From Lachnospiraceae bacterium (lineage in GTDB: Bacteria > Bacillota > Clostridia > Lachnospirales > Lachnospiraceae), in NCBI GenBank assembly GCA_014804785.1, contig JAAUZD010000020.1, forward strand, positions 18,488 through 71,687: DNA of 53,200 nt, in the 5' to 3' direction. Shown here one piece after another: positions 1 to 53,200 of the stretch (within the stretch, counting starts at the first letter, position 1; the number at the start of each line of letters is the position of its first letter). The notes beneath the pieces are model-generated. The model made no database searches. It saw only the letters and a list, made by a program, of their open reading frames with translations, and was not told where the DNA came from. The translations under genes were made by a program, and so were the position numbers.

Positions 1-1113
1 GGCGTAGATGGGACGATTTATTCCCGGGACGATCTGACAATCAACGGAACCGGCTCCCTTGTGGTAAATGCTGAGTATAATCATGGGATTGTATGCAACG
101 ATGATTTAGTAATTGCCGGCGGCAATATAACGATAAATGCAGTCCAGGATGGTATTCATGCCAATGACAGTGTGCGTATTCAAAACGCAGCGATTTCTAT
201 TTCCGCCGGTGATGACGGAATTACCGTATCAAACGATGACGAGACAGCATTTCTTTATATTGAATCAGGAAGTATTGCTATTCCAGCCTGTTACGAAGGA
301 CTTGAAGCCGTGGATATCACAATTGCCGGCGGAACCATTGACATTATGCCGACAGACGATGGAATTAATGCCAGCGGCAGTGGCTCCGGTATCCGCATCA
401 CAGACGGCGATATTACAATTATAAACCCTTCCGGCAGGGATGCGGATGGATTGGATTCCAACGGCAGTATCTACATTGAGGGCGGCAAAGTCTTCATCAG
501 TGTTTCCGACAGCGGAGGCAACTGTGCACTTGACTACGGAAGTGAAAACGGCGGTGAGTGTGTAATCAGCGGCGGTATGGTAATCGCCTGTGGCGGCAGT
601 GCTATGGCAGAAGGCTTCGCCTCCGATTCCTCTCAGGGCTTTTTAATGTACAATACAACTGCGGCAGCTGGTACAACAATAAACCTGGTCGATTCCGCCG
701 GCAGAGAACTTCTATTTGAGGAGATTCCCTGCAGCTTTTCTTCTGTTGTGCTCAGTACACCTGAACTGAAATTGGGGGATACATGCACCCTTACAATTAA
801 CGGCGTGCAGGAGCAGATTACGATTGATAACGCTTCGATCTCCGGCTTCAGCCCGGTCGGAATGTTTGGCGGTGGTATGCGGGATAACAGAAACCGCAGC
901 GAAATACAGGAAGTCAGCGGAAGACCGCATATGCCTGATGCAGGACAGTTTCAAGAAAATGGAGGACGTCTCCCTAAGCAGGACCAAGGACAGATGCATC
1001 CAGAGGAAACTTTTTCATCTTCCGGCATTTCAACTGATACATTTATTTTGCTCGGCGTTTCCGTGCTTTTCCTTATGACAGGCTTGTTTATTGCAATAAA
1101 AATCAAGCATTAA
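1..1113 (+). CDS. Carbohydrate-binding domain protein, C-terminal part (5' end outside window)
   Basis: The frame is open from base 1, so the gene starts upstream of the window. The protein is a run of short beta-strand repeats of the type 'G-G-x-I-x-I' and 'D-D-G-I-x-A', as in right-handed beta-helix folds. This fits the Cthe_2159/DUF4353 carbohydrate-binding family, whose characterised member binds cellulose and acidic sugars. A low-complexity Gln/Gly/Arg-rich stretch is followed by one C-terminal membrane segment (about the last 25 residues) and a basic tail, so the protein is probably anchored at the cell surface. The family is recognised from repeat style only. The ligand is unknown. Confidence 0.75.
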   Translation, partial: GVDGTIYSRDDLTINGTGSLVVNAEYNHGIVCNDDLVIAGGNITINAVQDGIHANDSVRIQNAAISISAGDDGITVSNDDETAFLYIESGSIAIPACYEGLEAVDITIAGGTIDIMPTDDGINASGSGSGIRITDGDITIINPSGRDADGLDSNGSIYIEGGKVFISVSDSGGNCALDYGSENGGECVISGGMVIACGGSAMAEGFASDSSQGFLMYNTTAAAGTTINLVDSAGRELLFEEIPCSFSSVVLSTPELKLGDTCTLTINGVQEQITIDNASISGFSPVGMFGGGMRDNRNRSEIQEVSGRPHMPDAGQFQENGGRLPKQDQGQMHPEETFSSSGISTDTFILLGVSVLFLMTGLFIAIKIKH

Positions 1114-1217
1114 TTACGGTCGTCATTAAGCAAAATGCAAAGCTTAGAATGGAGGACTCAAGATTGGAAGACAGCGAAATGGAAAAATGATAAAGAAATA
1201 ACATATCAGGAGGTGTG

Positions 1218-2234
1218 ATGAATATGAAGGCAGCGATATACTTAGGACAGGAACATGTGGAGGTTCAAGAATTACCTGATCCTGTCTGCGGTGACAATGA
1301 CGTAATCATCAAAAATATCTATTCCAGTATTTGCGGGACAGATGTTGCAGTCTATACAAAAGGTCCAAATACTGGGCATAAAGTCACAGTTGGCGGTGAG
1401 TTCGGGCATGAAACGATTTCCCGGATTGCGGCAGTGGGTAAAAATGTAACTGACTTTCAAGTGGGCGAGCGTGTTTATCCTTATCCCCTTTATGCAAAGA
1501 ATGATACCCGGCGTGCAGGGACAATTGGAGGTTTTTCTGAATATATTCTCGTGCCGGAAGCAAAGCGTGATCATTCTCTTTATGCCGTGCCTTGGGAAGT
1601 TTCAGACCGCCTGGCCTGTCTGATCGAACCCTTTACGGTAGGCTTCCGTGCGGCTCGGCGCGGTCTGCCGCAAAAAGGGGAAAATGCAGTCGTGTTTGGC
1701 TGCGGAACAATCGGTCTTGCTGCGGCAGTTGCTCTGAAATACTTCGGGATGAATAAGGTCATGCTCTGTGATGTGTCTGATTTCCGTCTTAGTATTGCGG
1801 AAAATCTTGATTTCTTTGTCTGCAACACAAAGAAGGAAAATTTCATCGAAAAATCCACCGCTTACTTTGGATCGGCACCTGCTCTGACGGGCATGGCACC
1901 TGACATCGACTGTTGGATTGATGCAGTTGGTGCAGAAAGCATTCTGGATTCCTTTATGCAGCATGGCAAAATCATCAGCCGCTTCGTGGCAGTAGCAGTG
2001 AACAATCAACCGCGTCAGCTGGATCTTCTGCACATGACTTACGCACAGAAAAGCATTATTGGTTCCGGCGGATACTTCCCTGAGGATGTGCGGGATGTCA
2101 TGACGGTCATGGCAAGCGGGAAATGGAATCTGGAATCTATTATCACTCAGGAATTCCCATTGGAGCATATTTCCAAGGCGATTCAGACTGCCGCCAATCC
2201 GGACAAAGCTTTTAATGTGACAATCCGATTTTAA
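1218..2234 (+). CDS. Zinc-dependent medium-chain alcohol dehydrogenase
   Basis: 338 aa oxidoreductase of the MDR superfamily. Visible are the catalytic zinc ligands in SICGTD and FGHE, a later EP(F) segment, and a Rossmann motif GCGTIG. The acidic end of the next strand (CDVSD) favours NAD over NADP. The usual four-cysteine structural zinc lobe is missing: the stretch after the GHE region has no Cys cluster. AGGAGG at 1208-1213 precedes ATGs at 1218 and 1224; 1218 is used here, but 1224 gives the common MKAA start. It is monocistronic, ending at a hairpin. The substrate (sugar alcohol, threonine or similar) cannot be told. Confidence 0.85.
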   Translation: MNMKAAIYLGQEHVEVQELPDPVCGDNDVIIKNIYSSICGTDVAVYTKGPNTGHKVTVGGEFGHETISRIAAVGKNVTDFQVGERVYPYPLYAKNDTRRAGTIGGFSEYILVPEAKRDHSLYAVPWEVSDRLACLIEPFTVGFRAARRGLPQKGENAVVFGCGTIGLAAAVALKYFGMNKVMLCDVSDFRLSIAENLDFFVCNTKKENFIEKSTAYFGSAPALTGMAPDIDCWIDAVGAESILDSFMQHGKIISRFVAVAVNNQPRQLDLLHMTYAQKSIIGSGGYFPEDVRDVMTVMASGKWNLESIITQEFPLEHISKAIQTAANPDKAFNVTIRF

Positions 2235-2292
2235 TCAGAAAGGGTAATAATCGCAGTTTGTTTACATCTCAAAAAGAATACGGAAAAACGCA

Positions 2293-2314
2293 AAAGGGCT
2301 GTAAACAGCCCTTT
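2293..2314. terminator. Hairpin terminator between ADH and RibU genes
   Basis: A 9-bp perfect stem (AAAGGGCTG/CAGCCCTTT) with a TAAA loop lies between two convergent genes. On the minus strand it is followed by a T-rich stretch, so it ends the ribU transcript best. It may work in both directions. Confidence 0.75.
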
Positions 2315-2331
2315 ATTCCTGAAACACTAAT

Positions 2332-3093
2332 TTATCCTTCTTCCACAGCTTTCGCTCTTCTTCCGATTGTTCCCTCCTTCAAAACAGGGCTCAGTTTCTT
2401 ATATACCAACATCGTCACCAAGGATACACTGCATCCCTTCAGCAAGTTTATCGGTGCCACTGCAAAGATTACCAGTGTGGTCACATCGGTGATATTTGCA
2501 TTGATGGAAGTTCCCATTCCCACGATAACATCCAACGGCATTCCATAGAGAGCCGCAAATGCCGGAAGCAGATAAATGGCATTAAACATGGTTCCGAACA
2601 CTGTCATAATCATGGTTCCCACCGCTGAGGCAGCAATTGCATTTTTCTTAGTCTTTTTAAACATATAAATGATAGAAGCCGGCAGGATAAAACTGCATCC
2701 AATTACAAAGTTCGCCAAATCGCCTACAAACGCTGTGCTGGTTCCCTTCACAAACAGCTTCAGCAGAATCTTGCAAAACTCAATCATGATGCCAGCCACC
2801 GGTCCGAAGGCAAAGGCACCTATCAGTGCCGGAAGTTCACTAAAATCCAGCTTATAAAAGGGAGGTGCGAAGAACACCGGGAAATCAAAAATGTGAAGTA
2901 CCATTGCTACTGCTGAAAACACACCAATCATTGCCATCTTGCGGGTCGTAAGGATTCTCTCAGTATCACTATTTTTCTTTTTGATCATTTTCTCTGACAG
3001 ATAAGCAATCCCGAACAGGGCTATTGCTATCCCCACTGATACCAGCACAAATACGACATTGTCCTTTACACTCGTCCATAATCCATTATTCAT
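2332..3093 (-). CDS. ribU: ECF transporter S component, riboflavin-specific (RibU-like)
   Basis: 253 aa, hydrophobic, about six membrane segments. It is the substrate-binding S subunit of an energy-coupling-factor transporter. A short positively charged loop follows the first membrane span, then the conserved 'hypothesised S-component' start (TRKMAMIGVFSAVAMVLH). Riboflavin specificity is inferred mainly from the FMN riboswitch in its leader. AGGAGG lies 8 nt upstream of the ATG. No EcfA/EcfT genes are nearby, as expected for a group II ECF S-component that shares a common energising module. Expression should fall when FMN is abundant. Confidence 0.85.
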   Translation of the reverse strand: MNNGLWTSVKDNVVFVLVSVGIAIALFGIAYLSEKMIKKKNSDTERILTTRKMAMIGVFSAVAMVLHIFDFPVFFAPPFYKLDFSELPALIGAFAFGPVAGIMIEFCKILLKLFVKGTSTAFVGDLANFVIGCSFILPASIIYMFKKTKKNAIAASAVGTMIMTVFGTMFNAIYLLPAFAALYGMPLDVIVGMGTSINANITDVTTLVIFAVAPINLLKGCSVSLVTMLVYKKLSPVLKEGTIGRRAKAVEEG

Positions 3094-3171
3094 TTCATTT
3101 TCCTCCTAAAATCTTCCGCGACTGCGGTACTTGGCTCTTGCCAGATTTTTAGAAAGGTTCTTCCGTTTGAC

Positions 3172-3208
3172 AAAAAAATCCCCAGACGCTTTCGTAAAGC
3201 ATCCGGGG
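3172..3208 (-). terminator. Riboswitch expression-platform terminator
   Basis: 13-bp stem with two G-U pairs and an ACG loop, followed by a run of seven T on the minus strand. It lies between the FMN aptamer and ribU, so FMN binding would favour premature termination. Confidence 0.85.
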
Positions 3209-3267
3209 CACATTCTTTGCATTTTGCATATGACTGCTTCAGCCATTTAGCCAAAACAATCCATTTC

Positions 3268-3405
3268 TTCTCTCATCCAGACTTTACTGTTGGTTTTGGA
3301 CTTGCACCAAATCAGCCATTTCGTTTCTGCCGCCTGCAGTACGGCTAAAACTCATGGGTCGCGGACTATACCGCCAGTAGGGAATTTCACCCTGCCCCGA
3401 AGAAC
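3268..3405 (-). promoter_or_regulatory. FMN riboswitch (RFN element)
   Basis: Read on the minus strand, the conserved RFN blocks are present in order: GGGGCAGGGTGAAATTCCC, the CCGGCGGTA-like block with AGTCCGCGA, the variable arm, GGTGCAAGTCC, and the closing GATGAGAGAAG. It controls ribU through the downstream terminator. Confidence 0.97.
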
Positions 3406-3488
3406 TTTTCTATATTTACGTAAGATAGAATATCACGGAAGCACCGTAAAATCAAGTAGATTCAACAATTTACCTAAATATGTACTTA

Positions 3489-5237
3489 CTAAAATGAAAT
3501 TTCCACAAACCTTCCATCCCTGCTCAGCGCAAAATGCAGATGTGAACCGGTACTTCCGCCTGTGTTTCCCACCGTGGCAATCTGCTCTCCCTGTTCTACC
3601 CTCTGTCCTGTCTCTGCCAAGATCTCATCGCAATGGGCATAATAAGTCATATCTCCATTGTCATGCTGGAGAATCACGTAATTTCCACAGTACGCATCCG
3701 TTCCTGTCTCAAACACAAGCCCCGAGGCGGCAGCTTTCACCGGAGTTCCTGTTTCGGCGGCAAAGTCAATGCCGCTGTGCATTTTTCTTTCCTGCGTCAC
3801 TGGATGAATCCGTTCCCCATATACATCCGATACACGGCTGTATTCCGTAGGACAGATATATTCAATCAGTGTATCATTGTATGCGCCTTCTGCCTGCCGC
3901 AGCAAAACGGAATGCTTATCAGGCTCCCAAGCATAATATACATGCTCCGTTATCATATCTTCATCAGAAGGTATATCTACTTGCGTAATCTGCTCTGTCG
4001 GCAAATGTGTCGAATCTTCTACCCGGATCTGCTCTGCCGGCAGATAAGTCATCTCTTCCACCAGTATCTGTTCTTCTGAAAGTTCATCTTCAAAAATATA
4101 TTCTGTCTCCATATTGCTGTCTGTTCCGGGAACCGATTCCTTATCTACATCCTGCTTTTCCTGAGGAATCATTTCCGCCTCTTTTGCCACTGCTTCCCCT
4201 TCTGATACAGCCAAATTCCATTTCCCATTTACCAACAGCAAAGCCGCGACAGCAAAAACTCCCACTGCCAAAATCACCATGACCCAGCTTTTTGTCTCTT
4301 TCAGCCTGACCACATTTTTAATTCTTGTCTTCACGCTTTTTTCTCCGAAGGCAATCAGGCACCCTACCTCTATCCGCTCTCCTGAAAGATATAAAAGGGT
4401 ATCTACATATGCTTTCCGATTCTCATATCCTGTCTTTTTCAGCACTGCCTCATCACAGGATAGTTCCATATCTTTTTCCATAAAATGAAATGCCACCCAG
4501 ACAAGGGGATTAAACCAATGAATGCACACTCCTATAAAAGAAGCAGGCTTGATCAGATAATCCCAGCGCGCAATATGCACCATCTCGTGAGCGATTACCA
4601 ACTCCTGTTGCTTCTTTGACAGTCCCTGGGGAAGATAGATCACAGGTCTGAACACTCCGGAAACAAAGGGATCCCTGACACCTTCCGCTACCACGACTTT
4701 ACACCTTTTTCCGTAATCCGTCCTGATTTTTTCTTCGGAAGTCCTCTTCTCCCCCGACACACCTTCTCTCAGCTTTTTTTGAAACAACAGATAACTTATC
4801 AAACCATACAAAAGCAAAAGAATGCAGCCTGCAAAATAGATACCAGCTGCAAAAGTCCATGCCCCTTTCACCTTCATCAACGCATCTGCCGCAGTTTTTG
4901 GGAATTCACTCGTTTCCATTCCTGCTTCCTTTATCTGCACCTTCTCATCTGCAGCACTCTCATAAAGAAGCCGCAGCCTTTCCGCCGACTGCCTATCCTC
5001 TCCTACTGCCCAGAGATTCGTTCCTGCCCCTGCCTCTATGAAACTGAAACTCGGGATAATCCCCCAATTTGTTTCCGGCAAAAAAGGACATACAAGCCGG
5101 AAAAACACCACGATCCACAAAATATAAGAGAAAATCCTGGGCGCCCGCTTCAGGAAAAGCCGAAGCAGCAGCACTGCCAAGATCACAACAGAAGATGCAA
5201 TGCTCATATTCAATACGGTGATAAACATTCTTATCAT
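3489..5237 (-). CDS. BlaR1/MecR1-type M56 sensor peptidase fused to an M23 peptidase domain
   Basis: 582 aa membrane protein. The N-terminal half is an M56 antirepressor: paired membrane segments at about 5-30, 35-55 and 125-150, the zinc motif HEMVH at 217-221, and the downstream DMELSCDEAVLK helix. A further span lies at about 315-335. The outer C-terminal part, which in BlaR1 is a beta-lactam-binding domain, is instead an acidic linker (345-430) followed by an M23/LytM peptidase domain with HSGID (487-491) and HLHF (566-569), so both zinc sites are intact. It overlaps the BlaI gene by 4 nt (ATGA), which indicates translational coupling. It probably senses or acts on the cell wall and inactivates the BlaI repressor. 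The signal is unknown. Confidence 0.88.
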   Translation of the reverse strand: MIRMFITVLNMSIASSVVILAVLLLRLFLKRAPRIFSYILWIVVFFRLVCPFLPETNWGIIPSFSFIEAGAGTNLWAVGEDRQSAERLRLLYESAADEKVQIKEAGMETSEFPKTAADALMKVKGAWTFAAGIYFAGCILLLLYGLISYLLFQKKLREGVSGEKRTSEEKIRTDYGKRCKVVVAEGVRDPFVSGVFRPVIYLPQGLSKKQQELVIAHEMVHIARWDYLIKPASFIGVCIHWFNPLVWVAFHFMEKDMELSCDEAVLKKTGYENRKAYVDTLLYLSGERIEVGCLIAFGEKSVKTRIKNVVRLKETKSWVMVILAVGVFAVAALLLVNGKWNLAVSEGEAVAKEAEMIPQEKQDVDKESVPGTDSNMETEYIFEDELSEEQILVEEMTYLPAEQIRVEDSTHLPTEQITQVDIPSDEDMITEHVYYAWEPDKHSVLLRQAEGAYNDTLIEYICPTEYSRVSDVYGERIHPVTQERKMHSGIDFAAETGTPVKAAASGLVFETGTDAYCGNYVILQHDNGDMTYYAHCDEILAETGQRVEQGEQIATVGNTGGSTGSHLHFALSRDGRFVEISF

Positions 5238-5620
5238 TCCAGGCAGTCCCCTTTCTCCTCATCCTTCAGATTTTCATCTATAAATCGTCTCATTTCCTCC
5301 GCCTCCTGCAAAGAAAGCTTCCTTCCGCTGCAAAATGCCGTCAGAAACCGCGGCAATGAGCCTGCAAATACGTTCTCCACATACTCTCTGCTCTGGGCGC
5401 CATAAAATTCTTCTTTGCTCATTCTGGCACGCACCATGGTATTTTCATTCTGAAAGATTCCTTTATCACACAGCTTTTTTAAAACTGTATAGGTCGTTGA
5501 TTTTTTCCAGTTCATTTCCTTTTCACAAATTTTCACCAGCTCCGGTGAGGGCAACGGTTCTCTCTCCCATATGATCTCCGCAAACCTCTTCTCCGCATCT
5601 GCCAGCCTATATCCTCCCAT
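5234..5620 (-). CDS. BlaI/MecI/CopY-family transcriptional repressor
   Basis: 128 aa. An N-terminal winged helix (LADAEKRFAEIIWEREPL, then WKKSTTYTVLKKLCDKG) is followed by a C-terminal dimerisation helix, as in BlaI/MecI. It is the first gene of a two-gene operon with the M56 sensor, by analogy its antirepressor. Two matching 19-bp dyads in the promoter are likely its own operators, which would give autoregulation. Confidence 0.92.
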   Translation of the reverse strand: MGGYRLADAEKRFAEIIWEREPLPSPELVKICEKEMNWKKSTTYTVLKKLCDKGIFQNENTMVRARMSKEEFYGAQSREYVENVFAGSLPRFLTAFCSGRKLSLQEAEEMRRFIDENLKDEEKGDCLE

Positions 5621-5667
5621 TCCTCTCTTGTCTCCTTACTCTTTCTCACTTTTATTGCGTCTCGCTC

Positions 5668-5717
5668 AGTCTATAATTTATAGACTAGCTATATTTCCAG
5701 TCTACTTCCTATAGACC
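5668..5717 (-). promoter_or_regulatory. BlaI-type tandem operators over the promoter
   Basis: Two 19-bp dyads, AGTCTATAATTTATAGACT (5668-5686) and AGTCTACTTCCTATAGACC (5699-5717), share AGTCTA-N7-TAGAC and have centres 31 bp (three turns) apart. On the minus strand a promoter is embedded in them: -35 TAGACT, 16-nt spacer, -10 TATAAA. Repressor binding would block it. Confidence 0.75.
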
Positions 5718-5747
5718 GTTTTGTCAAGAAAAATTAATTTTCGATAA

Positions 5748-6278
5748 CTACCTTTTTTCTTCACCCTTATATTGTAAAGCTAAACGTTCAATATCTTTAA
5801 AGTCTATACATCTTTTAGATACTACATGCTCGGGTTTATTACATTTTAAACTATATAGTTCTTTAGCTTTAGTCCCAATATCCATGGAATTGATAGCCGA
5901 CAACTCAATATCTAACAAATCAATATATTTACTCTTTTCCTTTTCAGAGGTAAATGTTCTATAAGTATGTATTTGGTTTTTCTCAAAGGGGAAGACTTCC
6001 GATTTTGGAATGGGAAACATATAATTTAAATTAATTACAGCTATTAATCTGGTCGGACTTTTGGGATCATAAACTTTATAAAAATCTTTTTGTTGTTTTA
6101 ATTTGTTATGTCTTGGTTGTGCATGCGATACTTGCGTAATGTAATACAATCCGTCTTTTTCAAATAAAATTCCAAAAAATGGCTTATACCTGTCTTCACC
6201 ATAATCTGTCCTCGGTATTCTTTTTTCTACATTTCTCAAGTAATCTAAGTATTGCTCGTTTACATTAATCCATTTCAT
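5748..6278 (-). CDS. Type III toxin, ToxN/AbiQ family endoribonuclease
   Basis: 176 aa, close to ToxN and AbiQ (about 170 aa). Family landmarks are the N-terminal 'I-N-x-x-Y-x-x-Y-L-R' start, KPFFGILFE (32-40), the basic active-site region VSHAQPRHNKLK (about 50-61) followed by DFYKV, and NLNYMFPIP (83-91). These proteins are endoribonucleases inhibited by a repeat RNA. A longer reading from 6323 is possible in frame, but that first ATG lies inside a hairpin; GGAG before the ATG at 6278 supports this start. Immediately upstream are three tandem repeats and a promoter, the classic antitoxin-toxin order. No protein antitoxin is present. Confidence 0.88.
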   Translation of the reverse strand: MKWINVNEQYLDYLRNVEKRIPRTDYGEDRYKPFFGILFEKDGLYYITQVSHAQPRHNKLKQQKDFYKVYDPKSPTRLIAVINLNYMFPIPKSEVFPFEKNQIHTYRTFTSEKEKSKYIDLLDIELSAINSMDIGTKAKELYSLKCNKPEHVVSKRCIDFKDIERLALQYKGEEKR

Positions 6279-6292
6279 CTTTTGCTCCAACA

Positions 6293-6325
6293 ACAATGGA
6301 GAAGCTGATAACAACTCCTCCATTA
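6293..6325 (-). terminator. Hairpin between antitoxin repeats and ToxN-like gene
   Basis: On the minus strand TGGAGGAG pairs with CTTCTCCA (8 bp, one G-U) around a 10-nt loop, followed by the T-rich TTGTTGTT. In type III systems an attenuating hairpin between repeats and toxin sets the antitoxin excess. This one is weaker than a standard terminator. Confidence 0.55.
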
Positions 6326-6445
6326 ATACGATTTTGACAGGCTTCGTAACCTCTATTAATACAGTATTTGTTAGGCTCTGTAACCTCTATTAATACGATT
6401 TTGATTGGCTTCGTAACCAACTAAAGAAATCACTTGGGATTTCTT
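6322..6445 (-). ncRNA. ToxI-type antitoxin RNA with three 33-34 nt repeats
   Basis: Repeat units begin (plus strand ATTAATAC) at 6322, 6355 and 6389, a period of 33-34. On the RNA each unit reads GGTTACGAAGCC, then TCAAAATCGTATTAAT, or a variant. Within a unit GGTT pairs with AGCC, and the loop segment TACGA pairs with downstream TCGTA, which makes an H-type pseudoknot. The middle unit has TACAG and CTGTA instead, so the pairing is kept by compensatory change. The RNA starts with an 8-bp hairpin (6424-6445). By family precedent the units bind and inhibit the downstream toxin. Confidence 0.85.
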
Positions 6446-6451
6446 AATCAT

Positions 6452-6480
6452 ATTATATCCAAAAACAAAAGAATATGCAA
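6452..6480 (-). promoter_or_regulatory. Promoter of the ToxI-type antitoxin
   Basis: -35 TTGCAT (6480-6475), 17-nt spacer, -10 TATAAT (6457-6452) on the minus strand. The predicted start is near 6445, exactly where the first RNA hairpin begins. Confidence 0.8.
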
Positions 6481-6498
6481 CGAACATAAAATAAATAT

Positions 6499-6535
6499 TC
6501 TGTAAATAAATGCAAAAAAATTTACTATTTACAGA
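6499..6535 (-). terminator. Possible terminator of the ABC transporter operon
   Basis: 10-bp perfect AT-rich stem (TCTGTAAATA/TATTTACAGA) with a 17-nt loop overlapping the stop codon of the last permease gene, followed on the minus strand by ATATTTATTTT. It separates the operon from the type III locus. Confidence 0.5.
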
Positions 6536-7413
6536 TTGCTCTGCCTCCTGCTCACTTTCTTCCGCATATAATTTCCGATACTGGTAATGCACAGCAATGT
6601 AACTAACATAAACACTCCCGGTATCACAATCATCCACCACGCATTGGTTAATAGTGCCTGTTCCGCCAAAGAGAGCATACTTCCCCAGGAGATCACGCCC
6701 ACAGGAAGACCGATTCCCATAAAGCTCAGTGTGGATTCCGCTATGATTGCACTGCGGATATTCATAACGATCATGAACATGATGGAGGAAATAAAGTTGG
6801 GAGTCAGATGCTTCCACAATACATGAAAGAAGCCGCCGCCCATACATTTGGAGGCAATCACGTACTCGCTGCCGCGCAGCCGCAGCACCTCGGTGCGAAC
6901 CACCTTGGCAACGGCAATCCAGCTTGTAATTCCTATTACAAACGAAAGGCTGAGCACACTTGCCTTCCCCAAAATTGCCTGCAGCAGGATAATGACCAGA
7001 AGCCCCGGCACACTGATGAGCAGATCCGTCAATCTCATAAGCAATGTATCCGCCCACTTAGGCGCACTGCCGCTGACTGCTCCGAAAATAATGGCAACAA
7101 CTGTGGAAATAAGCGTTGCCACGATTCCTATGAACAAAGAAATCCTTCCGCCGTACCAGATCATGGAAAAGATATCTCTGCCCATGGTGTCTGTTCCGAA
7201 AAGAAATTCTCTGCATGGAGGAACATTGCAGTTCTCAAGATCCAAGTAAGCGGGGTCCTTTGTCATAATCAGATTACAGAATAGGCATCCGATGATAACA
7301 ATCGTAAGGACAGCTGCTGCAAAAACCGGCTTGCCATGATACCATTTTTCTTTTGATGAGATTTCTTCTTTCGGCATCTGCCTTATGCCGACCATTTCAA
7401 ACCGCTCTCTCAT
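6529..7413 (-). CDS. ABC transporter permease, OppC/DppC/NikC family
   Basis: 294 aa inner-membrane permease, the last gene of a five-gene operon. A first membrane span at about 30-50 is followed by the typical loop ending in FGTDTMGRDIFSMIWYGGRISL, which marks the DppC/OppC family. The binding-protein-dependent transport signature (SKCMGG...HLTPN) lies in a cytoplasmic loop. It pairs with the OppB-type permease, whose stop codon it overlaps by 4 nt. Confidence 0.93.
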   Translation of the reverse strand: MRERFEMVGIRQMPKEEISSKEKWYHGKPVFAAAVLTIVIIGCLFCNLIMTKDPAYLDLENCNVPPCREFLFGTDTMGRDIFSMIWYGGRISLFIGIVATLISTVVAIIFGAVSGSAPKWADTLLMRLTDLLISVPGLLVIILLQAILGKASVLSLSFVIGITSWIAVAKVVRTEVLRLRGSEYVIASKCMGGGFFHVLWKHLTPNFISSIMFMIVMNIRSAIIAESTLSFMGIGLPVGVISWGSMLSLAEQALLTNAWWMIVIPGVFMLVTLLCITSIGNYMRKKVSRRQSNL

Positions 7414-8420
7414 ACCTTCGTCACCTCCGCGGGCACAGTAACAGCATCAGATTTCATCCGGGGATTGATTTTCTCATTGATGATCTGGGCAGCCATATTG
7501 CAGAATATCACCACGATTCCGGAAAGGATGCATAGCAGCATCAAGAGATTGTAATCCTTATATCTTGCGCTTTCATAAGAAAGAGTACCGATTCCGGGGT
7601 AAGAAAAAACGGTCTCCACAATGTAGGTTCCGCCCAGAATATGGGGAACGGAAATCGCCATAATGCTTAAGTATGACGGAATGACATTGCGCAGGCAATG
7701 CCGCATCATCACGCTTTGCTTTTTCAGCCCCTTGGATTTTGCCAGCAAAACATAATCCGCCCTGACTTCTTCCAGAATTTTATTGCGAATCATATATGCG
7801 TAATACCATAAATGTCCCATAACCACAACCGTCATGGGAAGAATCAAATGCAGGATGCGACTTCCCAACCTGTCCGCCTCTCCTATGGCATAGGCGCCGC
7901 TGCTGGGCAGCCACTTCAGATTAACTGCAAAAATCAGAATCAACACCAGAGACAGCCAGAATTCCGGTATGCAGCTTGTAACCGTACCTATCCCACAGAT
8001 AATCCGATCCAGCATCCGGTCCTCATACCATGCACACAAAACCCCCAGAAGCAACGCAAGTCCAAAAATGAGAAGAAAGCCAATACCTCCTAAAATCAGC
8101 GTATTGCCTATCCGTGCGCCAATCACCTCCGCCACATCCATTTTATACTTATAGGAAATCCCAAAATCCCCGTGAAAGGCATTTTCAAGCCAGCGGATAT
8201 ATTGCACGAAAATAGGGTCATTCAGCCCCAGCTTCTCTTCAACCCATCCCCTCTCTTCTGGACTCATTTTCTCAACACGGTCTCCATAATAGGACACCAG
8301 CGGATCGCCCGGCGCCAGCCGGGAAATATAAAAGACTGCAACAGACAAAAGAAATACACTTGCAAGAAAGAACAGGAATTTTTTCCCAAAATAAATAAGC
8401 TGAACAAAAGAATTTTTCAT
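7410..8420 (-). CDS. ABC transporter permease, OppB/DppB/NikB family
   Basis: 336 aa with six predicted membrane spans. RLAPGDPL after the first span and the EAA-type loop (ADYVLLAKSKGLKKQSVMMRH) are typical of DppB/OppB. It overlaps both neighbours by 4 nt (ATGA), so the whole set is translationally coupled. It forms the transmembrane channel together with the OppC-type permease. Confidence 0.93.
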   Translation of the reverse strand: MKNSFVQLIYFGKKFLFFLASVFLLSVAVFYISRLAPGDPLVSYYGDRVEKMSPEERGWVEEKLGLNDPIFVQYIRWLENAFHGDFGISYKYKMDVAEVIGARIGNTLILGGIGFLLIFGLALLLGVLCAWYEDRMLDRIICGIGTVTSCIPEFWLSLVLILIFAVNLKWLPSSGAYAIGEADRLGSRILHLILPMTVVVMGHLWYYAYMIRNKILEEVRADYVLLAKSKGLKKQSVMMRHCLRNVIPSYLSIMAISVPHILGGTYIVETVFSYPGIGTLSYESARYKDYNLLMLLCILSGIVVIFCNMAAQIINEKINPRMKSDAVTVPAEVTKV

Positions 8421-9319
8421 CCCTTTTTCCTCCTTCCCAGCACAAAATGCTCCGGTGCTTCCTGTATCAATTCCCCGTCACATAAGAAGTCTTCTTCACG
8501 AAATTCAATCAGCCTTCGTGCCCGCTCTTTTCTTGGATCCGGAACCGGGATTGCCGATAAAAGCGCTTTTGTGTAATGGTGCCGTGGATCTGCAAACAAC
8601 TCCTTCGTGGGCGCGATTTCCACCAGCTTTCCCCGATACATCACCCCTACACGGTCGCACAAAAATGCCACCATTGCAAGGTCATGGGCAATAAAGAGAA
8701 AAGAAAAGCCATGCTCTTTCTGAAGATGCTTGAACAGATTTACAATCTGTGCCTGAATGGACACATCCAACGATGCGATGGGTTCATCCGCCACAAGCAG
8801 TTCCGGCTCCATCGCCAGTGCTCTGGCAATCGCCACACGCTGCCTCTGCCCGCCGGATAACTCGCCCGGATATTTATCCAGATACTCTGCGTCCAGTCCC
8901 ACATAATACATTTGAAATTCCGCCTCTGCCCTAAGAGAGCCTCTTTTAGGCATCATATGCTGTATTTTCATGGGTTCCGCAATGATATCACAAACCTTCA
9001 TCCGCTGATTCAGGCTGGAATCCGAGTCCTGAAAAATCATCTGCCGTGTGGTCTGTAACATTCTCTTGTTTTTGCCAAACTCCTTTGCATCGCACACATC
9101 AATTCCTTTATATAAAATCCTGCCGCTCTGGGGCTTATAAACATTCATAATACAGCGGGCAACGGTTGACTTTCCACAGCCGGATTCGCCCACCAGACCA
9201 AAAATCTCTCCTCTTCGTATCTCAAAGGAGACATCATCTACCGCCTTAAGGGCTGCCTTTTTTGTCAACGGAAATATATGGGAAAGATGCTGCACATCCA
9301 ATAAAATCTCTTTACTCAT
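8417..9319 (-). CDS. ABC transporter ATP-binding protein, OppF/DppF family
   Basis: 300 aa ATPase. Walker A GESGCGKS, signature LSGGQRQR, Walker [13 protein letters not shown], then the oligopeptide-transporter C-terminal extension with (H)[15 protein letters not shown]. The start at 9319 is preceded by GGGAGGAGGGAAG; a reading from 9343 lacks a site. It overlaps the end of the OppD-type gene by 8 nt. It is the second ATPase of the transporter. Confidence 0.93.
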
Positions 9320-10325
9320 CTTCCCTCCTCCCCACCGGGGCAATCACCTTCGGCGCACGTTCATCTAAAAGCCAAGTGGCAGCATAATGAGTGTCTGTAA
9401 TGTGGAACATAGGCGGCTCCTCTTCATAATCAATGGAAAGTGCATACTCATTGCGGCAGGCAAACGCATCCCCCCCAGGCGGATGGATCAACGTAGGCGG
9501 CATCCCCGGAATGGTATACAAAGTCTCCTGCCCCTCGCAAAATCCCGGAAGGGCGCGCATAAGTCCCCATGTATAAGGATGCCGGGGATCATAAAAAACC
9601 TCTTCCGCCGTACCGATCTCCACAATTTTTCCGGCGTACATCACTGCAACACGGTCTGCAATCCTTGCCACCGCTCCCAGATCATGGGTCACAAAAATCA
9701 TGGCAGTGCCAAGCTTCTTTTGAACGTCCCTAAGCAGGTCCAGAATCTGCGCCTTGATCGTTACATCCAGTGCAGTGGCGGGCTCGTCTGCAAATAAGAT
9801 TCTGGGATTCCCGGCAAGGGCAATTGCCAGCACGCTGCGCTGCCGCATACCGCCGGAAAACTGATAGGGATACTGCTTCATCCGTTCATCTGCCCGGTCA
9901 ATTCCCACCATATGCATCAGTTCTATCACTCTGCCCTGCAATTCTTTCTTCGTAATTCCGGGCTGATGCACCTTTACCGCTTCTGCGATCTGAGCGCCGA
10001 TGGACATGGACGGATTTAAAGCGGTCATGGGATCCTGAAACACCATGGAAAACAGCCTTCCCCGCAGCTTATACATATCCCGCTCACAGTATTCTGTGAT
10101 ATCCGCACCGTTCACAAATATACTTCCCGATTTGATTTTCCCATCAGTGGGAAGCAGCTTCATAATCCCTTTACACATCGCACTTTTCCCACAGCCGGAT
10201 TCCCCCACCAATGCCAGTACTTCCCCAGATTGCAGGGAAAAACTGACATCCCTTACCGCTTGCACTTCCCCGGCGCGGGTATAAAAACTTATGGATAAAT
10301 TTTTTACTTCTAACAGTTCTGCCAT
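9312..10325 (-). CDS. ABC transporter ATP-binding protein, OppD/DppD family
   Basis: 337 aa ATPase. Walker A GESGCGKS, signature FSGGMRQR, Walker [13 protein letters not shown], and the C-terminal oligo_HPY extension ([13 protein letters not shown]...[10 protein letters not shown]). In this extension [11 protein letters not shown] carries one Cys where many homologues have a longer Cys-rich cluster. The start at 10325 follows GGAAG and gives the standard [12 protein letters not shown]-terminus. It lies 20 nt after the binding-protein gene. Confidence 0.93.
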
Positions 10326-10345
10326 TTTTCTTCCAATCCTTTGTT

Positions 10346-11932
10346 TTACTCCTGCGGGGTGTCTGGCTCTGAAATAGTCCACTGGGCAACATTCCAGAAA
10401 ATGCCGACTCCATGATGTCCCATAACGGTATCTTCCGTAATACCCAAAATGGAGGAGTCTGCTACATAGTCGGCGTCAACATAGCAGATAAATGCAAAAG
10501 CAGGATCCGCCGCCAACTCTGTCTGGAATTGATTGTATGCCTCCCTGCGGACGGCAGGGTCATCGGACTGCCGTGCCTCAATCAGATACTGATCCACCTT
10601 TGCATTGGAATACCCGCTGTAATTTGCGCCCTTGTCTGTCCCAAACACCTTATAGGTGTGATCATCAGCGTCAAAAGGACTGCCCCATCCAATCAGGTAA
10701 GCCATCTGTCCGCCCCAGTCTATCTGCGCAGGAATCTCAACACTGCAGTCAATGCCCACTTCACGCAGCTGTTGGGCAGCCGCCTGAGCAATGTCAATCC
10801 GCACCTGATCCCCTGCGCCCACACTGATGACAAAACCAATCGTCTCTCCATTCCTCTCATAGAATCCCTCTTCATTCATCGTGCAGCCGGCGGCTTCGAG
10901 AATCGCTTTTGCCTTTTCCGGCGCATAATCATAATGCTCCATTTCCTCATTATTGTAGATATTGCGCTGCAGCGGACCGTAGGCGGGAATGCCCTGCCCC
11001 AGCAGAACAGCCTCAATAATCGCCTCCCGGTCAATAGCACAGCAGATGGCAGGAATGATGTCTCTGTTTTCCGTCCAATACTCGTTCCAGAAGTTAAAGA
11101 GAATTCCCCGATAGTCAGAAGTCTTCATCGTATAACAGGTATATCCGGCTTTGTCTGCAAAAGCTTTTGCATCTCTGGGCGTCAGCAGCGCCAAGTCCAG
11201 TTCGCCGGATTCCATTTGAACTGCCTTTGCATGATCATCCGGGACAATTTTAAAAATAATCCGATCAATATTGGGAACTCCTTTAAAATAATCTTCGTTC
11301 TTTACAAGGGTAATCGCCTGTCCCACGTCCCAGCTTTCCAGCTTGTAAGGTCCTGTGCCAACAGGATTGCGGAAAAAGGAAGATTCCTGCATATCCTCCC
11401 CCGAAAGCAGATGCTCCGGGAGAACCGCCATCGTCATATAATCAAGAAATGCGACGTTGGGGGCTGTCAGCTTAAAAGAAATGGTATAATTGTCAAGGAC
11501 AGTAATTTCCTCCACATCCTCATAATTGGGGCTGTTTTCGGAGCCGTTTTCCGGATCCATAATGGCTTCTATCGTAAACTTAACGTCATCCGCTGTAAAC
11601 GGCTCTCCATCGTGCCACTTTACACCCTTCTCCAGATGGAAGGTATAAGTGCAAGAGGTCTCATCAAACTCCCAGCTTCTGGCAAGCGAAGGAATCACTT
11701 CATTGTCGCCGTTATGGGCTGTAAGACCACTAAAAATCAGAATATTGATTTCACCATGCTCATCCATGGCAGGATTGATTCTGGTATAATCGCCGCTGCC
11801 ATAAATCAACGTGGTTTCGTCTTCATGCTCCTGCGTTTCGGATATGGTGCCTTGCGGCGCAGAGTTACTGCCACATGCCGCCAGCAAAAAAGCAGCAATC
11901 ATTATAAACAGTAAAAAACGTATTTTTTTCAT
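10346..11932 (-). CDS. ABC transporter substrate-binding lipoprotein, family 5
   Basis: 528 aa extracytoplasmic binding protein, the first gene of the transporter operon. It has a signal peptide with lipobox LAAC near residue 20, an SBP_bac_5 core including 'YTFHLEKGVKWHDGEPFTADDVKFTIE' type sequence, and a GTGPYKLESW segment. The family binds oligopeptides, dipeptides, nickel or haem. The ligand cannot be told from sequence. Start chosen at 11932 because GGAGAG precedes it and it opens directly into the signal peptide. Confidence 0.93.
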   Translation of the reverse strand: MKKIRFLLFIMIAAFLLAACGSNSAPQGTISETQEHEDETTLIYGSGDYTRINPAMDEHGEINILIFSGLTAHNGDNEVIPSLARSWEFDETSCTYTFHLEKGVKWHDGEPFTADDVKFTIEAIMDPENGSENSPNYEDVEEITVLDNYTISFKLTAPNVAFLDYMTMAVLPEHLLSGEDMQESSFFRNPVGTGPYKLESWDVGQAITLVKNEDYFKGVPNIDRIIFKIVPDDHAKAVQMESGELDLALLTPRDAKAFADKAGYTCYTMKTSDYRGILFNFWNEYWTENRDIIPAICCAIDREAIIEAVLLGQGIPAYGPLQRNIYNNEEMEHYDYAPEKAKAILEAAGCTMNEEGFYERNGETIGFVISVGAGDQVRIDIAQAAAQQLREVGIDCSVEIPAQIDWGGQMAYLIGWGSPFDADDHTYKVFGTDKGANYSGYSNAKVDQYLIEARQSDDPAVRREAYNQFQTELAADPAFAFICYVDADYVADSSILGITEDTVMGHHGVGIFWNVAQWTISEPDTPQE

Positions 11933-11968
11933 AGACTTCTCTCCTACAACAATTAAAATAGTGCACAA

Positions 11969-12006
11969 AAAGGCATACCGCCCTTTTAAAAGGATCGTAT
12001 GCCTTC
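11969..12006 (-). terminator. Terminator of tex
   Basis: On the minus strand AAGGCATAC pairs with GTATGCCTT around a loop that can itself pair partly, followed by TTTTTG. It lies between tex and the ABC operon, so the operon probably has its own start or depends on readthrough. Confidence 0.8.
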
Positions 12007-12090
12007 CTGTACATACATTTCTCTATCCCATGCTCACAACTCCCCTATTCAAGAACTTCTGTTCTTACGGAAAGCTTCCTGCTATCCGCT

Positions 12091-14490
12091 TTATTTGGAG
12101 TTGTTCTTATCCTGATTGATCCGCATAGTAAGACCAATTCGTTTCTTTGCCACATCCACGGTGAGCACCTGCACATCCACAATATCGCCCACGCTGACTG
12201 CCTCAAGAGGATGCTTGATAAAGCGGTCTGTAATCTGGGAAATGTGCACCAGCCCGTCCTGATGTACGCCAATATCCACAAATACGCCGAAGTCAATGAC
12301 ATTGCGGACCGTGCCCTTTAAGATCATGCCCGGCTTTAAGTCCTTCATATCAAGCACATCGCTTCTAAGGATGGGAGCCGGCATATTTTCCCTGGGGTCT
12401 CTTGAGGGCTTCTCCAATTCCTTCAAAATATCCGTCAGGGTGATTTCACCGATTCCAAGTTCTTCCGCCATTTTCTTTTTATCTTTTATCTTCTTCTCAA
12501 GGGTACTTACAGCGGTGTTCTCTGCTGCCCCGCTGCCCTTTACACCTGCCTGTCCGCTCTTTGCATCTTTTCCGTTTGCAGGTTCTTCCATGGACATTGT
12601 CATGCCGCCCATGGCTGCTGCCAACGCTTTACCCATTGCAGTGTTGGTATTGCGGATCACTACTTTCTGCTGTCTGCTCTTTTGTTCTTTTCTGGGAGCG
12701 GGGGCTTCTTTCTTAATGGTCCCTTTATTTTTAGCTGCCTGCTTCTGAGCAAGCCGTACATCTTCCATGGTAAGACCCATCTTTTCAAGCAACTGCATAG
12801 CCGCCTCATAGGATTCCGGGTGCACGCTGGTTGCATCAAGAGGATTGTCCCCGTCAGGAATTCTTAAAAAGCCTGCACACTGTTCATATGCCTTCGGTCC
12901 TAATTTCGGCACTTTAAGGAGCTGGGCACGGTTTGAAAACCGTCCGTTCTGCTCTCTGTAATCCACAATATTTCTGGCAATCGCCTTTGATACACCGGAT
13001 ATGTATTCCAGCAGAGAAGCGGATGCCGTATTTAAATCTACTCCAACCTTATTTACACAATCCTCCACCACGCCGCCAAGGGCTTCTCCCAGCTTCTTCT
13101 GATTCATATCATGCTGATACTGCCCCACACCAATGGATTTGGGATCTATTTTTACAAGCTCTGCCAACGGATCCTGTAATCTCCGCGCAATGGATGCCGC
13201 ACTCCTTTGTCCCACATCAAAATTAGGAAATTCTTCCGTGGCAAGTTTGCTGGCGGAGTAAACGGAAGCGCCTGCTTCATTGACAATGACATACTGAACC
13301 GGCGTATCCAGTTCTTTGATCAATTCTACAATCACCTGCTCAGATTCCCTGGATGCCGTTCCGTTTCCTACACTGATCAGGGAAACGCCGTATTTCTTAA
13401 TCAACTTCTTTAATTCTGCCTTAGCCTCTTCCACTTTATTCTGAGGAGCCGTGGGGTAAATTACCTTGGTGTCAAGCACTTTTCCTGTGGCGTCAACCAC
13501 TGCAAGCTTACACCCTGTACGGAAAGCAGGATCCCAGCCAAGCACCACCTTGCCGGCAATAGGAGGCTGCATCAAAAGCTGCTCCAGATTTTTTCCAAAT
13601 ACAGAAATGGCTCCATCTTCCGCTTTTTCCGTAAGATCATTCCTGATTTCACGCTCAATTGCCGGAGCAATCAATCGCTCGTAAGCATCCTGCACCACCT
13701 CTTGCAGCACAGGAGTGGTAAATTCATTTTCCTTTGTAATCACCTTCTTACAAAGATACTGCTGTATTCTCTCTGTGGGGGCTGTCACCTTCACCGTCAG
13801 GAACTTTTCGTTTTCGCCTCTATTCAATGCTAGCACGCGATGCCCTGCTGCCTTTTTGATCGGTTCCTCATAAGTGTAATACATCTCATAAACACTTTCC
13901 GCCTTTTCATCCTTTGCCGTGCTTACAAGGGTTCCCTCTTCTATTGTGATATTACGGATATACATACGATAATCCGCCTCGTCGGAAATCATTTCCGCAA
14001 TAATATCCTTGGCACCCTGCAGCGCTTCCTTTACATCTTTGACCTCTTTCTCCTCGCTGACATATTTCTCCGCTTCTGTTTCAAGTGCCTGTTCCGCCTC
14101 CTGCTTTAAGATATATTCAGCGAGACCATCAAGGCCCTTTTCCTTAGCAACACTTGCCCTTGTCTTTCTCTTTGGTCTGTAGGGACGATAAAGATCCTCT
14201 ACCACTACCAGCGTTTCCGCTGCCAAAATTTTATTCTTTAATTCATCGGTGAGCTTGCCCTGCTCTTCTATGCTTCCAATGACCTGCTCCTTTTTCTCCT
14301 CCAAGTTACGAAGATAATTCAGCCTTTCATATAAATTTCTCAGTACTTCGTCATTTAAAGAACCGGTAGCCTCCTTACGGTAACGGGAGATGAAGGGGAT
14401 GGTATTGCCTTCGTCAATCAGCTTGACGGCGGCTTCTACCTGCCACTTTTCTACCTTAAGTTCTTCTTTTAATTTCAGTATAATGTCCAT
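12091..14490 (-). CDS. tex: Tex family RNA-binding transcription accessory protein
   Basis: 799 aa, slightly longer than usual Tex proteins. Order: N-terminal helical HTH-like region, YqgF/RNase H-like domain (GWDPAFRTGCKLAVVD at about 320), tandem helix-hairpin-helix motifs (about 485-560, NTASASLLEYISGVSKAIA), and a C-terminal S1 domain (about 720-790, GMILKGTVRNVIDFGVFVDIG). The extra length is a lysine- and alanine-rich insert at about 590-680 between HhH and S1, probably unstructured. Tex binds nucleic acid and affects transcription and stress fitness. Confidence 0.95.
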   Translation of the reverse strand: MDIILKLKEELKVEKWQVEAAVKLIDEGNTIPFISRYRKEATGSLNDEVLRNLYERLNYLRNLEEKKEQVIGSIEEQGKLTDELKNKILAAETLVVVEDLYRPYRPKRKTRASVAKEKGLDGLAEYILKQEAEQALETEAEKYVSEEKEVKDVKEALQGAKDIIAEMISDEADYRMYIRNITIEEGTLVSTAKDEKAESVYEMYYTYEEPIKKAAGHRVLALNRGENEKFLTVKVTAPTERIQQYLCKKVITKENEFTTPVLQEVVQDAYERLIAPAIEREIRNDLTEKAEDGAISVFGKNLEQLLMQPPIAGKVVLGWDPAFRTGCKLAVVDATGKVLDTKVIYPTAPQNKVEEAKAELKKLIKKYGVSLISVGNGTASRESEQVIVELIKELDTPVQYVIVNEAGASVYSASKLATEEFPNFDVGQRSAASIARRLQDPLAELVKIDPKSIGVGQYQHDMNQKKLGEALGGVVEDCVNKVGVDLNTASASLLEYISGVSKAIARNIVDYREQNGRFSNRAQLLKVPKLGPKAYEQCAGFLRIPDGDNPLDATSVHPESYEAAMQLLEKMGLTMEDVRLAQKQAAKNKGTIKKEAPAPRKEQKSRQQKVVIRNTNTAMGKALAAAMGGMTMSMEEPANGKDAKSGQAGVKGSGAAENTAVSTLEKKIKDKKKMAEELGIGEITLTDILKELEKPSRDPRENMPAPILRSDVLDMKDLKPGMILKGTVRNVIDFGVFVDIGVHQDGLVHISQITDRFIKHPLEAVSVGDIVDVQVLTVDVAKKRIGLTMRINQDKNNSK

Positions 14491-14530
14491 TCTCTGTAAA
14501 CCTCACGATTTCCTTTTTATTGCATTCTAT

Positions 14531-14560
14531 ATTATAGAGGATAAGGGTACCTTTTTTCAA
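14531..14560 (-). promoter_or_regulatory. Promoter of tex
   Basis: -35 TTGAAA (14560-14555), 18-nt spacer, -10 TATAAT (14536-14531) on the minus strand, about 40 nt before the tex start. Confidence 0.65.
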
Positions 14561-14599
14561 GAGGGATTTATGTTGGAGGGCGGACAACGGATGACGGAC

Positions 14600-14928
14600 G
14601 GCAAGGTCATTTGGACGGGTGGGAGTGCTATGGGTAGGAAGAGGGCGTGGAAGGGGCAGGGAGTTTTTAGGGGTTCAAGTCTCGTCTTCAAATCGGATTT
14701 CACTAACGGAATGGATGTAGGTGTTGCAAGTCGGACGGGTCGGAGCCGGGCGGCATCCTGCCTTGTGGCTCCTAGCCCCGCCGTCCTGGCGGGGCTCCCC
14801 TGGTATCGAACCATTCCGTAAGTGAAATTGCCGATTTTACGCCAGAGCCTTGAACCCCTAAAAACTCCCTGCCCCTTCCACGCCCTCTCCCTGCCCATAG
14901 CACTCCCACCCGTCCAAATGACCTTGCC
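14600..14928. repeat. Long intergenic inverted repeat with 80-bp arms
   Basis: Left arm 14600-14679 and right arm 14849-14928 match as reverse complements at 78 of 80 positions; both mismatches would be G-U pairs in one RNA strand. Inside lies a second inverted pair (697-714 against 811-828 of 14.xxx kb, 17 of 18) and a central 9-bp GC hairpin (14774-14796). The whole can fold into one branched hairpin of about 330 nt. No convincing gene lies within it. It sits between divergent genes. Confidence 0.85.
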
Positions 14929-14989
14929 TGATAATCATATTTTTAATTTGACAAGTTCTTCACTATAACATACCATGAAAGTAGTAGCG

Positions 14990-15158
14990 GTTCTGGCTTG
15001 GTTCCGGGGATTGGACTCAGCGGTGGGTAGCAACGGCAGGACGGATTTTTCTCAGCATCAGATTGGACAAAAATCTGTGTCGGTTCCTTATGGGAAGTGA
15101 TTAGAAAGACATAACAGCCTTTTTCATTACACAGCAATCGCCGGAACCAAGCCAGAAC
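14990..15158. repeat. Second intergenic inverted repeat with 24-bp arms
   Basis: Left arm 14990-15013 and right arm 15135-15158 are reverse complements at 23 of 24 positions. The loop contains a smaller pairing of ATTTTT with AAAAAT. It ends about 30 bp before the next start codon, so it may be in that gene's leader. Confidence 0.75.
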
Positions 15159-15189
15159 TTCCACTAACTAAAGAAAAACGGGGGCGCGT

Positions 15190-16479
15190 ATGGGAACAAA
15201 CTGGACGAAGGAGATTAAAAGGGATTTAGCGGATGTAGGCAGAAATTTGAAGCTGTCGCAGGAGTGTCAGCATTTCAATGGGTCTATGGCGGAAGTTGTA
15301 AATCGGTATAAGAGTGAAGTGATGGCTTGGTGTGATGGGAAGAATCCGAAGGAAAATGGGTTCTCTACAACGACGCAAAGTCTGTGGTATCAGCATTATC
15401 TGAATAAAAAGCGATTGAATCGGCGGAAAATCGGTGTTCATTATGAGCATATGCGTCCAACGCAGTTTCCCAGGCAGGAGAATCAGAGGCTGCCGTATTT
15501 TTCTTATGAACATGATGGTAAAAATATGATTTGTACTGTGAAGGATAACATCTTTTATAAAAAGGTATGGTATCGTGACCGGAAAATTTTGTGGACAGAG
15601 GAACCGGCGGGAAAAGAGGGGTATTATTATATCATGCAGTCAAGGTCTGTCAAAGGAGGCTATATCTGCCCGAACTGCGCCAATCCGGGATCGCTGGAGA
15701 GTATGGTGGACGGATGTGATTATTGCGGCACAAAGTTTCACTTAGAGGATTTTAAGGAGAAAGTATCCTTCTTTCATCTTCCCAGTTCAATAACCGGGAG
15801 CCGGGACCGGAATCCTGCAAAACTTATCGTTATTCCTGTTCTATGGTTTGTGCTTGGACTTTTTATTTTGAATATGCTCACTACCGCAGGCGTGAGCACC
15901 GCTCCTATGTGGATCGCATTCATCGTAGGTTTCATTCTTATTATAGCAATAATGGAACTTTTAAATTCCACAAGAGGCGCATCCCGCAGCACGATCACGA
16001 AAAATAAAATACGCGATGTGGATCCTTATTTCTCGGAAGAATATTTTGTGGGGAACTTAACCAACAAAATTCTGTCCGTTCACTATGCAGAAAATGCAGA
16101 GGAAATCCGCCCATTTTCGCTGCGCGATCTCTCAGACTATATAAGGACCTACCAGGATGTGGTGGAATGCAGCCTGTCAAATTATCTGCTCGAGGATTTT
16201 TTCACCGATAAGGACTGGCAGCATATAAAAGTCAGAGTGGAATTAAAGCTAAGAAGGGATGCCGGAGGGCGGCTTCGGGATGAAAAAGAAAGTTTAAAGC
16301 TTCACCTTATCAAGGGCGTTGAGCTAAAGACTGCAGCTGTAAGCGATGCTATCGTGTACACTTGTAAGGGCTGCGGCGCCAGCCTTTCTCTGTTAAACGG
16401 CGGCAAATGCCAGTATTGCGGAAATGAACTAGGCTTGTACAACTATGACTGGGTGATACAAGAATACTCTGTGAAATAA
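15190..16479 (+). CDS. Membrane protein with two zinc ribbons and a Tim44-like C-terminal region
   Basis: 429 aa, no close family recognised. A hydrophilic N-terminal region (1-155) is followed by a zinc ribbon (CPNC at about 160, CDYC at about 178), two membrane spans at about 210-232 and 237-258, then a soluble domain (about 280-395) that resembles Tim44-like domains in style, and a second zinc ribbon (CKGCG...CQYCG, about 397-420). The ATG at 15190 is the first usable start after a G-rich stretch. It heads a group of four co-oriented genes. Function unknown. Confidence 0.75.
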   Translation: MGTNWTKEIKRDLADVGRNLKLSQECQHFNGSMAEVVNRYKSEVMAWCDGKNPKENGFSTTTQSLWYQHYLNKKRLNRRKIGVHYEHMRPTQFPRQENQRLPYFSYEHDGKNMICTVKDNIFYKKVWYRDRKILWTEEPAGKEGYYYIMQSRSVKGGYICPNCANPGSLESMVDGCDYCGTKFHLEDFKEKVSFFHLPSSITGSRDRNPAKLIVIPVLWFVLGLFILNMLTTAGVSTAPMWIAFIVGFILIIAIMELLNSTRGASRSTITKNKIRDVDPYFSEEYFVGNLTNKILSVHYAENAEEIRPFSLRDLSDYIRTYQDVVECSLSNYLLEDFFTDKDWQHIKVRVELKLRRDAGGRLRDEKESLKLHLIKGVELKTAAVSDAIVYTCKGCGASLSLLNGGKCQYCGNELGLYNYDWVIQEYSVK

Positions 16480-16531
16480 TAATTTGTATTCTTCATGAAA
16501 AAGTGCTACTATTAGGATATAAAGATAAAAG

Positions 16532-16566
16532 TTTAGTAACTGTGAAGGTACTGAACAGTTACTAAA
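16532..16566. repeat. 12-bp palindrome sharing a core with 30704-30739
   Basis: TTTAGTAACTGT and ACAGTTACTAAA are perfect arms around an 11-nt loop. On the plus strand a T-rich stretch follows (CCTGTTTTTT), so it could be a weak terminator after the zinc-ribbon gene. Confidence 0.5.
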
Positions 16567-16594
16567 TTTACCTGTTTTTTAGGAAGTGAAATCC

Positions 16595-17065
16595 ATGGAT
16601 TATAATCAAAACAGCAATCCCTACACTCAGCCGAATAATCAATTCAATCCAAATAATCAGAACCAGTTTATCCGTAATCCCGGTCAGACTATGGCTATGG
16701 TATCGCTGATTCTGGGGATTGCAAGTATCTTTACTATATTTACGATTTATCTTCCCCTTATTTTGGGGAGCACCGCCATTGTGCTGGCAATCCTCTCCAA
16801 GGGCTACGGGAAAAAGATGCTTGCCACTGCAAAGGCAGGCATTGGAACTGCAATCGGAGGAATCTCTCTGATTGCCGTAGTTTTCGTATCTGTCATCAGC
16901 CTATTCTATTCTGTATTCCATTCTATGAGCGGTGATCAGCTTGTGGAATTCGGCAGACAGATAGATGAAATGTTTGAACAGCAGACAGGGCAGGATATTG
17001 AAGATATTACCGGTACTTCTTATGAAGAAATTATGAAAACATATTCAGAAATGTTGGGAAAATAA
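16595..17065 (+). CDS. DUF4190-like small membrane protein
   Basis: 156 aa. An Asn/Gln/Pro-rich cytoplasmic N-terminus is followed by two membrane segments (about 35-60 and 83-110) with the DUF4190 pattern (MAMVSLILGIASI...ILGSTAIVLAILSKG), then an acidic tail. AGGAAG at 16581-16586 sits 8 nt before ATG 16595, so this start is preferred over GTG 16586. It lies 14 nt before the next gene. Function unknown. Confidence 0.75.
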   Translation: MDYNQNSNPYTQPNNQFNPNNQNQFIRNPGQTMAMVSLILGIASIFTIFTIYLPLILGSTAIVLAILSKGYGKKMLATAKAGIGTAIGGISLIAVVFVSVISLFYSVFHSMSGDQLVEFGRQIDEMFEQQTGQDIEDITGTSYEEIMKTYSEMLGK

Positions 17066-17079
17066 AAAGGAGGATTTCT

Positions 17080-17589
17080 ATGAGCAGTATGATGATTGGT
17101 AATTCTAATTATATGAATCCGTATACCAGCGGCTATGCAGCAGCCAGACAGACATCTTCCGCGAAGCAGGTGGGAAAGCCCCTTGTAAACCCCGGTGAAT
17201 CCACGAAAGTCACTCCGGGCAGGAAATCATCTCCCGCAGAGTGCGAGACCTGCAGAAACCGTAAATATCAGGACGGTTCTGATGAAATGGTTTCCTTTAA
17301 ATCAGCTGCACACATTTCTCCCCAGGCTTCTGCTTCCAGAGTCATGGCCCACGAGCAGGAACATGTGAGCAATGCGTTCACCGAGGCAGCGCAAAAAGGC
17401 GGTAAAGTCCTTTCAGCCAATGTCACATTAAAAACGGCTATCTGCCCGGAATGCGGAACCAGCTATGTGGCTGGCGGAACCACCGCTACTAAGATTAAAT
17501 ATCCCAATGAGAATAATCCCTATACCCAGAACCGCAAATCTTTAGACGCTGTCTCCGTCATAGGGTGTAATCTGGATATAGCCGTATAA
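17080..17589 (+). CDS. SprA-related putative metalloprotease
   Basis: 169 aa. The family signature is visible: CETCRNRKYQDGSDE (about 57-72), an AHEQEHV zinc-peptidase-like HExxH (about 94-99), and a second Cys pair CPECG (about 128). These fit the SprA-related family of putative metalloproteases; biochemical activity of the family is not established. It is preceded by AAAAAGGAGG and lies between two membrane-protein genes, suggesting a membrane-linked role. Confidence 0.75.
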   Translation: MSSMMIGNSNYMNPYTSGYAAARQTSSAKQVGKPLVNPGESTKVTPGRKSSPAECETCRNRKYQDGSDEMVSFKSAAHISPQASASRVMAHEQEHVSNAFTEAAQKGGKVLSANVTLKTAICPECGTSYVAGGTTATKIKYPNENNPYTQNRKSLDAVSVIGCNLDIAV

Positions 17590-17605
17590 AATATAGGAGT
17601 CTTTT

Positions 17606-18370
17606 ATGAATCAGTATTTATCTTCTGTCAGTCTGAAATCACTGGCAAAGGGGCAATTGCTTGGAAAGTATGGAACTGTAGTTGGGATCCTTATCCTTCA
17701 GCTTCTCTGCACTGCCCCGATTAACCTTGCAATCTCTACATTTATCGGCACCAACGGTTTATTTAGCATCATTTTATATAGCATTGCACAATTTTTATTT
17801 GGTTTATTTGCAGGTTATTTTTTTGCCGGTCAAAATTATGTCTATTTGAAAATTGCCTGCAACCAAATGCCCATGGCAAGCGACCTCTTCTACTTTTTCA
17901 GAGAAGATGCTTCAAAGGTCATATATATTCAGGTCATCTTGTCCGGAGTTTCCACCCTTTGCTCGCTGCCGTCCTTGATTGCCGGATACTATGTGAATCT
18001 TTCCATACTGGAACTGGCATCCAGTACGCTTGCAACAGATGAACTTCCTGTAAACGGTCCGCTGTTTTTAACCTATGCCATACTCTATGTAGCAGGCAGT
18101 GCAATCAATATCTATGTGAGGTATATCTTGTTTTCACAGGTATTTTACCTGATGCTGGATTTTCCGGATTATCCAGCACCCCAGTTGCTGAAAATGAGCA
18201 TGCAGTTGATAAAGGGAAGCAGAGCAAGGTGTTTTTATCTCCTTGTATCCTTTGTTCCCCTGCTTCTCCTTGGTGTATTTTCCTGCGGAATCGCATTATT
18301 GTGGATACAGCCTTATATGCAGGCAACTTACGCAAACTTCTATCTGGATTTAATCAAAAAGAAAAAATAA
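17606..18370 (+). CDS. DUF975 family integral membrane protein
   Basis: 254 aa, about five or six membrane spans. The C-terminal pattern (SMQLIKGSRARCFYLLVSFVPLLLLGVFSCGIALLWIQPY...ANFYLDL) is typical of DUF975 proteins. It lies 16 nt after the SprA-like gene and is the last gene before a bidirectional terminator. Function unknown. Confidence 0.8.
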   Translation: MNQYLSSVSLKSLAKGQLLGKYGTVVGILILQLLCTAPINLAISTFIGTNGLFSIILYSIAQFLFGLFAGYFFAGQNYVYLKIACNQMPMASDLFYFFREDASKVIYIQVILSGVSTLCSLPSLIAGYYVNLSILELASSTLATDELPVNGPLFLTYAILYVAGSAINIYVRYILFSQVFYLMLDFPDYPAPQLLKMSMQLIKGSRARCFYLLVSFVPLLLLGVFSCGIALLWIQPYMQATYANFYLDLIKKKK

Positions 18371-18398
18371 CATGTGCCACTAGGTCCACCAAATTTTT

Positions 18399-18432
18399 AA
18401 AGGAGCCGTCATATCAATTTGACGGCTCCTTT
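18399..18432. terminator. Bidirectional terminator between DUF975 gene and prfB
   Basis: 13-bp perfect stem (AAAGGAGCCGTCA/TGACGGCTCCTTT). It contains the final codons of prfB and serves both convergent transcripts; T-rich or A-rich flanks lie on both sides. Confidence 0.85.
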
Positions 18433-19533
18433 ATATTAATCCATTTTAAATATGCATTGACAAAAAGATCGATTGCTCCATCCATAACGGAATCTACATT
18501 TCCGGTCTCAGCGTTTGTTCTATGATCCTTGACCATCGTGTATGGCTGCATGACATAGGAACGAATCTGGTTTCCCCATCCAATGTCTTTAATCTCTCCC
18601 CGGATATCTGAAAGCTTCTCGGCATTGGCTTCCTTTTTTAGCATGTACAGCTTTGCTTTCAGCATCTGCATTGCTTTATCTTTGTTTTGGAACTGGGAAC
18701 GCTCATTCTGGCACTGTACCACGATTCCGGTAGGAAGGTGTGTGATACGGATGGCGGAAGAAGTTTTATTGATATGCTGTCCGCCGGCGCCGCTGCTTCG
18801 ATAAGTATCGATCCGAAGTTCATCTTCATTGATCTCCACATCCACATCCTCTTCAATATCTGGCATGACATCCAGTGATACAAAGGAAGTCTGACGCTTT
18901 CCCTGTGCATTGAAGGGAGAAATACGCACTAGCCTGTGCACACCTTTCTCGGATTTGAGATAGCCATAGGCATTGGTTCCGTTTACCTGAAAGGTAACAG
19001 ACTTGATTCCTGCCTCATCCCCATCCAGATAGTCCAGCACTTCCACAGAAAATCCCTTGCGCTCCGCCCATCTGGTATACATACGATAAAGCATGGAGCA
19101 CCAGTCGCAGCTTTCTGTACCGCCTGCCCCTGCATTCAGCTTCAATATAGCATTATACTCATCATATTCTTCTGAAAGCAGCGTACTGATACGAATTTCC
19201 TCAAAAGTTGCAATAAATTCGTCCAGTTCCTTTCGGATATCGGCAGCAAGATCAGCGTCCTCCTCCTCATATCCCATCTCAATCAGTGTTTCAATATCCT
19301 CATACTGCGTTTCCAATCCTTCCATTGTCTCCACAGTATCTTTTAAGTTTTTCAGTTCCTTCATCTTCTGGTTGGAAATATCCGGATCATCCCAGAAACC
19401 GGGCGCCTCCATTTCCCTTTCCAGCTCTTCAATCTTCTTTGACTTATTTGCTAAGTCAAAGTGAATCCCTCACTTCCGCTAAAGGGCTTTTATAAGTCTG
19501 AAGCTCAGACTTCATCTGATCTAATTCAACCAC
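18414..19533 (-). CDS. prfB: Peptide chain release factor 2, with programmed +1 frameshift
   Basis: RF2 recognises UAA and UGA and triggers peptide release. The gene is read in two frames: codons 1-25 from a GTG at 19533 (preceded by AGAGGTG), then an in-frame TGA at 19458-19456 in the classic CTTTGAC slip site with an upstream AGGG, then +1 into the main frame. The product is about 372 aa. The SPF anticodon-like motif (ISPFNAQGKRQTSF) and the catalytic GGQ (SSGAGGQHINKTSSA) are intact. The frameshift is the standard RF2 autoregulation and not a mutation. It lies downstream of secA in the same direction. Confidence 0.97.
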
Positions 19534-19592
19534 CTAACGTTCACCTCTTTCTCTTTTTAATTATTTTTACCATAGCGCCAGAAAACTTAGAA

Positions 19593-19633
19593 TATCATAA
19601 GCAGCGTTCTTTGCTGCTTTAGATATTCTTCTT
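19593..19633 (-). promoter_or_regulatory. Hairpin between secA and prfB
   Basis: AGAATATC and AAGCAGC pair with GCTGCTT and GATATTCT in a 15-bp interrupted stem. No T-run follows, so it may be an RNA processing or stability element and not a strong terminator. Confidence 0.5.
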
Positions 19634-19640
19634 GTGTTTT

Positions 19641-22205
19641 TCATTTACGACCGCAACATTGTTTGTATTTTTTGCCGCTTCCGCAAGGGCAGGGATCATT
19701 CGGATAAACTTTGGCGTTCTCACGCTTCACCGGTGCTTTTGCCAGTGAATCATCCTTGTTGGTGCCGGTTACTTTGGCAACCTGTTCTCTCTCCACCTTC
19801 TGTTCTACTCTCACATGGAACAGAACCCTGACAGTTTCTTCCCTAATGTTCTGGGTCATCTCATCAAACATCTCGTAACCGCTTAACTTATATTCCACAA
19901 GAGGATCTCTCTGTCCATAGGCCTGGAGACCGACTCCTTGACGAAGCTGATCCATATCGTCGATATGATCCATCCATTTTCTGTCGATTACCTTAAGGAG
20001 AATGACACGCTCCAGTTCACGGATGGCTTCCGGTTCAGGAAATTCTGCTTCCTTCGCTTCGTAGAGTTTTACAGCTTCTTCTTTCAGCTGCTGCTTTAAT
20101 GCATTCTTCTTTGGTGTATTGATTCGTCCCCTGTTTATAGGTCTTAACGGAATGGTCGGAAGAAGCAGTGTATTGAGTTCCTCCAGATTCCAGTCGTCAT
20201 AATCTGTATCATCACCAATTACGATATCCACACTATTCTCTGTAATATCTGTGATCATCTTGTAGATGGCATCACGCATGCTCTCACCATCCAGCACACG
20301 CCGCCTTTCTTCATAAATGATTTCCCTCTGCTCATTCATGACCTGATCATATTCAAGCAGGTTCTTTCTGATTCCATAGTTGTTATTTTCGATTTTCTTT
20401 TGTGCAGACTCAATCGCATTACTTAAGGTCTTATGCTCGATTTCCTGATTCTCAGGGATACCAAGTGCATTGAACATACTGATCAGACGCTCAGAACCAA
20501 ACAGACGCATCAGATCATCTTCCAGAGAAATATAAAACTTGGATACACCCGGATCTCCCTGACGGCCGGAACGACCGCGCAGCTGGTTATCGATACGTCT
20601 GGATTCATGCCTCTCTGTACCGATGATCCTAAGTCCTCCTGCTTCCCTTGCCGCATCATCCAACTTGATATCTGTACCACGGCCTGCCATGTTGGTGGCA
20701 ATGGTAACTGCACCATGGATACCTGCATCAGCAACGATCTCAGCCTCCAACTCGTGGAACTTGGCATTTAAGACTTTATGCGGAATTCCCTGTTTGGCAA
20801 GCAATTTGCTCAGTTCCTCAGATGCCTCAATGGTAATCGTACCCACCAGTACCGGCTGTCCCTTGGCATGGGCTTCCTTTACCGCCTCTACAATGGCGTA
20901 AAGCTTTTCTTTCCTTGTTTTATAAACTGCATCCTGTAAATCTTTTCTTGCAACAGGTCTGTTCGTCGGTATTTCAATTACGTCCATACCGTAGATGTCA
21001 CGGAATTCTCTTTCTTCTGTAAGGGCTGTACCGGTCATACCAGCCTTCTTTTCAAACTTATTAAAGAAATTCTGGAAGGTGATGGTTGCCAGCGTCTTGC
21101 TCTCTCTCTTGACTTTCACATGTTCCTTAGCTTCAATCGCCTGATGAAGACCGTCAGAATAACGGCGTCCCGGCATGATACGCCCCGTGAACTCGTCTAC
21201 GATCAACACCTGATCATCCTTGACCACGTAATCCTGATCTCTGAACATCAGATTGTTGGCACGCAGCGCCAGTATGATATTATGCTGGATTTCAATATTT
21301 TCAGGATCAGCAAGGTTGTCTATCTGGAAGAACTTCTCCACCTTGTCCACACCCTGGGCTGTCAGATTGACCACCTTGTCCTTTTCATTGACAATGAAAT
21401 CGCCGGTCTCTTCTCTTTCCACGCCCATGATGGCATCCATCTTGGATAAATCCTGCATGTCCTCACCGCGCTTCATCTGCTTGGCAAGAATATCACAGAC
21501 CTCATAGAGTTTGGTGGATTTGCCGCTTTGTCCTGATATGATAAGAGGTGTTCTCGCCTCATCGATTAGTACGGAGTCAACCTCATCGATAATTGCATAG
21601 TGCAGCGTGCGCAGAACCAACTGTGCTTTGTAAATGACCATATTGTCTCTCAGGTAATCAAAGCCGAGTTCATTATTGGTCACGTAGGTAATGTCGCAGT
21701 TATAAGCCTCCCGCCGTTCTTCTGGCTTCATGCTGTTGAGCACCACGCCCACAGACAGACCTAAAAATTTGTGAACCTCTCCCATCCACTCGGCATCACG
21801 CTTAGCCAGGTAATCATTGACAGTTACAATGTGAACTCCCTTTCCTTCCAAAGCATTTAGATATGCCGGCAAGGTTGATACCAGGGTCTTACCTTCACCT
21901 GTTTTCATTTCCGCGATACGTCCCTGGTGGAGGATGATACCGCCGATGAGCTGAACCCTGTAGTGTTCCATATTCAGCACCCGTCTGGCTGCCTCACGCA
22001 CCACTGCAAAGGCTTCCGGGAGCAGGTCGTCCAAGGTTTCTCCGACACTCAGGCGCTTCTTGAATTCTTCCGTCTTTCCTGCAAGTTCTGCATCGGATAA
22101 TGCCTGCATGGACGGTCTTAAATCTTCAATCGCCTGCACGGTGCTCTCGATACGCTTTAATTCTCTCTCACTATGTGTTCCAAATACTTTCTGGACTAAG
22201 TTCAT
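19641..22205 (-). CDS. secA: Preprotein translocase ATPase SecA
   Basis: 854 aa. It drives protein export through SecYEG. Visible are the N-terminal SecYEG-binding helix, Walker A MKTGEGKT, the DEVD box ([17 protein letters not shown]), the preprotein cross-linking domain, motif [11 protein letters not shown], and [13 protein letters not shown]. The C-terminal SEC-C zinc site ([13 protein letters not shown]) is intact, as in SecA1 proteins. prfB follows, a common arrangement in Firmicutes. Confidence 0.98.
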
Positions 22206-22226
22206 TTTTATACCTCACTATATAAA

Positions 22227-22271
22227 AAACTGCAAATTCTATTGTATCAGATTTGCAGTTTATATTCAACT
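22227..22271 (-). promoter_or_regulatory. secA promoter embedded in a terminator-like hairpin
   Basis: On the minus strand AAACTGCAAAT pairs with ATTTGCAGTTT and is followed by a T-run. Its loop contains the -10 TACAAT, with TTGAAT 17 nt upstream as -35. Upstream transcripts would stop here while secA starts afresh. Confidence 0.6.
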
Positions 22272-22337
22272 ATTCAAATATTATCATTTTGTAAACAATC
22301 GTATATAGGGTACTTTTCATGGGGTAGACAACAGTCC

Positions 22338-22475
22338 GCACAGGGCAGGTAAATATACCAACGTCGTCGCGCTCCCGCTCCATAAAAACGTAGCAGACGC
22401 TAGGCTCGTGAGGAACCTCGCCAAGCGCTGACGTTTTTATAGGGACTCCTTTTGGTATATTTACCTGTCCTGTGC
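22338..22475. repeat. Third intergenic inverted repeat
   Basis: Arms 22338-22361 and 22452-22475 are reverse complements at 23 of 24 positions (the mismatch allows G-U). An inner pair, ATAAAAACGT and ACGTTTTTAT, and a central GAGG/CCTC hairpin extend it to a branched fold of about 138 nt. It fills most of the gene-free gap 22206-22604; nothing else is seen there. Confidence 0.75.
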
Positions 22476-22604
22476 TACGTTACTGGCTAGCCTGTAAAGT
22501 GTAACATATCGCAACCGTGGCTGTAATCAAGCTAAAAGGAATCATCTTATTCGTAGATGTATGAGCTATGATGCACGTATACGGTATCTTTGGAAAAAAG
22601 CTGC

Positions 22605-23066
22605 TCATTTTTCGGATTTAACAGGCCATTCTCCAGTATCGAGATTTTTTACTGCCTCAACACTTTCGTTTCCGGATAAGTAAATACAATAATTTGTGCC
22701 ATCTTCTGCAACTAAATTTATCACTTTTTCTCCATCTTCTTCAGCCGTCTCTGCACTTTGTATCTGTCCCGCACTAATCGTATCCAGCGTACTCAATATA
22801 AAGCGCATCGTTCTATCATTTTCCTCTATGCCAACCGCCTCAGCTATTATGGTTCTGTTGTTTGCATCTACTTTCATTTTTTCCAAATCTTCATCTGCAT
22901 TAACTTCTGTATTATCATTAACATTTTCACCAGAACCTGACTCATCTGAAACTTCATTTGCAGCATCATTCTGACCTGAATCTGATATACTATTCGTATT
23001 TCTGTTGCTACATGCACTCATACTGCAAAGTACACTTAGTGCAAGGACAATAACCCACTTTTTCAT
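22605..23066 (-). CDS. Small lipoprotein of unknown function
   Basis: 153 aa from the ATG at 23066, which has GGAGG 5 nt upstream; a longer reading lacks a site. The signal peptide ends in MSAC (probable lipobox with Met at -3). A Ser/Asn/Asp/Glu-rich linker (about 22-60) leads to a compact C-terminal domain with alternating strands. No family recognised. It stands alone between trpB2 and a long inverted repeat. Confidence 0.75.
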   Translation of the reverse strand: MKKWVIVLALSVLCSMSACSNRNTNSISDSGQNDAANEVSDESGSGENVNDNTEVNADEDLEKMKVDANNRTIIAEAVGIEENDRTMRFILSTLDTISAGQIQSAETAEEDGEKVINLVAEDGTNYCIYLSGNESVEAVKNLDTGEWPVKSEK

Positions 23067-23151
23067 TTTTACCTCCAAACATATCTGCACTTTATTCCCG
23101 CGAGCAACAGACCAAGTGGCTGCTTGCAGACATTTTGCGACTGCCGCGAGG

Positions 23152-23190
23152 GTCAAAGCCCCCGCTGCTTGCGGCGGGGTCTTTGACTTA
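23152..23190. repeat. GC-rich hairpin downstream of trpB2
   Basis: GTCAAAG-CCCCCGC pairs with GCGGCGGGGTCTTTGAC around TGCTT. No T-run follows on either strand, so it is not an obvious terminator. It lies in the gap between trpB2 and the lipoprotein gene. Confidence 0.6.
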
Positions 23191-23254
23191 ACAGGCATAA
23201 AATGATCATATCGTGTCGTCTCTGGCATCAACTTCAACAGGCTGATTACGATAC

Positions 23255-24643
23255 TTATATTTCATTTCCCGGGAACTTGGGAACTCCTGCGAGACCTTTG
23301 GCAAGTTCCTCATCGTTGGGGATGTAGTCGGTCATTTCGCCGTTGTTGTAGCGTTCGTATGCTACCATGTCGAAGTAGCCGGTTCCTGTAAGACCGAAAA
23401 GGATTGTCTTTTCTTCGCCTGTTTCTTTGCATTTAAGCGCTTCGTCAATAGCAACTTTGATTGCGTGGGAGCTTTCGGGGGCGGGGAGGATGCCTTCTAC
23501 TCTTGCAAATTCTTCTGCTGCCTTGAAGACAGAGGTCTGTTCTACGCTGACAGCTTCCATGTATCCGTCCGCATATAACTGTGACAGCACAGAGCTCATG
23601 CCGTGGTAGCGTAGTCCACCTGCGTGGTTCGGGGCGGGTATAAATCCGCTGCCTAAGGTGTACATCTTTGCAAGGGGGCATACTTTACCGGTATCGCAAA
23701 AGTCGTATACGTATTTTCCTCTGGTAAAGCTTGGGCAGGAAGCGGGTTCAACAGCGATAAAGCGGTAATCTGCTTCTCCTCTTAATTTTTCGCCCATAAA
23801 CGGAGAGATCAGACCGCCTAAATTGGAACCGCCGCCTGCACATCCAATAATCACGTCGGGCTTGATTCCATATTTGTCCATGGCTGCCTTGGCTTCTAAT
23901 CCAATCACTGACTGGTGAAGCAGAACCTGTGTCAGCACAGAGCCAAGCACATAGCGGTATCCTTCCTGTGTGGTAGCAGCTTCCACTGCCTCTGAAATCG
24001 CACAGCCAAGGCTTCCTGTGGTTCCGGGGAACTCCTCTAAAATCCTGCGTCCCACTTCGGTGGTGTTTGAGGGAGACGGGGTAACATTTGCCCCGTAGGT
24101 CCGCATCACTTCGCGTCTGAAAGGTTTCTGCTCATAGGAGCATTTTACCATGTATACCTGACAGTCAAGCCCTAAATATGCACATGCCATGGAGAGCGCT
24201 GTGCCCCACTGACCTGCGCCGGTTTCCGTCGTCACGCCCTTAAGCCCCTGCTTCTTGGCATAATATGCCTGGGCTATGGCAGAGTTCAGTTTATGACTGC
24301 CGCTGGTGTTATTTCCTTCAAATTTATAGTAAATCTTTGCAGGCGTCTGCAGCTTTTCCTCAAGACAGTAAGCGCGGACAAGAGGGGAAGGACGGTACAT
24401 CTTGTAAAATTTCCTGATTTCCTCTGGGATTTCAAAATAAGCCGTTGTATCATCCAGTTCTTGTCTGCAAAGCTCGTCGCAGAAAATACCGCGCATTTCC
24501 TCGAAGGTCAGCGGTTTAAGGGTTCCCGGATTTAAAAGGGGCGCCGGTTTATTTTTCATGTCTGCGCGGACATTATACCAGCTGGCTGGCATCTCATTTT
24601 CTTCAAGATAAATTTTGTAAGGAATCTTCTTTTCTTCACTCAT
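23255..24643 (-). CDS. TrpB2-type tryptophan synthase beta chain-like PLP enzyme
   Basis: 462 aa, the longer TrpB2 form. It condenses indole or a related nucleophile with serine (or O-phosphoserine in some TrpB2). The PLP lysine is in SGSHKLNSA (about residue 118), the phosphate-binding loop is GCAGGGSNLGG, and a TrpB2-specific N-terminal extension is present. No trpA or other trp genes are adjacent, so it may act in indole salvage. It is monocistronic. Confidence 0.92.
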   Translation of the reverse strand: MSEEKKIPYKIYLEENEMPASWYNVRADMKNKPAPLLNPGTLKPLTFEEMRGIFCDELCRQELDDTTAYFEIPEEIRKFYKMYRPSPLVRAYCLEEKLQTPAKIYYKFEGNNTSGSHKLNSAIAQAYYAKKQGLKGVTTETGAGQWGTALSMACAYLGLDCQVYMVKCSYEQKPFRREVMRTYGANVTPSPSNTTEVGRRILEEFPGTTGSLGCAISEAVEAATTQEGYRYVLGSVLTQVLLHQSVIGLEAKAAMDKYGIKPDVIIGCAGGGSNLGGLISPFMGEKLRGEADYRFIAVEPASCPSFTRGKYVYDFCDTGKVCPLAKMYTLGSGFIPAPNHAGGLRYHGMSSVLSQLYADGYMEAVSVEQTSVFKAAEEFARVEGILPAPESSHAIKVAIDEALKCKETGEEKTILFGLTGTGYFDMVAYERYNNGEMTDYIPNDEELAKGLAGVPKFPGNEI

Positions 24644-24695
24644 AGCGGTATCTCCATTCTGCGTATATGACGCTGTTTAAATAAACGATTTTTGT

Positions 24696-24735
24696 TACTT
24701 ATAACACATGCCCCTTAGAAAGTCAATGTAATTGC
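24696..24735 (-). promoter_or_regulatory. Promoter of trpB2
   Basis: TTGACT, a 17-nt spacer and TATAAG on the minus strand about 55 nt before the start codon. No T-box or tryptophan attenuator is seen in the leader. Confidence 0.55.
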
Positions 24736-24934
24736 CTTAAAATCAATGACAAACCTGTAACCACTATTATTGTGAAGCGTCGTTCATTTTACCGTTGACA
24801 AGCTGGTATTCACCATGTGAAATGGTGACGAGATCGAGACAAAAATTTATAATTCAGCAAAATAGGAAAGGTATTTTTCGATTTATGTGCTATTCTATAT
24901 ACGTAGCTAAAAACAATAAAAAAGGGTGAAGTTA

Positions 24935-26230
24935 ATGGATTACCGAAAAAGCATACAGGACAGCCTCAATTATATAGAGGACAATTTGAAGACTCCCATC
25001 ACTGCCACGGAGCTTTCTGAGCAGGCAGGTTATTCTCTGTTTCATTATTACAGGCTGTTCCAATCAGCTGTCGGAATATCGGTGATGCAATATGTTCTTC
25101 GGCGCAGGCTTATTCATGCGATTTATGAAATCTATTGCGGGTGCAAAAGGATTGATGTAATCCTGGAATATGGTTTTGATACCTATGCCGGATTTTACAA
25201 AGCCTTTCGGCGCGAATTTGACTGCACTCCCTCCACCTTTATAAAAAAAGGACGAGCTAAACGGCCTTACAAACTGAACTTGTTTAAGGAGGACTATATG
25301 GTATCTCATAAGAAAGTTTTAGATGTTCTCAAGCAATGGAAATTAGAAAATGAATCAATCTCTGATGTATACCACGAGAGCAATGGAGAAAAAAGTAATA
25401 GGGCCTTTTATGTCGGTAAAGATTATGTTCTGAAGTTCTCTAAAAATTTTGATGAAGTCAAAAACGCGATTGCGCTTTGCAATGCAATAAAAGGCACTGG
25501 CTTATGTATATCTTCCCCAATCAAAACAACGGATGGGCGAGCATACGTACAAGACGGCGAACTGTTTTTCTATTTAACCCGGCGAATCTCTGGCACACAA
25601 ATGATTGCCCATGATTTTTATGAAGGAGATTATGTCGCAAAGGCAAGATTTGTTGGTGAAATCATCGGGCAACTGCATCTCATTCTGTGTCAGGCTAAAA
25701 CACCGGTGAATGAGGTTAATCTGTATGAATCCGTAAAGAATTGGGTATTGCCGAAATCAAAAGATATTTTGTCGCTTTCGGAGTCATTTTGCCGAGGCTA
25801 TTTGAATGAATTTGGAAAACTGTATGACAAGCTGCCCAAACAAATCATCCATCGGGATCCGAACCCGTCAAACATTATCGTTTCGCAGGACGAATGGGGA
25901 TTTGCTGACTTTGAACTGTCGGAAAAAAACCTGCGTATTTATGATCCTTGCTATGCGGCTATGGCAATTTTAAGTGAGAGCTTTGATGAAAAAGATCAAT
26001 CCAAGTTGTCAAAGTGGCTGGAAATCTACCGAAATATTCTTTGGGGATATGACAGTGTAGTAAAGCTTACCAAGGAGGAATGTGTTGCACTTCCTTATGT
26101 GGTCATGGCAAATCAGCTAGTCAGTACAGCGTGGTTTTCAGAACAGGACAAATATACGGAGCTTTTTGAGACAAATAAGCGCATGACCCAATGGCTTATC
26201 ACTATTTTTGATGAATTAAAGCTTAATTAG
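24935..26230 (+). CDS. AraC-type DNA-binding domain fused to an aminoglycoside phosphotransferase-like kinase
   Basis: 431 aa. Residues 1-105 are an AraC double HTH (LNYIEDNLKTPITATELSEQAG..., FDTYAGFYKAFRREFDCTPSTF). Residues about 125-430 are an APH/choline kinase-like domain with a lysine-bearing strand (YVLKFSKNFDEV), the catalytic HRDPNPSN loop and the metal-binding DFE. The two parts are in one frame with no break. It may be a sensor-regulator whose ligand domain is the kinase fold, or an active kinase. ATG 24935 follows AAAGGGTG; a GTG 9 nt upstream is less likely. It ends 3 bp from the next gene, convergently. Confidence 0.85.
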   Translation: MDYRKSIQDSLNYIEDNLKTPITATELSEQAGYSLFHYYRLFQSAVGISVMQYVLRRRLIHAIYEIYCGCKRIDVILEYGFDTYAGFYKAFRREFDCTPSTFIKKGRAKRPYKLNLFKEDYMVSHKKVLDVLKQWKLENESISDVYHESNGEKSNRAFYVGKDYVLKFSKNFDEVKNAIALCNAIKGTGLCISSPIKTTDGRAYVQDGELFFYLTRRISGTQMIAHDFYEGDYVAKARFVGEIIGQLHLILCQAKTPVNEVNLYESVKNWVLPKSKDILSLSESFCRGYLNEFGKLYDKLPKQIIHRDPNPSNIIVSQDEWGFADFELSEKNLRIYDPCYAAMAILSESFDEKDQSKLSKWLEIYRNILWGYDSVVKLTKEECVALPYVVMANQLVSTAWFSEQDKYTELFETNKRMTQWLITIFDELKLN

Positions 26231-26233
26231 ATT

Positions 26234-26836
26234 CTAAAACCGCTCTGCTGTTAATTCTTTTCTACATATGATACTCGAAATGACAATAACAGCAATCGAA
26301 TATACAAGCATAAACCATATATCAAAATTTGCCGTAACCGTAACATTAAATAGCTGTAATTCATATGCATACAATGTGCCATTTAATATTGCATGCAGTA
26401 GTACACTCAACCCCAAAAATAATGCTTTTTTCTTTTGATAAGAAAGATAGTCTATCTTTGTTAATTTCATCATTGCCGCAAAAGTAAACATTCGTGAAAC
26501 AATAGAAAAAATAAATACCCTTATATTTGTAAATGTAACGATAATTGTTACTATATCATATAAAGTGTGTAACGAACTTCTGCCTAATCCAAACCAAAAA
26601 GGTATTTTTAACTGCTCATTTTTTGAAATTTGTTTTAGGACAAAATAATATCCACACTCTTCTGATATTCCTTGTATCATCCCAACAATTATACACAAAC
26701 TCAGTGTATGTATCACAAAAAAATCTTTTATAGGTGTGTCTATAATCACCAATAATGCCTGTATTGGTTGTGGCAATAAAAGACCAAACACAACTAAACT
26801 AAGTGCCCCTATAAACAACAGCTTAATTTTTTTCAT
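26234..26836 (-). CDS. YhfC-like intramembrane glutamic peptidase family protein
   Basis: 200 aa with about five or six membrane segments. Motifs resembling the YhfC/CPBP-type intramembrane proteases are visible: GISEECGYYFVLKQ (about 56-69), GLGRSSLHTLYD (about 83-94) and a C-terminal HAILNG (about 148). It may cleave or bind membrane substrates; activity unproven. It follows the esterase remnant, and the leader contains a copy of a 19-bp segment also found before a GNAT gene (28486-28504). Confidence 0.6.
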   Translation of the reverse strand: MKKIKLLFIGALSLVVFGLLLPQPIQALLVIIDTPIKDFFVIHTLSLCIIVGMIQGISEECGYYFVLKQISKNEQLKIPFWFGLGRSSLHTLYDIVTIIVTFTNIRVFIFSIVSRMFTFAAMMKLTKIDYLSYQKKKALFLGLSVLLHAILNGTLYAYELQLFNVTVTANFDIWFMLVYSIAVIVISSIICRKELTAERF

Positions 26837-26859
26837 CTAACACCTCCGTCAAAATCCAA

Positions 26860-26878
26860 TTTGTATCGCTAATAGAAT
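26860..26878. repeat. 19-bp leader repeat, copy 1
   Basis: TTTGTATCGCTAATAGAAT matches 28486-28504 at 18 of 19 positions. Each copy lies about 25 nt upstream of a minus-strand start codon. Confidence 0.6.
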
Positions 26879-26922
26879 TTTACCACTATATATACTTTTT
26901 CATAAATGCAACATTTTCTTCT
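26877..26922. repeat. 46-bp direct repeat, copy 1 (esterase 3' end)
   Basis: Matches 29387-29432 at 45 of 46 positions, same orientation. Here it covers the esterase C-terminus (EENVAFMKKYI, then stop). Confidence 0.85.
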
Positions 26923-27802
26923 AAAATCTGTTTTGTTTCTGGTGTTCCTGTTCCAATAGTAGCAAATGCGTGGAATGTTCCTTTGACCTCTACCAGTTCG
27001 ACATCTACTTTAAATTGCTCACACTTTTCATACAACGCCTTCGCGTCTGCGTAAAGTGTTTCATTATAATCACAAGTGATATATGTTGGGGGGAACCCTC
27101 TAAAATCCCCAAACAATGGAGAAATGTAAGGATTATCAGCCTTGTTATCAGCAACATAAATCTGATTTAGGGGTTTTAAACAACCTTCCTTTACAGTAAA
27201 ATCATCTACTTTATGTTCTGTCCTATCTAAACTTCCTGTGAAATCAACAATAGGACTATGTACCAGAACACAACATACTTTGCCCATTTCTTTCACTTTT
27301 AGCGCAAGAGCAAGACACAAATTAGCACCTGCGCTTTCACCAACCAAAGTTATCTTTGCCTCCGGGTACAATCTTGTGATTTCAAGAAACGCATTATAAC
27401 AATCATTAAATCCCTTGGGAAAAGCACATTCTGGTGCTAACGAATAATTAACCGCTATCACTCTGCAACCAGAATATTTCGCTAACATTGAACTATATCC
27501 TTTTGAAGCCAAAGCGCTTCCAGAAACAAAACCACCACCATGAATGTACAAAATGACATTTTTATCACTTGCCTGTTCATACTCTGAAACTAAAGCCTTT
27601 GTACCGTTCAATTGGATTTTCTTGTATTTTACCCCCTTTTCCTTTGGCATAAATTGATATCCAAAGTTAGAAATCACTCGTACAAATGACCAGTTGACTT
27701 TCCCATATTTTCATCAAAACCCATTCCTTTTGTCATTTGCTGTACTGTACGAATATTCTTTTCCATCTCTGCGCTTTTAGCTTGCCTGATCTGTATTCCC
27801 AT
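26886..27802 (-). pseudogene. Alpha/beta hydrolase (acetyl esterase type), frameshifted near the N-terminus
   Basis: The long part (from GTG 27677) contains HGGGFVSGS (oxyanion hole), the nucleophile GESAGAN and a C-terminal His (GTFHAF), as in hormone-sensitive-lipase-type esterases. The first 42 codons lie in another frame from ATG 27802 (with AGGTG upstream), ending at TGA 27676-27674 exactly where the main frame begins. The N-terminal piece reads naturally into the main one if one frame shift is allowed. It could be a pseudogene, a sequencing error, or two coupled ORFs. The last 12 codons are duplicated at 29387-29432. Confidence 0.6.
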
Positions 27803-27938
27803 AATAAACACACCTATTTCTGATTCATTAAATTATTCAGCTTCATTATTTTCTTGAATGGCAATATCGTTCAACACATTATCCTGATGTTTCATTTGCC
27901 GAACCTACCTTGTTTTCTAGGCAAACTATAATTCTACG

Positions 27939-28463
27939 CTATAACTGAATCCAATAACGCTGCTCAATATGTCCGTCTTCTTCAACTTCATTTTCCAATA
28001 CTCCACCATTATTAATGATTGATTTCGCTGAACCAATGTTATTTTTGTTGCAACACATCAAGACCTTGTTGATACCAAGCTTTTTACACTCGTCTAATGC
28101 CAACGCAATCATTGCTGTCGCATACCCTTTTTTTCTTTCACTAGGTCTAATTCCATCGCCTATATGGCCACCAGTTTTTAATAGTTCATCATTTAAATAG
28201 TGGCGAATATTAACAGCTCCCACAAAAATGTTTCTATCTTTATCTAGACAAAATAAGGTTGTATCGGGAACCCAACCATTTTTAGTTTCTTCCTTTGTAT
28301 CAAGATTTTTTAGGTAATTATCAAAATCATGAAAGTCATTTGCCCATATTTTCCATGGAGACGTATCTGTGTGATTTACTGTAATATCGTTCTTCCATTC
28401 TGTCAGCATTTCAAATAACTGTTCCTTATATTCGCTGGTTAATCTCACAAGTTCAATATTCAT
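27939..28463 (-). CDS. GNAT family N-acetyltransferase
   Basis: 174 aa. The acetyl-CoA binding motif is GIRPSERKKGYATAMIALALDECKKLG (about 113-140), preceded by the core strands GAVNIRHYL and followed by NGG in a 'NNIGSAKSIINNGGVLENE' loop. It is similar in pattern to the second GNAT at 35450-35992. The substrate is unknown. GGAGAG lies before the ATG. Confidence 0.88.
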   Translation of the reverse strand: MNIELVRLTSEYKEQLFEMLTEWKNDITVNHTDTSPWKIWANDFHDFDNYLKNLDTKEETKNGWVPDTTLFCLDKDRNIFVGAVNIRHYLNDELLKTGGHIGDGIRPSERKKGYATAMIALALDECKKLGINKVLMCCNKNNIGSAKSIINNGGVLENEVEEDGHIEQRYWIQL

Positions 28464-28485
28464 TTTTCTCTCTCCTAGTTCTTAG

Positions 28486-28504
28486 TTTGTACCGCTAATA
28501 GAAT
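28486..28504. repeat. 19-bp leader repeat, copy 2
   Basis: TTTGTACCGCTAATAGAAT; see copy at 26860-26878. Confidence 0.6.
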
Positions 28505-28553
28505 ATCATATTCTGTTATGATTGTGATAAGGGTATTTAGATAAATGAAATTG

Positions 28554-29351
28554 TTATACTTTTGTAAACGTGAGATTCCATACCTTTTGTGTGATATATA
28601 TATATTTTCCGTCTTGCGTTTCGTATACCTGATATCCAGATATAATATCATTGTCATACTCACTCAAAACAGCGTCATATGCGCAAGCAGTGTCTTTCAA
28701 TCTTGGAAATGTTATTTCTGTCTGAAATGCTTTCGACAACGAAAATCCCACATTTCCCCCAAAGTGCTCAAATTCATCTTTTGTATAATACTTTATATGC
28801 CCGTCTGACTTCATTCTCATATAGGCATCTACAAATCGAGGCGCATCATCTTCATTCGGCGTGGGGTCTGCAATTACAAGTTTTCCACCCGTTTTTATCA
28901 CTCGTGCCAATTCCTTAAAAGTATATTCTATCTTCGGAAAATGGTGTAGTGCATATCTTGTTACGATTAAATCAAAGAAATTATCTTCAAAGGGAAAGTC
29001 TATTCCATTATAGGATACAAATTTGATATTATTTAGGTTTTGCTTTTCTGCCTTATCTCGATTAGATTGTAAAGCTTTTTCAACAATGTCTAACCCGATA
29101 ACATTTGCATTTTTATATCTCTTTGCAATTTCAAGAGAAACATAACCTGTTCCCGTTCCTAAATCCAGTATTGTATCATTTGTTTGGATATGCAACACTT
29201 CGATAATGCGTTCAAGATGTTCTGTATCCTGCGTCTGTCTGTCATACAACTTTCCCTCTTTAAAGCTTGCTTCAAAACCTTTTTTAGTTGCCGCTATATT
29301 CTCTTCCTCGTTCATTTCAAATCTCTTTGCTTCATTCTTGTTCACCATCAT
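28554..29351 (-). CDS. Class I SAM-dependent methyltransferase
   Basis: 265 aa. SAM-binding motif I is ILDLGTGTGYVSLEIAKRY (about 60-78), then acidic GLDIVEKAL, and motif IV LIVTRYALHHFP. The fold is UbiE/Arsenite-methyltransferase-like. Ribosome site is weak (GGGGC 8 nt upstream of the double ATG). It lies in a block with an acetyltransferase and esterase, a mix seen in small-molecule modification or resistance regions. Substrate unknown. Confidence 0.85.
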   Translation of the reverse strand: MMVNKNEAKRFEMNEEENIAATKKGFEASFKEGKLYDRQTQDTEHLERIIEVLHIQTNDTILDLGTGTGYVSLEIAKRYKNANVIGLDIVEKALQSNRDKAEKQNLNNIKFVSYNGIDFPFEDNFFDLIVTRYALHHFPKIEYTFKELARVIKTGGKLVIADPTPNEDDAPRFVDAYMRMKSDGHIKYYTKDEFEHFGGNVGFSLSKAFQTEITFPRLKDTACAYDAVLSEYDNDIISGYQVYETQDGKYIYITQKVWNLTFTKV

Positions 29352-29386
29352 TTCTGATGCCCCATTCTTCCTGCTCTATGTTTATG

Positions 29387-29432
29387 ATTTTACCACTATA
29401 TATACTTCTTCATAAATGCAACATTTTCTTCT
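29387..29432 (-). pseudogene. Remnant of an esterase 3' end (46-bp repeat, copy 2)
   Basis: Directly after the reductase stop codon the minus strand encodes EENVAFMKKYI and a stop, the exact C-terminus of the esterase at 26886, in 46 bp with one mismatch. Nothing else of an esterase is left. It marks a deletion or duplication junction. Confidence 0.75.
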
Positions 29433-30550
29433 TATTTTTCAAACACTTCTGACACCTTCTCCAGCAGATTTCTAATCTCCAAATGCTGTGGGCAGACTTT
29501 TTCACATTTTCCGCACTTAATACAGTCACTTGCCTTCCCATGACCTTGTGTATGTACCTGACTATAATAGTAATCGCTGTTCCAATCATGATACTGCTTC
29601 TTGGCATTCATATCTGCAAACAAATCCGGTATCAGTATCTTTTGGGGGCAGCCATCTGTACAATATCGGCAGGCAGTACATGGAATCAAATTCTGTGCCT
29701 TAAAGATTTCACATACTTTTTCTATGGCAGCATATTCTGTTGCATTCAGTGGCTGAAAGTCTTTCATAGCACCTAAGTTATCCTGCATCTGCTCTAAACT
29801 GCTCATTCCCGAAAGTACCATAAACACCTGTTTGCAGCTTGCCGCAAAGCGGATTGCGTAATTTGCATTACTCCCGCCGTTCAAACCTTTTAGAATTTCA
29901 TCTGCATCAAGCGGAAGATTTACAAGGCTTCCGCCTTTGACAGGCTCCATGACCACGACAGGCTTGTTATGCTTTTCACATACTTCAAGACATTTCCTGC
30001 TCTGCACTCCGGGATCATCATAATCTACATAGTTAAGCTGTATCTGTACAAGTTCAATCTCCGGGTGCTGCGTCAAAATCATATCCAGATATTCTGCATT
30101 ATCATGGAATGACAGACCAACGTGTCTGATTTTTCCCTCTGCCTTTAATTCCTGCGCCACTTCATACGCACGGCACTTTTTGTATTTTTCATAATTTACT
30201 TTCCCCTGTGCGTGCATCAAATAATAATCAAAATAAGATACCCCACAGGTTTCAAGCTGTTCCTCAAAGACCTTTCTGATATCGGATTCTTTATTAAAAA
30301 AATTCATAGTCAGTTTGTCTGTAATCGTAAAACTTTTTCTTGGATAACGTTTTACAACACACTCCCTGACAGCGACTTCACTCAAACCTCCAAGATAGCC
30401 CTTTGCAGTATCAAAATAAGTAAACCCCGCTTCCATGAAAGCATCCACCATGCGGTTGCATTCTTCAAAGTCAATATTCCCACCCTGCATCGGCAGACGC
30501 ATACATCCAAAACCAAATTTTTTACTGTTCTTTACGAAATCCTGTTCCAT
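29432..30550 (-). CDS. Aldo/keto reductase with C-terminal 2x[4Fe-4S] ferredoxin domain
   Basis: 372 aa. Residues 1-270 form an AKR barrel (FGFGCMRLPM start; DTAKGY with the catalytic Asp and Tyr region; LMHAQGK). Residues about 290-360 carry two ferredoxin clusters, CTACRYCTDGCP and CIKCGKCEKVCP. Such AKRs are common in anaerobes and link reductase chemistry to iron-sulfur electron transfer. It is complete. The gap upstream (30551-30954) holds a palindrome and an antitoxin RNA. Confidence 0.93.
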   Translation of the reverse strand: MEQDFVKNSKKFGFGCMRLPMQGGNIDFEECNRMVDAFMEAGFTYFDTAKGYLGGLSEVAVRECVVKRYPRKSFTITDKLTMNFFNKESDIRKVFEEQLETCGVSYFDYYLMHAQGKVNYEKYKKCRAYEVAQELKAEGKIRHVGLSFHDNAEYLDMILTQHPEIELVQIQLNYVDYDDPGVQSRKCLEVCEKHNKPVVVMEPVKGGSLVNLPLDADEILKGLNGGSNANYAIRFAASCKQVFMVLSGMSSLEQMQDNLGAMKDFQPLNATEYAAIEKVCEIFKAQNLIPCTACRYCTDGCPQKILIPDLFADMNAKKQYHDWNSDYYYSQVHTQGHGKASDCIKCGKCEKVCPQHLEIRNLLEKVSEVFEK

Positions 30551-30703
30551 AATGCCCCTTCTCCTTTCTCAATCTGCGATTTGCCAGTTCCTTTGGCTTG
30601 GCTTTCAGTTCTTATTCTTCCTGTGCTGGCTCCTCGCCTGTAATTATAACATACCACATCTGACTGCAAATAACCACTGCGGCAGTCAAAAACAGATTAA
30701 TTA

Positions 30704-30739
30704 TTGTAACAGTTCAGCTAGAATGCTGAACTGTTACAA
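30704..30739. repeat. 15-bp perfect palindrome
   Basis: TTGTAACAGTTCAGC and GCTGAACTGTTACAA surround TAGAAT. An A-run follows on the plus strand, so it is not a plus-strand terminator. It ends 13 bp before the -35 of the antitoxin promoter and shares the core GTAAC(A/T)GTTCAG with 16532-16566. Confidence 0.7.
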
Positions 30740-30751
30740 AAAAAAATTTAT

Positions 30752-30780
30752 TTGACATATTCTACACTATCTCATAAAAT
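30752..30780 (+). promoter_or_regulatory. Promoter of the first CptI-like antitoxin
   Basis: TTGACA (30752-30757), 17-nt spacer, TAAAAT (30775-30780). The start is expected near 30787. Confidence 0.85.
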
Positions 30781-30786
30781 ACTATT

Positions 30787-30940
30787 AGAGGCGGAACAAT
30801 CCGCAAGCAAAATATTGTTCGCACACCGTTTGCGACTAATAAGTGTACGGCTTGAAAATATTGTTCGCTTACCGGAAGCGTCTAATAAATGTCCGGCTTG
30901 AAAACTCTAGCCTTATCGCTTAGGTGATAAGGCTATTTTT
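30787..30940 (+). ncRNA. CptI-like antitoxin RNA, two 46-nt repeats plus terminator
   Basis: After a small hairpin (GCGG/CCGC, 30791-30804) two repeats start at 30811 and 30857. In each, an outer stem (CGC...GCG) has a loop segment that pairs with a downstream segment, an H-type pseudoknot. Unit 1 uses CCGT with ACGG and unit 2 uses CCGG with CCGG; the outer stem changes A-T to T-A at the same time. A 10-bp terminator (30908-30935) with TTTTT follows, then the toxin gene. This is the textbook type III antitoxin layout. Confidence 0.88.
30908..30940 (+). terminator. Attenuating terminator between repeats and CptN-like gene
   Basis: TAGCCTTATC pairs with GATAAGGCTA around an 8-nt loop and is followed by five T. 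Only readthrough would reach the toxin gene. Confidence 0.9.
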
Positions 30941-30954
30941 ACGGAGAAAATATT

Positions 30955-31455
30955 ATGGATTACCAAGAAGGATACGTTTATCATATTAAAGACGAATATT
31001 TTATAAAGGCAAACGATCCAAACCTCATGCAAAATAAGGAAAATGGCAATTACCGCCCAACGTTTTACTGTATGCGTGATAAAAGAACATCTTTGCTTTG
31101 GCTTGTTCCTCTCAGCAGTCGTGTTAAAAAATTCCAAACAATTTATAATAAACAAATAGAAAAATATGGAAACTGTCTAACTATTGTCATGGGAGAATAT
31201 GACGGAAAACAGGCTGCATTTCTTTTGCAAAACATGTTTCCAATTACAGAAAAATATCTTGATCATATACATACCCGTAATAATAATCCCGTCCCCGTTA
31301 AATACTCCATACAGACCGAAGTAAGCACAAAGATGAAAAGAATACTACAGCTTCACGCACGTGGGAAAAAGATTGTTTTTCCTGATATTTCAAGGCTTGA
31401 AAACCTAATGTTAGAAGAAACCACATCTGCTGAAAAAAGCAAACATGGTTTCTAA
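30955..31455 (+). CDS. Type III toxin, CptN-like endoribonuclease (copy 1)
   Basis: 166 aa, the same length and motif set as the protein at 50206-50706: WLVPLSSRVKKF (49-60), a hydrophobic strand, LLQNMFPITEKYLD (about 90-103), a NNPVPVK turn and a C-terminal acidic-rich helix. This fits the CptIN family of type III toxins; TenpN is the alternative. By family precedent it cuts RNA and is held inactive by the upstream repeats. GGAG lies 8 nt before the ATG. No protein partner is present. Confidence 0.82.
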   Translation: MDYQEGYVYHIKDEYFIKANDPNLMQNKENGNYRPTFYCMRDKRTSLLWLVPLSSRVKKFQTIYNKQIEKYGNCLTIVMGEYDGKQAAFLLQNMFPITEKYLDHIHTRNNNPVPVKYSIQTEVSTKMKRILQLHARGKKIVFPDISRLENLMLEETTSAEKSKHGF

Positions 31456-31505
31456 TCAAAGCTTATCAGTAAGTTCAAGCGCATATGCAGTAAATGCCTT
31501 TTCCG

Positions 31506-32123
31506 TTATAAGCAATCGCATAATTCTATAATTTCACCAACGACAAAATCAGCTTTTTCGTCCTCTCCACTTATTGACCAATAACATCCAAATCCCTGTT
31601 TTATCCATATTGTATGCATTCCCATTTTCTTAGCCGGGACAATATCATTGTCAATTCTGTCCCCAACCATTACCGCTTTGTCAGCTTCACATTTCGCTCT
31701 TTGTAAAGCAATTTCAAAAATCTTGAGGTTCGGTTTTGATACTCCCTCTTCTGCTGATGCGATGACCAAATCAATGTATTGTAAAATCCCCCATTTTTCC
31801 AGTCTGATTTCTGTCCCTAAAGGCTGATTTGCAATAACACCAATTTTATACTTTTCGCTTAATATTTTGAGACATTGAGGCACATTTTCATATAAAACTT
31901 CATCTTCAATATGCCATTTCCTTTTAGGAAGATTATACTTTATTCCTAATTCAATATCACCTTTTTTGTTCTGCTTATAGAATTTCAGTGCCTCTTCATA
32001 AATATATTGATATTCCAAATTTGTAAGTTCTGCAATATCCCGAAAGATGTGTTCGTATACTAAGTGTTCATCAACAAGTGTTGAGCCCATATCAAAAAAA
32101 ATCCATTCTATATTTTCAAACAT
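31506..32123 (-). CDS. HAD-superfamily hydrolase
   Basis: 205 aa. The nucleophile motif is FFDMGSTLVD (about 9-18), with Gly in place of the usual second Asp; motif IV is GDRIDNDIVPAKKMG (about 154-168), and the helical cap lies between. The missing second Asp, which is the acid/base in phosphatases, suggests altered chemistry. It overlaps the upstream methyltransferase gene by 16 nt. Substrate unknown. Confidence 0.85.
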   Translation of the reverse strand: MFENIEWIFFDMGSTLVDEHLVYEHIFRDIAELTNLEYQYIYEEALKFYKQNKKGDIELGIKYNLPKRKWHIEDEVLYENVPQCLKILSEKYKIGVIANQPLGTEIRLEKWGILQYIDLVIASAEEGVSKPNLKIFEIALQRAKCEADKAVMVGDRIDNDIVPAKKMGMHTIWIKQGFGCYWSISGEDEKADFVVGEIIELCDCL

Positions 32124-32743
32124 TTTCTTCCTACCCTTTCCACCACTTTTTCAAACACGATTAACTGAAAAAATGCCATTCCTTTTTTCTTTTTCCACAC
32201 TAAATTGTATGGCTTAAAAATCTGTTCGATCTCTTTGTTTCCACAAAATTTACCTATTAGCTCATGCCTGTTTATTATTGCATTGACTGCTTTTCTAATC
32301 AACATAGGGAAAGCAGGATCCGCAATATACAGCTTTCCGCCAGTTTTTAAAACCCGGGATACTTCTTTTGCAAAGGCTATTTGGTCATAGAAATGATGAA
32401 AAGTCATACATGCTATCACACTATCAAATGTTTCATCCTCAAATGACATATTGCTGCAATCGCCTTTTTGTATGTTCATCCAAGGGCATTTTATCTTTGC
32501 CTGCTCTATCATTTTTTCTTCAATATCTATTCCAAATCCTTCAATAGCACATGTATCGCTGAGCCGCCGCAATATCGTTCCCGTCCCACACCCTACATCT
32601 AAAATCTTATCGCCCGGACTTAACTCAATCGTCTCTGTAACCAGCCTGTAGACCCTTTCTGAAAACTTACCCTCAAATTGTTCATCATATACAGACGCTC
32701 TCACGTCAAATTTAAAATCATGTTTATCAGCTCTCGTTTTCAT
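32108..32743 (-). CDS. Class I SAM-dependent methyltransferase
   Basis: 211 aa. Motif I is ILDVGCGTGTILRRL (about 43-57), then GIDIEEKMI, and SVIACMTFHHFYDQ. UbiE-like. ATG 32743 has GGAGG 8 nt upstream. It overlaps the HAD gene, so the two are likely one operon. Substrate unknown. Confidence 0.88.
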   Translation of the reverse strand: MKTRADKHDFKFDVRASVYDEQFEGKFSERVYRLVTETIELSPGDKILDVGCGTGTILRRLSDTCAIEGFGIDIEEKMIEQAKIKCPWMNIQKGDCSNMSFEDETFDSVIACMTFHHFYDQIAFAKEVSRVLKTGGKLYIADPAFPMLIRKAVNAIINRHELIGKFCGNKEIEQIFKPYNLVWKKKKGMAFFQLIVFEKVVERVGRKCLKI

Positions 32744-32838
32744 CACCGTTTCCTCCTGCTTTTAATTCAAATTTACAATTTTATTTTAAAAGCAAGCGTG
32801 AACTGACGACACTACACAAACTTAAAAAATGTCCAAAA

Positions 32839-32865
32839 AATAGCCCTCTTTTTAAGAAAGCTATT
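32839..32865 (-). terminator. Terminator after the small broken gene
   Basis: A stem of about 12 bp with two G-U pairs (AATAGC...GCTATT outer) followed by TTTTTT on the minus strand. Confidence 0.7.
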
Positions 32866-33181
32866 ACAAGACCTGTATCATAGAGTTTATTGTTGACTGT
32901 ACCATATCAAATAATTTTTCATCATTCACTTCATCAGGATGCTGCATCCAATAGCAATAAATCGTGCATTAGGCTGGGTTATCAAAAAGGCATATACAGC
33001 ATCCCAATTGTTTTGAATATATTGCATTGAAAACTTTAAAAATTCTCTCTGTATCGCTTGTTTCGTATTCAATATACCACTCGCCATCCCTCATATAAAC
33101 ATCGGAAATCTGCTTCTTCACTTTCAAAATTGTGTTGCTTGCAGTATTTGTCATATTTTTCAAGTGAAAGTATTCTATCAT
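32864..33181 (-). pseudogene. Small gene interrupted by one in-frame stop
   Basis: Codons 1-70 from ATG 33181 end at TAA 32971-32969. The same frame then continues for 34 codons (CTIYCYWMQHPDEVNDEKLF...) to a second stop at 32866-32864, just before a terminator. The second part looks like normal protein. The simplest reading is one gene of about 105 codons broken by a nonsense change. The family is not recognised. Stop-codon readthrough cannot be excluded. Confidence 0.55.
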
Positions 33182-33274
33182 AAAGCCGAAAAATTTTCTA
33201 TCTGGAAAAGTAAGGCTTAATCAAATTGCAAAATAAGCCTCAAAATGGTATAGTAAGATGTATGTCTTAATATA

Positions 33275-33301
33275 GAAATATACATAGAATTATGCCGATA
33301 A
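33275..33301 (+). promoter_or_regulatory. Sigma-28 (SigD/FliA)-type promoter of the chemoreceptor gene
   Basis: GCCGATAA (33294-33301) is an exact match to the sigma-28 -10 consensus. Exactly 15 nt upstream lies GAAA (33275-33278), 3 of 4 of the TAAA -35. Confidence 0.7.
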
Positions 33302-33376
33302 AACTAGGTTTGATGTAATATAGTTAATGTATTGGGCAGACATGTAACTTGTTATACTAGGAGGATATTTGCGAAA

Positions 33377-35359
33377 ATGAAAAGTGAAAAGCAGTCTTTT
33401 TGGGGAAGTATTAAAGGACGTATCATTCTTTATGTAGCATTAAGTACAATTCTGATTATTGCTGTAACCGGTGTGATTAACAGTATTGTGCTGAGTGATG
33501 CGTTAAAAACAAGTGAACACAGTGTACTTTCCACAGAAGCAGAGAGTACCAGCGACATTATTGATGAATGGCTTGTTGGACAGGCAAATGTAGTCGAAAC
33601 GATGAAAAGTGCATTAGAGACCATGGATAAGGAAGATACAAAAGCTATTATGGACTTTTTGGAAGCTAATCTGGCGAATAATGACAATGCCCTTATGTAT
33701 TATTGCTGCTTTGGATATAATGGCGGCGTTCTTCCGGCAGACCATTCCAGTCTTGACCTTGATCCTACGACCAGAAGCTGGTGGACGGATGCAATTTCAA
33801 AGGGCGGATTGATCTATACAGCTCCTTATACGGATTTTGCGACAGGGCAGATGATAATTTCCATTGCTGTGCCTTGTAAAATTGATGGCGAACAGGCTGT
33901 TGTTCTTGCAGACATTACGATTGATAATCTGATTGGAATAGTAAAAAATGTAAGTACAGACGAAAGTATACAAACCTTCCTGCTGGCGGAAGACAACAGT
34001 GTAATTACACATGAAAATGAAGCGTATTTACCTAAGGAAGAAGGAAATACTGTTTTGACTGATATGTTACAAGTCGATCTGGAAAACAGTGACGTATCCA
34101 CATTTACTGATTATGATGGTGTGAAAAAGTACTGCATAGTAAGGCCGATAGAAAACACCGGGTGGAAGATAGGTATTACCCAAAGCACATCCGTAATAGG
34201 CAACAAAGTCAGCAGTAATTTAATGTTCCCTTTAGCGGCGGATACCGTTCTACTTGTATTATCAATCATTGTGCTGAATATTGTTATTTCCGTAATGTTA
34301 AAGCCACTTAGCGAGTTGAAGAAATTTGTAAAAGAAAAAGTAATCGGAAATCAGAATTGCAAGCCTGAAAAATCAGAGGTAAAAGAAATCAGCTATTTAA
34401 AAAGTGAATTGGAAAACAGAGTCATTTCCACGATTCGTAAAACGCAGCAGGAAACGATACATATTCAGGATATGATATCCGCTACAAACACTCATGTTTC
34501 CAAAATGAACGGAAATATAACTGAAATCAGTGCAATCATGGAGGAAACCGGGGCAAGTGTAGCGGGACAGACACAGAGTATTGGAGATATAGACCGCACT
34601 TGTAAAGATGTAACGGATGCAATTGATGAATTGGCTGAAAGTGCACAGACCGTTACGGGGCGTGCAAGGGAAATCATTGAACGAGTAGAACAGATGGTTC
34701 CGGAATTGCTGGAAGATAAAGGAAATGCTATTAAAGTGACTGTAGATAGCCGGGAAAAACTGAGAACTGCCATTGAAGAAACCAAGGTAATCAGTCAGAT
34801 AGCAGAAGTATCTCAGGCTATCAGTGAAATTGCCGGACAGACGAATTTACTTTCTCTGAATGCATCTATTGAAGCGGCGCGGGCAGGCGAAGTCGGACGG
34901 GGTTTTGCCGTAGTTGCGGAGGAAATCAAAAAGCTGAGCGAGACTACAGGTAGTGAGATAGAAAAAGTAAATACGTTGATAGAAAAGGTTTTAAGCAGTG
35001 TAGGCGCACTTTCTGAAGCAAGTAATCACATCATCACATTTCTTGATGAAGTTGTGCTGAAGGATTACGATAAGCTGGAAACGCTTGCAGACAATTACAA
35101 GGAAGACGCAACATACTATGCGCAGGTCAGCAATATGTTAAGCGAAAATGCAGAGGATCTACGAAGCTCTATTACTAGTATCAATGAGATTTTGGATACT
35201 ATTAACCTGTCACAGAAAGAATTAGACACGGCTATGCAGTCTGTAAACGGGAATTTACAGGAAATTACTTATGCGAGTGAAACTGTTTCAGAAGAGACGC
35301 AGGATGTAATGAATAGTATTTCCTCTTTACAGACAACAATACAACAGTTTCAGGTATAA
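33377..35359 (+). CDS. Methyl-accepting chemotaxis protein with dCache sensor
   Basis: 660 aa. TM1 at about 16-36, an extracellular double-Cache domain (about 45-280, with the DPTTRSWWTDA element), TM2 at about 288-308, a short HAMP-like region, and the signalling hairpin with the conserved tip EIAGQTNLLSLNASIEAARAGE. It senses a small ligand and controls CheA. AGGAGG lies 12 nt before ATG 33377; a TTG 9 nt earlier is possible. It is a lone receptor with no che genes nearby, but has a sigma-28-like promoter. Confidence 0.93.
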   Translation: MKSEKQSFWGSIKGRIILYVALSTILIIAVTGVINSIVLSDALKTSEHSVLSTEAESTSDIIDEWLVGQANVVETMKSALETMDKEDTKAIMDFLEANLANNDNALMYYCCFGYNGGVLPADHSSLDLDPTTRSWWTDAISKGGLIYTAPYTDFATGQMIISIAVPCKIDGEQAVVLADITIDNLIGIVKNVSTDESIQTFLLAEDNSVITHENEAYLPKEEGNTVLTDMLQVDLENSDVSTFTDYDGVKKYCIVRPIENTGWKIGITQSTSVIGNKVSSNLMFPLAADTVLLVLSIIVLNIVISVMLKPLSELKKFVKEKVIGNQNCKPEKSEVKEISYLKSELENRVISTIRKTQQETIHIQDMISATNTHVSKMNGNITEISAIMEETGASVAGQTQSIGDIDRTCKDVTDAIDELAESAQTVTGRAREIIERVEQMVPELLEDKGNAIKVTVDSREKLRTAIEETKVISQIAEVSQAISEIAGQTNLLSLNASIEAARAGEVGRGFAVVAEEIKKLSETTGSEIEKVNTLIEKVLSSVGALSEASNHIITFLDEVVLKDYDKLETLADNYKEDATYYAQVSNMLSENAEDLRSSITSINEILDTINLSQKELDTAMQSVNGNLQEITYASETVSEETQDVMNSISSLQTTIQQFQV

Positions 35360-35449
35360 TAAAAGGAGTGCGATTATCTCGCACTTCTTTCTTTTGGTGT
35401 ATGACTGCAAGTTCGCAGGGTGTTATGCTCGCCTGTTTCTGGAATCCTG

Positions 35450-35992
35450 TCAGGGTAAGCCCTCCACCACCAATTTGATGATATATACGTCTGCCTCTTC
35501 ACTTTCAAAATTGAAACTATAACTATAAACACCTCCATTCTTCTGTATGGTACGGACAGAAGCAAAATTATCGGGGGTGACGGACAGCTTTAATTCAGGC
35601 AAACCATATCCTTTCGCAATATTACAAATCTGCCGCAACATTTCCGTTGCATATCCCTTTTTTCTTTCAGAAGGGCGTACACTATATCCGCAATTACCTA
35701 AATCTTTCAGAAATTCATTTAATGTATGTCTCAAATCAATCATGCCGATTATTTTATTGTCATTTTCCCTGACTGCAAAAAAGGTATCTGTAACTACCCA
35801 ATTTTCATTTACCGTTTTGGGATCGGTATTTAAGGTTACAGCAGACAGCCATTCCTCATAGTTTTCTATCTTATCGAAAAGCTCACTTCCATTGATAATA
35901 TTTTCTCCATGTGCAAAATGTTCTTTACGATATTCAAGCGCTTTTTCTTTTAATTCTAATGTTGGTCTTACCAAACAAATATTTTTATCCAT
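35450..35992 (-). CDS. GNAT family N-acetyltransferase
   Basis: 180 aa. The acetyl-CoA motif is SVRPSERKKGYATEMLRQICNIAKGYG (about 107-134), preceded by IIGMIDLRHTL. It starts 1 nt after the TetR stop, with GGGGAG upstream, so it is translationally coupled to that regulator. It may modify a compound sensed by the regulator. Substrate unknown. Confidence 0.88.
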   Translation of the reverse strand: MDKNICLVRPTLELKEKALEYRKEHFAHGENIINGSELFDKIENYEEWLSAVTLNTDPKTVNENWVVTDTFFAVRENDNKIIGMIDLRHTLNEFLKDLGNCGYSVRPSERKKGYATEMLRQICNIAKGYGLPELKLSVTPDNFASVRTIQKNGGVYSYSFNFESEEADVYIIKLVVEGLP

Positions 35993-35993
35993 T

Positions 35994-36581
35994 TCAAATC
36001 TCCCCTGGCAGTAAAAGCCTTTTAATTTCATTTATTATTTGATTCGGAACATCATGCTCTATTTTCATCAGCCTGCTATACATTCGCACCCCTTGATATG
36101 CAAATACGATTACATGGAAAACAGATTCCGGATTTACACGATTAAATTCTTTCGTACTTATCCCATAATTAATTAGTTCTACCCACGCAGATTTCGAAAT
36201 TTCATACTGCTTCATTACAGAATTATCCGCTTTGGAGATTGCAGGATCACTAAAAAATTCACAGATGGCAAGGCTGAAAGAATTTTCGCAGTCACGCATT
36301 TCACTTGCATATCTTGAAAGCAGTTCATCTAAGATCAAAGATGCCGGAATGCGTTGTTTGATTTTAGTAGATATCTCAATCTTTTGCTCATCAGAAAAAT
36401 GGTTGATAATTTCCAGAAATATTTGTTCGGTGCTTTCGTAATGGCGATATAATCCCCCCCGGCTAAGCCCCGTTTGTTCGCAAATATCTTTCATTGTGAC
36501 ATCTTTGAACCCTTTTTCCGCAAACAACTGATATGCCTTTTCCCGAATATCTTGTTTGGTTTTATCTCCTTTCGTGCTCAC
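35994..36581 (-). CDS. TetR/AcrR family transcriptional regulator
   Basis: 195 aa. The N-terminal HTH (QLFAEKGFKDVTMKDICEQTGLSRGGLYRHYESTEQIF) is typical; the C-terminal ligand domain is AcrR-like. First gene of an operon with the GNAT. Two matching dyads overlap its promoter and are likely its operators. Confidence 0.92.
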   Translation of the reverse strand: MSTKGDKTKQDIREKAYQLFAEKGFKDVTMKDICEQTGLSRGGLYRHYESTEQIFLEIINHFSDEQKIEISTKIKQRIPASLILDELLSRYASEMRDCENSFSLAICEFFSDPAISKADNSVMKQYEISKSAWVELINYGISTKEFNRVNPESVFHVIVFAYQGVRMYSRLMKIEHDVPNQIINEIKRLLLPGEI

Positions 36582-36600
36582 TCTTATCCCTCCTCTTTTC

Positions 36601-36650
36601 GCGTCACTTGTGTCGCTTTTTATTATGCGTCACGCATGTCGCTTTGTCAA
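36601..36650 (-). promoter_or_regulatory. Promoter and tandem operators of the TetR-GNAT operon
   Basis: TTGACA (36650-36645), 17-nt spacer and CATAAT (36627-36622) on the minus strand. The 16-bp units GCGTCACTTGTGTCGC (36601-36616) and GCGTCACGCATGTCGC (36627-36642), imperfect dyads, overlie it. Confidence 0.75.
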
Positions 36651-36661
36651 GCATTTTTTAA

Positions 36662-37243
36662 TCATAGTTCGCGGCAATCAATATTTTTGATATCAGATAG
36701 ATAATAAACAATCGATGCTTTTATGTCATCAGCCGAATCTTTCATGCCATTTTCGAGCCATCTTACAATGACATTCCATACACCGCCAATATTAAAAGAT
36801 ACAATATATTCAGAAAGCGACTGATTGATCAGATTTCTTTGACTGGCAGAATGACATTTGGCTATTTTATAATGCTCCGTGAGAATGATGGAATTTAACT
36901 TTACAAGAAGTAAATATAAGAGCCCATAATCCCGGAGAATTAATAGAAATTCTTTATACTCCTCACATAGGTCAAAAATCGTATCGAGCATCTTAATAAA
37001 GGAATAATTCTCATTTTCCGCCAAAGTCTCAACATAGTTTTGCAGAATTGCTTCTATATAAGCATCCAGCACATCATCTTTAGACGAAAAATTACGGTAA
37101 AAAGTTTTTCGGGATATATCCGTTTCTAAAAGAATTTGCTTTACCGTTATTTCTGTATAGGGATATTTCTTCATAAGGAGCAAGAGGGATTCAGTAATTA
37201 CTTTTTTGGAGCGTAATGCACTGGGATTTTGTGTTGGATTCAT
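36662..37243 (-). CDS. TetR family transcriptional regulator
   Basis: 193 aa. HTH KYPYTEITVKQILLETDISRKTFYRNFSSKDDVL (about 26-58) is the TetR form with a 'TFYRNF' recognition helix; the C-terminal domain is of the TetR_C type common in Firmicutes. ATG 37243 follows AAAGGA. It is divergent from the HXXEE protein, its likely target. Confidence 0.9.
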   Translation of the reverse strand: MNPTQNPSALRSKKVITESLLLLMKKYPYTEITVKQILLETDISRKTFYRNFSSKDDVLDAYIEAILQNYVETLAENENYSFIKMLDTIFDLCEEYKEFLLILRDYGLLYLLLVKLNSIILTEHYKIAKCHSASQRNLINQSLSEYIVSFNIGGVWNVIVRWLENGMKDSADDIKASIVYYLSDIKNIDCREL

Positions 37244-37255
37244 ATAATTCCTTTC

Positions 37256-37281
37256 TGACACTTTTGATTAAAATAGTGTCA
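37256..37281. promoter_or_regulatory. Candidate operator of the divergent TetR
   Basis: Inverted repeat TGACACT...AGTGTCA with a 12-nt spacer just upstream of the TetR gene, with a related AGTGTCGCT near 37362-37370. Confidence 0.5.
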
Positions 37282-37398
37282 CTTTCCGTAAAAGTATTGC
37301 TTTTTATCAGTGAATATCTTATCATGCAGTCGAAAAGGTTACAAGTGTTTACTTTTTATAGAGTGTCGCTAAAGGACAGGTAGGAAAGGAGAAAAATT

Positions 37399-37917
37399 AT
37401 GTTATCATATATCTGGTTATTTCCGTTGTTGTTTATATTTCACGATATGGAAGAAATAATAGGCTTTATTCCGTGGTTGAATCATAATCAAAATTTTCTT
37501 AGGGAAAAATATCCTATAATTATAAGGCAATATGAGCAGACATCTTCAGAAGGCTTTGCTTTTGCAGTATTTGAAGAATTGCTTTTATGTATTTCCCTTT
37601 GCCTAATATCTATATTTACAAATTGGTATGGATTATGGATAGGAGGATTTATTGGCTGTACATTTCACTTTTTAATACATATCGTACAATCTATCGTTAT
37701 AAGGAAGTATATCCCCTGCTTAATCACAAGTATCATTGCTTTACCTGTAAGCATATATGTGATTTATAAAAGCGTATACTTACTTGAATATTCGTTTTAT
37801 CAAGTGCTATTTTACAGCTTTATAGGAGTTTCTGTCATTGTATTCAATCTTGCTTTGGCACATATGCTAATGAGAAACTTCTCAAAATATTTAAAGAGAT
37901 ATAGCAATGAAAATTGA
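37399..37917 (+). CDS. HXXEE domain membrane protein
   Basis: 172 aa, about five membrane spans. The family motif HDMEE is at about 15-19, and a second His pair (FHFLIH, about 93-98) sits in the third span. HXXEE proteins are of unknown function; the arrangement suggests a metal-dependent membrane enzyme. AGGAAAGGAG lies upstream. It is divergent from a TetR gene. Confidence 0.82.
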   Translation: MLSYIWLFPLLFIFHDMEEIIGFIPWLNHNQNFLREKYPIIIRQYEQTSSEGFAFAVFEELLLCISLCLISIFTNWYGLWIGGFIGCTFHFLIHIVQSIVIRKYIPCLITSIIALPVSIYVIYKSVYLLEYSFYQVLFYSFIGVSVIVFNLALAHMLMRNFSKYLKRYSNEN

Positions 37918-38006
37918 TAAAATGATATCCCAGCTCTCAAACGATGAATGTGGTGCTATAATTTGGGGATTAAATTTTTTGAAAGCTGGTAAACCTTTCT
38001 TTTTTC

Positions 38007-38036
38007 TTGTATTGTACGATATAAATTTGCTATAAT
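38007..38036 (+). promoter_or_regulatory. Promoter of the RelE-type pair
   Basis: TTGTAT (38007-38012), 18-nt spacer, TATAAT (38031-38036), 25 nt before the start codon. Confidence 0.6.
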
Positions 38037-38060
38037 AAGTGTAAACAGGAGACTAGTAAA

Positions 38061-38321
38061 GTGAAAATTGAGTATGCCAGAAATGCAGTTAAATATATCG
38101 AATCATTAGATAGACCGACAAAACAACGAATTAAAGCAGGTATTGAAGGATTGACAGAAAATCCACCAAAAGGTGATATAAAAACATTACAAGGCTATCG
38201 GGACAGTCGGAAACGGTTAAGAATAGGAAAATACAGAATAATATATAACTATAAACAAGATGAAAAAATTGAAATATTATATATTATGAATGTTGATACA
38301 AGAGGCGACATTTATAAGTAG
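38061..38321 (+). CDS. RelE/ParE-superfamily type II toxin
   Basis: 86 aa. The compact fold is recognisable from LDRPTKQRIKAGIEGLTENPP, LQGYRDSRKRLRIGKYRIIYNYKQDEKI and the C-terminal DTRGDIYK. RelE proteins cleave mRNA in the ribosome. It starts with GTG after AGGAG. The toxin gene comes first and the antitoxin second, as in higBA-like pairs. Confidence 0.88.
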   Translation: MKIEYARNAVKYIESLDRPTKQRIKAGIEGLTENPPKGDIKTLQGYRDSRKRLRIGKYRIIYNYKQDEKIEILYIMNVDTRGDIYK

Positions 38322-38337
38322 AAAGGAAGTGTTTTAT

Positions 38338-38550
38338 ATGAGCAGCGCAGTAAAAGAAGCTGTAAGCCTAATGGAAATATTGCCAGAAGCCGATCAAAAC
38401 TTTGCTCTTGAATTTATAAAGAAGTTAGTTATTGCATGGGATCCAGATTTCACAAAGGTAACATCATCAGAAAGACACGCATTAGAAAAAGCAGAAAAAG
38501 ATATTTCTGAAAATGGCACTATTTCCCATAACGCTATTAATTGGGACTGA
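38338..38550 (+). CDS. Antitoxin partner of the RelE-type toxin
   Basis: 70 aa, 16 nt after the toxin gene, with AAAGGAAG upstream of ATG 38338. N-terminal helix (SAVKEAVSLMEILPEADQNFALEFIKKLV) and an acidic C-terminal tail ending in SHNAINWD, as seen in RelE partners. No DNA-binding domain is obvious. Confidence 0.7.
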   Translation: MSSAVKEAVSLMEILPEADQNFALEFIKKLVIAWDPDFTKVTSSERHALEKAEKDISENGTISHNAINWD

Positions 38551-38573
38551 AAACGTGTTACCAATGGAAATCC

Positions 38574-38660
38574 TTGACAAATAAATTTATGTTTAATATA
38601 ATAATTTTAGTGACCATGCGGTCACTTATATAATCCAAAAACGATGACCAGGTGGTCATC
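38574..38660 (+). promoter_or_regulatory. Consensus promoter with two TetR operators
   Basis: TTGACA (38574-38579), 17-nt spacer, TATAAT (38597-38602). Two 18-bp dyads follow: AGTGACCATGCGGTCACT (38609-38626) and GATGACCAGGTGGTCATC (38643-38660), sharing TGACC-N4-GGTCA. The second ends 3 bp before the ribosome binding site. Confidence 0.85.
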
Positions 38661-38672
38661 CAGGAGGTTCCT

Positions 38673-39299
38673 ATGCCAACCGCCTTATTTTTCGAACTAA
38701 ATGACGAAAAGAAACAAACCATTATTACAGCCGGACTTTCTGAATTTGCAGACTATGGTTTCGAAAACAGTTCCACAAACCGAATTGTGAAAAAAGCTGG
38801 CATCAGCAAGGGAAGTTTATTCAAATATTTTCCAACAAAAGAGGATTTTTACTTCTATATCCTTGACAAAATCACAGCCGAGCTTATTTCCGGTTTAAAA
38901 GAAAGGGCGAATACTCTTCCAACTGAATTGTGTCAACGAATCATAGCCTATTCTGTTTTAGAATTTTCCTGGTATATTCAATATCCTGAAAAATCAAAAA
39001 TGATTATCAAAGCATTTGCCAAAAGCGACACAGAAATCTACAAAAAAACTTTGTTAAAATATGGCTCAAAAGAACAAGACCTATATTATTGGTTTATGAA
39101 GGATGTTGACACGGCACAATTCCGGTGGGACAGGCAAAAGACGCTTGAAATCATAAAGTGGTTCCTTAAGGGATTTAATGAAGATTTTTTGAGCCAGATT
39201 CAAATCCAAGGCAATAGCGATTTTGAAACAATCAGACAGGAATATACGGCAAGCTTATCAGAACACTTAGAAATACTAAAAACAGGACTTGGAAAATAG
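38673..39299 (+). CDS. TetR/AcrR family transcriptional regulator
   Basis: 208 aa. HTH FADYGFENSSTNRIVKKAGISKGSLFKYFPTKEDFY (about 24-58). AGGAGG lies 5 nt before ATG 38673. Two dyads in the leader indicate autorepression. The hydrolase gene follows 10 nt later, so both form one operon. Confidence 0.93.
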   Translation: MPTALFFELNDEKKQTIITAGLSEFADYGFENSSTNRIVKKAGISKGSLFKYFPTKEDFYFYILDKITAELISGLKERANTLPTELCQRIIAYSVLEFSWYIQYPEKSKMIIKAFAKSDTEIYKKTLLKYGSKEQDLYYWFMKDVDTAQFRWDRQKTLEIIKWFLKGFNEDFLSQIQIQGNSDFETIRQEYTASLSEHLEILKTGLGK

Positions 39300-39309
39300 G
39301 AGGATTATC

Positions 39310-40116
39310 ATGTTTTATCATGCAAAAGGCGGAAATGTCCGTGTAGGAAACTCAGATATGGATTATATTTCTTTTGGAAGCGGAAGCAAAATTCTGGTCA
39401 TGCTGCCCGGCCTTGGCGATGGATTGTCTACAGTGAAAGGGAAGGCCCTCGTTTTAGCCATGGCATACCACATGTATGCCCAAAAATATACTGTGTACGT
39501 TTTCAGCCGGAAAAATCACCTGCAGGAGGGATATTCTACAAGGGAAATGGCAAAAGATCAGGCGAAGGCATTGAATGTCCTTGGCATTTCAAAAGCAGAT
39601 GTCCTCGGCGTATCCCAGGGCGGTATGATCGCCCAGTATCTTGCGATCGATCATCCTGATTTAGTTGATAAACTCATACTGGCTGTAACAGCCTCAAGAA
39701 CAAATGAAATCATGCAGGAAGTCATTGATACCTGGCTCCAGATGGCAGCGCGGGGAGATTATAAAAATTTAATAATCGACACTGCAGAGAAGTCATACTC
39801 CCAAAGTTACCTGAACAAATATCGCTTTCTTTATCCACTGCTTGGGCGTATAGGTAAACCAAAAAGTTTTAATCGATTTCTCATACAGGCTGCCTCCTGT
39901 GTGCAGCACAATGCATATACTGAATTAGATAAGATTGTATGCCCAACACTCGTCATTGGGGGAGCGTGCGACAAGATTGTAGGAACTGCTTCTGCCTCTG
40001 AATTATCTGGAAAAATCAATGGCAGTGAACTGTTCATTTACGAAAATCTGGGGCACGCAGCATATGAGGAGGCAAAGGATTTCAATAACCGATGTTTAGA
40101 TTTTCTGTCAAGATAA
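39310..40116 (+). CDS. Alpha/beta hydrolase
   Basis: 268 aa. The nucleophile elbow is GVSQGGM (about 97-103), the acid is probably in GACDKIVG (about 220-227), and the His in LGHAAYEE (about 247-254), a full catalytic triad. AGGAGG lies 6 nt before ATG 39310. It is co-transcribed with the TetR gene, which suggests that the regulator senses a substrate of the hydrolase. Substrate unknown. Confidence 0.9.
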   Translation: MFYHAKGGNVRVGNSDMDYISFGSGSKILVMLPGLGDGLSTVKGKALVLAMAYHMYAQKYTVYVFSRKNHLQEGYSTREMAKDQAKALNVLGISKADVLGVSQGGMIAQYLAIDHPDLVDKLILAVTASRTNEIMQEVIDTWLQMAARGDYKNLIIDTAEKSYSQSYLNKYRFLYPLLGRIGKPKSFNRFLIQAASCVQHNAYTELDKIVCPTLVIGGACDKIVGTASASELSGKINGSELFIYENLGHAAYEEAKDFNNRCLDFLSR

Positions 40117-40126
40117 TAAAAATTTG

Positions 40127-40786
40127 TCAGTCAGGATGCATCTTATTCTTAATACGTATACATGCTTCAATGTGCATAATCCAATGTCGTGAAAAAGGCA
40201 TTTGAATCAATCCTCTGACATCTTTTCCGCACCAGTAGTCAATTAACCAATAAGCTCTTTCATCAGTGCTCACTACTTCTAATGATTTCAAATACGCCTT
40301 ATCCTTATCTGTCATTTTTCTTTTTAAATCTTTATAAGATAAACATTTCAGGAGATCGTCGGTGGAGTTCTTTACATCCATAAGGTATTGATATAGTTCT
40401 TGTAAGTCCAGCGTTCTTGAAAAATTCGCAATCTGCTGCTTCACAAGTTCATTCCCAGTTGTAATGATTGACGCGCCAATGCGTTCCTGATAGTTTTTCT
40501 TAAAAAATACTTGTTCATTGCCTTTTACAAGCGTATTGGCAACAATATCCTCTATGCGGAAAATATGCCAGATGGAGTATGCAATCGTTTTGCTGTGATA
40601 ACCATCAGCATTGAGAAAAGGCATTGCATTAAATTCTTCTCTGTCCAATTCTGCCTTAAAACGGTACACTTCATCGCTCAGAATTTGACGAAGTTTTAAG
40701 AGCGTTTCAATCCCTTCTTGAAATGTCTCTTCTCTTTTGATTTGATTTTGCACATTTTTGCATAACTCAGACCACTCTTTATTCAC
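40127..40786 (-). CDS. DinB-like four-helix bundle protein
   Basis: 219 aa, all-helical. Histidines at SIWHIFRIEDI (about 72-82) and HWIMHIEACIRI (about 201-212) match the metal-site pattern of DinB/YfiT-like proteins. Function unknown; related proteins are linked to thiol transfer or stress. Confidence 0.65.
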   Translation of the reverse strand: MNKEWSELCKNVQNQIKREETFQEGIETLLKLRQILSDEVYRFKAELDREEFNAMPFLNADGYHSKTIAYSIWHIFRIEDIVANTLVKGNEQVFFKKNYQERIGASIITTGNELVKQQIANFSRTLDLQELYQYLMDVKNSTDDLLKCLSYKDLKRKMTDKDKAYLKSLEVVSTDERAYWLIDYWCGKDVRGLIQMPFSRHWIMHIEACIRIKNKMHPD

Positions 40787-40872
40787 TGATCCCTGCCTCC
40801 GATCATTTTATTTCTCATTCTTCATTTGCCTGACTCACTTTATAATCAAAGACAAGGATCATGAGCAAATTG

Positions 40873-41730
40873 TTATTTCTTCTTAACCGGAATCCATATC
40901 TCTGTATAGTAATTTTCATCCTGTGTTCCACCAGAATATTTATCCGGCGCGTCATACATCTCCACACAATACCCTGCCGCAAACTCATAATCCTGCAGTG
41001 CAGGAAGCCATTCCGAGAATATTTTGATATTTACATCCTGCAAAGAATGTGGGAGTGCACCCCTACATGGAAAAACCGCCCACGTGAATGCGGGAATTGT
41101 CTTTACAGTGAATCCATTTGGAATATCTATAGATGGATTATAAATGTCTGCTATCAGATATTCAAATGTTTCGTTTCCCATCTGTGGATCAATGTTGATT
41201 CCAAACATTCCGCATACATATTTTCCATTTCCCTTGGCATAATGCTCCTGCCAAAATACAGGTACTGCCTGCTTTGCATTATCGTAGCTGAACTTCTCTG
41301 ATGATGCCAGAACCGTAAAGGATTCTTTTTTTGTAATTCTGTAGTCCATGATATAACCGCCTTTCAATGATATTGTTAATTTCAGCGGTGCGAACGCTTT
41401 GAGCATGGCTCCGTTTTTCCGCACAATTGAAGGTGTGCACCCATGAAATCGTGAAAAGGCTTTGGTAAAGCTATCAGGAGAATCATATCCATACTTCATC
41501 GCAAGCTCTATCACCGTAATATCGCTTCCAATCAGCTCTTCTCCTGCGAGCGCCAGTCTGCGGTTTCTTATATATTCCGCCATCGAGTATCCACACAGTA
41601 TGCTGAACCCTTTATTGAAATAAAAGGGTGAGATATTAACATGACTGGCCACATCATACATCGTAATATCTTCTGTTATGTGGTTTTCAATGAAACTGAC
41701 TGCTTCCTTTATCGCCTCTGTCCATTCCAT
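40873..41730 (-). CDS. AraC family regulator with GyrI-like effector-binding domain
   Basis: 285 aa. N-terminal AraC double HTH (about 1-105; VASHVNISPFYFNKGFSILCGYSMAEYIRNRRL and YGYDSPDSFTKAFSRFHGCTPS). The C-terminal part (about 125-285) is a GyrI-like small-molecule-binding domain as in Rob/SoxS-linked regulators. ATG 41730 follows GGGAGG. It is complete. Confidence 0.92.
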   Translation of the reverse strand: MEWTEAIKEAVSFIENHITEDITMYDVASHVNISPFYFNKGFSILCGYSMAEYIRNRRLALAGEELIGSDITVIELAMKYGYDSPDSFTKAFSRFHGCTPSIVRKNGAMLKAFAPLKLTISLKGGYIMDYRITKKESFTVLASSEKFSYDNAKQAVPVFWQEHYAKGNGKYVCGMFGINIDPQMGNETFEYLIADIYNPSIDIPNGFTVKTIPAFTWAVFPCRGALPHSLQDVNIKIFSEWLPALQDYEFAAGYCVEMYDAPDKYSGGTQDENYYTEIWIPVKKK

Positions 41731-41818
41731 AATCACTTACCTCCCTGCTGTGACTACAGTATACTTCCTGAAATTTATTGTGTCCCGACATTACTTGCTC
41801 TCTTTTGTCCGAAAGAGG

Positions 41819-42832
41819 TCACCATGATTCTACCCACCACTTCGCAACATCGCATCTTCCCTCTTCATCCCATACAATAATAAACTCTGCACGGCCTACG
41901 GAATGCGCAATTCCTCCCTCACCATACAGATACTCAGAGCATTGCAAAGCATTTTTCCCTTCATACTCTACGCATCTGTAATCATAAAAGCCACGGCAAT
42001 TACTGCCTGCTCCTCTCCCAGCATTTTTACTCTCAAAGGGATATGCATTATCAGAAGAAAACTCTACTGTATCATCCAGATATGGACAGTAAGCCTCATA
42101 TAAATTCTCCCGATTCCCCATATCTACCGACACGTAAAGTTCCCATACATTCTTTTCTCCCATATCTTCGGATAACTCCATTTCCTCAAATGTATTATCT
42201 TTATGTTTCAAGATAATATGTTCTCTTCCACCTGTTCCTCCATTTCCCCCATTATAAATCGAAATCATCAATTCCAGATTTCCATCATTATCTATATCTC
42301 CCGCCTGGCATCTATTGTAAAACCCTAAATCATAAGTAGAAATCTCTCTCTTATCATAATCCTCATCTTCATCCTCAAAGCAATAAAGAGGTTCATCATT
42401 AAAATAAATATATATACGGCCAGGAGCATCTATACATGAATCTCCAGGTTTGACAACCATTACGATCATATCCTTCTGTCCATTTTGATCCAAATCAGAT
42501 ATTTCGCATGCTGCTAATCTGAACTTTCCATCTTGTAACAGGTTGTCCTCCAGCATTTTTTTGCACCACTCTTCAAGCTCCTTATCTGATACTTCTGATA
42601 CTTCGGCTTCCTCTACAATATCGTAAAATTCAAAGATTTCTTCCCGAAACAGACTCTTAGCATTTTGTATCTGTTCTGTAAAACCCTCCAAAACATTTTT
42701 CATTTCGATATTGACAATTTCCTTTGAAATTTCCCTTGCCGGACTACTCGCTGGTATTGACGTACAGCCAGTCATAAGGATGGTACAAAATATTCCTGCT
42801 ATAATACATCTGCTAACACATTTTTTATGCAT
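41819..42832 (-). CDS. Lipoprotein with FG-GAP/EF-hand-like repeats
   Basis: 337 aa. Signal peptide with lipobox LMTGC near residue 22. Two calcium-loop-like repeats are visible, DLDQNGQKDMIVMV (about 118) and DIDNDGNLELMISI (about 172), as in VCBS/FG-GAP-type domains. Start at 42832 chosen because GGGAGG precedes it. Stand-alone gene. Function unknown. Confidence 0.8.
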   Translation of the reverse strand: MHKKCVSRCIIAGIFCTILMTGCTSIPASSPAREISKEIVNIEMKNVLEGFTEQIQNAKSLFREEIFEFYDIVEEAEVSEVSDKELEEWCKKMLEDNLLQDGKFRLAACEISDLDQNGQKDMIVMVVKPGDSCIDAPGRIYIYFNDEPLYCFEDEDEDYDKREISTYDLGFYNRCQAGDIDNDGNLELMISIYNGGNGGTGGREHIILKHKDNTFEEMELSEDMGEKNVWELYVSVDMGNRENLYEAYCPYLDDTVEFSSDNAYPFESKNAGRGAGSNCRGFYDYRCVEYEGKNALQCSEYLYGEGGIAHSVGRAEFIIVWDEEGRCDVAKWWVESW

Positions 42833-43003
42833 TAAAATTCCTCCCAAGCTTCCGTAAGAATCCTTTTTAATTTACATTATCATTATACATCACAAATGCA
42901 TCATAGTTTTATACTACATTGATAATAATATCTGAACCCTTGTCCTTATCGTTCTCTCTATGCTAAACTTAAATCGCACTAACAATATATTGAGGTGAAA
43001 AAG

Positions 43004-43660
43004 ATGAATTACGAAGCAGAAAGATCTTTAGAACATTGGAATAAAGTACATACCAGCTATAAAAGAGCCGAGATAAAAACAGATAATTGGCTAGAAGATT
43101 TCAGTCGCATCATCTCATCATGCTCTACCCCCATAATTGATTTGGGGTGCGGCAGCGGGAATGATACCTTGTATTTAATCCAAAAAGGAAAGAAAGTCAT
43201 TTCCTGTGAACAGTCACCTAATGCCATCTCAAACATCAAATCAAATTTTCCCGAAGTGTTTGATACAAGATGCTTCAACATGCTTGATGGTTTTCCCTTT
43301 GACAATCATTCCACAGAGCTGATTATAGCTGACCTATGTCTACACTATTTCAGAGAAAAAGATACCTTTAACATCATCAATGAAATTAAGCGGGTACTAT
43401 CCCCAGATGGGCACCTGATTTTAAGAGTAAACTCCATCAATGATATCAACTACGGCGCAGGCAGAGGTACCGAAATCGAAAAGCATTTATTTATGACGGA
43501 CGATAACCGATTAAAAAGATTTTTCTGTGACGATGACCTACAATACTTCTTTGGAGGCTTCAAATTCTTATATTCAAAAGAGGAAACTATGAATCGATAC
43601 GGTTTAGAAAAAAGGCTGTACAAAGTATGCCTAGAAAATAACCAGGCGCAGATTCCATAA
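43004..43660 (+). CDS. Class I SAM-dependent methyltransferase
   Basis: 218 aa. Motif I is PIIDLGCGSGNDTLYLIQKG (about 40-60), then the CEQSPNAI segment, and IIADLCLHYF for motif IV. GAGGTG 6 nt before ATG 43004. It resembles small-molecule (tellurite/thiopurine-like) methyltransferases in pattern. Substrate unknown. Confidence 0.87.
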   Translation: MNYEAERSLEHWNKVHTSYKRAEIKTDNWLEDFSRIISSCSTPIIDLGCGSGNDTLYLIQKGKKVISCEQSPNAISNIKSNFPEVFDTRCFNMLDGFPFDNHSTELIIADLCLHYFREKDTFNIINEIKRVLSPDGHLILRVNSINDINYGAGRGTEIEKHLFMTDDNRLKRFFCDDDLQYFFGGFKFLYSKEETMNRYGLEKRLYKVCLENNQAQIP

Positions 43661-43673
43661 CCTGTGCCTGGTT
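43640..43673. terminator. Hairpin at the end of the methyltransferase gene
   Basis: AACCAGGC-G-CAG pairs with CTG-T-GCCTGGTT (11 of 12 with one G-U). A T-rich stretch follows 17 nt later. Confidence 0.55.
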
Positions 43674-43710
43674 AGACTATGATTACATCTTTTTATTTTA
43701 TCTGCCTCCT

Positions 43711-43800
43711 CTATCCCTTCACAGCCCCCGCGGTCATTCCTCCAATAATATACTTCTGCAGAAACACATAAAAGATCAGCTCCAGCAGCAGATGAATCTT
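43711..43800 (-). pseudogene. Remnant of a sugar ABC transporter permease C-terminus
   Basis: Minus-strand codons encode IFYVFLQKYIIGGMTAGAVKG then stop, the characteristic end of MalG-type permeases. No start codon or membrane spans remain upstream. Confidence 0.8.
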
Positions 43801-43806
43801 TTAGGC

Positions 43807-44073
43807 CTATTTGTCATTATAGTGCCCTTTACACTGGATTATAGTAATATTTTCTTTACTGACTATATAAACAAGTCTGTCTTTTTCATTGATTCTTCTA
43901 CTCCATTCACCGTCCGGGCTATCCTTTAGCGGTTCAAGTTTTCCTTCACCAGTAAATGGTGCACGTTGTATGGATTTTAACAAGCTATTTATTTTCTTCA
44001 GAGTCTTTTTATCCTGCGACTGCCAGTAGAGGTATTCCTCCCACGCATCCTCAGCAAATGTGATTTTACTCAC
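43807..44073 (-). CDS. YoeB/Txe-type type II toxin
   Basis: 88 aa. The family pattern is clear: AWEEYLYWQSQDKKTLKKINSLL, GKLEPLKDSPDGEWSRRINEKDRLVY, and the C-terminal CKGHYND with the catalytic His. YoeB cleaves mRNA in the ribosome. It overlaps the antitoxin gene by 8 nt. Confidence 0.93.
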   Translation of the reverse strand: MSKITFAEDAWEEYLYWQSQDKKTLKKINSLLKSIQRAPFTGEGKLEPLKDSPDGEWSRRINEKDRLVYIVSKENITIIQCKGHYNDK

Positions 44074-44338
44074 ACTCCATAGCCTCCAGTTCTTCCATTG
44101 TTTTTACGATTATCTGCCCGTTTTTGATCTGTTGGTTCGCTTTCCTTAACTGTTCCATGTTGGAATCTGAATAAAAAGGATCCAAAGGAGCTGTTACCTC
44201 AAAGGGAATTCGGCGATCCCGCAAAGCTTTCTTTGCATAAATCATGAAAAAGGTGGTAAGATTCATTCCCATTTCATCACACATCTCATCAAGCTGCTTT
44301 TTCATCTCATCATCAAATCGAAGGCTTACAGTAGTCAT
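44066..44338 (-). CDS. RelB/DinJ family antitoxin
   Basis: 90 aa. N-terminal ribbon-helix-helix (TTVSLRFDDEMKKQLDEMCDEMGMNLTTFFMIYAKKAL), then the tail that binds the toxin. Mixed pairing of a RelB/DinJ antitoxin with a YoeB-type toxin is common. First gene of the operon, likely autoregulated with the toxin. Confidence 0.93.
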   Translation of the reverse strand: MTTVSLRFDDEMKKQLDEMCDEMGMNLTTFFMIYAKKALRDRRIPFEVTAPLDPFYSDSNMEQLRKANQQIKNGQIIVKTMEELEAMECE

Positions 44339-44360
44339 ACTATCACTTCCTTTCTATCTC

Positions 44361-44395
44361 CATCATAATATGGATTAATGCAAAATGCAACAATA
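44361..44395 (-). promoter_or_regulatory. Promoter of the RelB-YoeB pair
   Basis: TTGTTG, 17-nt spacer, TATTAT on the minus strand. The spacer contains a TGCAttttGCA-like dyad that may be the RHH operator. Confidence 0.5.
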
Positions 44396-44510
44396 ATCAT
44401 TCAAATCCTTTCAAATTGCATGTTTTCCTAATATTATATGATAAACAAAGGATATTATACGTTTTTTGATTTTTAGTATTTCAAAACTCCCAAAACCCCC
44501 TTCTATATTA

Positions 44511-44539
44511 TTGATTTTTCCATTCATCAGTGTTATTAT
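44511..44539 (+). promoter_or_regulatory. Likely promoter of ptb-buk
   Basis: TTGATT (44511-44516), 17-nt spacer, TATTAT (44534-44539), 60 nt before ptb. Confidence 0.55.
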
Positions 44540-44598
44540 TTTAACGAAGTAATTATCCAAAAAATCAAAATAAAACAAATCATACGAGGTGAAAAGAA

Positions 44599-45516
44599 AT
44601 GAGTAAAACATTTGCTGATTTAATTGCCAAAGTCAATGAATGCGGCACGAAAAAAGTTGCCGTTGCTGTTGCCCAGGACTCTGCCGTGCTTGAGGCGGTC
44701 AAAGCTGCCAAAGAAAGAAAGATTGCAGATGCGATCTTAGTTGGTAATGAAAAGGAAATCAGAGATATTGCTGCTTCCTTAAATATGGATTTAAGCGGTT
44801 TTGAAATTATCAATGTAGAAGATACCACCGAAGCGGCACTCACCGCAGTTAAGTTAGTCCATGATGGAAAAGCTGATATGTACATGAAAGGACTGATTGA
44901 TACCAAAGGCTTTTTAAAGAGCGTCCTTGATAAAGAAGTGGGACTGCGCACCGGCAAACCCTTATCCCACGTATGCGTATTTGAAATTGAGGGTATCGAC
45001 CATCTCCTCTTCTTAACAGACGTGGCATTTATTCCTTATCCCACACTGGAAGATAAGGTCAACATCATCAACAATACACTTGAAATCACCAGTGCCTGCG
45101 GCATCGAAAATCCCAAGGTGGCTCCTCTTGCAGCAGTCGAGGTCGTCAATCCCAAGATGCCTGCAACCGTAGAAGCAGGTGAACTGACGCAGATGAATAA
45201 AGACGGAAAAATTACCGGATGTATCGTAGACGGACCTTTATCCTTAGACCTTGCCATCGACCCCGAAGCTGCTAAGCACAAAGGCGCTACCGACAGAGCT
45301 ATCCAGGGCGATGCAGATATCCTTCTTTTCCCTGACATTCATGCCGGAAATCTTGTATACAAATGTCTGGTACATACCGCTAAAGTTGTCAACGGAAACA
45401 TCCTTACCGGAACAAAGGCTCCCGTTATCTTAACTTCCCGTTCCGATGACTTTGAGACAAAGGTAAATTCCATTGCTTTAGGCGCTGTTGTTGCCCACGC
45501 AATGCAGAATCAGTAA
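44599..45516 (+). CDS. ptb: Phosphate butyryltransferase
   Basis: 305 aa. It converts butyryl-CoA and phosphate to butyryl phosphate. The Pta/Ptb fold is evident ([21 protein letters not shown] start; [53 protein letters not shown]). The downstream butyrate kinase makes butyrate and ATP, so the pair gives a butyrate kinase-type terminal pathway. GAGGTG 8 nt before the ATG. Confidence 0.96.
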
Positions 45517-45541
45517 AATATTTTATTATGGAGGAAAGCAA

Positions 45542-46609
45542 ATGGCTATCAAAAGTTTAATTATCAATCCCGGTTCCACCTCCACCAAAATTGGTGTGTT
45601 TGAAGATGAGACCCTCTTATTTGAAGAGACCCTTCGTCACTCTACAGAAGAAATTGCAAAATATGCTTCTATCGTAGACCAGAAGGATTTCCGCAAGCAG
45701 ATTATCCTTGATCTCCTTGCAGAAAAGAATTTTGATATCAAATCCCTGCAGGTTATTGTTGGCCGCGGCGGTATGTTAAAGCCCATTCCCGGCGGCACTT
45801 ACGCTGTAAGCGATGATTTATTAGAAGATTTAAAAATAGGAAAACAAGGTCAGCACGCTTCCAACTTAGGCGGCATTCTTGCCCGGGAAATCGGCGATTC
45901 TATCGGCGTTCCTTCCTATATCGTAGATCCTGTCGTGGTTGATGAGCTGATGCCCATCTCCAGATACTCCGGCGTACCGGAACTGCCCCGCACCAGCGTT
46001 TTCCACGCACTGAACCAGAAGGCCGTTGCAAAACGCTATGCGAAAGAACAGGGCAAACCCTACGACTCCTACAATCTGATCGTAGTTCACATGGGCGGCG
46101 GTGTCTCTGTAGGTGCACATGAACAAGGACGCGTCGTTGATGTATTCAATGCATTAGACGGAGACGGTGCTTTCTCACCTGAAAGAGCTGGCGCAGTTCC
46201 CTCCGGTGCACTGATCAAAATGTGCTTCTCCGGAAAATATACAGAAAAAGAAGTGTACAAGAAAATCGTTGGTAACGGCGGCTTCAATGCCTATGTAGGC
46301 ACAAACGATATGCGCGATGTAGAGAAAATGGTGAACGACGGCGATGAAAAGGCAGCAGAAATCCGCGAAGCATTCATCATGCAGGTTGCCAAAGATATCG
46401 GCTCCATGGCGTGTGTCCTCAAAGGAAAAGTAGACCAGATTATCGTCACCGGCGGCATCGCTTATGATAAAGTAGTTGTAAGCGGTCTAAAAGAAAGAGC
46501 TGGATTCATCGCTCCTATCACTGTATATCCCGGTGAAGATGAACTTCTTGCTCTGGCACAGGGCGCTCTCCGTATTATGAACGGTGAAGAGCAAGCTATG
46601 ACTTATTAA
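45542..46609 (+). CDS. buk: Butyrate kinase
   Basis: 355 aa. It makes butyrate and ATP from butyryl phosphate. The ASKHA kinase motifs are present: [42 protein letters not shown], and ITGGIA-like [16 protein letters not shown] precedes ATG 45542. It follows ptb by 25 nt and ends before a strong terminator. Confidence 0.96.
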
Positions 46610-46634
46610 TGGAAACAATACAAAGCTATTATGT

Positions 46635-46665
46635 AAAAAGGCGGTCCTCTGTGGACCGCCTTTTT
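46635..46665. terminator. Strong bidirectional terminator after buk
   Basis: 13-bp perfect stem (AAAAAGGCGGTCC/GGACCGCCTTTTT) with a short loop. Serves buk and the convergent psiE-like gene. Confidence 0.93.
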
Positions 46666-46737
46666 ACAATAAGCTGACTCGCGAAGCGTGGCAGCGTTTG
46701 TTACAATAAGCTGGCTCGCGAAGCGTGACAGCGTTTG
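46664..46737. repeat. REP-like 37-bp element, copies 1 and 2 in tandem
   Basis: Two head-to-tail units (46664-46700, 46701-46737), 35 of 37 identical. Each can form a hairpin: GCTG/CAGC outer, CGC/GCG inner with a GAA loop. Further copies at 47226-47262 and inverted at 52771-52812. Confidence 0.8.
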
Positions 46738-47193
46738 TTACTCTTTTGGATCAATTATTTTATTGTCACCGGAATCTGCATGCTTTTTCTCTTCTCGGTT
46801 TTCCTTATTATTCCGCAAGTACCTTCGCACGATACATAACAGAGCCACACTGATTACGGATACAAAATCCTGATAGGGTGTGGTATCTATCACGATCATA
46901 TGCCTTGCCACAAGGAAAATCAGAACATCGATTACATTTTCCGAACTAGGTCTGCACAGCATGACCAGAAATTCAATACCGATTACCAGCATGAAAACCT
47001 GATCCATATACTCTCTGAATGCGGATGTGTCCGTCAACAGCTGTTGAAAAAGTTCCACATTACTGATCAGACTAAAAATGGAAAACGCAAGCCCAATCAG
47101 CATCAATACTGCTATGACCATTTCCAGCGCACCGCATAGAATCTGGATATACTTTTTTACTTTTCCCAGTTTCCCCAACAAATCCCGCATCAT
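46738..47193 (-). CDS. PsiE-like small membrane protein
   Basis: 151 aa with about four membrane spans. The pattern QVFMLVIGIEFLVMLCRPSSENVIDVLIFLVARHMIV resembles PsiE (phosphate-starvation-inducible E) proteins. A basic C-terminal tail follows. REP-like repeats lie on both sides. Lies downstream of trkH in the same direction. Function unknown. Confidence 0.6.
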   Translation of the reverse strand: MMRDLLGKLGKVKKYIQILCGALEMVIAVLMLIGLAFSIFSLISNVELFQQLLTDTSAFREYMDQVFMLVIGIEFLVMLCRPSSENVIDVLIFLVARHMIVIDTTPYQDFVSVISVALLCIVRRYLRNNKENREEKKHADSGDNKIIDPKE

Positions 47194-47225
47194 ACTACCC
47201 CCGTTATTTTAGTTTGGCGTTTGTT

Positions 47226-47262
47226 ACAATAAGCTGGCTCGCGAAGTGTGACAGCGTTTGTT
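47226..47262. repeat. REP-like 37-bp element, copy 3
   Basis: One unit with one or two changes from 46701-46737, same orientation, between psiE-like gene and trkH. A partial unit (GCGTTTG) precedes it. Confidence 0.8.
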
Positions 47263-47263
47263 T

Positions 47264-48703
47264 CTATCTGTCATGGGCTGACCGTGCAAACAGTAAGAAC
47301 ATCGGGAAAATTTCCAGTCTTCCCGTCAGCATAGCTATTGAAAGCACTACCTGCGCCCAATCCGAATAGACACCAAAATTTGACATCGGTCCAACCATAT
47401 TAAGTCCCGGACCAATATTATTAAAGCAGGACAGCACCGCCGTAAAATTTGTGGTAAAGTCCAGACCATCCAGAGAAACAATCAGCGTGAACACACACAA
47501 TAAAATCATATAAGAAGCGGCATAAATCCTGGTTGAACTAAGAGTCTTCCGGTCCACCGGCTTGCCGTTGAGTCTCACGGTCACTATCTCTTTCGGATTA
47601 ATGATCTGCCGTATTTCCGCAACGGAGGATTTTACTAAAATGAGCACTCTCGATACCTTCATACCGCCGCCGGTGGAACCTGCGCAGGCGCCCACAATCA
47701 TCAATAGCACCAGAAGATGCTTGGAAAATTCCGGCCAGAACTCAAAATCCACTGTGGCAAATCCCGTCGTGGTAATAATACTTGACACCTGGAAAAATGC
47801 CTGCCGCAAAGCATTCAAAGCCCCGCCTGCATAATGTATGATATTACATGCGATAGCAACCGTCGATGCCGCTACGATTGCAAAATAAACTTTTACCTCT
47901 TCCATCATAAAAATTTCTTTAAATTTCCGAAGCATAATCAGATGATAAACACCAAAATTCACACCAAACAGAAGCATAAATATGCCAAGCGTGATTTCTA
48001 TTGCCAGACTGTTGTACCCCGCTATGCCGGCGCTTGACACTGCAAACCCGCCTGTACCGGCAGTGCCAAAGGCAATACAGAAGCTGTCAAAAGTCTGCAT
48101 TCCGAAAATGTGAAGAAGCACAATCAGTATCAATGTCATAAATGCATAGATTCCATACAGAATCATGGAAGTCGTCCGCATTCTCGGCACCAGCTTGCCC
48201 GCCGTAGGTCCTGGAACCTCTGCCCGCACCAGATGCATAGAATTATCATTTTCCATGGGCATGACCATCATCACAAACACCAGAACTCCCATTCCGCCGA
48301 TCCAATGGGTAAAGCTTCTCCAGAAGAGCACACCATGTCCCAGTTTTTCCGGTTTTGCCAGAACCGAAGCTCCTGTGGTCGTAAACCCAGACACGATTTC
48401 AAATAACGCACTCCAGTAACTTTCAAATCCGCCGCTTAGATACAGCGGCATTGCGCCAATCAGGGAAATCACGATCCATGCCGCTGCTACGATAAAATAT
48501 CCATCCCTGCTGCTCATCCTCTTTTCTGACTGCCTGATGCGCGTGAAAACAATTCCCAGAATTGTCGCCGGTATGATTGTAAAAATAAATCCTAAGGCAT
48601 CTCCGTCCTGGTAAAACAATGATATCAGTAATGCCGGTATCATCAATATAACTTCTGTCAATATAATTTTTCCTATAATACTGATAATGATCCTCTTGTT
48701 CAT
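47264..48703 (-). CDS. trkH: Trk-type potassium uptake channel subunit TrkH/KtrB
   Basis: 479 aa, multiple M1-P-M2 repeats. Selectivity-filter elements are visible: SGFTTTGAS, GTAGTGGFA, STITTTGFA-like and SCFNNIGPG. It forms the ion-conducting pore and is gated by the TrkA ring encoded just upstream. ATG 48703 gives the N-terminus MNKRIIISIIG; 10 nt after trkA. It imports potassium. Confidence 0.95.
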   Translation of the reverse strand: MNKRIIISIIGKIILTEVILMIPALLISLFYQDGDALGFIFTIIPATILGIVFTRIRQSEKRMSSRDGYFIVAAAWIVISLIGAMPLYLSGGFESYWSALFEIVSGFTTTGASVLAKPEKLGHGVLFWRSFTHWIGGMGVLVFVMMVMPMENDNSMHLVRAEVPGPTAGKLVPRMRTTSMILYGIYAFMTLILIVLLHIFGMQTFDSFCIAFGTAGTGGFAVSSAGIAGYNSLAIEITLGIFMLLFGVNFGVYHLIMLRKFKEIFMMEEVKVYFAIVAASTVAIACNIIHYAGGALNALRQAFFQVSSIITTTGFATVDFEFWPEFSKHLLVLLMIVGACAGSTGGGMKVSRVLILVKSSVAEIRQIINPKEIVTVRLNGKPVDRKTLSSTRIYAASYMILLCVFTLIVSLDGLDFTTNFTAVLSCFNNIGPGLNMVGPMSNFGVYSDWAQVVLSIAMLTGRLEIFPMFLLFARSAHDR

Positions 48704-48713
48704 GACATCCTTA

Positions 48714-50096
48714 TTACTCCGCAAAAATATCTTCGAGACGTACAATCTGCCAGTTTATGGTTGCTACCAGCGCCGTGTCTCCCGCCATAAGCATATCGTC
48801 ACCTCTGGGAATGATTGTCTTTCCATCCCTGATAATACATCCAAGCAATATGTTTCTCTTCAACTTCAAATCCTTTAATGGAATATTCAGATTTTTATCT
48901 TTTTCATCAATTTTAAATTCAATAAATTCTATCTTTCCATCCATCAGACGATAAAGAGACTCTACAGCATCATTATCCTCTGCGTTCAAAAGAGAGCGGC
49001 TGTATCCCAATATACGGTCCGCCGCAACATCCTCTCTGGAAATCGTACAAATCCTGCTTCCCGACTTCAGCACCTTTAATCTGGACTTCGTATTGATACG
49101 GGACACCACTTTATTGATTCCTTGGGATTCCGCAAACATAGCAGCAATCAGATTATATTCATCATTCTCCGTCATGGCGATAAAAGCATCTGTATTGGAA
49201 ATATCCGCATTTGACATAGAGTCAAAATAAGTAAGCGCATCATCGCACATCACCGCTGCACCTGATATTGCAGCCGAAATCTCCCTAGCAAGCTCCCTGC
49301 GCTTCTCTATCAGTGTGACCTTGGCTCCCTGCCTATGCAGTACTTCTGCAAGATAATAGGAAATACGTCCCCCTCCTGCAATCATAACAGACTGCAGCGG
49401 CTTAATCGGTAATCTTAATTTCTTAAAAGATTTCCTAAATTCCTCTGCCGCTCCCGTCAAATATAAAATATCACCTGTTTTTACAACAGTATCGCCTTTC
49501 GGTACAAACACCTTCTCATCTCTGGCTACTGCACAGATCAACAGATTAATTCCCATATTCTTGTTGATTTCAATCAGGGATTTCGCATCCAGCGGAGATC
49601 CTTCTCCCACCGTCATCTCCACCAGCTCTGCCCTGCCGCCTGCAAAGACCTCAACTCTGGTAGCCAGCGGAAAGCGAAGCAGACGGTAGATTTCCATTGC
49701 CGTTGCCATCTCCGGATTGATAATCATGGAAAGCCCCAATTTATCCTTATAAAAGCGATTCTGCCTTGCATAATCCACATCTCTGATACGTGCTATGGTA
49801 TGCTTTGCCCCCATCATATGGGCGGTCATACAGCTTAAGATATTCAGTTCATCTGAGTCTGTCACTGCAATAAAGATATCTGCCTCATTTGCACCTACGT
49901 CTTTTAAAGTCGCATAGGAAGCGCCGTTCCCCTGAAAGCTGATGACATCTGCCGTATTGCTCATGCTGTCCACTACGCTCTCTTCCCTGTCAATCACAGT
50001 GACCCTGTATCCGTCACGCGCCAGATGTACGGCAAGTGATTTACCGATTTCTCCACCGCCTACGATGAAGATTTTCATTTGATTGCGATATTTCAT
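48714..50096 (-). CDS. trkA: Trk potassium transport regulator TrkA
   Basis: 460 aa cytoplasmic gating ring subunit. Two Rossmann NAD-binding domains (GGGEIGKSLA at about 9, AGGGRISYYLAE at about 229) each followed by a TrkA_C domain; the two-lobed form as in proteobacterial TrkA. ATG 50096 is preceded by GGAG at a rather long distance; 50078 (MKIFIVGGG) is an alternative. Confidence 0.95.
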   Translation of the reverse strand: MKYRNQMKIFIVGGGEIGKSLAVHLARDGYRVTVIDREESVVDSMSNTADVISFQGNGASYATLKDVGANEADIFIAVTDSDELNILSCMTAHMMGAKHTIARIRDVDYARQNRFYKDKLGLSMIINPEMATAMEIYRLLRFPLATRVEVFAGGRAELVEMTVGEGSPLDAKSLIEINKNMGINLLICAVARDEKVFVPKGDTVVKTGDILYLTGAAEEFRKSFKKLRLPIKPLQSVMIAGGGRISYYLAEVLHRQGAKVTLIEKRRELAREISAAISGAAVMCDDALTYFDSMSNADISNTDAFIAMTENDEYNLIAAMFAESQGINKVVSRINTKSRLKVLKSGSRICTISREDVAADRILGYSRSLLNAEDNDAVESLYRLMDGKIEFIEFKIDEKDKNLNIPLKDLKLKRNILLGCIIRDGKTIIPRGDDMLMAGDTALVATINWQIVRLEDIFAE

Positions 50097-50205
50097 TTCA
50101 ATTTCTAATCTCCATTTCCGTCTTTGAATATGCATTCACAAAAACACTTATATTGTACTCACTTTTCTGGCAGAATACAATAATTATTGCAAAATATAAA
50201 AACTT

Positions 50206-50706
50206 TCATTCCAAAACGGATTCAGATTCCTTTAATTCTTTCAACATCATTTCCTCAATCCTAATTATGTCAGGTTGTGTTGGTGTAAAACGTACCCCTC
50301 TATGTAAAAGATTTCTTATTTTATGAGCATTTTTTTCTAATTCTTGCACGAGCTTTGGATCGGCAATTCTCACAGGCTGATTTCCTTTTATATATTGACT
50401 ATCTATATATTTTACAGTCACAGGAAACATATCCTGAAACAATAGTACTGCTTTACGATTAAAAATATTTATAATTTTTATTGTATCCGTCGGTTTATGT
50501 TGCTCCTGTTTCTTTTGTATCAAACGCTCAAATTTTTCAACCTTTGAACTGCATGGCACTAGCCAGTATAGATCCGTTTTGCTATCTCTGAACGCAAAAT
50601 AATGCGGACGTTTCGTACTTATATAATTGATTTTCAGGTACGGATCTTGTATCTTTGCGAAAAAATCATCAGAAACAAAATACAAATTTCCTGCCACAAT
50701 TTCCAT
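50206..50706 (-). CDS. Type III toxin, CptN-like endoribonuclease (copy 2)
   Basis: 166 aa, a diverged homologue of 30955-31455: WLVPCSSKVEKF (48-59), LLFQDMFPVTVKYID (about 88-102), NQPVRIA and the C-terminal acidic helix (PDIIRIEEMMLKE). Expected to be an RNase inhibited by the upstream repeat RNA. AAGGAG lies 11 nt before the ATG. TenpN is an alternative family name. It lies between trkA and aspS, same direction as both. Confidence 0.82.
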   Translation of the reverse strand: MEIVAGNLYFVSDDFFAKIQDPYLKINYISTKRPHYFAFRDSKTDLYWLVPCSSKVEKFERLIQKKQEQHKPTDTIKIINIFNRKAVLLFQDMFPVTVKYIDSQYIKGNQPVRIADPKLVQELEKNAHKIRNLLHRGVRFTPTQPDIIRIEEMMLKELKESESVLE

Positions 50707-50730
50707 AAGTTTAATTGCTCCTTGTACAAG

Positions 50731-50765
50731 TTAAGCCTCCTGCCATTTTCAGGCAAGAGGCTTAA
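50731..50765 (-). terminator. Attenuating hairpin between repeats and CptN-like gene
   Basis: A 13-bp stem (TAAGCCTC/GAGGCTTA outer, TGCC/GGCA inner, one G-U) around TGAAAAT. A T-run lies on the 5' side and only AACTTGT follows, so termination may be partial. Confidence 0.75.
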
Positions 50766-50767
50766 AA

Positions 50768-50884
50768 ACTTTTTCACGGTCTATTTATGATTCGCATGAC
50801 CGGAAGCGAACTACTTTTTCACGGTCTATTTATGATTCGCATGACCGGAAGCGAACTACTTTTCGAGGTAGTTTCCTACCTGTT
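50768..50884 (-). ncRNA. CptI-like antitoxin RNA with two identical 45-nt repeats
   Basis: Repeats 50768-50812 and 50813-50857 are identical, and a third starts at 50858 but breaks off. On the RNA each unit has TTCGC pairing with GCGAA and a loop segment CGGTC pairing with downstream GACCG, an H-type pseudoknot like those of the locus at 30787. A GGTAG-GAAA-CTACC hairpin (50867-50880) lies at the 5' end. Confidence 0.87.
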
Positions 50885-50890
50885 ACTATT

Positions 50891-50919
50891 ATTATACGTA
50901 AGCGCTATAAACATGTCAA
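50891..50919 (-). promoter_or_regulatory. Promoter of the second CptI-like antitoxin
   Basis: Consensus TTGACA (50919-50914), 17-nt spacer, TATAAT (50896-50891). Confidence 0.93.
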
Positions 50920-50997
50920 GTTCTCTAAAAAAATAGATAACTTTTTCCTTCTTCTCTACCACAATCTCTTTGTATTGTAAGCCTTTTATAAGCTCTA

Positions 50998-52749
50998 TTA
51001 CTGTCTCACCTTAATATGAACTTCCCGAAGCTGCTGTTCCGTCACCTCATTGGGTGCGCCGCACATCAGATCCTGTGCCGTTCCGCTCATAGGGAAGGGA
51101 ATGATTTCCCTAATATTTTCTTCATTGCGTAGCAACATGATCATGCGATCCACGCCGGGCGCCATACCTGCATGCGGAGGTGCTCCAAACTGGAATGCAT
51201 TATAAAGAGCGCCGAATTTCTGTTTTAACACTTCTTCATCATATCCTGCAATCTCAAATGCCTTCACCATGATATCCAAATTATGGTTACGGACTGCACC
51301 GGAGGACAACTCTACACCGTTACATACAATATCATACTGATATGCCAGAATTTCAAGCGGATCTTTTGTATTTAAAGCTTCCAGTCCTCCCTGAGGCATG
51401 GAAAATGGATTGTGGGTAAAGCCAATCTTCTTGGTTTCCTCATCCCTCTCGAACATGGGGAAATCATTGATAAAGCAGAAACGGTAAGCGTTCTTCTCAC
51501 AAATATCAAGACGCTTTCCGAGTTCACTGCGAATCTGCCCTGCAAAACTTGCTGCACGCTCTTCCTTGTCTGCAATAAAGAAAATGGTATCTTCCTTCTC
51601 AAGACCTGCCAACTGTCTCATTTCTGCTTTCAGTTCATCCGGGATGAACTTGTCGATAGGTCCCTTATATGACAAATCTTCCTGCACTTCCAGATAGCCA
51701 AGTCCTCCCATGCCAATTTCTGTGGCAAATTTCAGTATCTTTTCATGGAATCCTTTGGACTGATGTCCATGAATCTTGATTGCCCTCACTGTCTTGTTCT
51801 GGAAAGGCTTAAAGGTACAACGGTTAAAGAACTCTGACAAATCAATGATACGCAGAGGATTGCGGAGATCCGGCTTATCTGTACCAAATTCCAGCATTGC
51901 CTGTTTATAACTGATAACCGGATAAGGAGCCTTCGTCACCTCATACCCCTCCGGTGCAAATTTCTCAAACGTTGCAGTCAACACTTCCTCTCCTACACGG
52001 AACACATCCTCCTGGGTTGCAAAACTCATCTCAAAATCCAGCTGGTAGAACTCGCCGGGAGAACGGTCCGCCCTTGCGTCCTCATCCCTGAAACAGGGTG
52101 CAATCTGGAAGTATTTATCCACGCCGGATACCATGAGCAGCTGCTTATACTGCTGAGGTGCCTGGGGAAGCGCATAAAATTTACCTTTATAATGTCTTGA
52201 AGGTACGATATAATCTCTTGCGCCTTCGGGTGAAGATGCACATAAGATAGGCGTCTGCACTTCCATAAATCCCATCTCTGTCATTTTTTCACGAAGATAC
52301 TTAATGACGTTGGAACGGAAAATCATATTGTCCATCACCTTGCGGTTTCTAAGGTCCAAAAACCGATATTTAAGCCGCAAATCTTCCCGGATTTCCTTTG
52401 ATGTAGAAACTTCAAAAGGAAGCTGCCTGTATACTTTTCCAAGAACTTCAACGCTGTGCGCTTCCAGTTCAATGGTTCCTGTAGGAATCTTGGGATTATA
52501 AGTCTCCTCATCACGTTTTTCAATTTCTCCAGTTATGCTGATGCAGTCCTCCTTGTTGATTCCCTTTAACAAAGAAGTATCTCTCATCACAATCTGAAGC
52601 ACGCCGTACATATCTCTTAAATCAATAAAAGACACGCCACCGTGGTCACGGATGTTTTCAACCCATCCAGCAACCTTCATTTCTTTTCCGATATCTCCCT
52701 CGGAAATCTGATTCAAAGTACATTCACGATACAATGTTGATAATTCCAT
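50998..52749 (-). CDS. aspS: Aspartyl-tRNA synthetase
   Basis: 583 aa class II synthetase. N-terminal OB-fold anticodon domain (VAGWVENIRDHGGVSFIDLRD), motif 2 CFRDEDARADRSPGEFYQLDFE, the GAD insertion domain in the middle, and motif 3 GLDR-like APGVDRMIMLL. Bacterial-type length. GGAGGAGAAA precedes ATG 52749. A T-box controls it. Confidence 0.97.
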   Translation of the reverse strand: MELSTLYRECTLNQISEGDIGKEMKVAGWVENIRDHGGVSFIDLRDMYGVLQIVMRDTSLLKGINKEDCISITGEIEKRDEETYNPKIPTGTIELEAHSVEVLGKVYRQLPFEVSTSKEIREDLRLKYRFLDLRNRKVMDNMIFRSNVIKYLREKMTEMGFMEVQTPILCASSPEGARDYIVPSRHYKGKFYALPQAPQQYKQLLMVSGVDKYFQIAPCFRDEDARADRSPGEFYQLDFEMSFATQEDVFRVGEEVLTATFEKFAPEGYEVTKAPYPVISYKQAMLEFGTDKPDLRNPLRIIDLSEFFNRCTFKPFQNKTVRAIKIHGHQSKGFHEKILKFATEIGMGGLGYLEVQEDLSYKGPIDKFIPDELKAEMRQLAGLEKEDTIFFIADKEERAASFAGQIRSELGKRLDICEKNAYRFCFINDFPMFERDEETKKIGFTHNPFSMPQGGLEALNTKDPLEILAYQYDIVCNGVELSSGAVRNHNLDIMVKAFEIAGYDEEVLKQKFGALYNAFQFGAPPHAGMAPGVDRMIMLLRNEENIREIIPFPMSGTAQDLMCGAPNEVTEQQLREVHIKVRQ

Positions 52750-52770
52750 TTTCTCCTCCATTTCTGCTTG

Positions 52771-52812
52771 AAAAACAAACTCTGCCACGCTTCGCGAGTT
52801 AGTTTATTGTAA
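52771..52812. repeat. REP-like 37-bp element, copy 4 (inverted)
   Basis: Same element as at 46664-46737 in the opposite orientation, placed in the aspS leader between the T-box terminator and the ribosome binding site. Confidence 0.75.
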
Positions 52813-52814
52813 TA

Positions 52815-53028
52815 AAAAGTCCCGAATTGATTCTATAATCAATTCAGGACGAATTAAACAATCCGCGGTGCCACCTGATTTACTGCCATGCAGTCACTTG
52901 AGCGATTTTTATTTGCAGCTGGTAAAGTTGTTTTTCATATGAATTCATTCTGCCGGCTTTCCACCATCCCGGCTCTCTGGAAGCGATAATCCATACTACT
53001 CGTCTTCGTCTTAGCTGATTACACTGAT
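52815..53028 (-). promoter_or_regulatory. T-box riboswitch of aspS
   Basis: The T-box sequence (AGGTGGCACCGCGG, minus strand, 52863-52876) is followed by the terminator (52815-52850, GTCC...GGAC stem and T-run). Uncharged tRNA-Asp would prevent termination. The specifier codon could not be assigned with certainty. Confidence 0.93.
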
Positions 53029-53057
53029 ATCATAATGTAGAAAATTGCTTTTGTCAA
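53029..53057 (-). promoter_or_regulatory. Promoter of aspS
   Basis: TTGACA (53057-53052), 17-nt spacer, TATGAT (53034-53029), just upstream of the T-box leader. Confidence 0.85.
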
Positions 53058-53119
53058 TTTGAATTTCCTATTTATTATTGCATCGGAAGCATTTCGTTAT
53101 ACAACTTTGTCAGAATTGA

Positions 53120-53200
53120 GTCGTTTAGAACAGTGGCAGCGTGCATCGGCAGGGCAGTATAGCAGCTGGTCAGGCAAAAAACTGTGCCGGAACCTTATGG
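53120..53200. other. Gene-free end of window, possible partial inverted-repeat element
   Basis: No ORF. The last bases (CTGTGCCGGAACCTTATGG) resemble 15076-15094 inside the second inverted repeat. The element, if real, continues outside the window. Confidence 0.35.

Follow-up and report, generated by a model that had tools for sequence, protein, structure and literature searches.

The closest described relatives of the locus analyzed here are the ToxIN systems of P. atrosepticum, B. thuringiensis, and E. coli and the AbiQ/antiQ system of Lactococcus. In the available portions of the published descriptions, a tandem repeat array upstream of the toxin gene is a criterion for type III systems (PMC5086642, PMC8860590), and units of the ToxIN family are given as 34 to 36 nt long and present in 2.8 to 5.5 copies (PMC5086642). 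Four active-site residues, including Ser53 and Lys55, have been placed in the E. coli ToxN, and the substitutions Lys33Ala, Thr52Val, and Lys55Ala allow growth, i.e., toxicity is lost, according to the part of that report available to us (PMC8860590). Such residues are a feature of the characterized ToxN proteins and did not appear among the membership criteria in the available parts of the published texts.

We analyzed a stretch of 53,200 nucleotides (here called the window) from a Lachnospiraceae genome and found in it what is, at a probability of roughly 0.87, a chromosomal type III toxin-antitoxin locus of the ToxIN kind. By its layout it is an ordinary member of this group, while the active site of its toxin and the unlike units of its antitoxin make it a new variant.

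Results

Organization of the locus. A preliminary description of this DNA had proposed a complete ToxIN-type locus, and all of the anatomical elements that it named were found, together with a toxin that is clearly a member of the ToxN family by profile and predicted fold. On the minus strand the order is promoter-like hexamers, leader hairpin, three antitoxin units, a strong hairpin, a GGAG ribosome-binding site read from the sequence (6285..6288), and the toxin gene (5748..6278). The toxin open reading frame starts with the ATG at 6278 and has its stop ending at 5748; the frame as listed extends further upstream, to an in-frame ATG that falls within the RNA region (6323). The G+C content of the locus is about 30%, compared with 42 to 50% around it, and the genome carries one copy of the ToxN family. 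The neighbors proposed earlier were also as described: BlaI-like and BlaR1-like (M56) genes were confirmed by domain search on one side, and ABC transporter genes were identified on the other by reading open reading frames. The BlaR1-like M56 protein (3489..5237, minus strand) ends in an M23 peptidase domain, and the BlaI-like repressor is encoded at 5234..5620. Several TATAGACT-like half sites, recognized by eye at 5668..5718 between the toxin stop and BlaI, are perhaps a BlaI operator.

The 176-amino-acid protein had been called ToxN/AbiQ-like, with a search against ToxN family profiles as the suggested check, and this search gave a match to Pfam PF13958 (ToxN_toxin) of 149 bits, against a cut-off of 25 bits, that covered positions 1 to 159 of the 159-position profile. 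The PADLOC AbiQ model matched at 73 bits, and the solved ToxN proteins 2xd0, 7d8o, and 4ato were matched by sequence, while a search of NCBIfam gave nothing at an E value of 0.001. The predicted structure of the toxin had a mean pLDDT of 76 and a pTM of 0.73; it was built from four sequences (the window and the related loci L002, L004, and L005), and the five models spanned pLDDT values from 40 to 76. When this model was compared with solved structures by Foldseek, only 2xd0, 7d8o, 4glk (AbiQ), and 4ato were found at E values of 0.001 or lower, with TM scores of 0.68 to 0.81 by either length (0.73 to 0.78 for 2xd0, 0.76 to 0.81 for 4glk, 0.72 to 0.75 for 4ato, and 0.68 to 0.73 for 7d8o). The fifth match was CptN (4rmo; E value of 0.0016, TM score of 0.38 to 0.42), which was not found by sequence search from the window toxin, and MazF-like structures followed at E values above 0.1. 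On this ranking, the modeled fold places the toxin with ToxN and AbiQ rather than with CptN. Low dN/dS ratios against L002 (0.083) and L003 (0.041), calculated at high dS (1.3 and 2.9, respectively; dS was saturated against L004 and L005), indicate that the toxin is under purifying selection.

Putative promoter, leader, and terminator-like hairpin. The promoter named in the preliminary description is readable as TTGCAT (putative -35 hexamer, 6475..6480) and TATAAT (putative -10 hexamer, 6452..6457) at a spacing of 17 nt, both recognized by eye. TTGCAT agrees with the consensus at three of six positions and also occurs in L003 and L100 with the same spacing and in L005 with 16 nt; TATAAT, TATAGT, or TATACT precedes the array at places chosen by eye in the 11 loci printed. 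The RNA would begin with the leader hairpin claimed earlier (AAGAAATC/GATTTCTT, 6424..6445), which folds with a z score of -3.1 and may protect the 5' end. A hairpin in this position, between the -10 hexamer and the array, was present in 11 of 11 loci folded, at z scores from -1.8 to -6.7 relative to mononucleotide shuffles of stretches marked by eye, and its sequence is unlike from locus to locus (AAGAAAUC, AAGAAAGU, AAAGAUGA, ACAGAUA, and others). The hairpin ahead of the toxin gene had been described as weak, which is the one part of that claim we must correct: its 60-nt fold contains 14 pairs and has an energy of -19.5 kcal/mol. It lies at 6296..6323 and is followed by a tail with interrupted T runs (TTGTTGTT), so that the element as a whole (6289..6323) is a probable leaky terminator; a strong hairpin stood between array and toxin in all 11 loci folded. 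A consensus scan of the window listed neither a promoter nor a terminator for the RNA, and both calls therefore rest on position and on recurrence in relatives. Array, leader hairpin, and pretoxin hairpin all recurred in the five relatives of the same clade that were folded (L002 to L005 and L100). The 191-nt RNA region as a whole had a fold z score of -4.06, and none of 200 shuffles folded as well. Rfam contained no family matching the window RNA at threshold (there was one subthreshold miRNA match) and gave no antitoxin at the gathering threshold for the 14 of 144 loci searched. The same database placed an S10-Clostridia ribosomal leader near the ToxIN locus L016 (1255-1335, minus strand).

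Relatives, viral copies, and genomic position. A scan of genome contigs yielded five relatives with 64 to 97% identity, in metagenome-assembled genomes titled Lachnospiraceae, Butyrivibrio, or Agathobacter, and all five carried the same kind of three-unit array. The closest copy, L006 (G035:C36), one of these five, is 98% identical over 783 nt, which corresponds to the whole locus (5736..6518). Its toxin frame is broken, and in L003 the expected toxin start is not an ATG; decay or misassembly may therefore have affected some copies. In a quick-search tree of 84 toxins, the window grouped with L002 to L005 and L100 (support of 99, starred; stem of 1.16), and this clade joined the L009 group (97, starred). 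Units of the kind seen in the window are also found in L100, which comes from a different family within the order. Among 397 genomes sampled from the family, the next-best toxin match after the window's own genome was 35% identical, and the repeat pattern occurred in the own genome only; PF13958 was present in 52 of 392 genomes sampled from the order and in 16 of 398 sampled from the phylum. The survey of relatives, family, order, and phylum gave 93 distinct ToxN loci. At G082:C14, two of the surveyed matches to the ToxN family (L018 and L034) follow one another, with starts 856 bp apart.

Two members of the clade lie on contigs of 159 kb (L149) and 132 kb (L150) whose phage status rests on the IMG/VR collection. 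They were found with an alignment as the query, after an initial protein search of the viral contigs had given no match. Their toxins are 55% and 46% identical to that of the window, respectively, and both match phrog_9764, of unknown function. One gene beside L149 had no PHROG match, and two of three genes beside L150 matched PHROGs of unknown function. In L149 (1850-2522), each of the three units has its own stem 2 (ACGA/UCGU, AUAG/CUAU, and ACGG/CCGU), and a hairpin stands before the toxin, while the second of the two units of L150 (1895-2513) abuts the toxin start with no hairpin between them, so that this pseudoknot may itself cover the toxin start. INPHARED phages contained no toxin match at an E value of 1e-5, and 76 plasmid records matched, all below 60% identity, with the 20 listed at 25.6 to 31.3%. 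A search for phage-borne mimics of the antitoxin with a 17-mer from the unit junction gave 14 matches in viral contigs, one in each and with no second unit within 60 nt by a simple pattern; we attribute these to chance.

We also considered that the locus might be a mobile cassette, since the copy in G035 has different immediate neighbors. That copy is flanked by different DNA, 3.2 kb and 8.7 kb long, in which reading of open reading frames revealed a uvrA-like gene with a broken frame and, on the opposite side, an operon for sugar use, but beyond these it lies between the same BlaI (94%) and ABC permease (93%) stretches as in the window. G035 thus shares the position of the window with DNA gained or lost around the locus, and a recent move is not supported. 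In the same region of G035 (L144 2418-5528), the toxin orthologue and the adjacent uvrA-like gene, named as such by reading of the frame, are both frame broken.

Antitoxin units of the window clade. The three repeats of 33 to 34 nt proposed in the preliminary description were recovered as direct repeats (3.1 copies of 33 nt), which gives the window the upstream tandem array of the published type III systems. By repeat search and alignment, unit 1 (33 nt) is at 6386..6418, unit 2 (34 nt) at 6352..6385, and unit 3 (33 nt) at 6319..6351. In each unit, GGUU/AGCC forms stem 1, and four bases of the loop form stem 2 with a downstream strand, the topology of an H-type pseudoknot. Stem 2 is ACGA/UCGU in units 1 and 3 and ACAG/CUGU in unit 2, i.e., a compensated change within a single array. 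This order (CGA-CAG-CGA) was also found in L003 and L004, while L005 has units of the ACGA/UCGU kind only and L002 has units of the ACAG/CUGU kind only.

Fourteen distinct units from five loci had standard pairs in 112 of 112 pair cells and included 10 double-change cells, and neither value was reached by any of 500 shuffles; sliding the partner strand by one to three columns in the same units reduced pairing to 22 to 46%. Addition of L100 and the two viral loci gave 22 distinct units from eight loci, with 94.9% of 176 cells paired and 22 double changes (0 of 500 shuffles). Eight of the nine nonstandard cells in this set were in stem 1, where MAFFT places L100 out of register and some units have U-U at the third pair. 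In the sister group (L009, L010, L037, and L038; L077 repeats two of their units), stem 2 was paired in 40 of 40 cells of eight distinct units, with 6 double-change cells (0 of 500 shuffles); one unit has GAGCG/UGCUC and the other GAUUG/CAAUC, except that L038 is alike in both. Two of the five covariation measures did not exceed the shuffles because few columns vary: the number of pairs with a double change was reached by 447 of 500 shuffles in the 14-unit set and by 343 of 500 in the sister group, and the number of further pair types was reached by 500 (14-unit set), 483 (sister group), and 500 (22-unit set) of 500. All of these shuffles ignore kinship among the loci. Stem 2 is formed inside the unit: in the window, L003, and L004, a strand makes a run of 5 pairs with its own partner and of 0 to 1 with that of a neighbor. 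On the covariation, rather than on a solved structure, we assign the antitoxin unit as an H-type pseudoknot.

Predicted pseudoknots in the wider ToxN family. For a wider test, the copies delimited by Tandem Repeats Finder were aligned to their own consensus, so that copies were not chosen by pairing, although the pair columns were. Forty-two of 54 arrays qualified; the others lacked either a consensus pseudoknot or a second copy. In the 34 pair columns that vary within an array, 82 cells were paired and 10 were not; columns derived from a consensus favor paired cells, and the arrays of the window clade are related to one another. Double changes were seen in 14 cells of the 42 arrays, compared with 5.0 expected after permutation (0 of 500 permutations reached 14) and 0 to 1 in slid controls. 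They were distributed over 10 arrays, four from the window clade (L003, L004, L007, which is the window itself, and L100) and six from outside it (L011, L044, L048, L085, L087, and L114).

A scan for predicted pseudoknots between positions -190 and -38, which left out L006 and three loci that were too short, detected two or more units in 64 of 89 loci, 42 of which had three or more. The corresponding numbers were 146 and 13 of 1,068 for dinucleotide shuffles and 34 and 8 of 213 for stretches before open reading frames of at least 200 amino acids; these control frames came from the window and loci L009 to L121 and were uncurated, so a few may be long ToxN frames. Tandem Repeats Finder detected no array with a period of 26 to 62 in the 450 nt before the gene (a few stretches were cut short) in 38 of the 93 distinct loci. 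Of these, 35 were amenable to the pseudoknot scan, and 22 of the 35 held at least two predicted pseudoknots, compared with 146 of 1,068 shuffled stretches. Some loci without a detected repeat resemble strings of different pseudoknots, namely L047 and L091 (UCUCA/UGAGA, UCUUG/CAAGA, and UUCGC/GCGA followed by G or A), L090 (UCUCA/UGAGA, UCUCUU/AAGAGA, and UUCGC/GCGAA), and L119 (the first two of L090), although these were selected by their pairing and are therefore weaker evidence. For comparison, three units of the same topology were seen in L123, a locus on a Lactococcus plasmid with a ToxN/AbiQ family annotation, with GGUG/CACC or GGUG/UACC as stem 1 and UCUC/GAGA as stem 2. An automatic sorting of arrays by like or unlike stem 2, which had called 33 of 53 unlike, was dropped as a count; on inspection by eye, several of the pairs that it called unlike extend into the leader or the terminator hairpin (L016, L039, L038, and unit 1 of L004).

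Why the units differ. The explanation that we favor, with some reserve, is neutral compensated drift, in which the stems need only pair, copies diverge, and recombination now and then makes them alike again. It is ranked first because like and unlike arrays are mixed within one clade: L002, with three nearly identical copies (98%), is the tree row nearest to the heterotypic window (support of 80), and its array looks as if recently made alike. The fact that speaks against drift is the retention of the CGA-CAG-CGA order in the window, L003, and L004, even though the toxins of L003 and L004 are only 81% and 77% identical to that of the window.

We regard it as rather unlikely, and rank it second, that the unlikeness is itself selected, i.e., that differing neighboring stems prevent cross-pairing in the precursor or a collapse of the array through slipped recombination, or yield a ring with one of each unit. 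The middle unit differs from both neighbors in the window, L003, L004, and L100, no two units are alike in L149 or L150, and the compensated differences in 10 of the 42 arrays of the wider family point in the same direction. Additionally, in seven arrays typed for cross-pairing, which were picked because they are unlike, cross-pairs between neighbors were weaker than own pairs by duplex energy. However, window units 1 and 3 can cross-pair fully, and the unit 2 strand of L100 forms 4 pairs with its neighbors and 3 with its own partner, so that only energies separate the two. Like units also are tolerated, since L002 and L005 have the same stem throughout and the copies in L016, L018, and L022 are 100% identical.

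The active-site segment. In 2xd0 numbering, the window toxin retains Lys33 but has Ser for Thr52, His for Ser53, Gln for Lys55, and Gln for Pro50, and thus lacks the full Lys33, Thr52, Ser53, and Lys55 set of the characterized ToxN proteins. Across the 93 rows of the family alignment, position 57 is Lys in 77; it is Trp in 2xd0 and Arg in the window toxin, which has His at position 58. Gln at position 55 and Gln at position 50 each occurred in 6 of the 93 rows, which are the six rows of the window clade as printed. In the subclade of the window, His53 was found in 8 of 8 members and Gln55 in 7 of 8, and the segment TQ[V/I]SH was present in all 8; the viral members read TQVSHPKQKH (L149) and TQVSHPQRKH (L150).

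Catalysis may differ or be weak in this toxin, because Ser53 and Lys55 are replaced and Lys55Ala abolishes the toxicity of E. coli ToxN (PMC8860590, available part). We nevertheless consider it improbable that the type III anatomy has been kept while the RNase chemistry was lost or changed, leaving an RNA-binding regulator or a weak nuclease. The fixed TQ[V/I]SH segment, the confinement of Gln55 to the window clade, and the broken L006 copy would suit such a change. Against it, Lys33 is kept, Ser occupies position 52 in 64 of the 93 rows, His53 occurs in 12 more rows outside the clade, Arg57 and His58 are present, and L149 retains Lys55. CptN is active with a Ser-Ser/Thr-Arg triad, as stated in the accessible part of its description (PMC4627078), and the window toxin appears to be under purifying selection, albeit as estimated at high dS. 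His53 would, speculatively, suit an acid or base as in RNase A.

Finally, the reading that this is no toxin-antitoxin system and that chance repeats stand beside an ordinary gene, for which one could cite the empty promoter and terminator scan, is refuted by the PF13958 match, the fold match, conservation, and the covariation in the 14- and 22-unit sets, and the 12-mer GGTTACRRAGCC has just three exact matches in the 3.97-Mb genome, one in each unit.

Discussion

By analogy with its family, the locus would work as follows. One promoter would give an RNA with a protective 5' hairpin and three H-type pseudoknots of 33 to 34 nt; the hairpin before the toxin gene would stop most transcripts, and some would read through into the toxin. 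The ToxN-fold protein, as an endoribonuclease, would cut the precursor between units, with the UUAAUAGA junction as our guess for the cut site, and the cut pseudoknots would hold the toxin inactive in a closed protein-RNA ring until loss of the RNA, for example, during phage infection, set it free. RNase activity, processing, neutralization, ring assembly, and phage defense are thus carried over from the family, while the toxin homology, the predicted fold, the array, the hairpins in leader and terminator positions, the covariation of the pseudoknot, and the signature of purifying selection were observed here. The stems can vary provided that pairing is kept, most likely because what the toxin recognizes is chiefly the A-rich loop and the single-stranded tails, and this freedom would explain how a single array can hold units that are unlike yet fold equally.

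Unlike units of equal fold amount to a natural mutational scan of the antitoxin: the parts that differ, the stems, are those the toxin does not need to read, and the constant parts, the tails and the A-rich loop, are probably those it reads. The copies within one locus allow the pseudoknot to be supported from inside the array, and their unlikeness suggests why searches based on tandem repeats miss loci. The changed active site makes it possible to test directly which residues are required for ToxN chemistry. The compensated differences between units and the unusual active-site segment both go beyond the preliminary description. Compensated differences between units were not mentioned in the literature searched, including the available portions of PMC5086642, PMC8860590, PMC4627078, and PMC12373285; the 2012 classification paper and the 2013 paper on ToxIN selectivity were outside this search, and the observation may be in print. 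A far broader generalization, which we put forward tentatively and think will more probably fail than hold, is that many type III antitoxins are strings of distinct pseudoknots with matched stems, that selection keeps neighbors unlike, that a good part of them escape repeat-based detection, and that the window clade adds a rebuilt RNase active site, with His for the catalytic Ser, and carriage by large viruses of bacteria.

Among known systems, AbiF of C. difficile likewise includes an RNA antitoxin, whose two structured motifs lie upstream of the toxin. In the available part of its description, engineered compensatory stem changes left neutralization unaffected, the motifs are separated by 19 nt, the detected transcripts carried both, and the structural model is said to differ from that of ToxIN (PMC12373285). 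CptIN, from the related gut bacterium Eubacterium rectale, also is a type III system with a pseudoknotted antitoxin and a variant active-site triad, but its complex is a heterotetramer and the CptI units are 45 nt long (PMC4627078, available part), a length that the 33- to 34-nt units of the window do not have. Overall, the window most resembles ToxIN and AbiQ/antiQ, with which it shares the PF13958 toxin, the ToxN/AbiQ fold, the order of RNA array, hairpin, and toxin, the short length of the units, and an H-type pseudoknot in which the loop pairs with a downstream strand. It differs from them in the replacement of Ser53 by His, Lys55 by Gln, and Pro50 by Gln, in the unit junction, which is UUAAUAGAGG here and AAAAGCGG in many other arrays, and in the compensated stem of its second unit.
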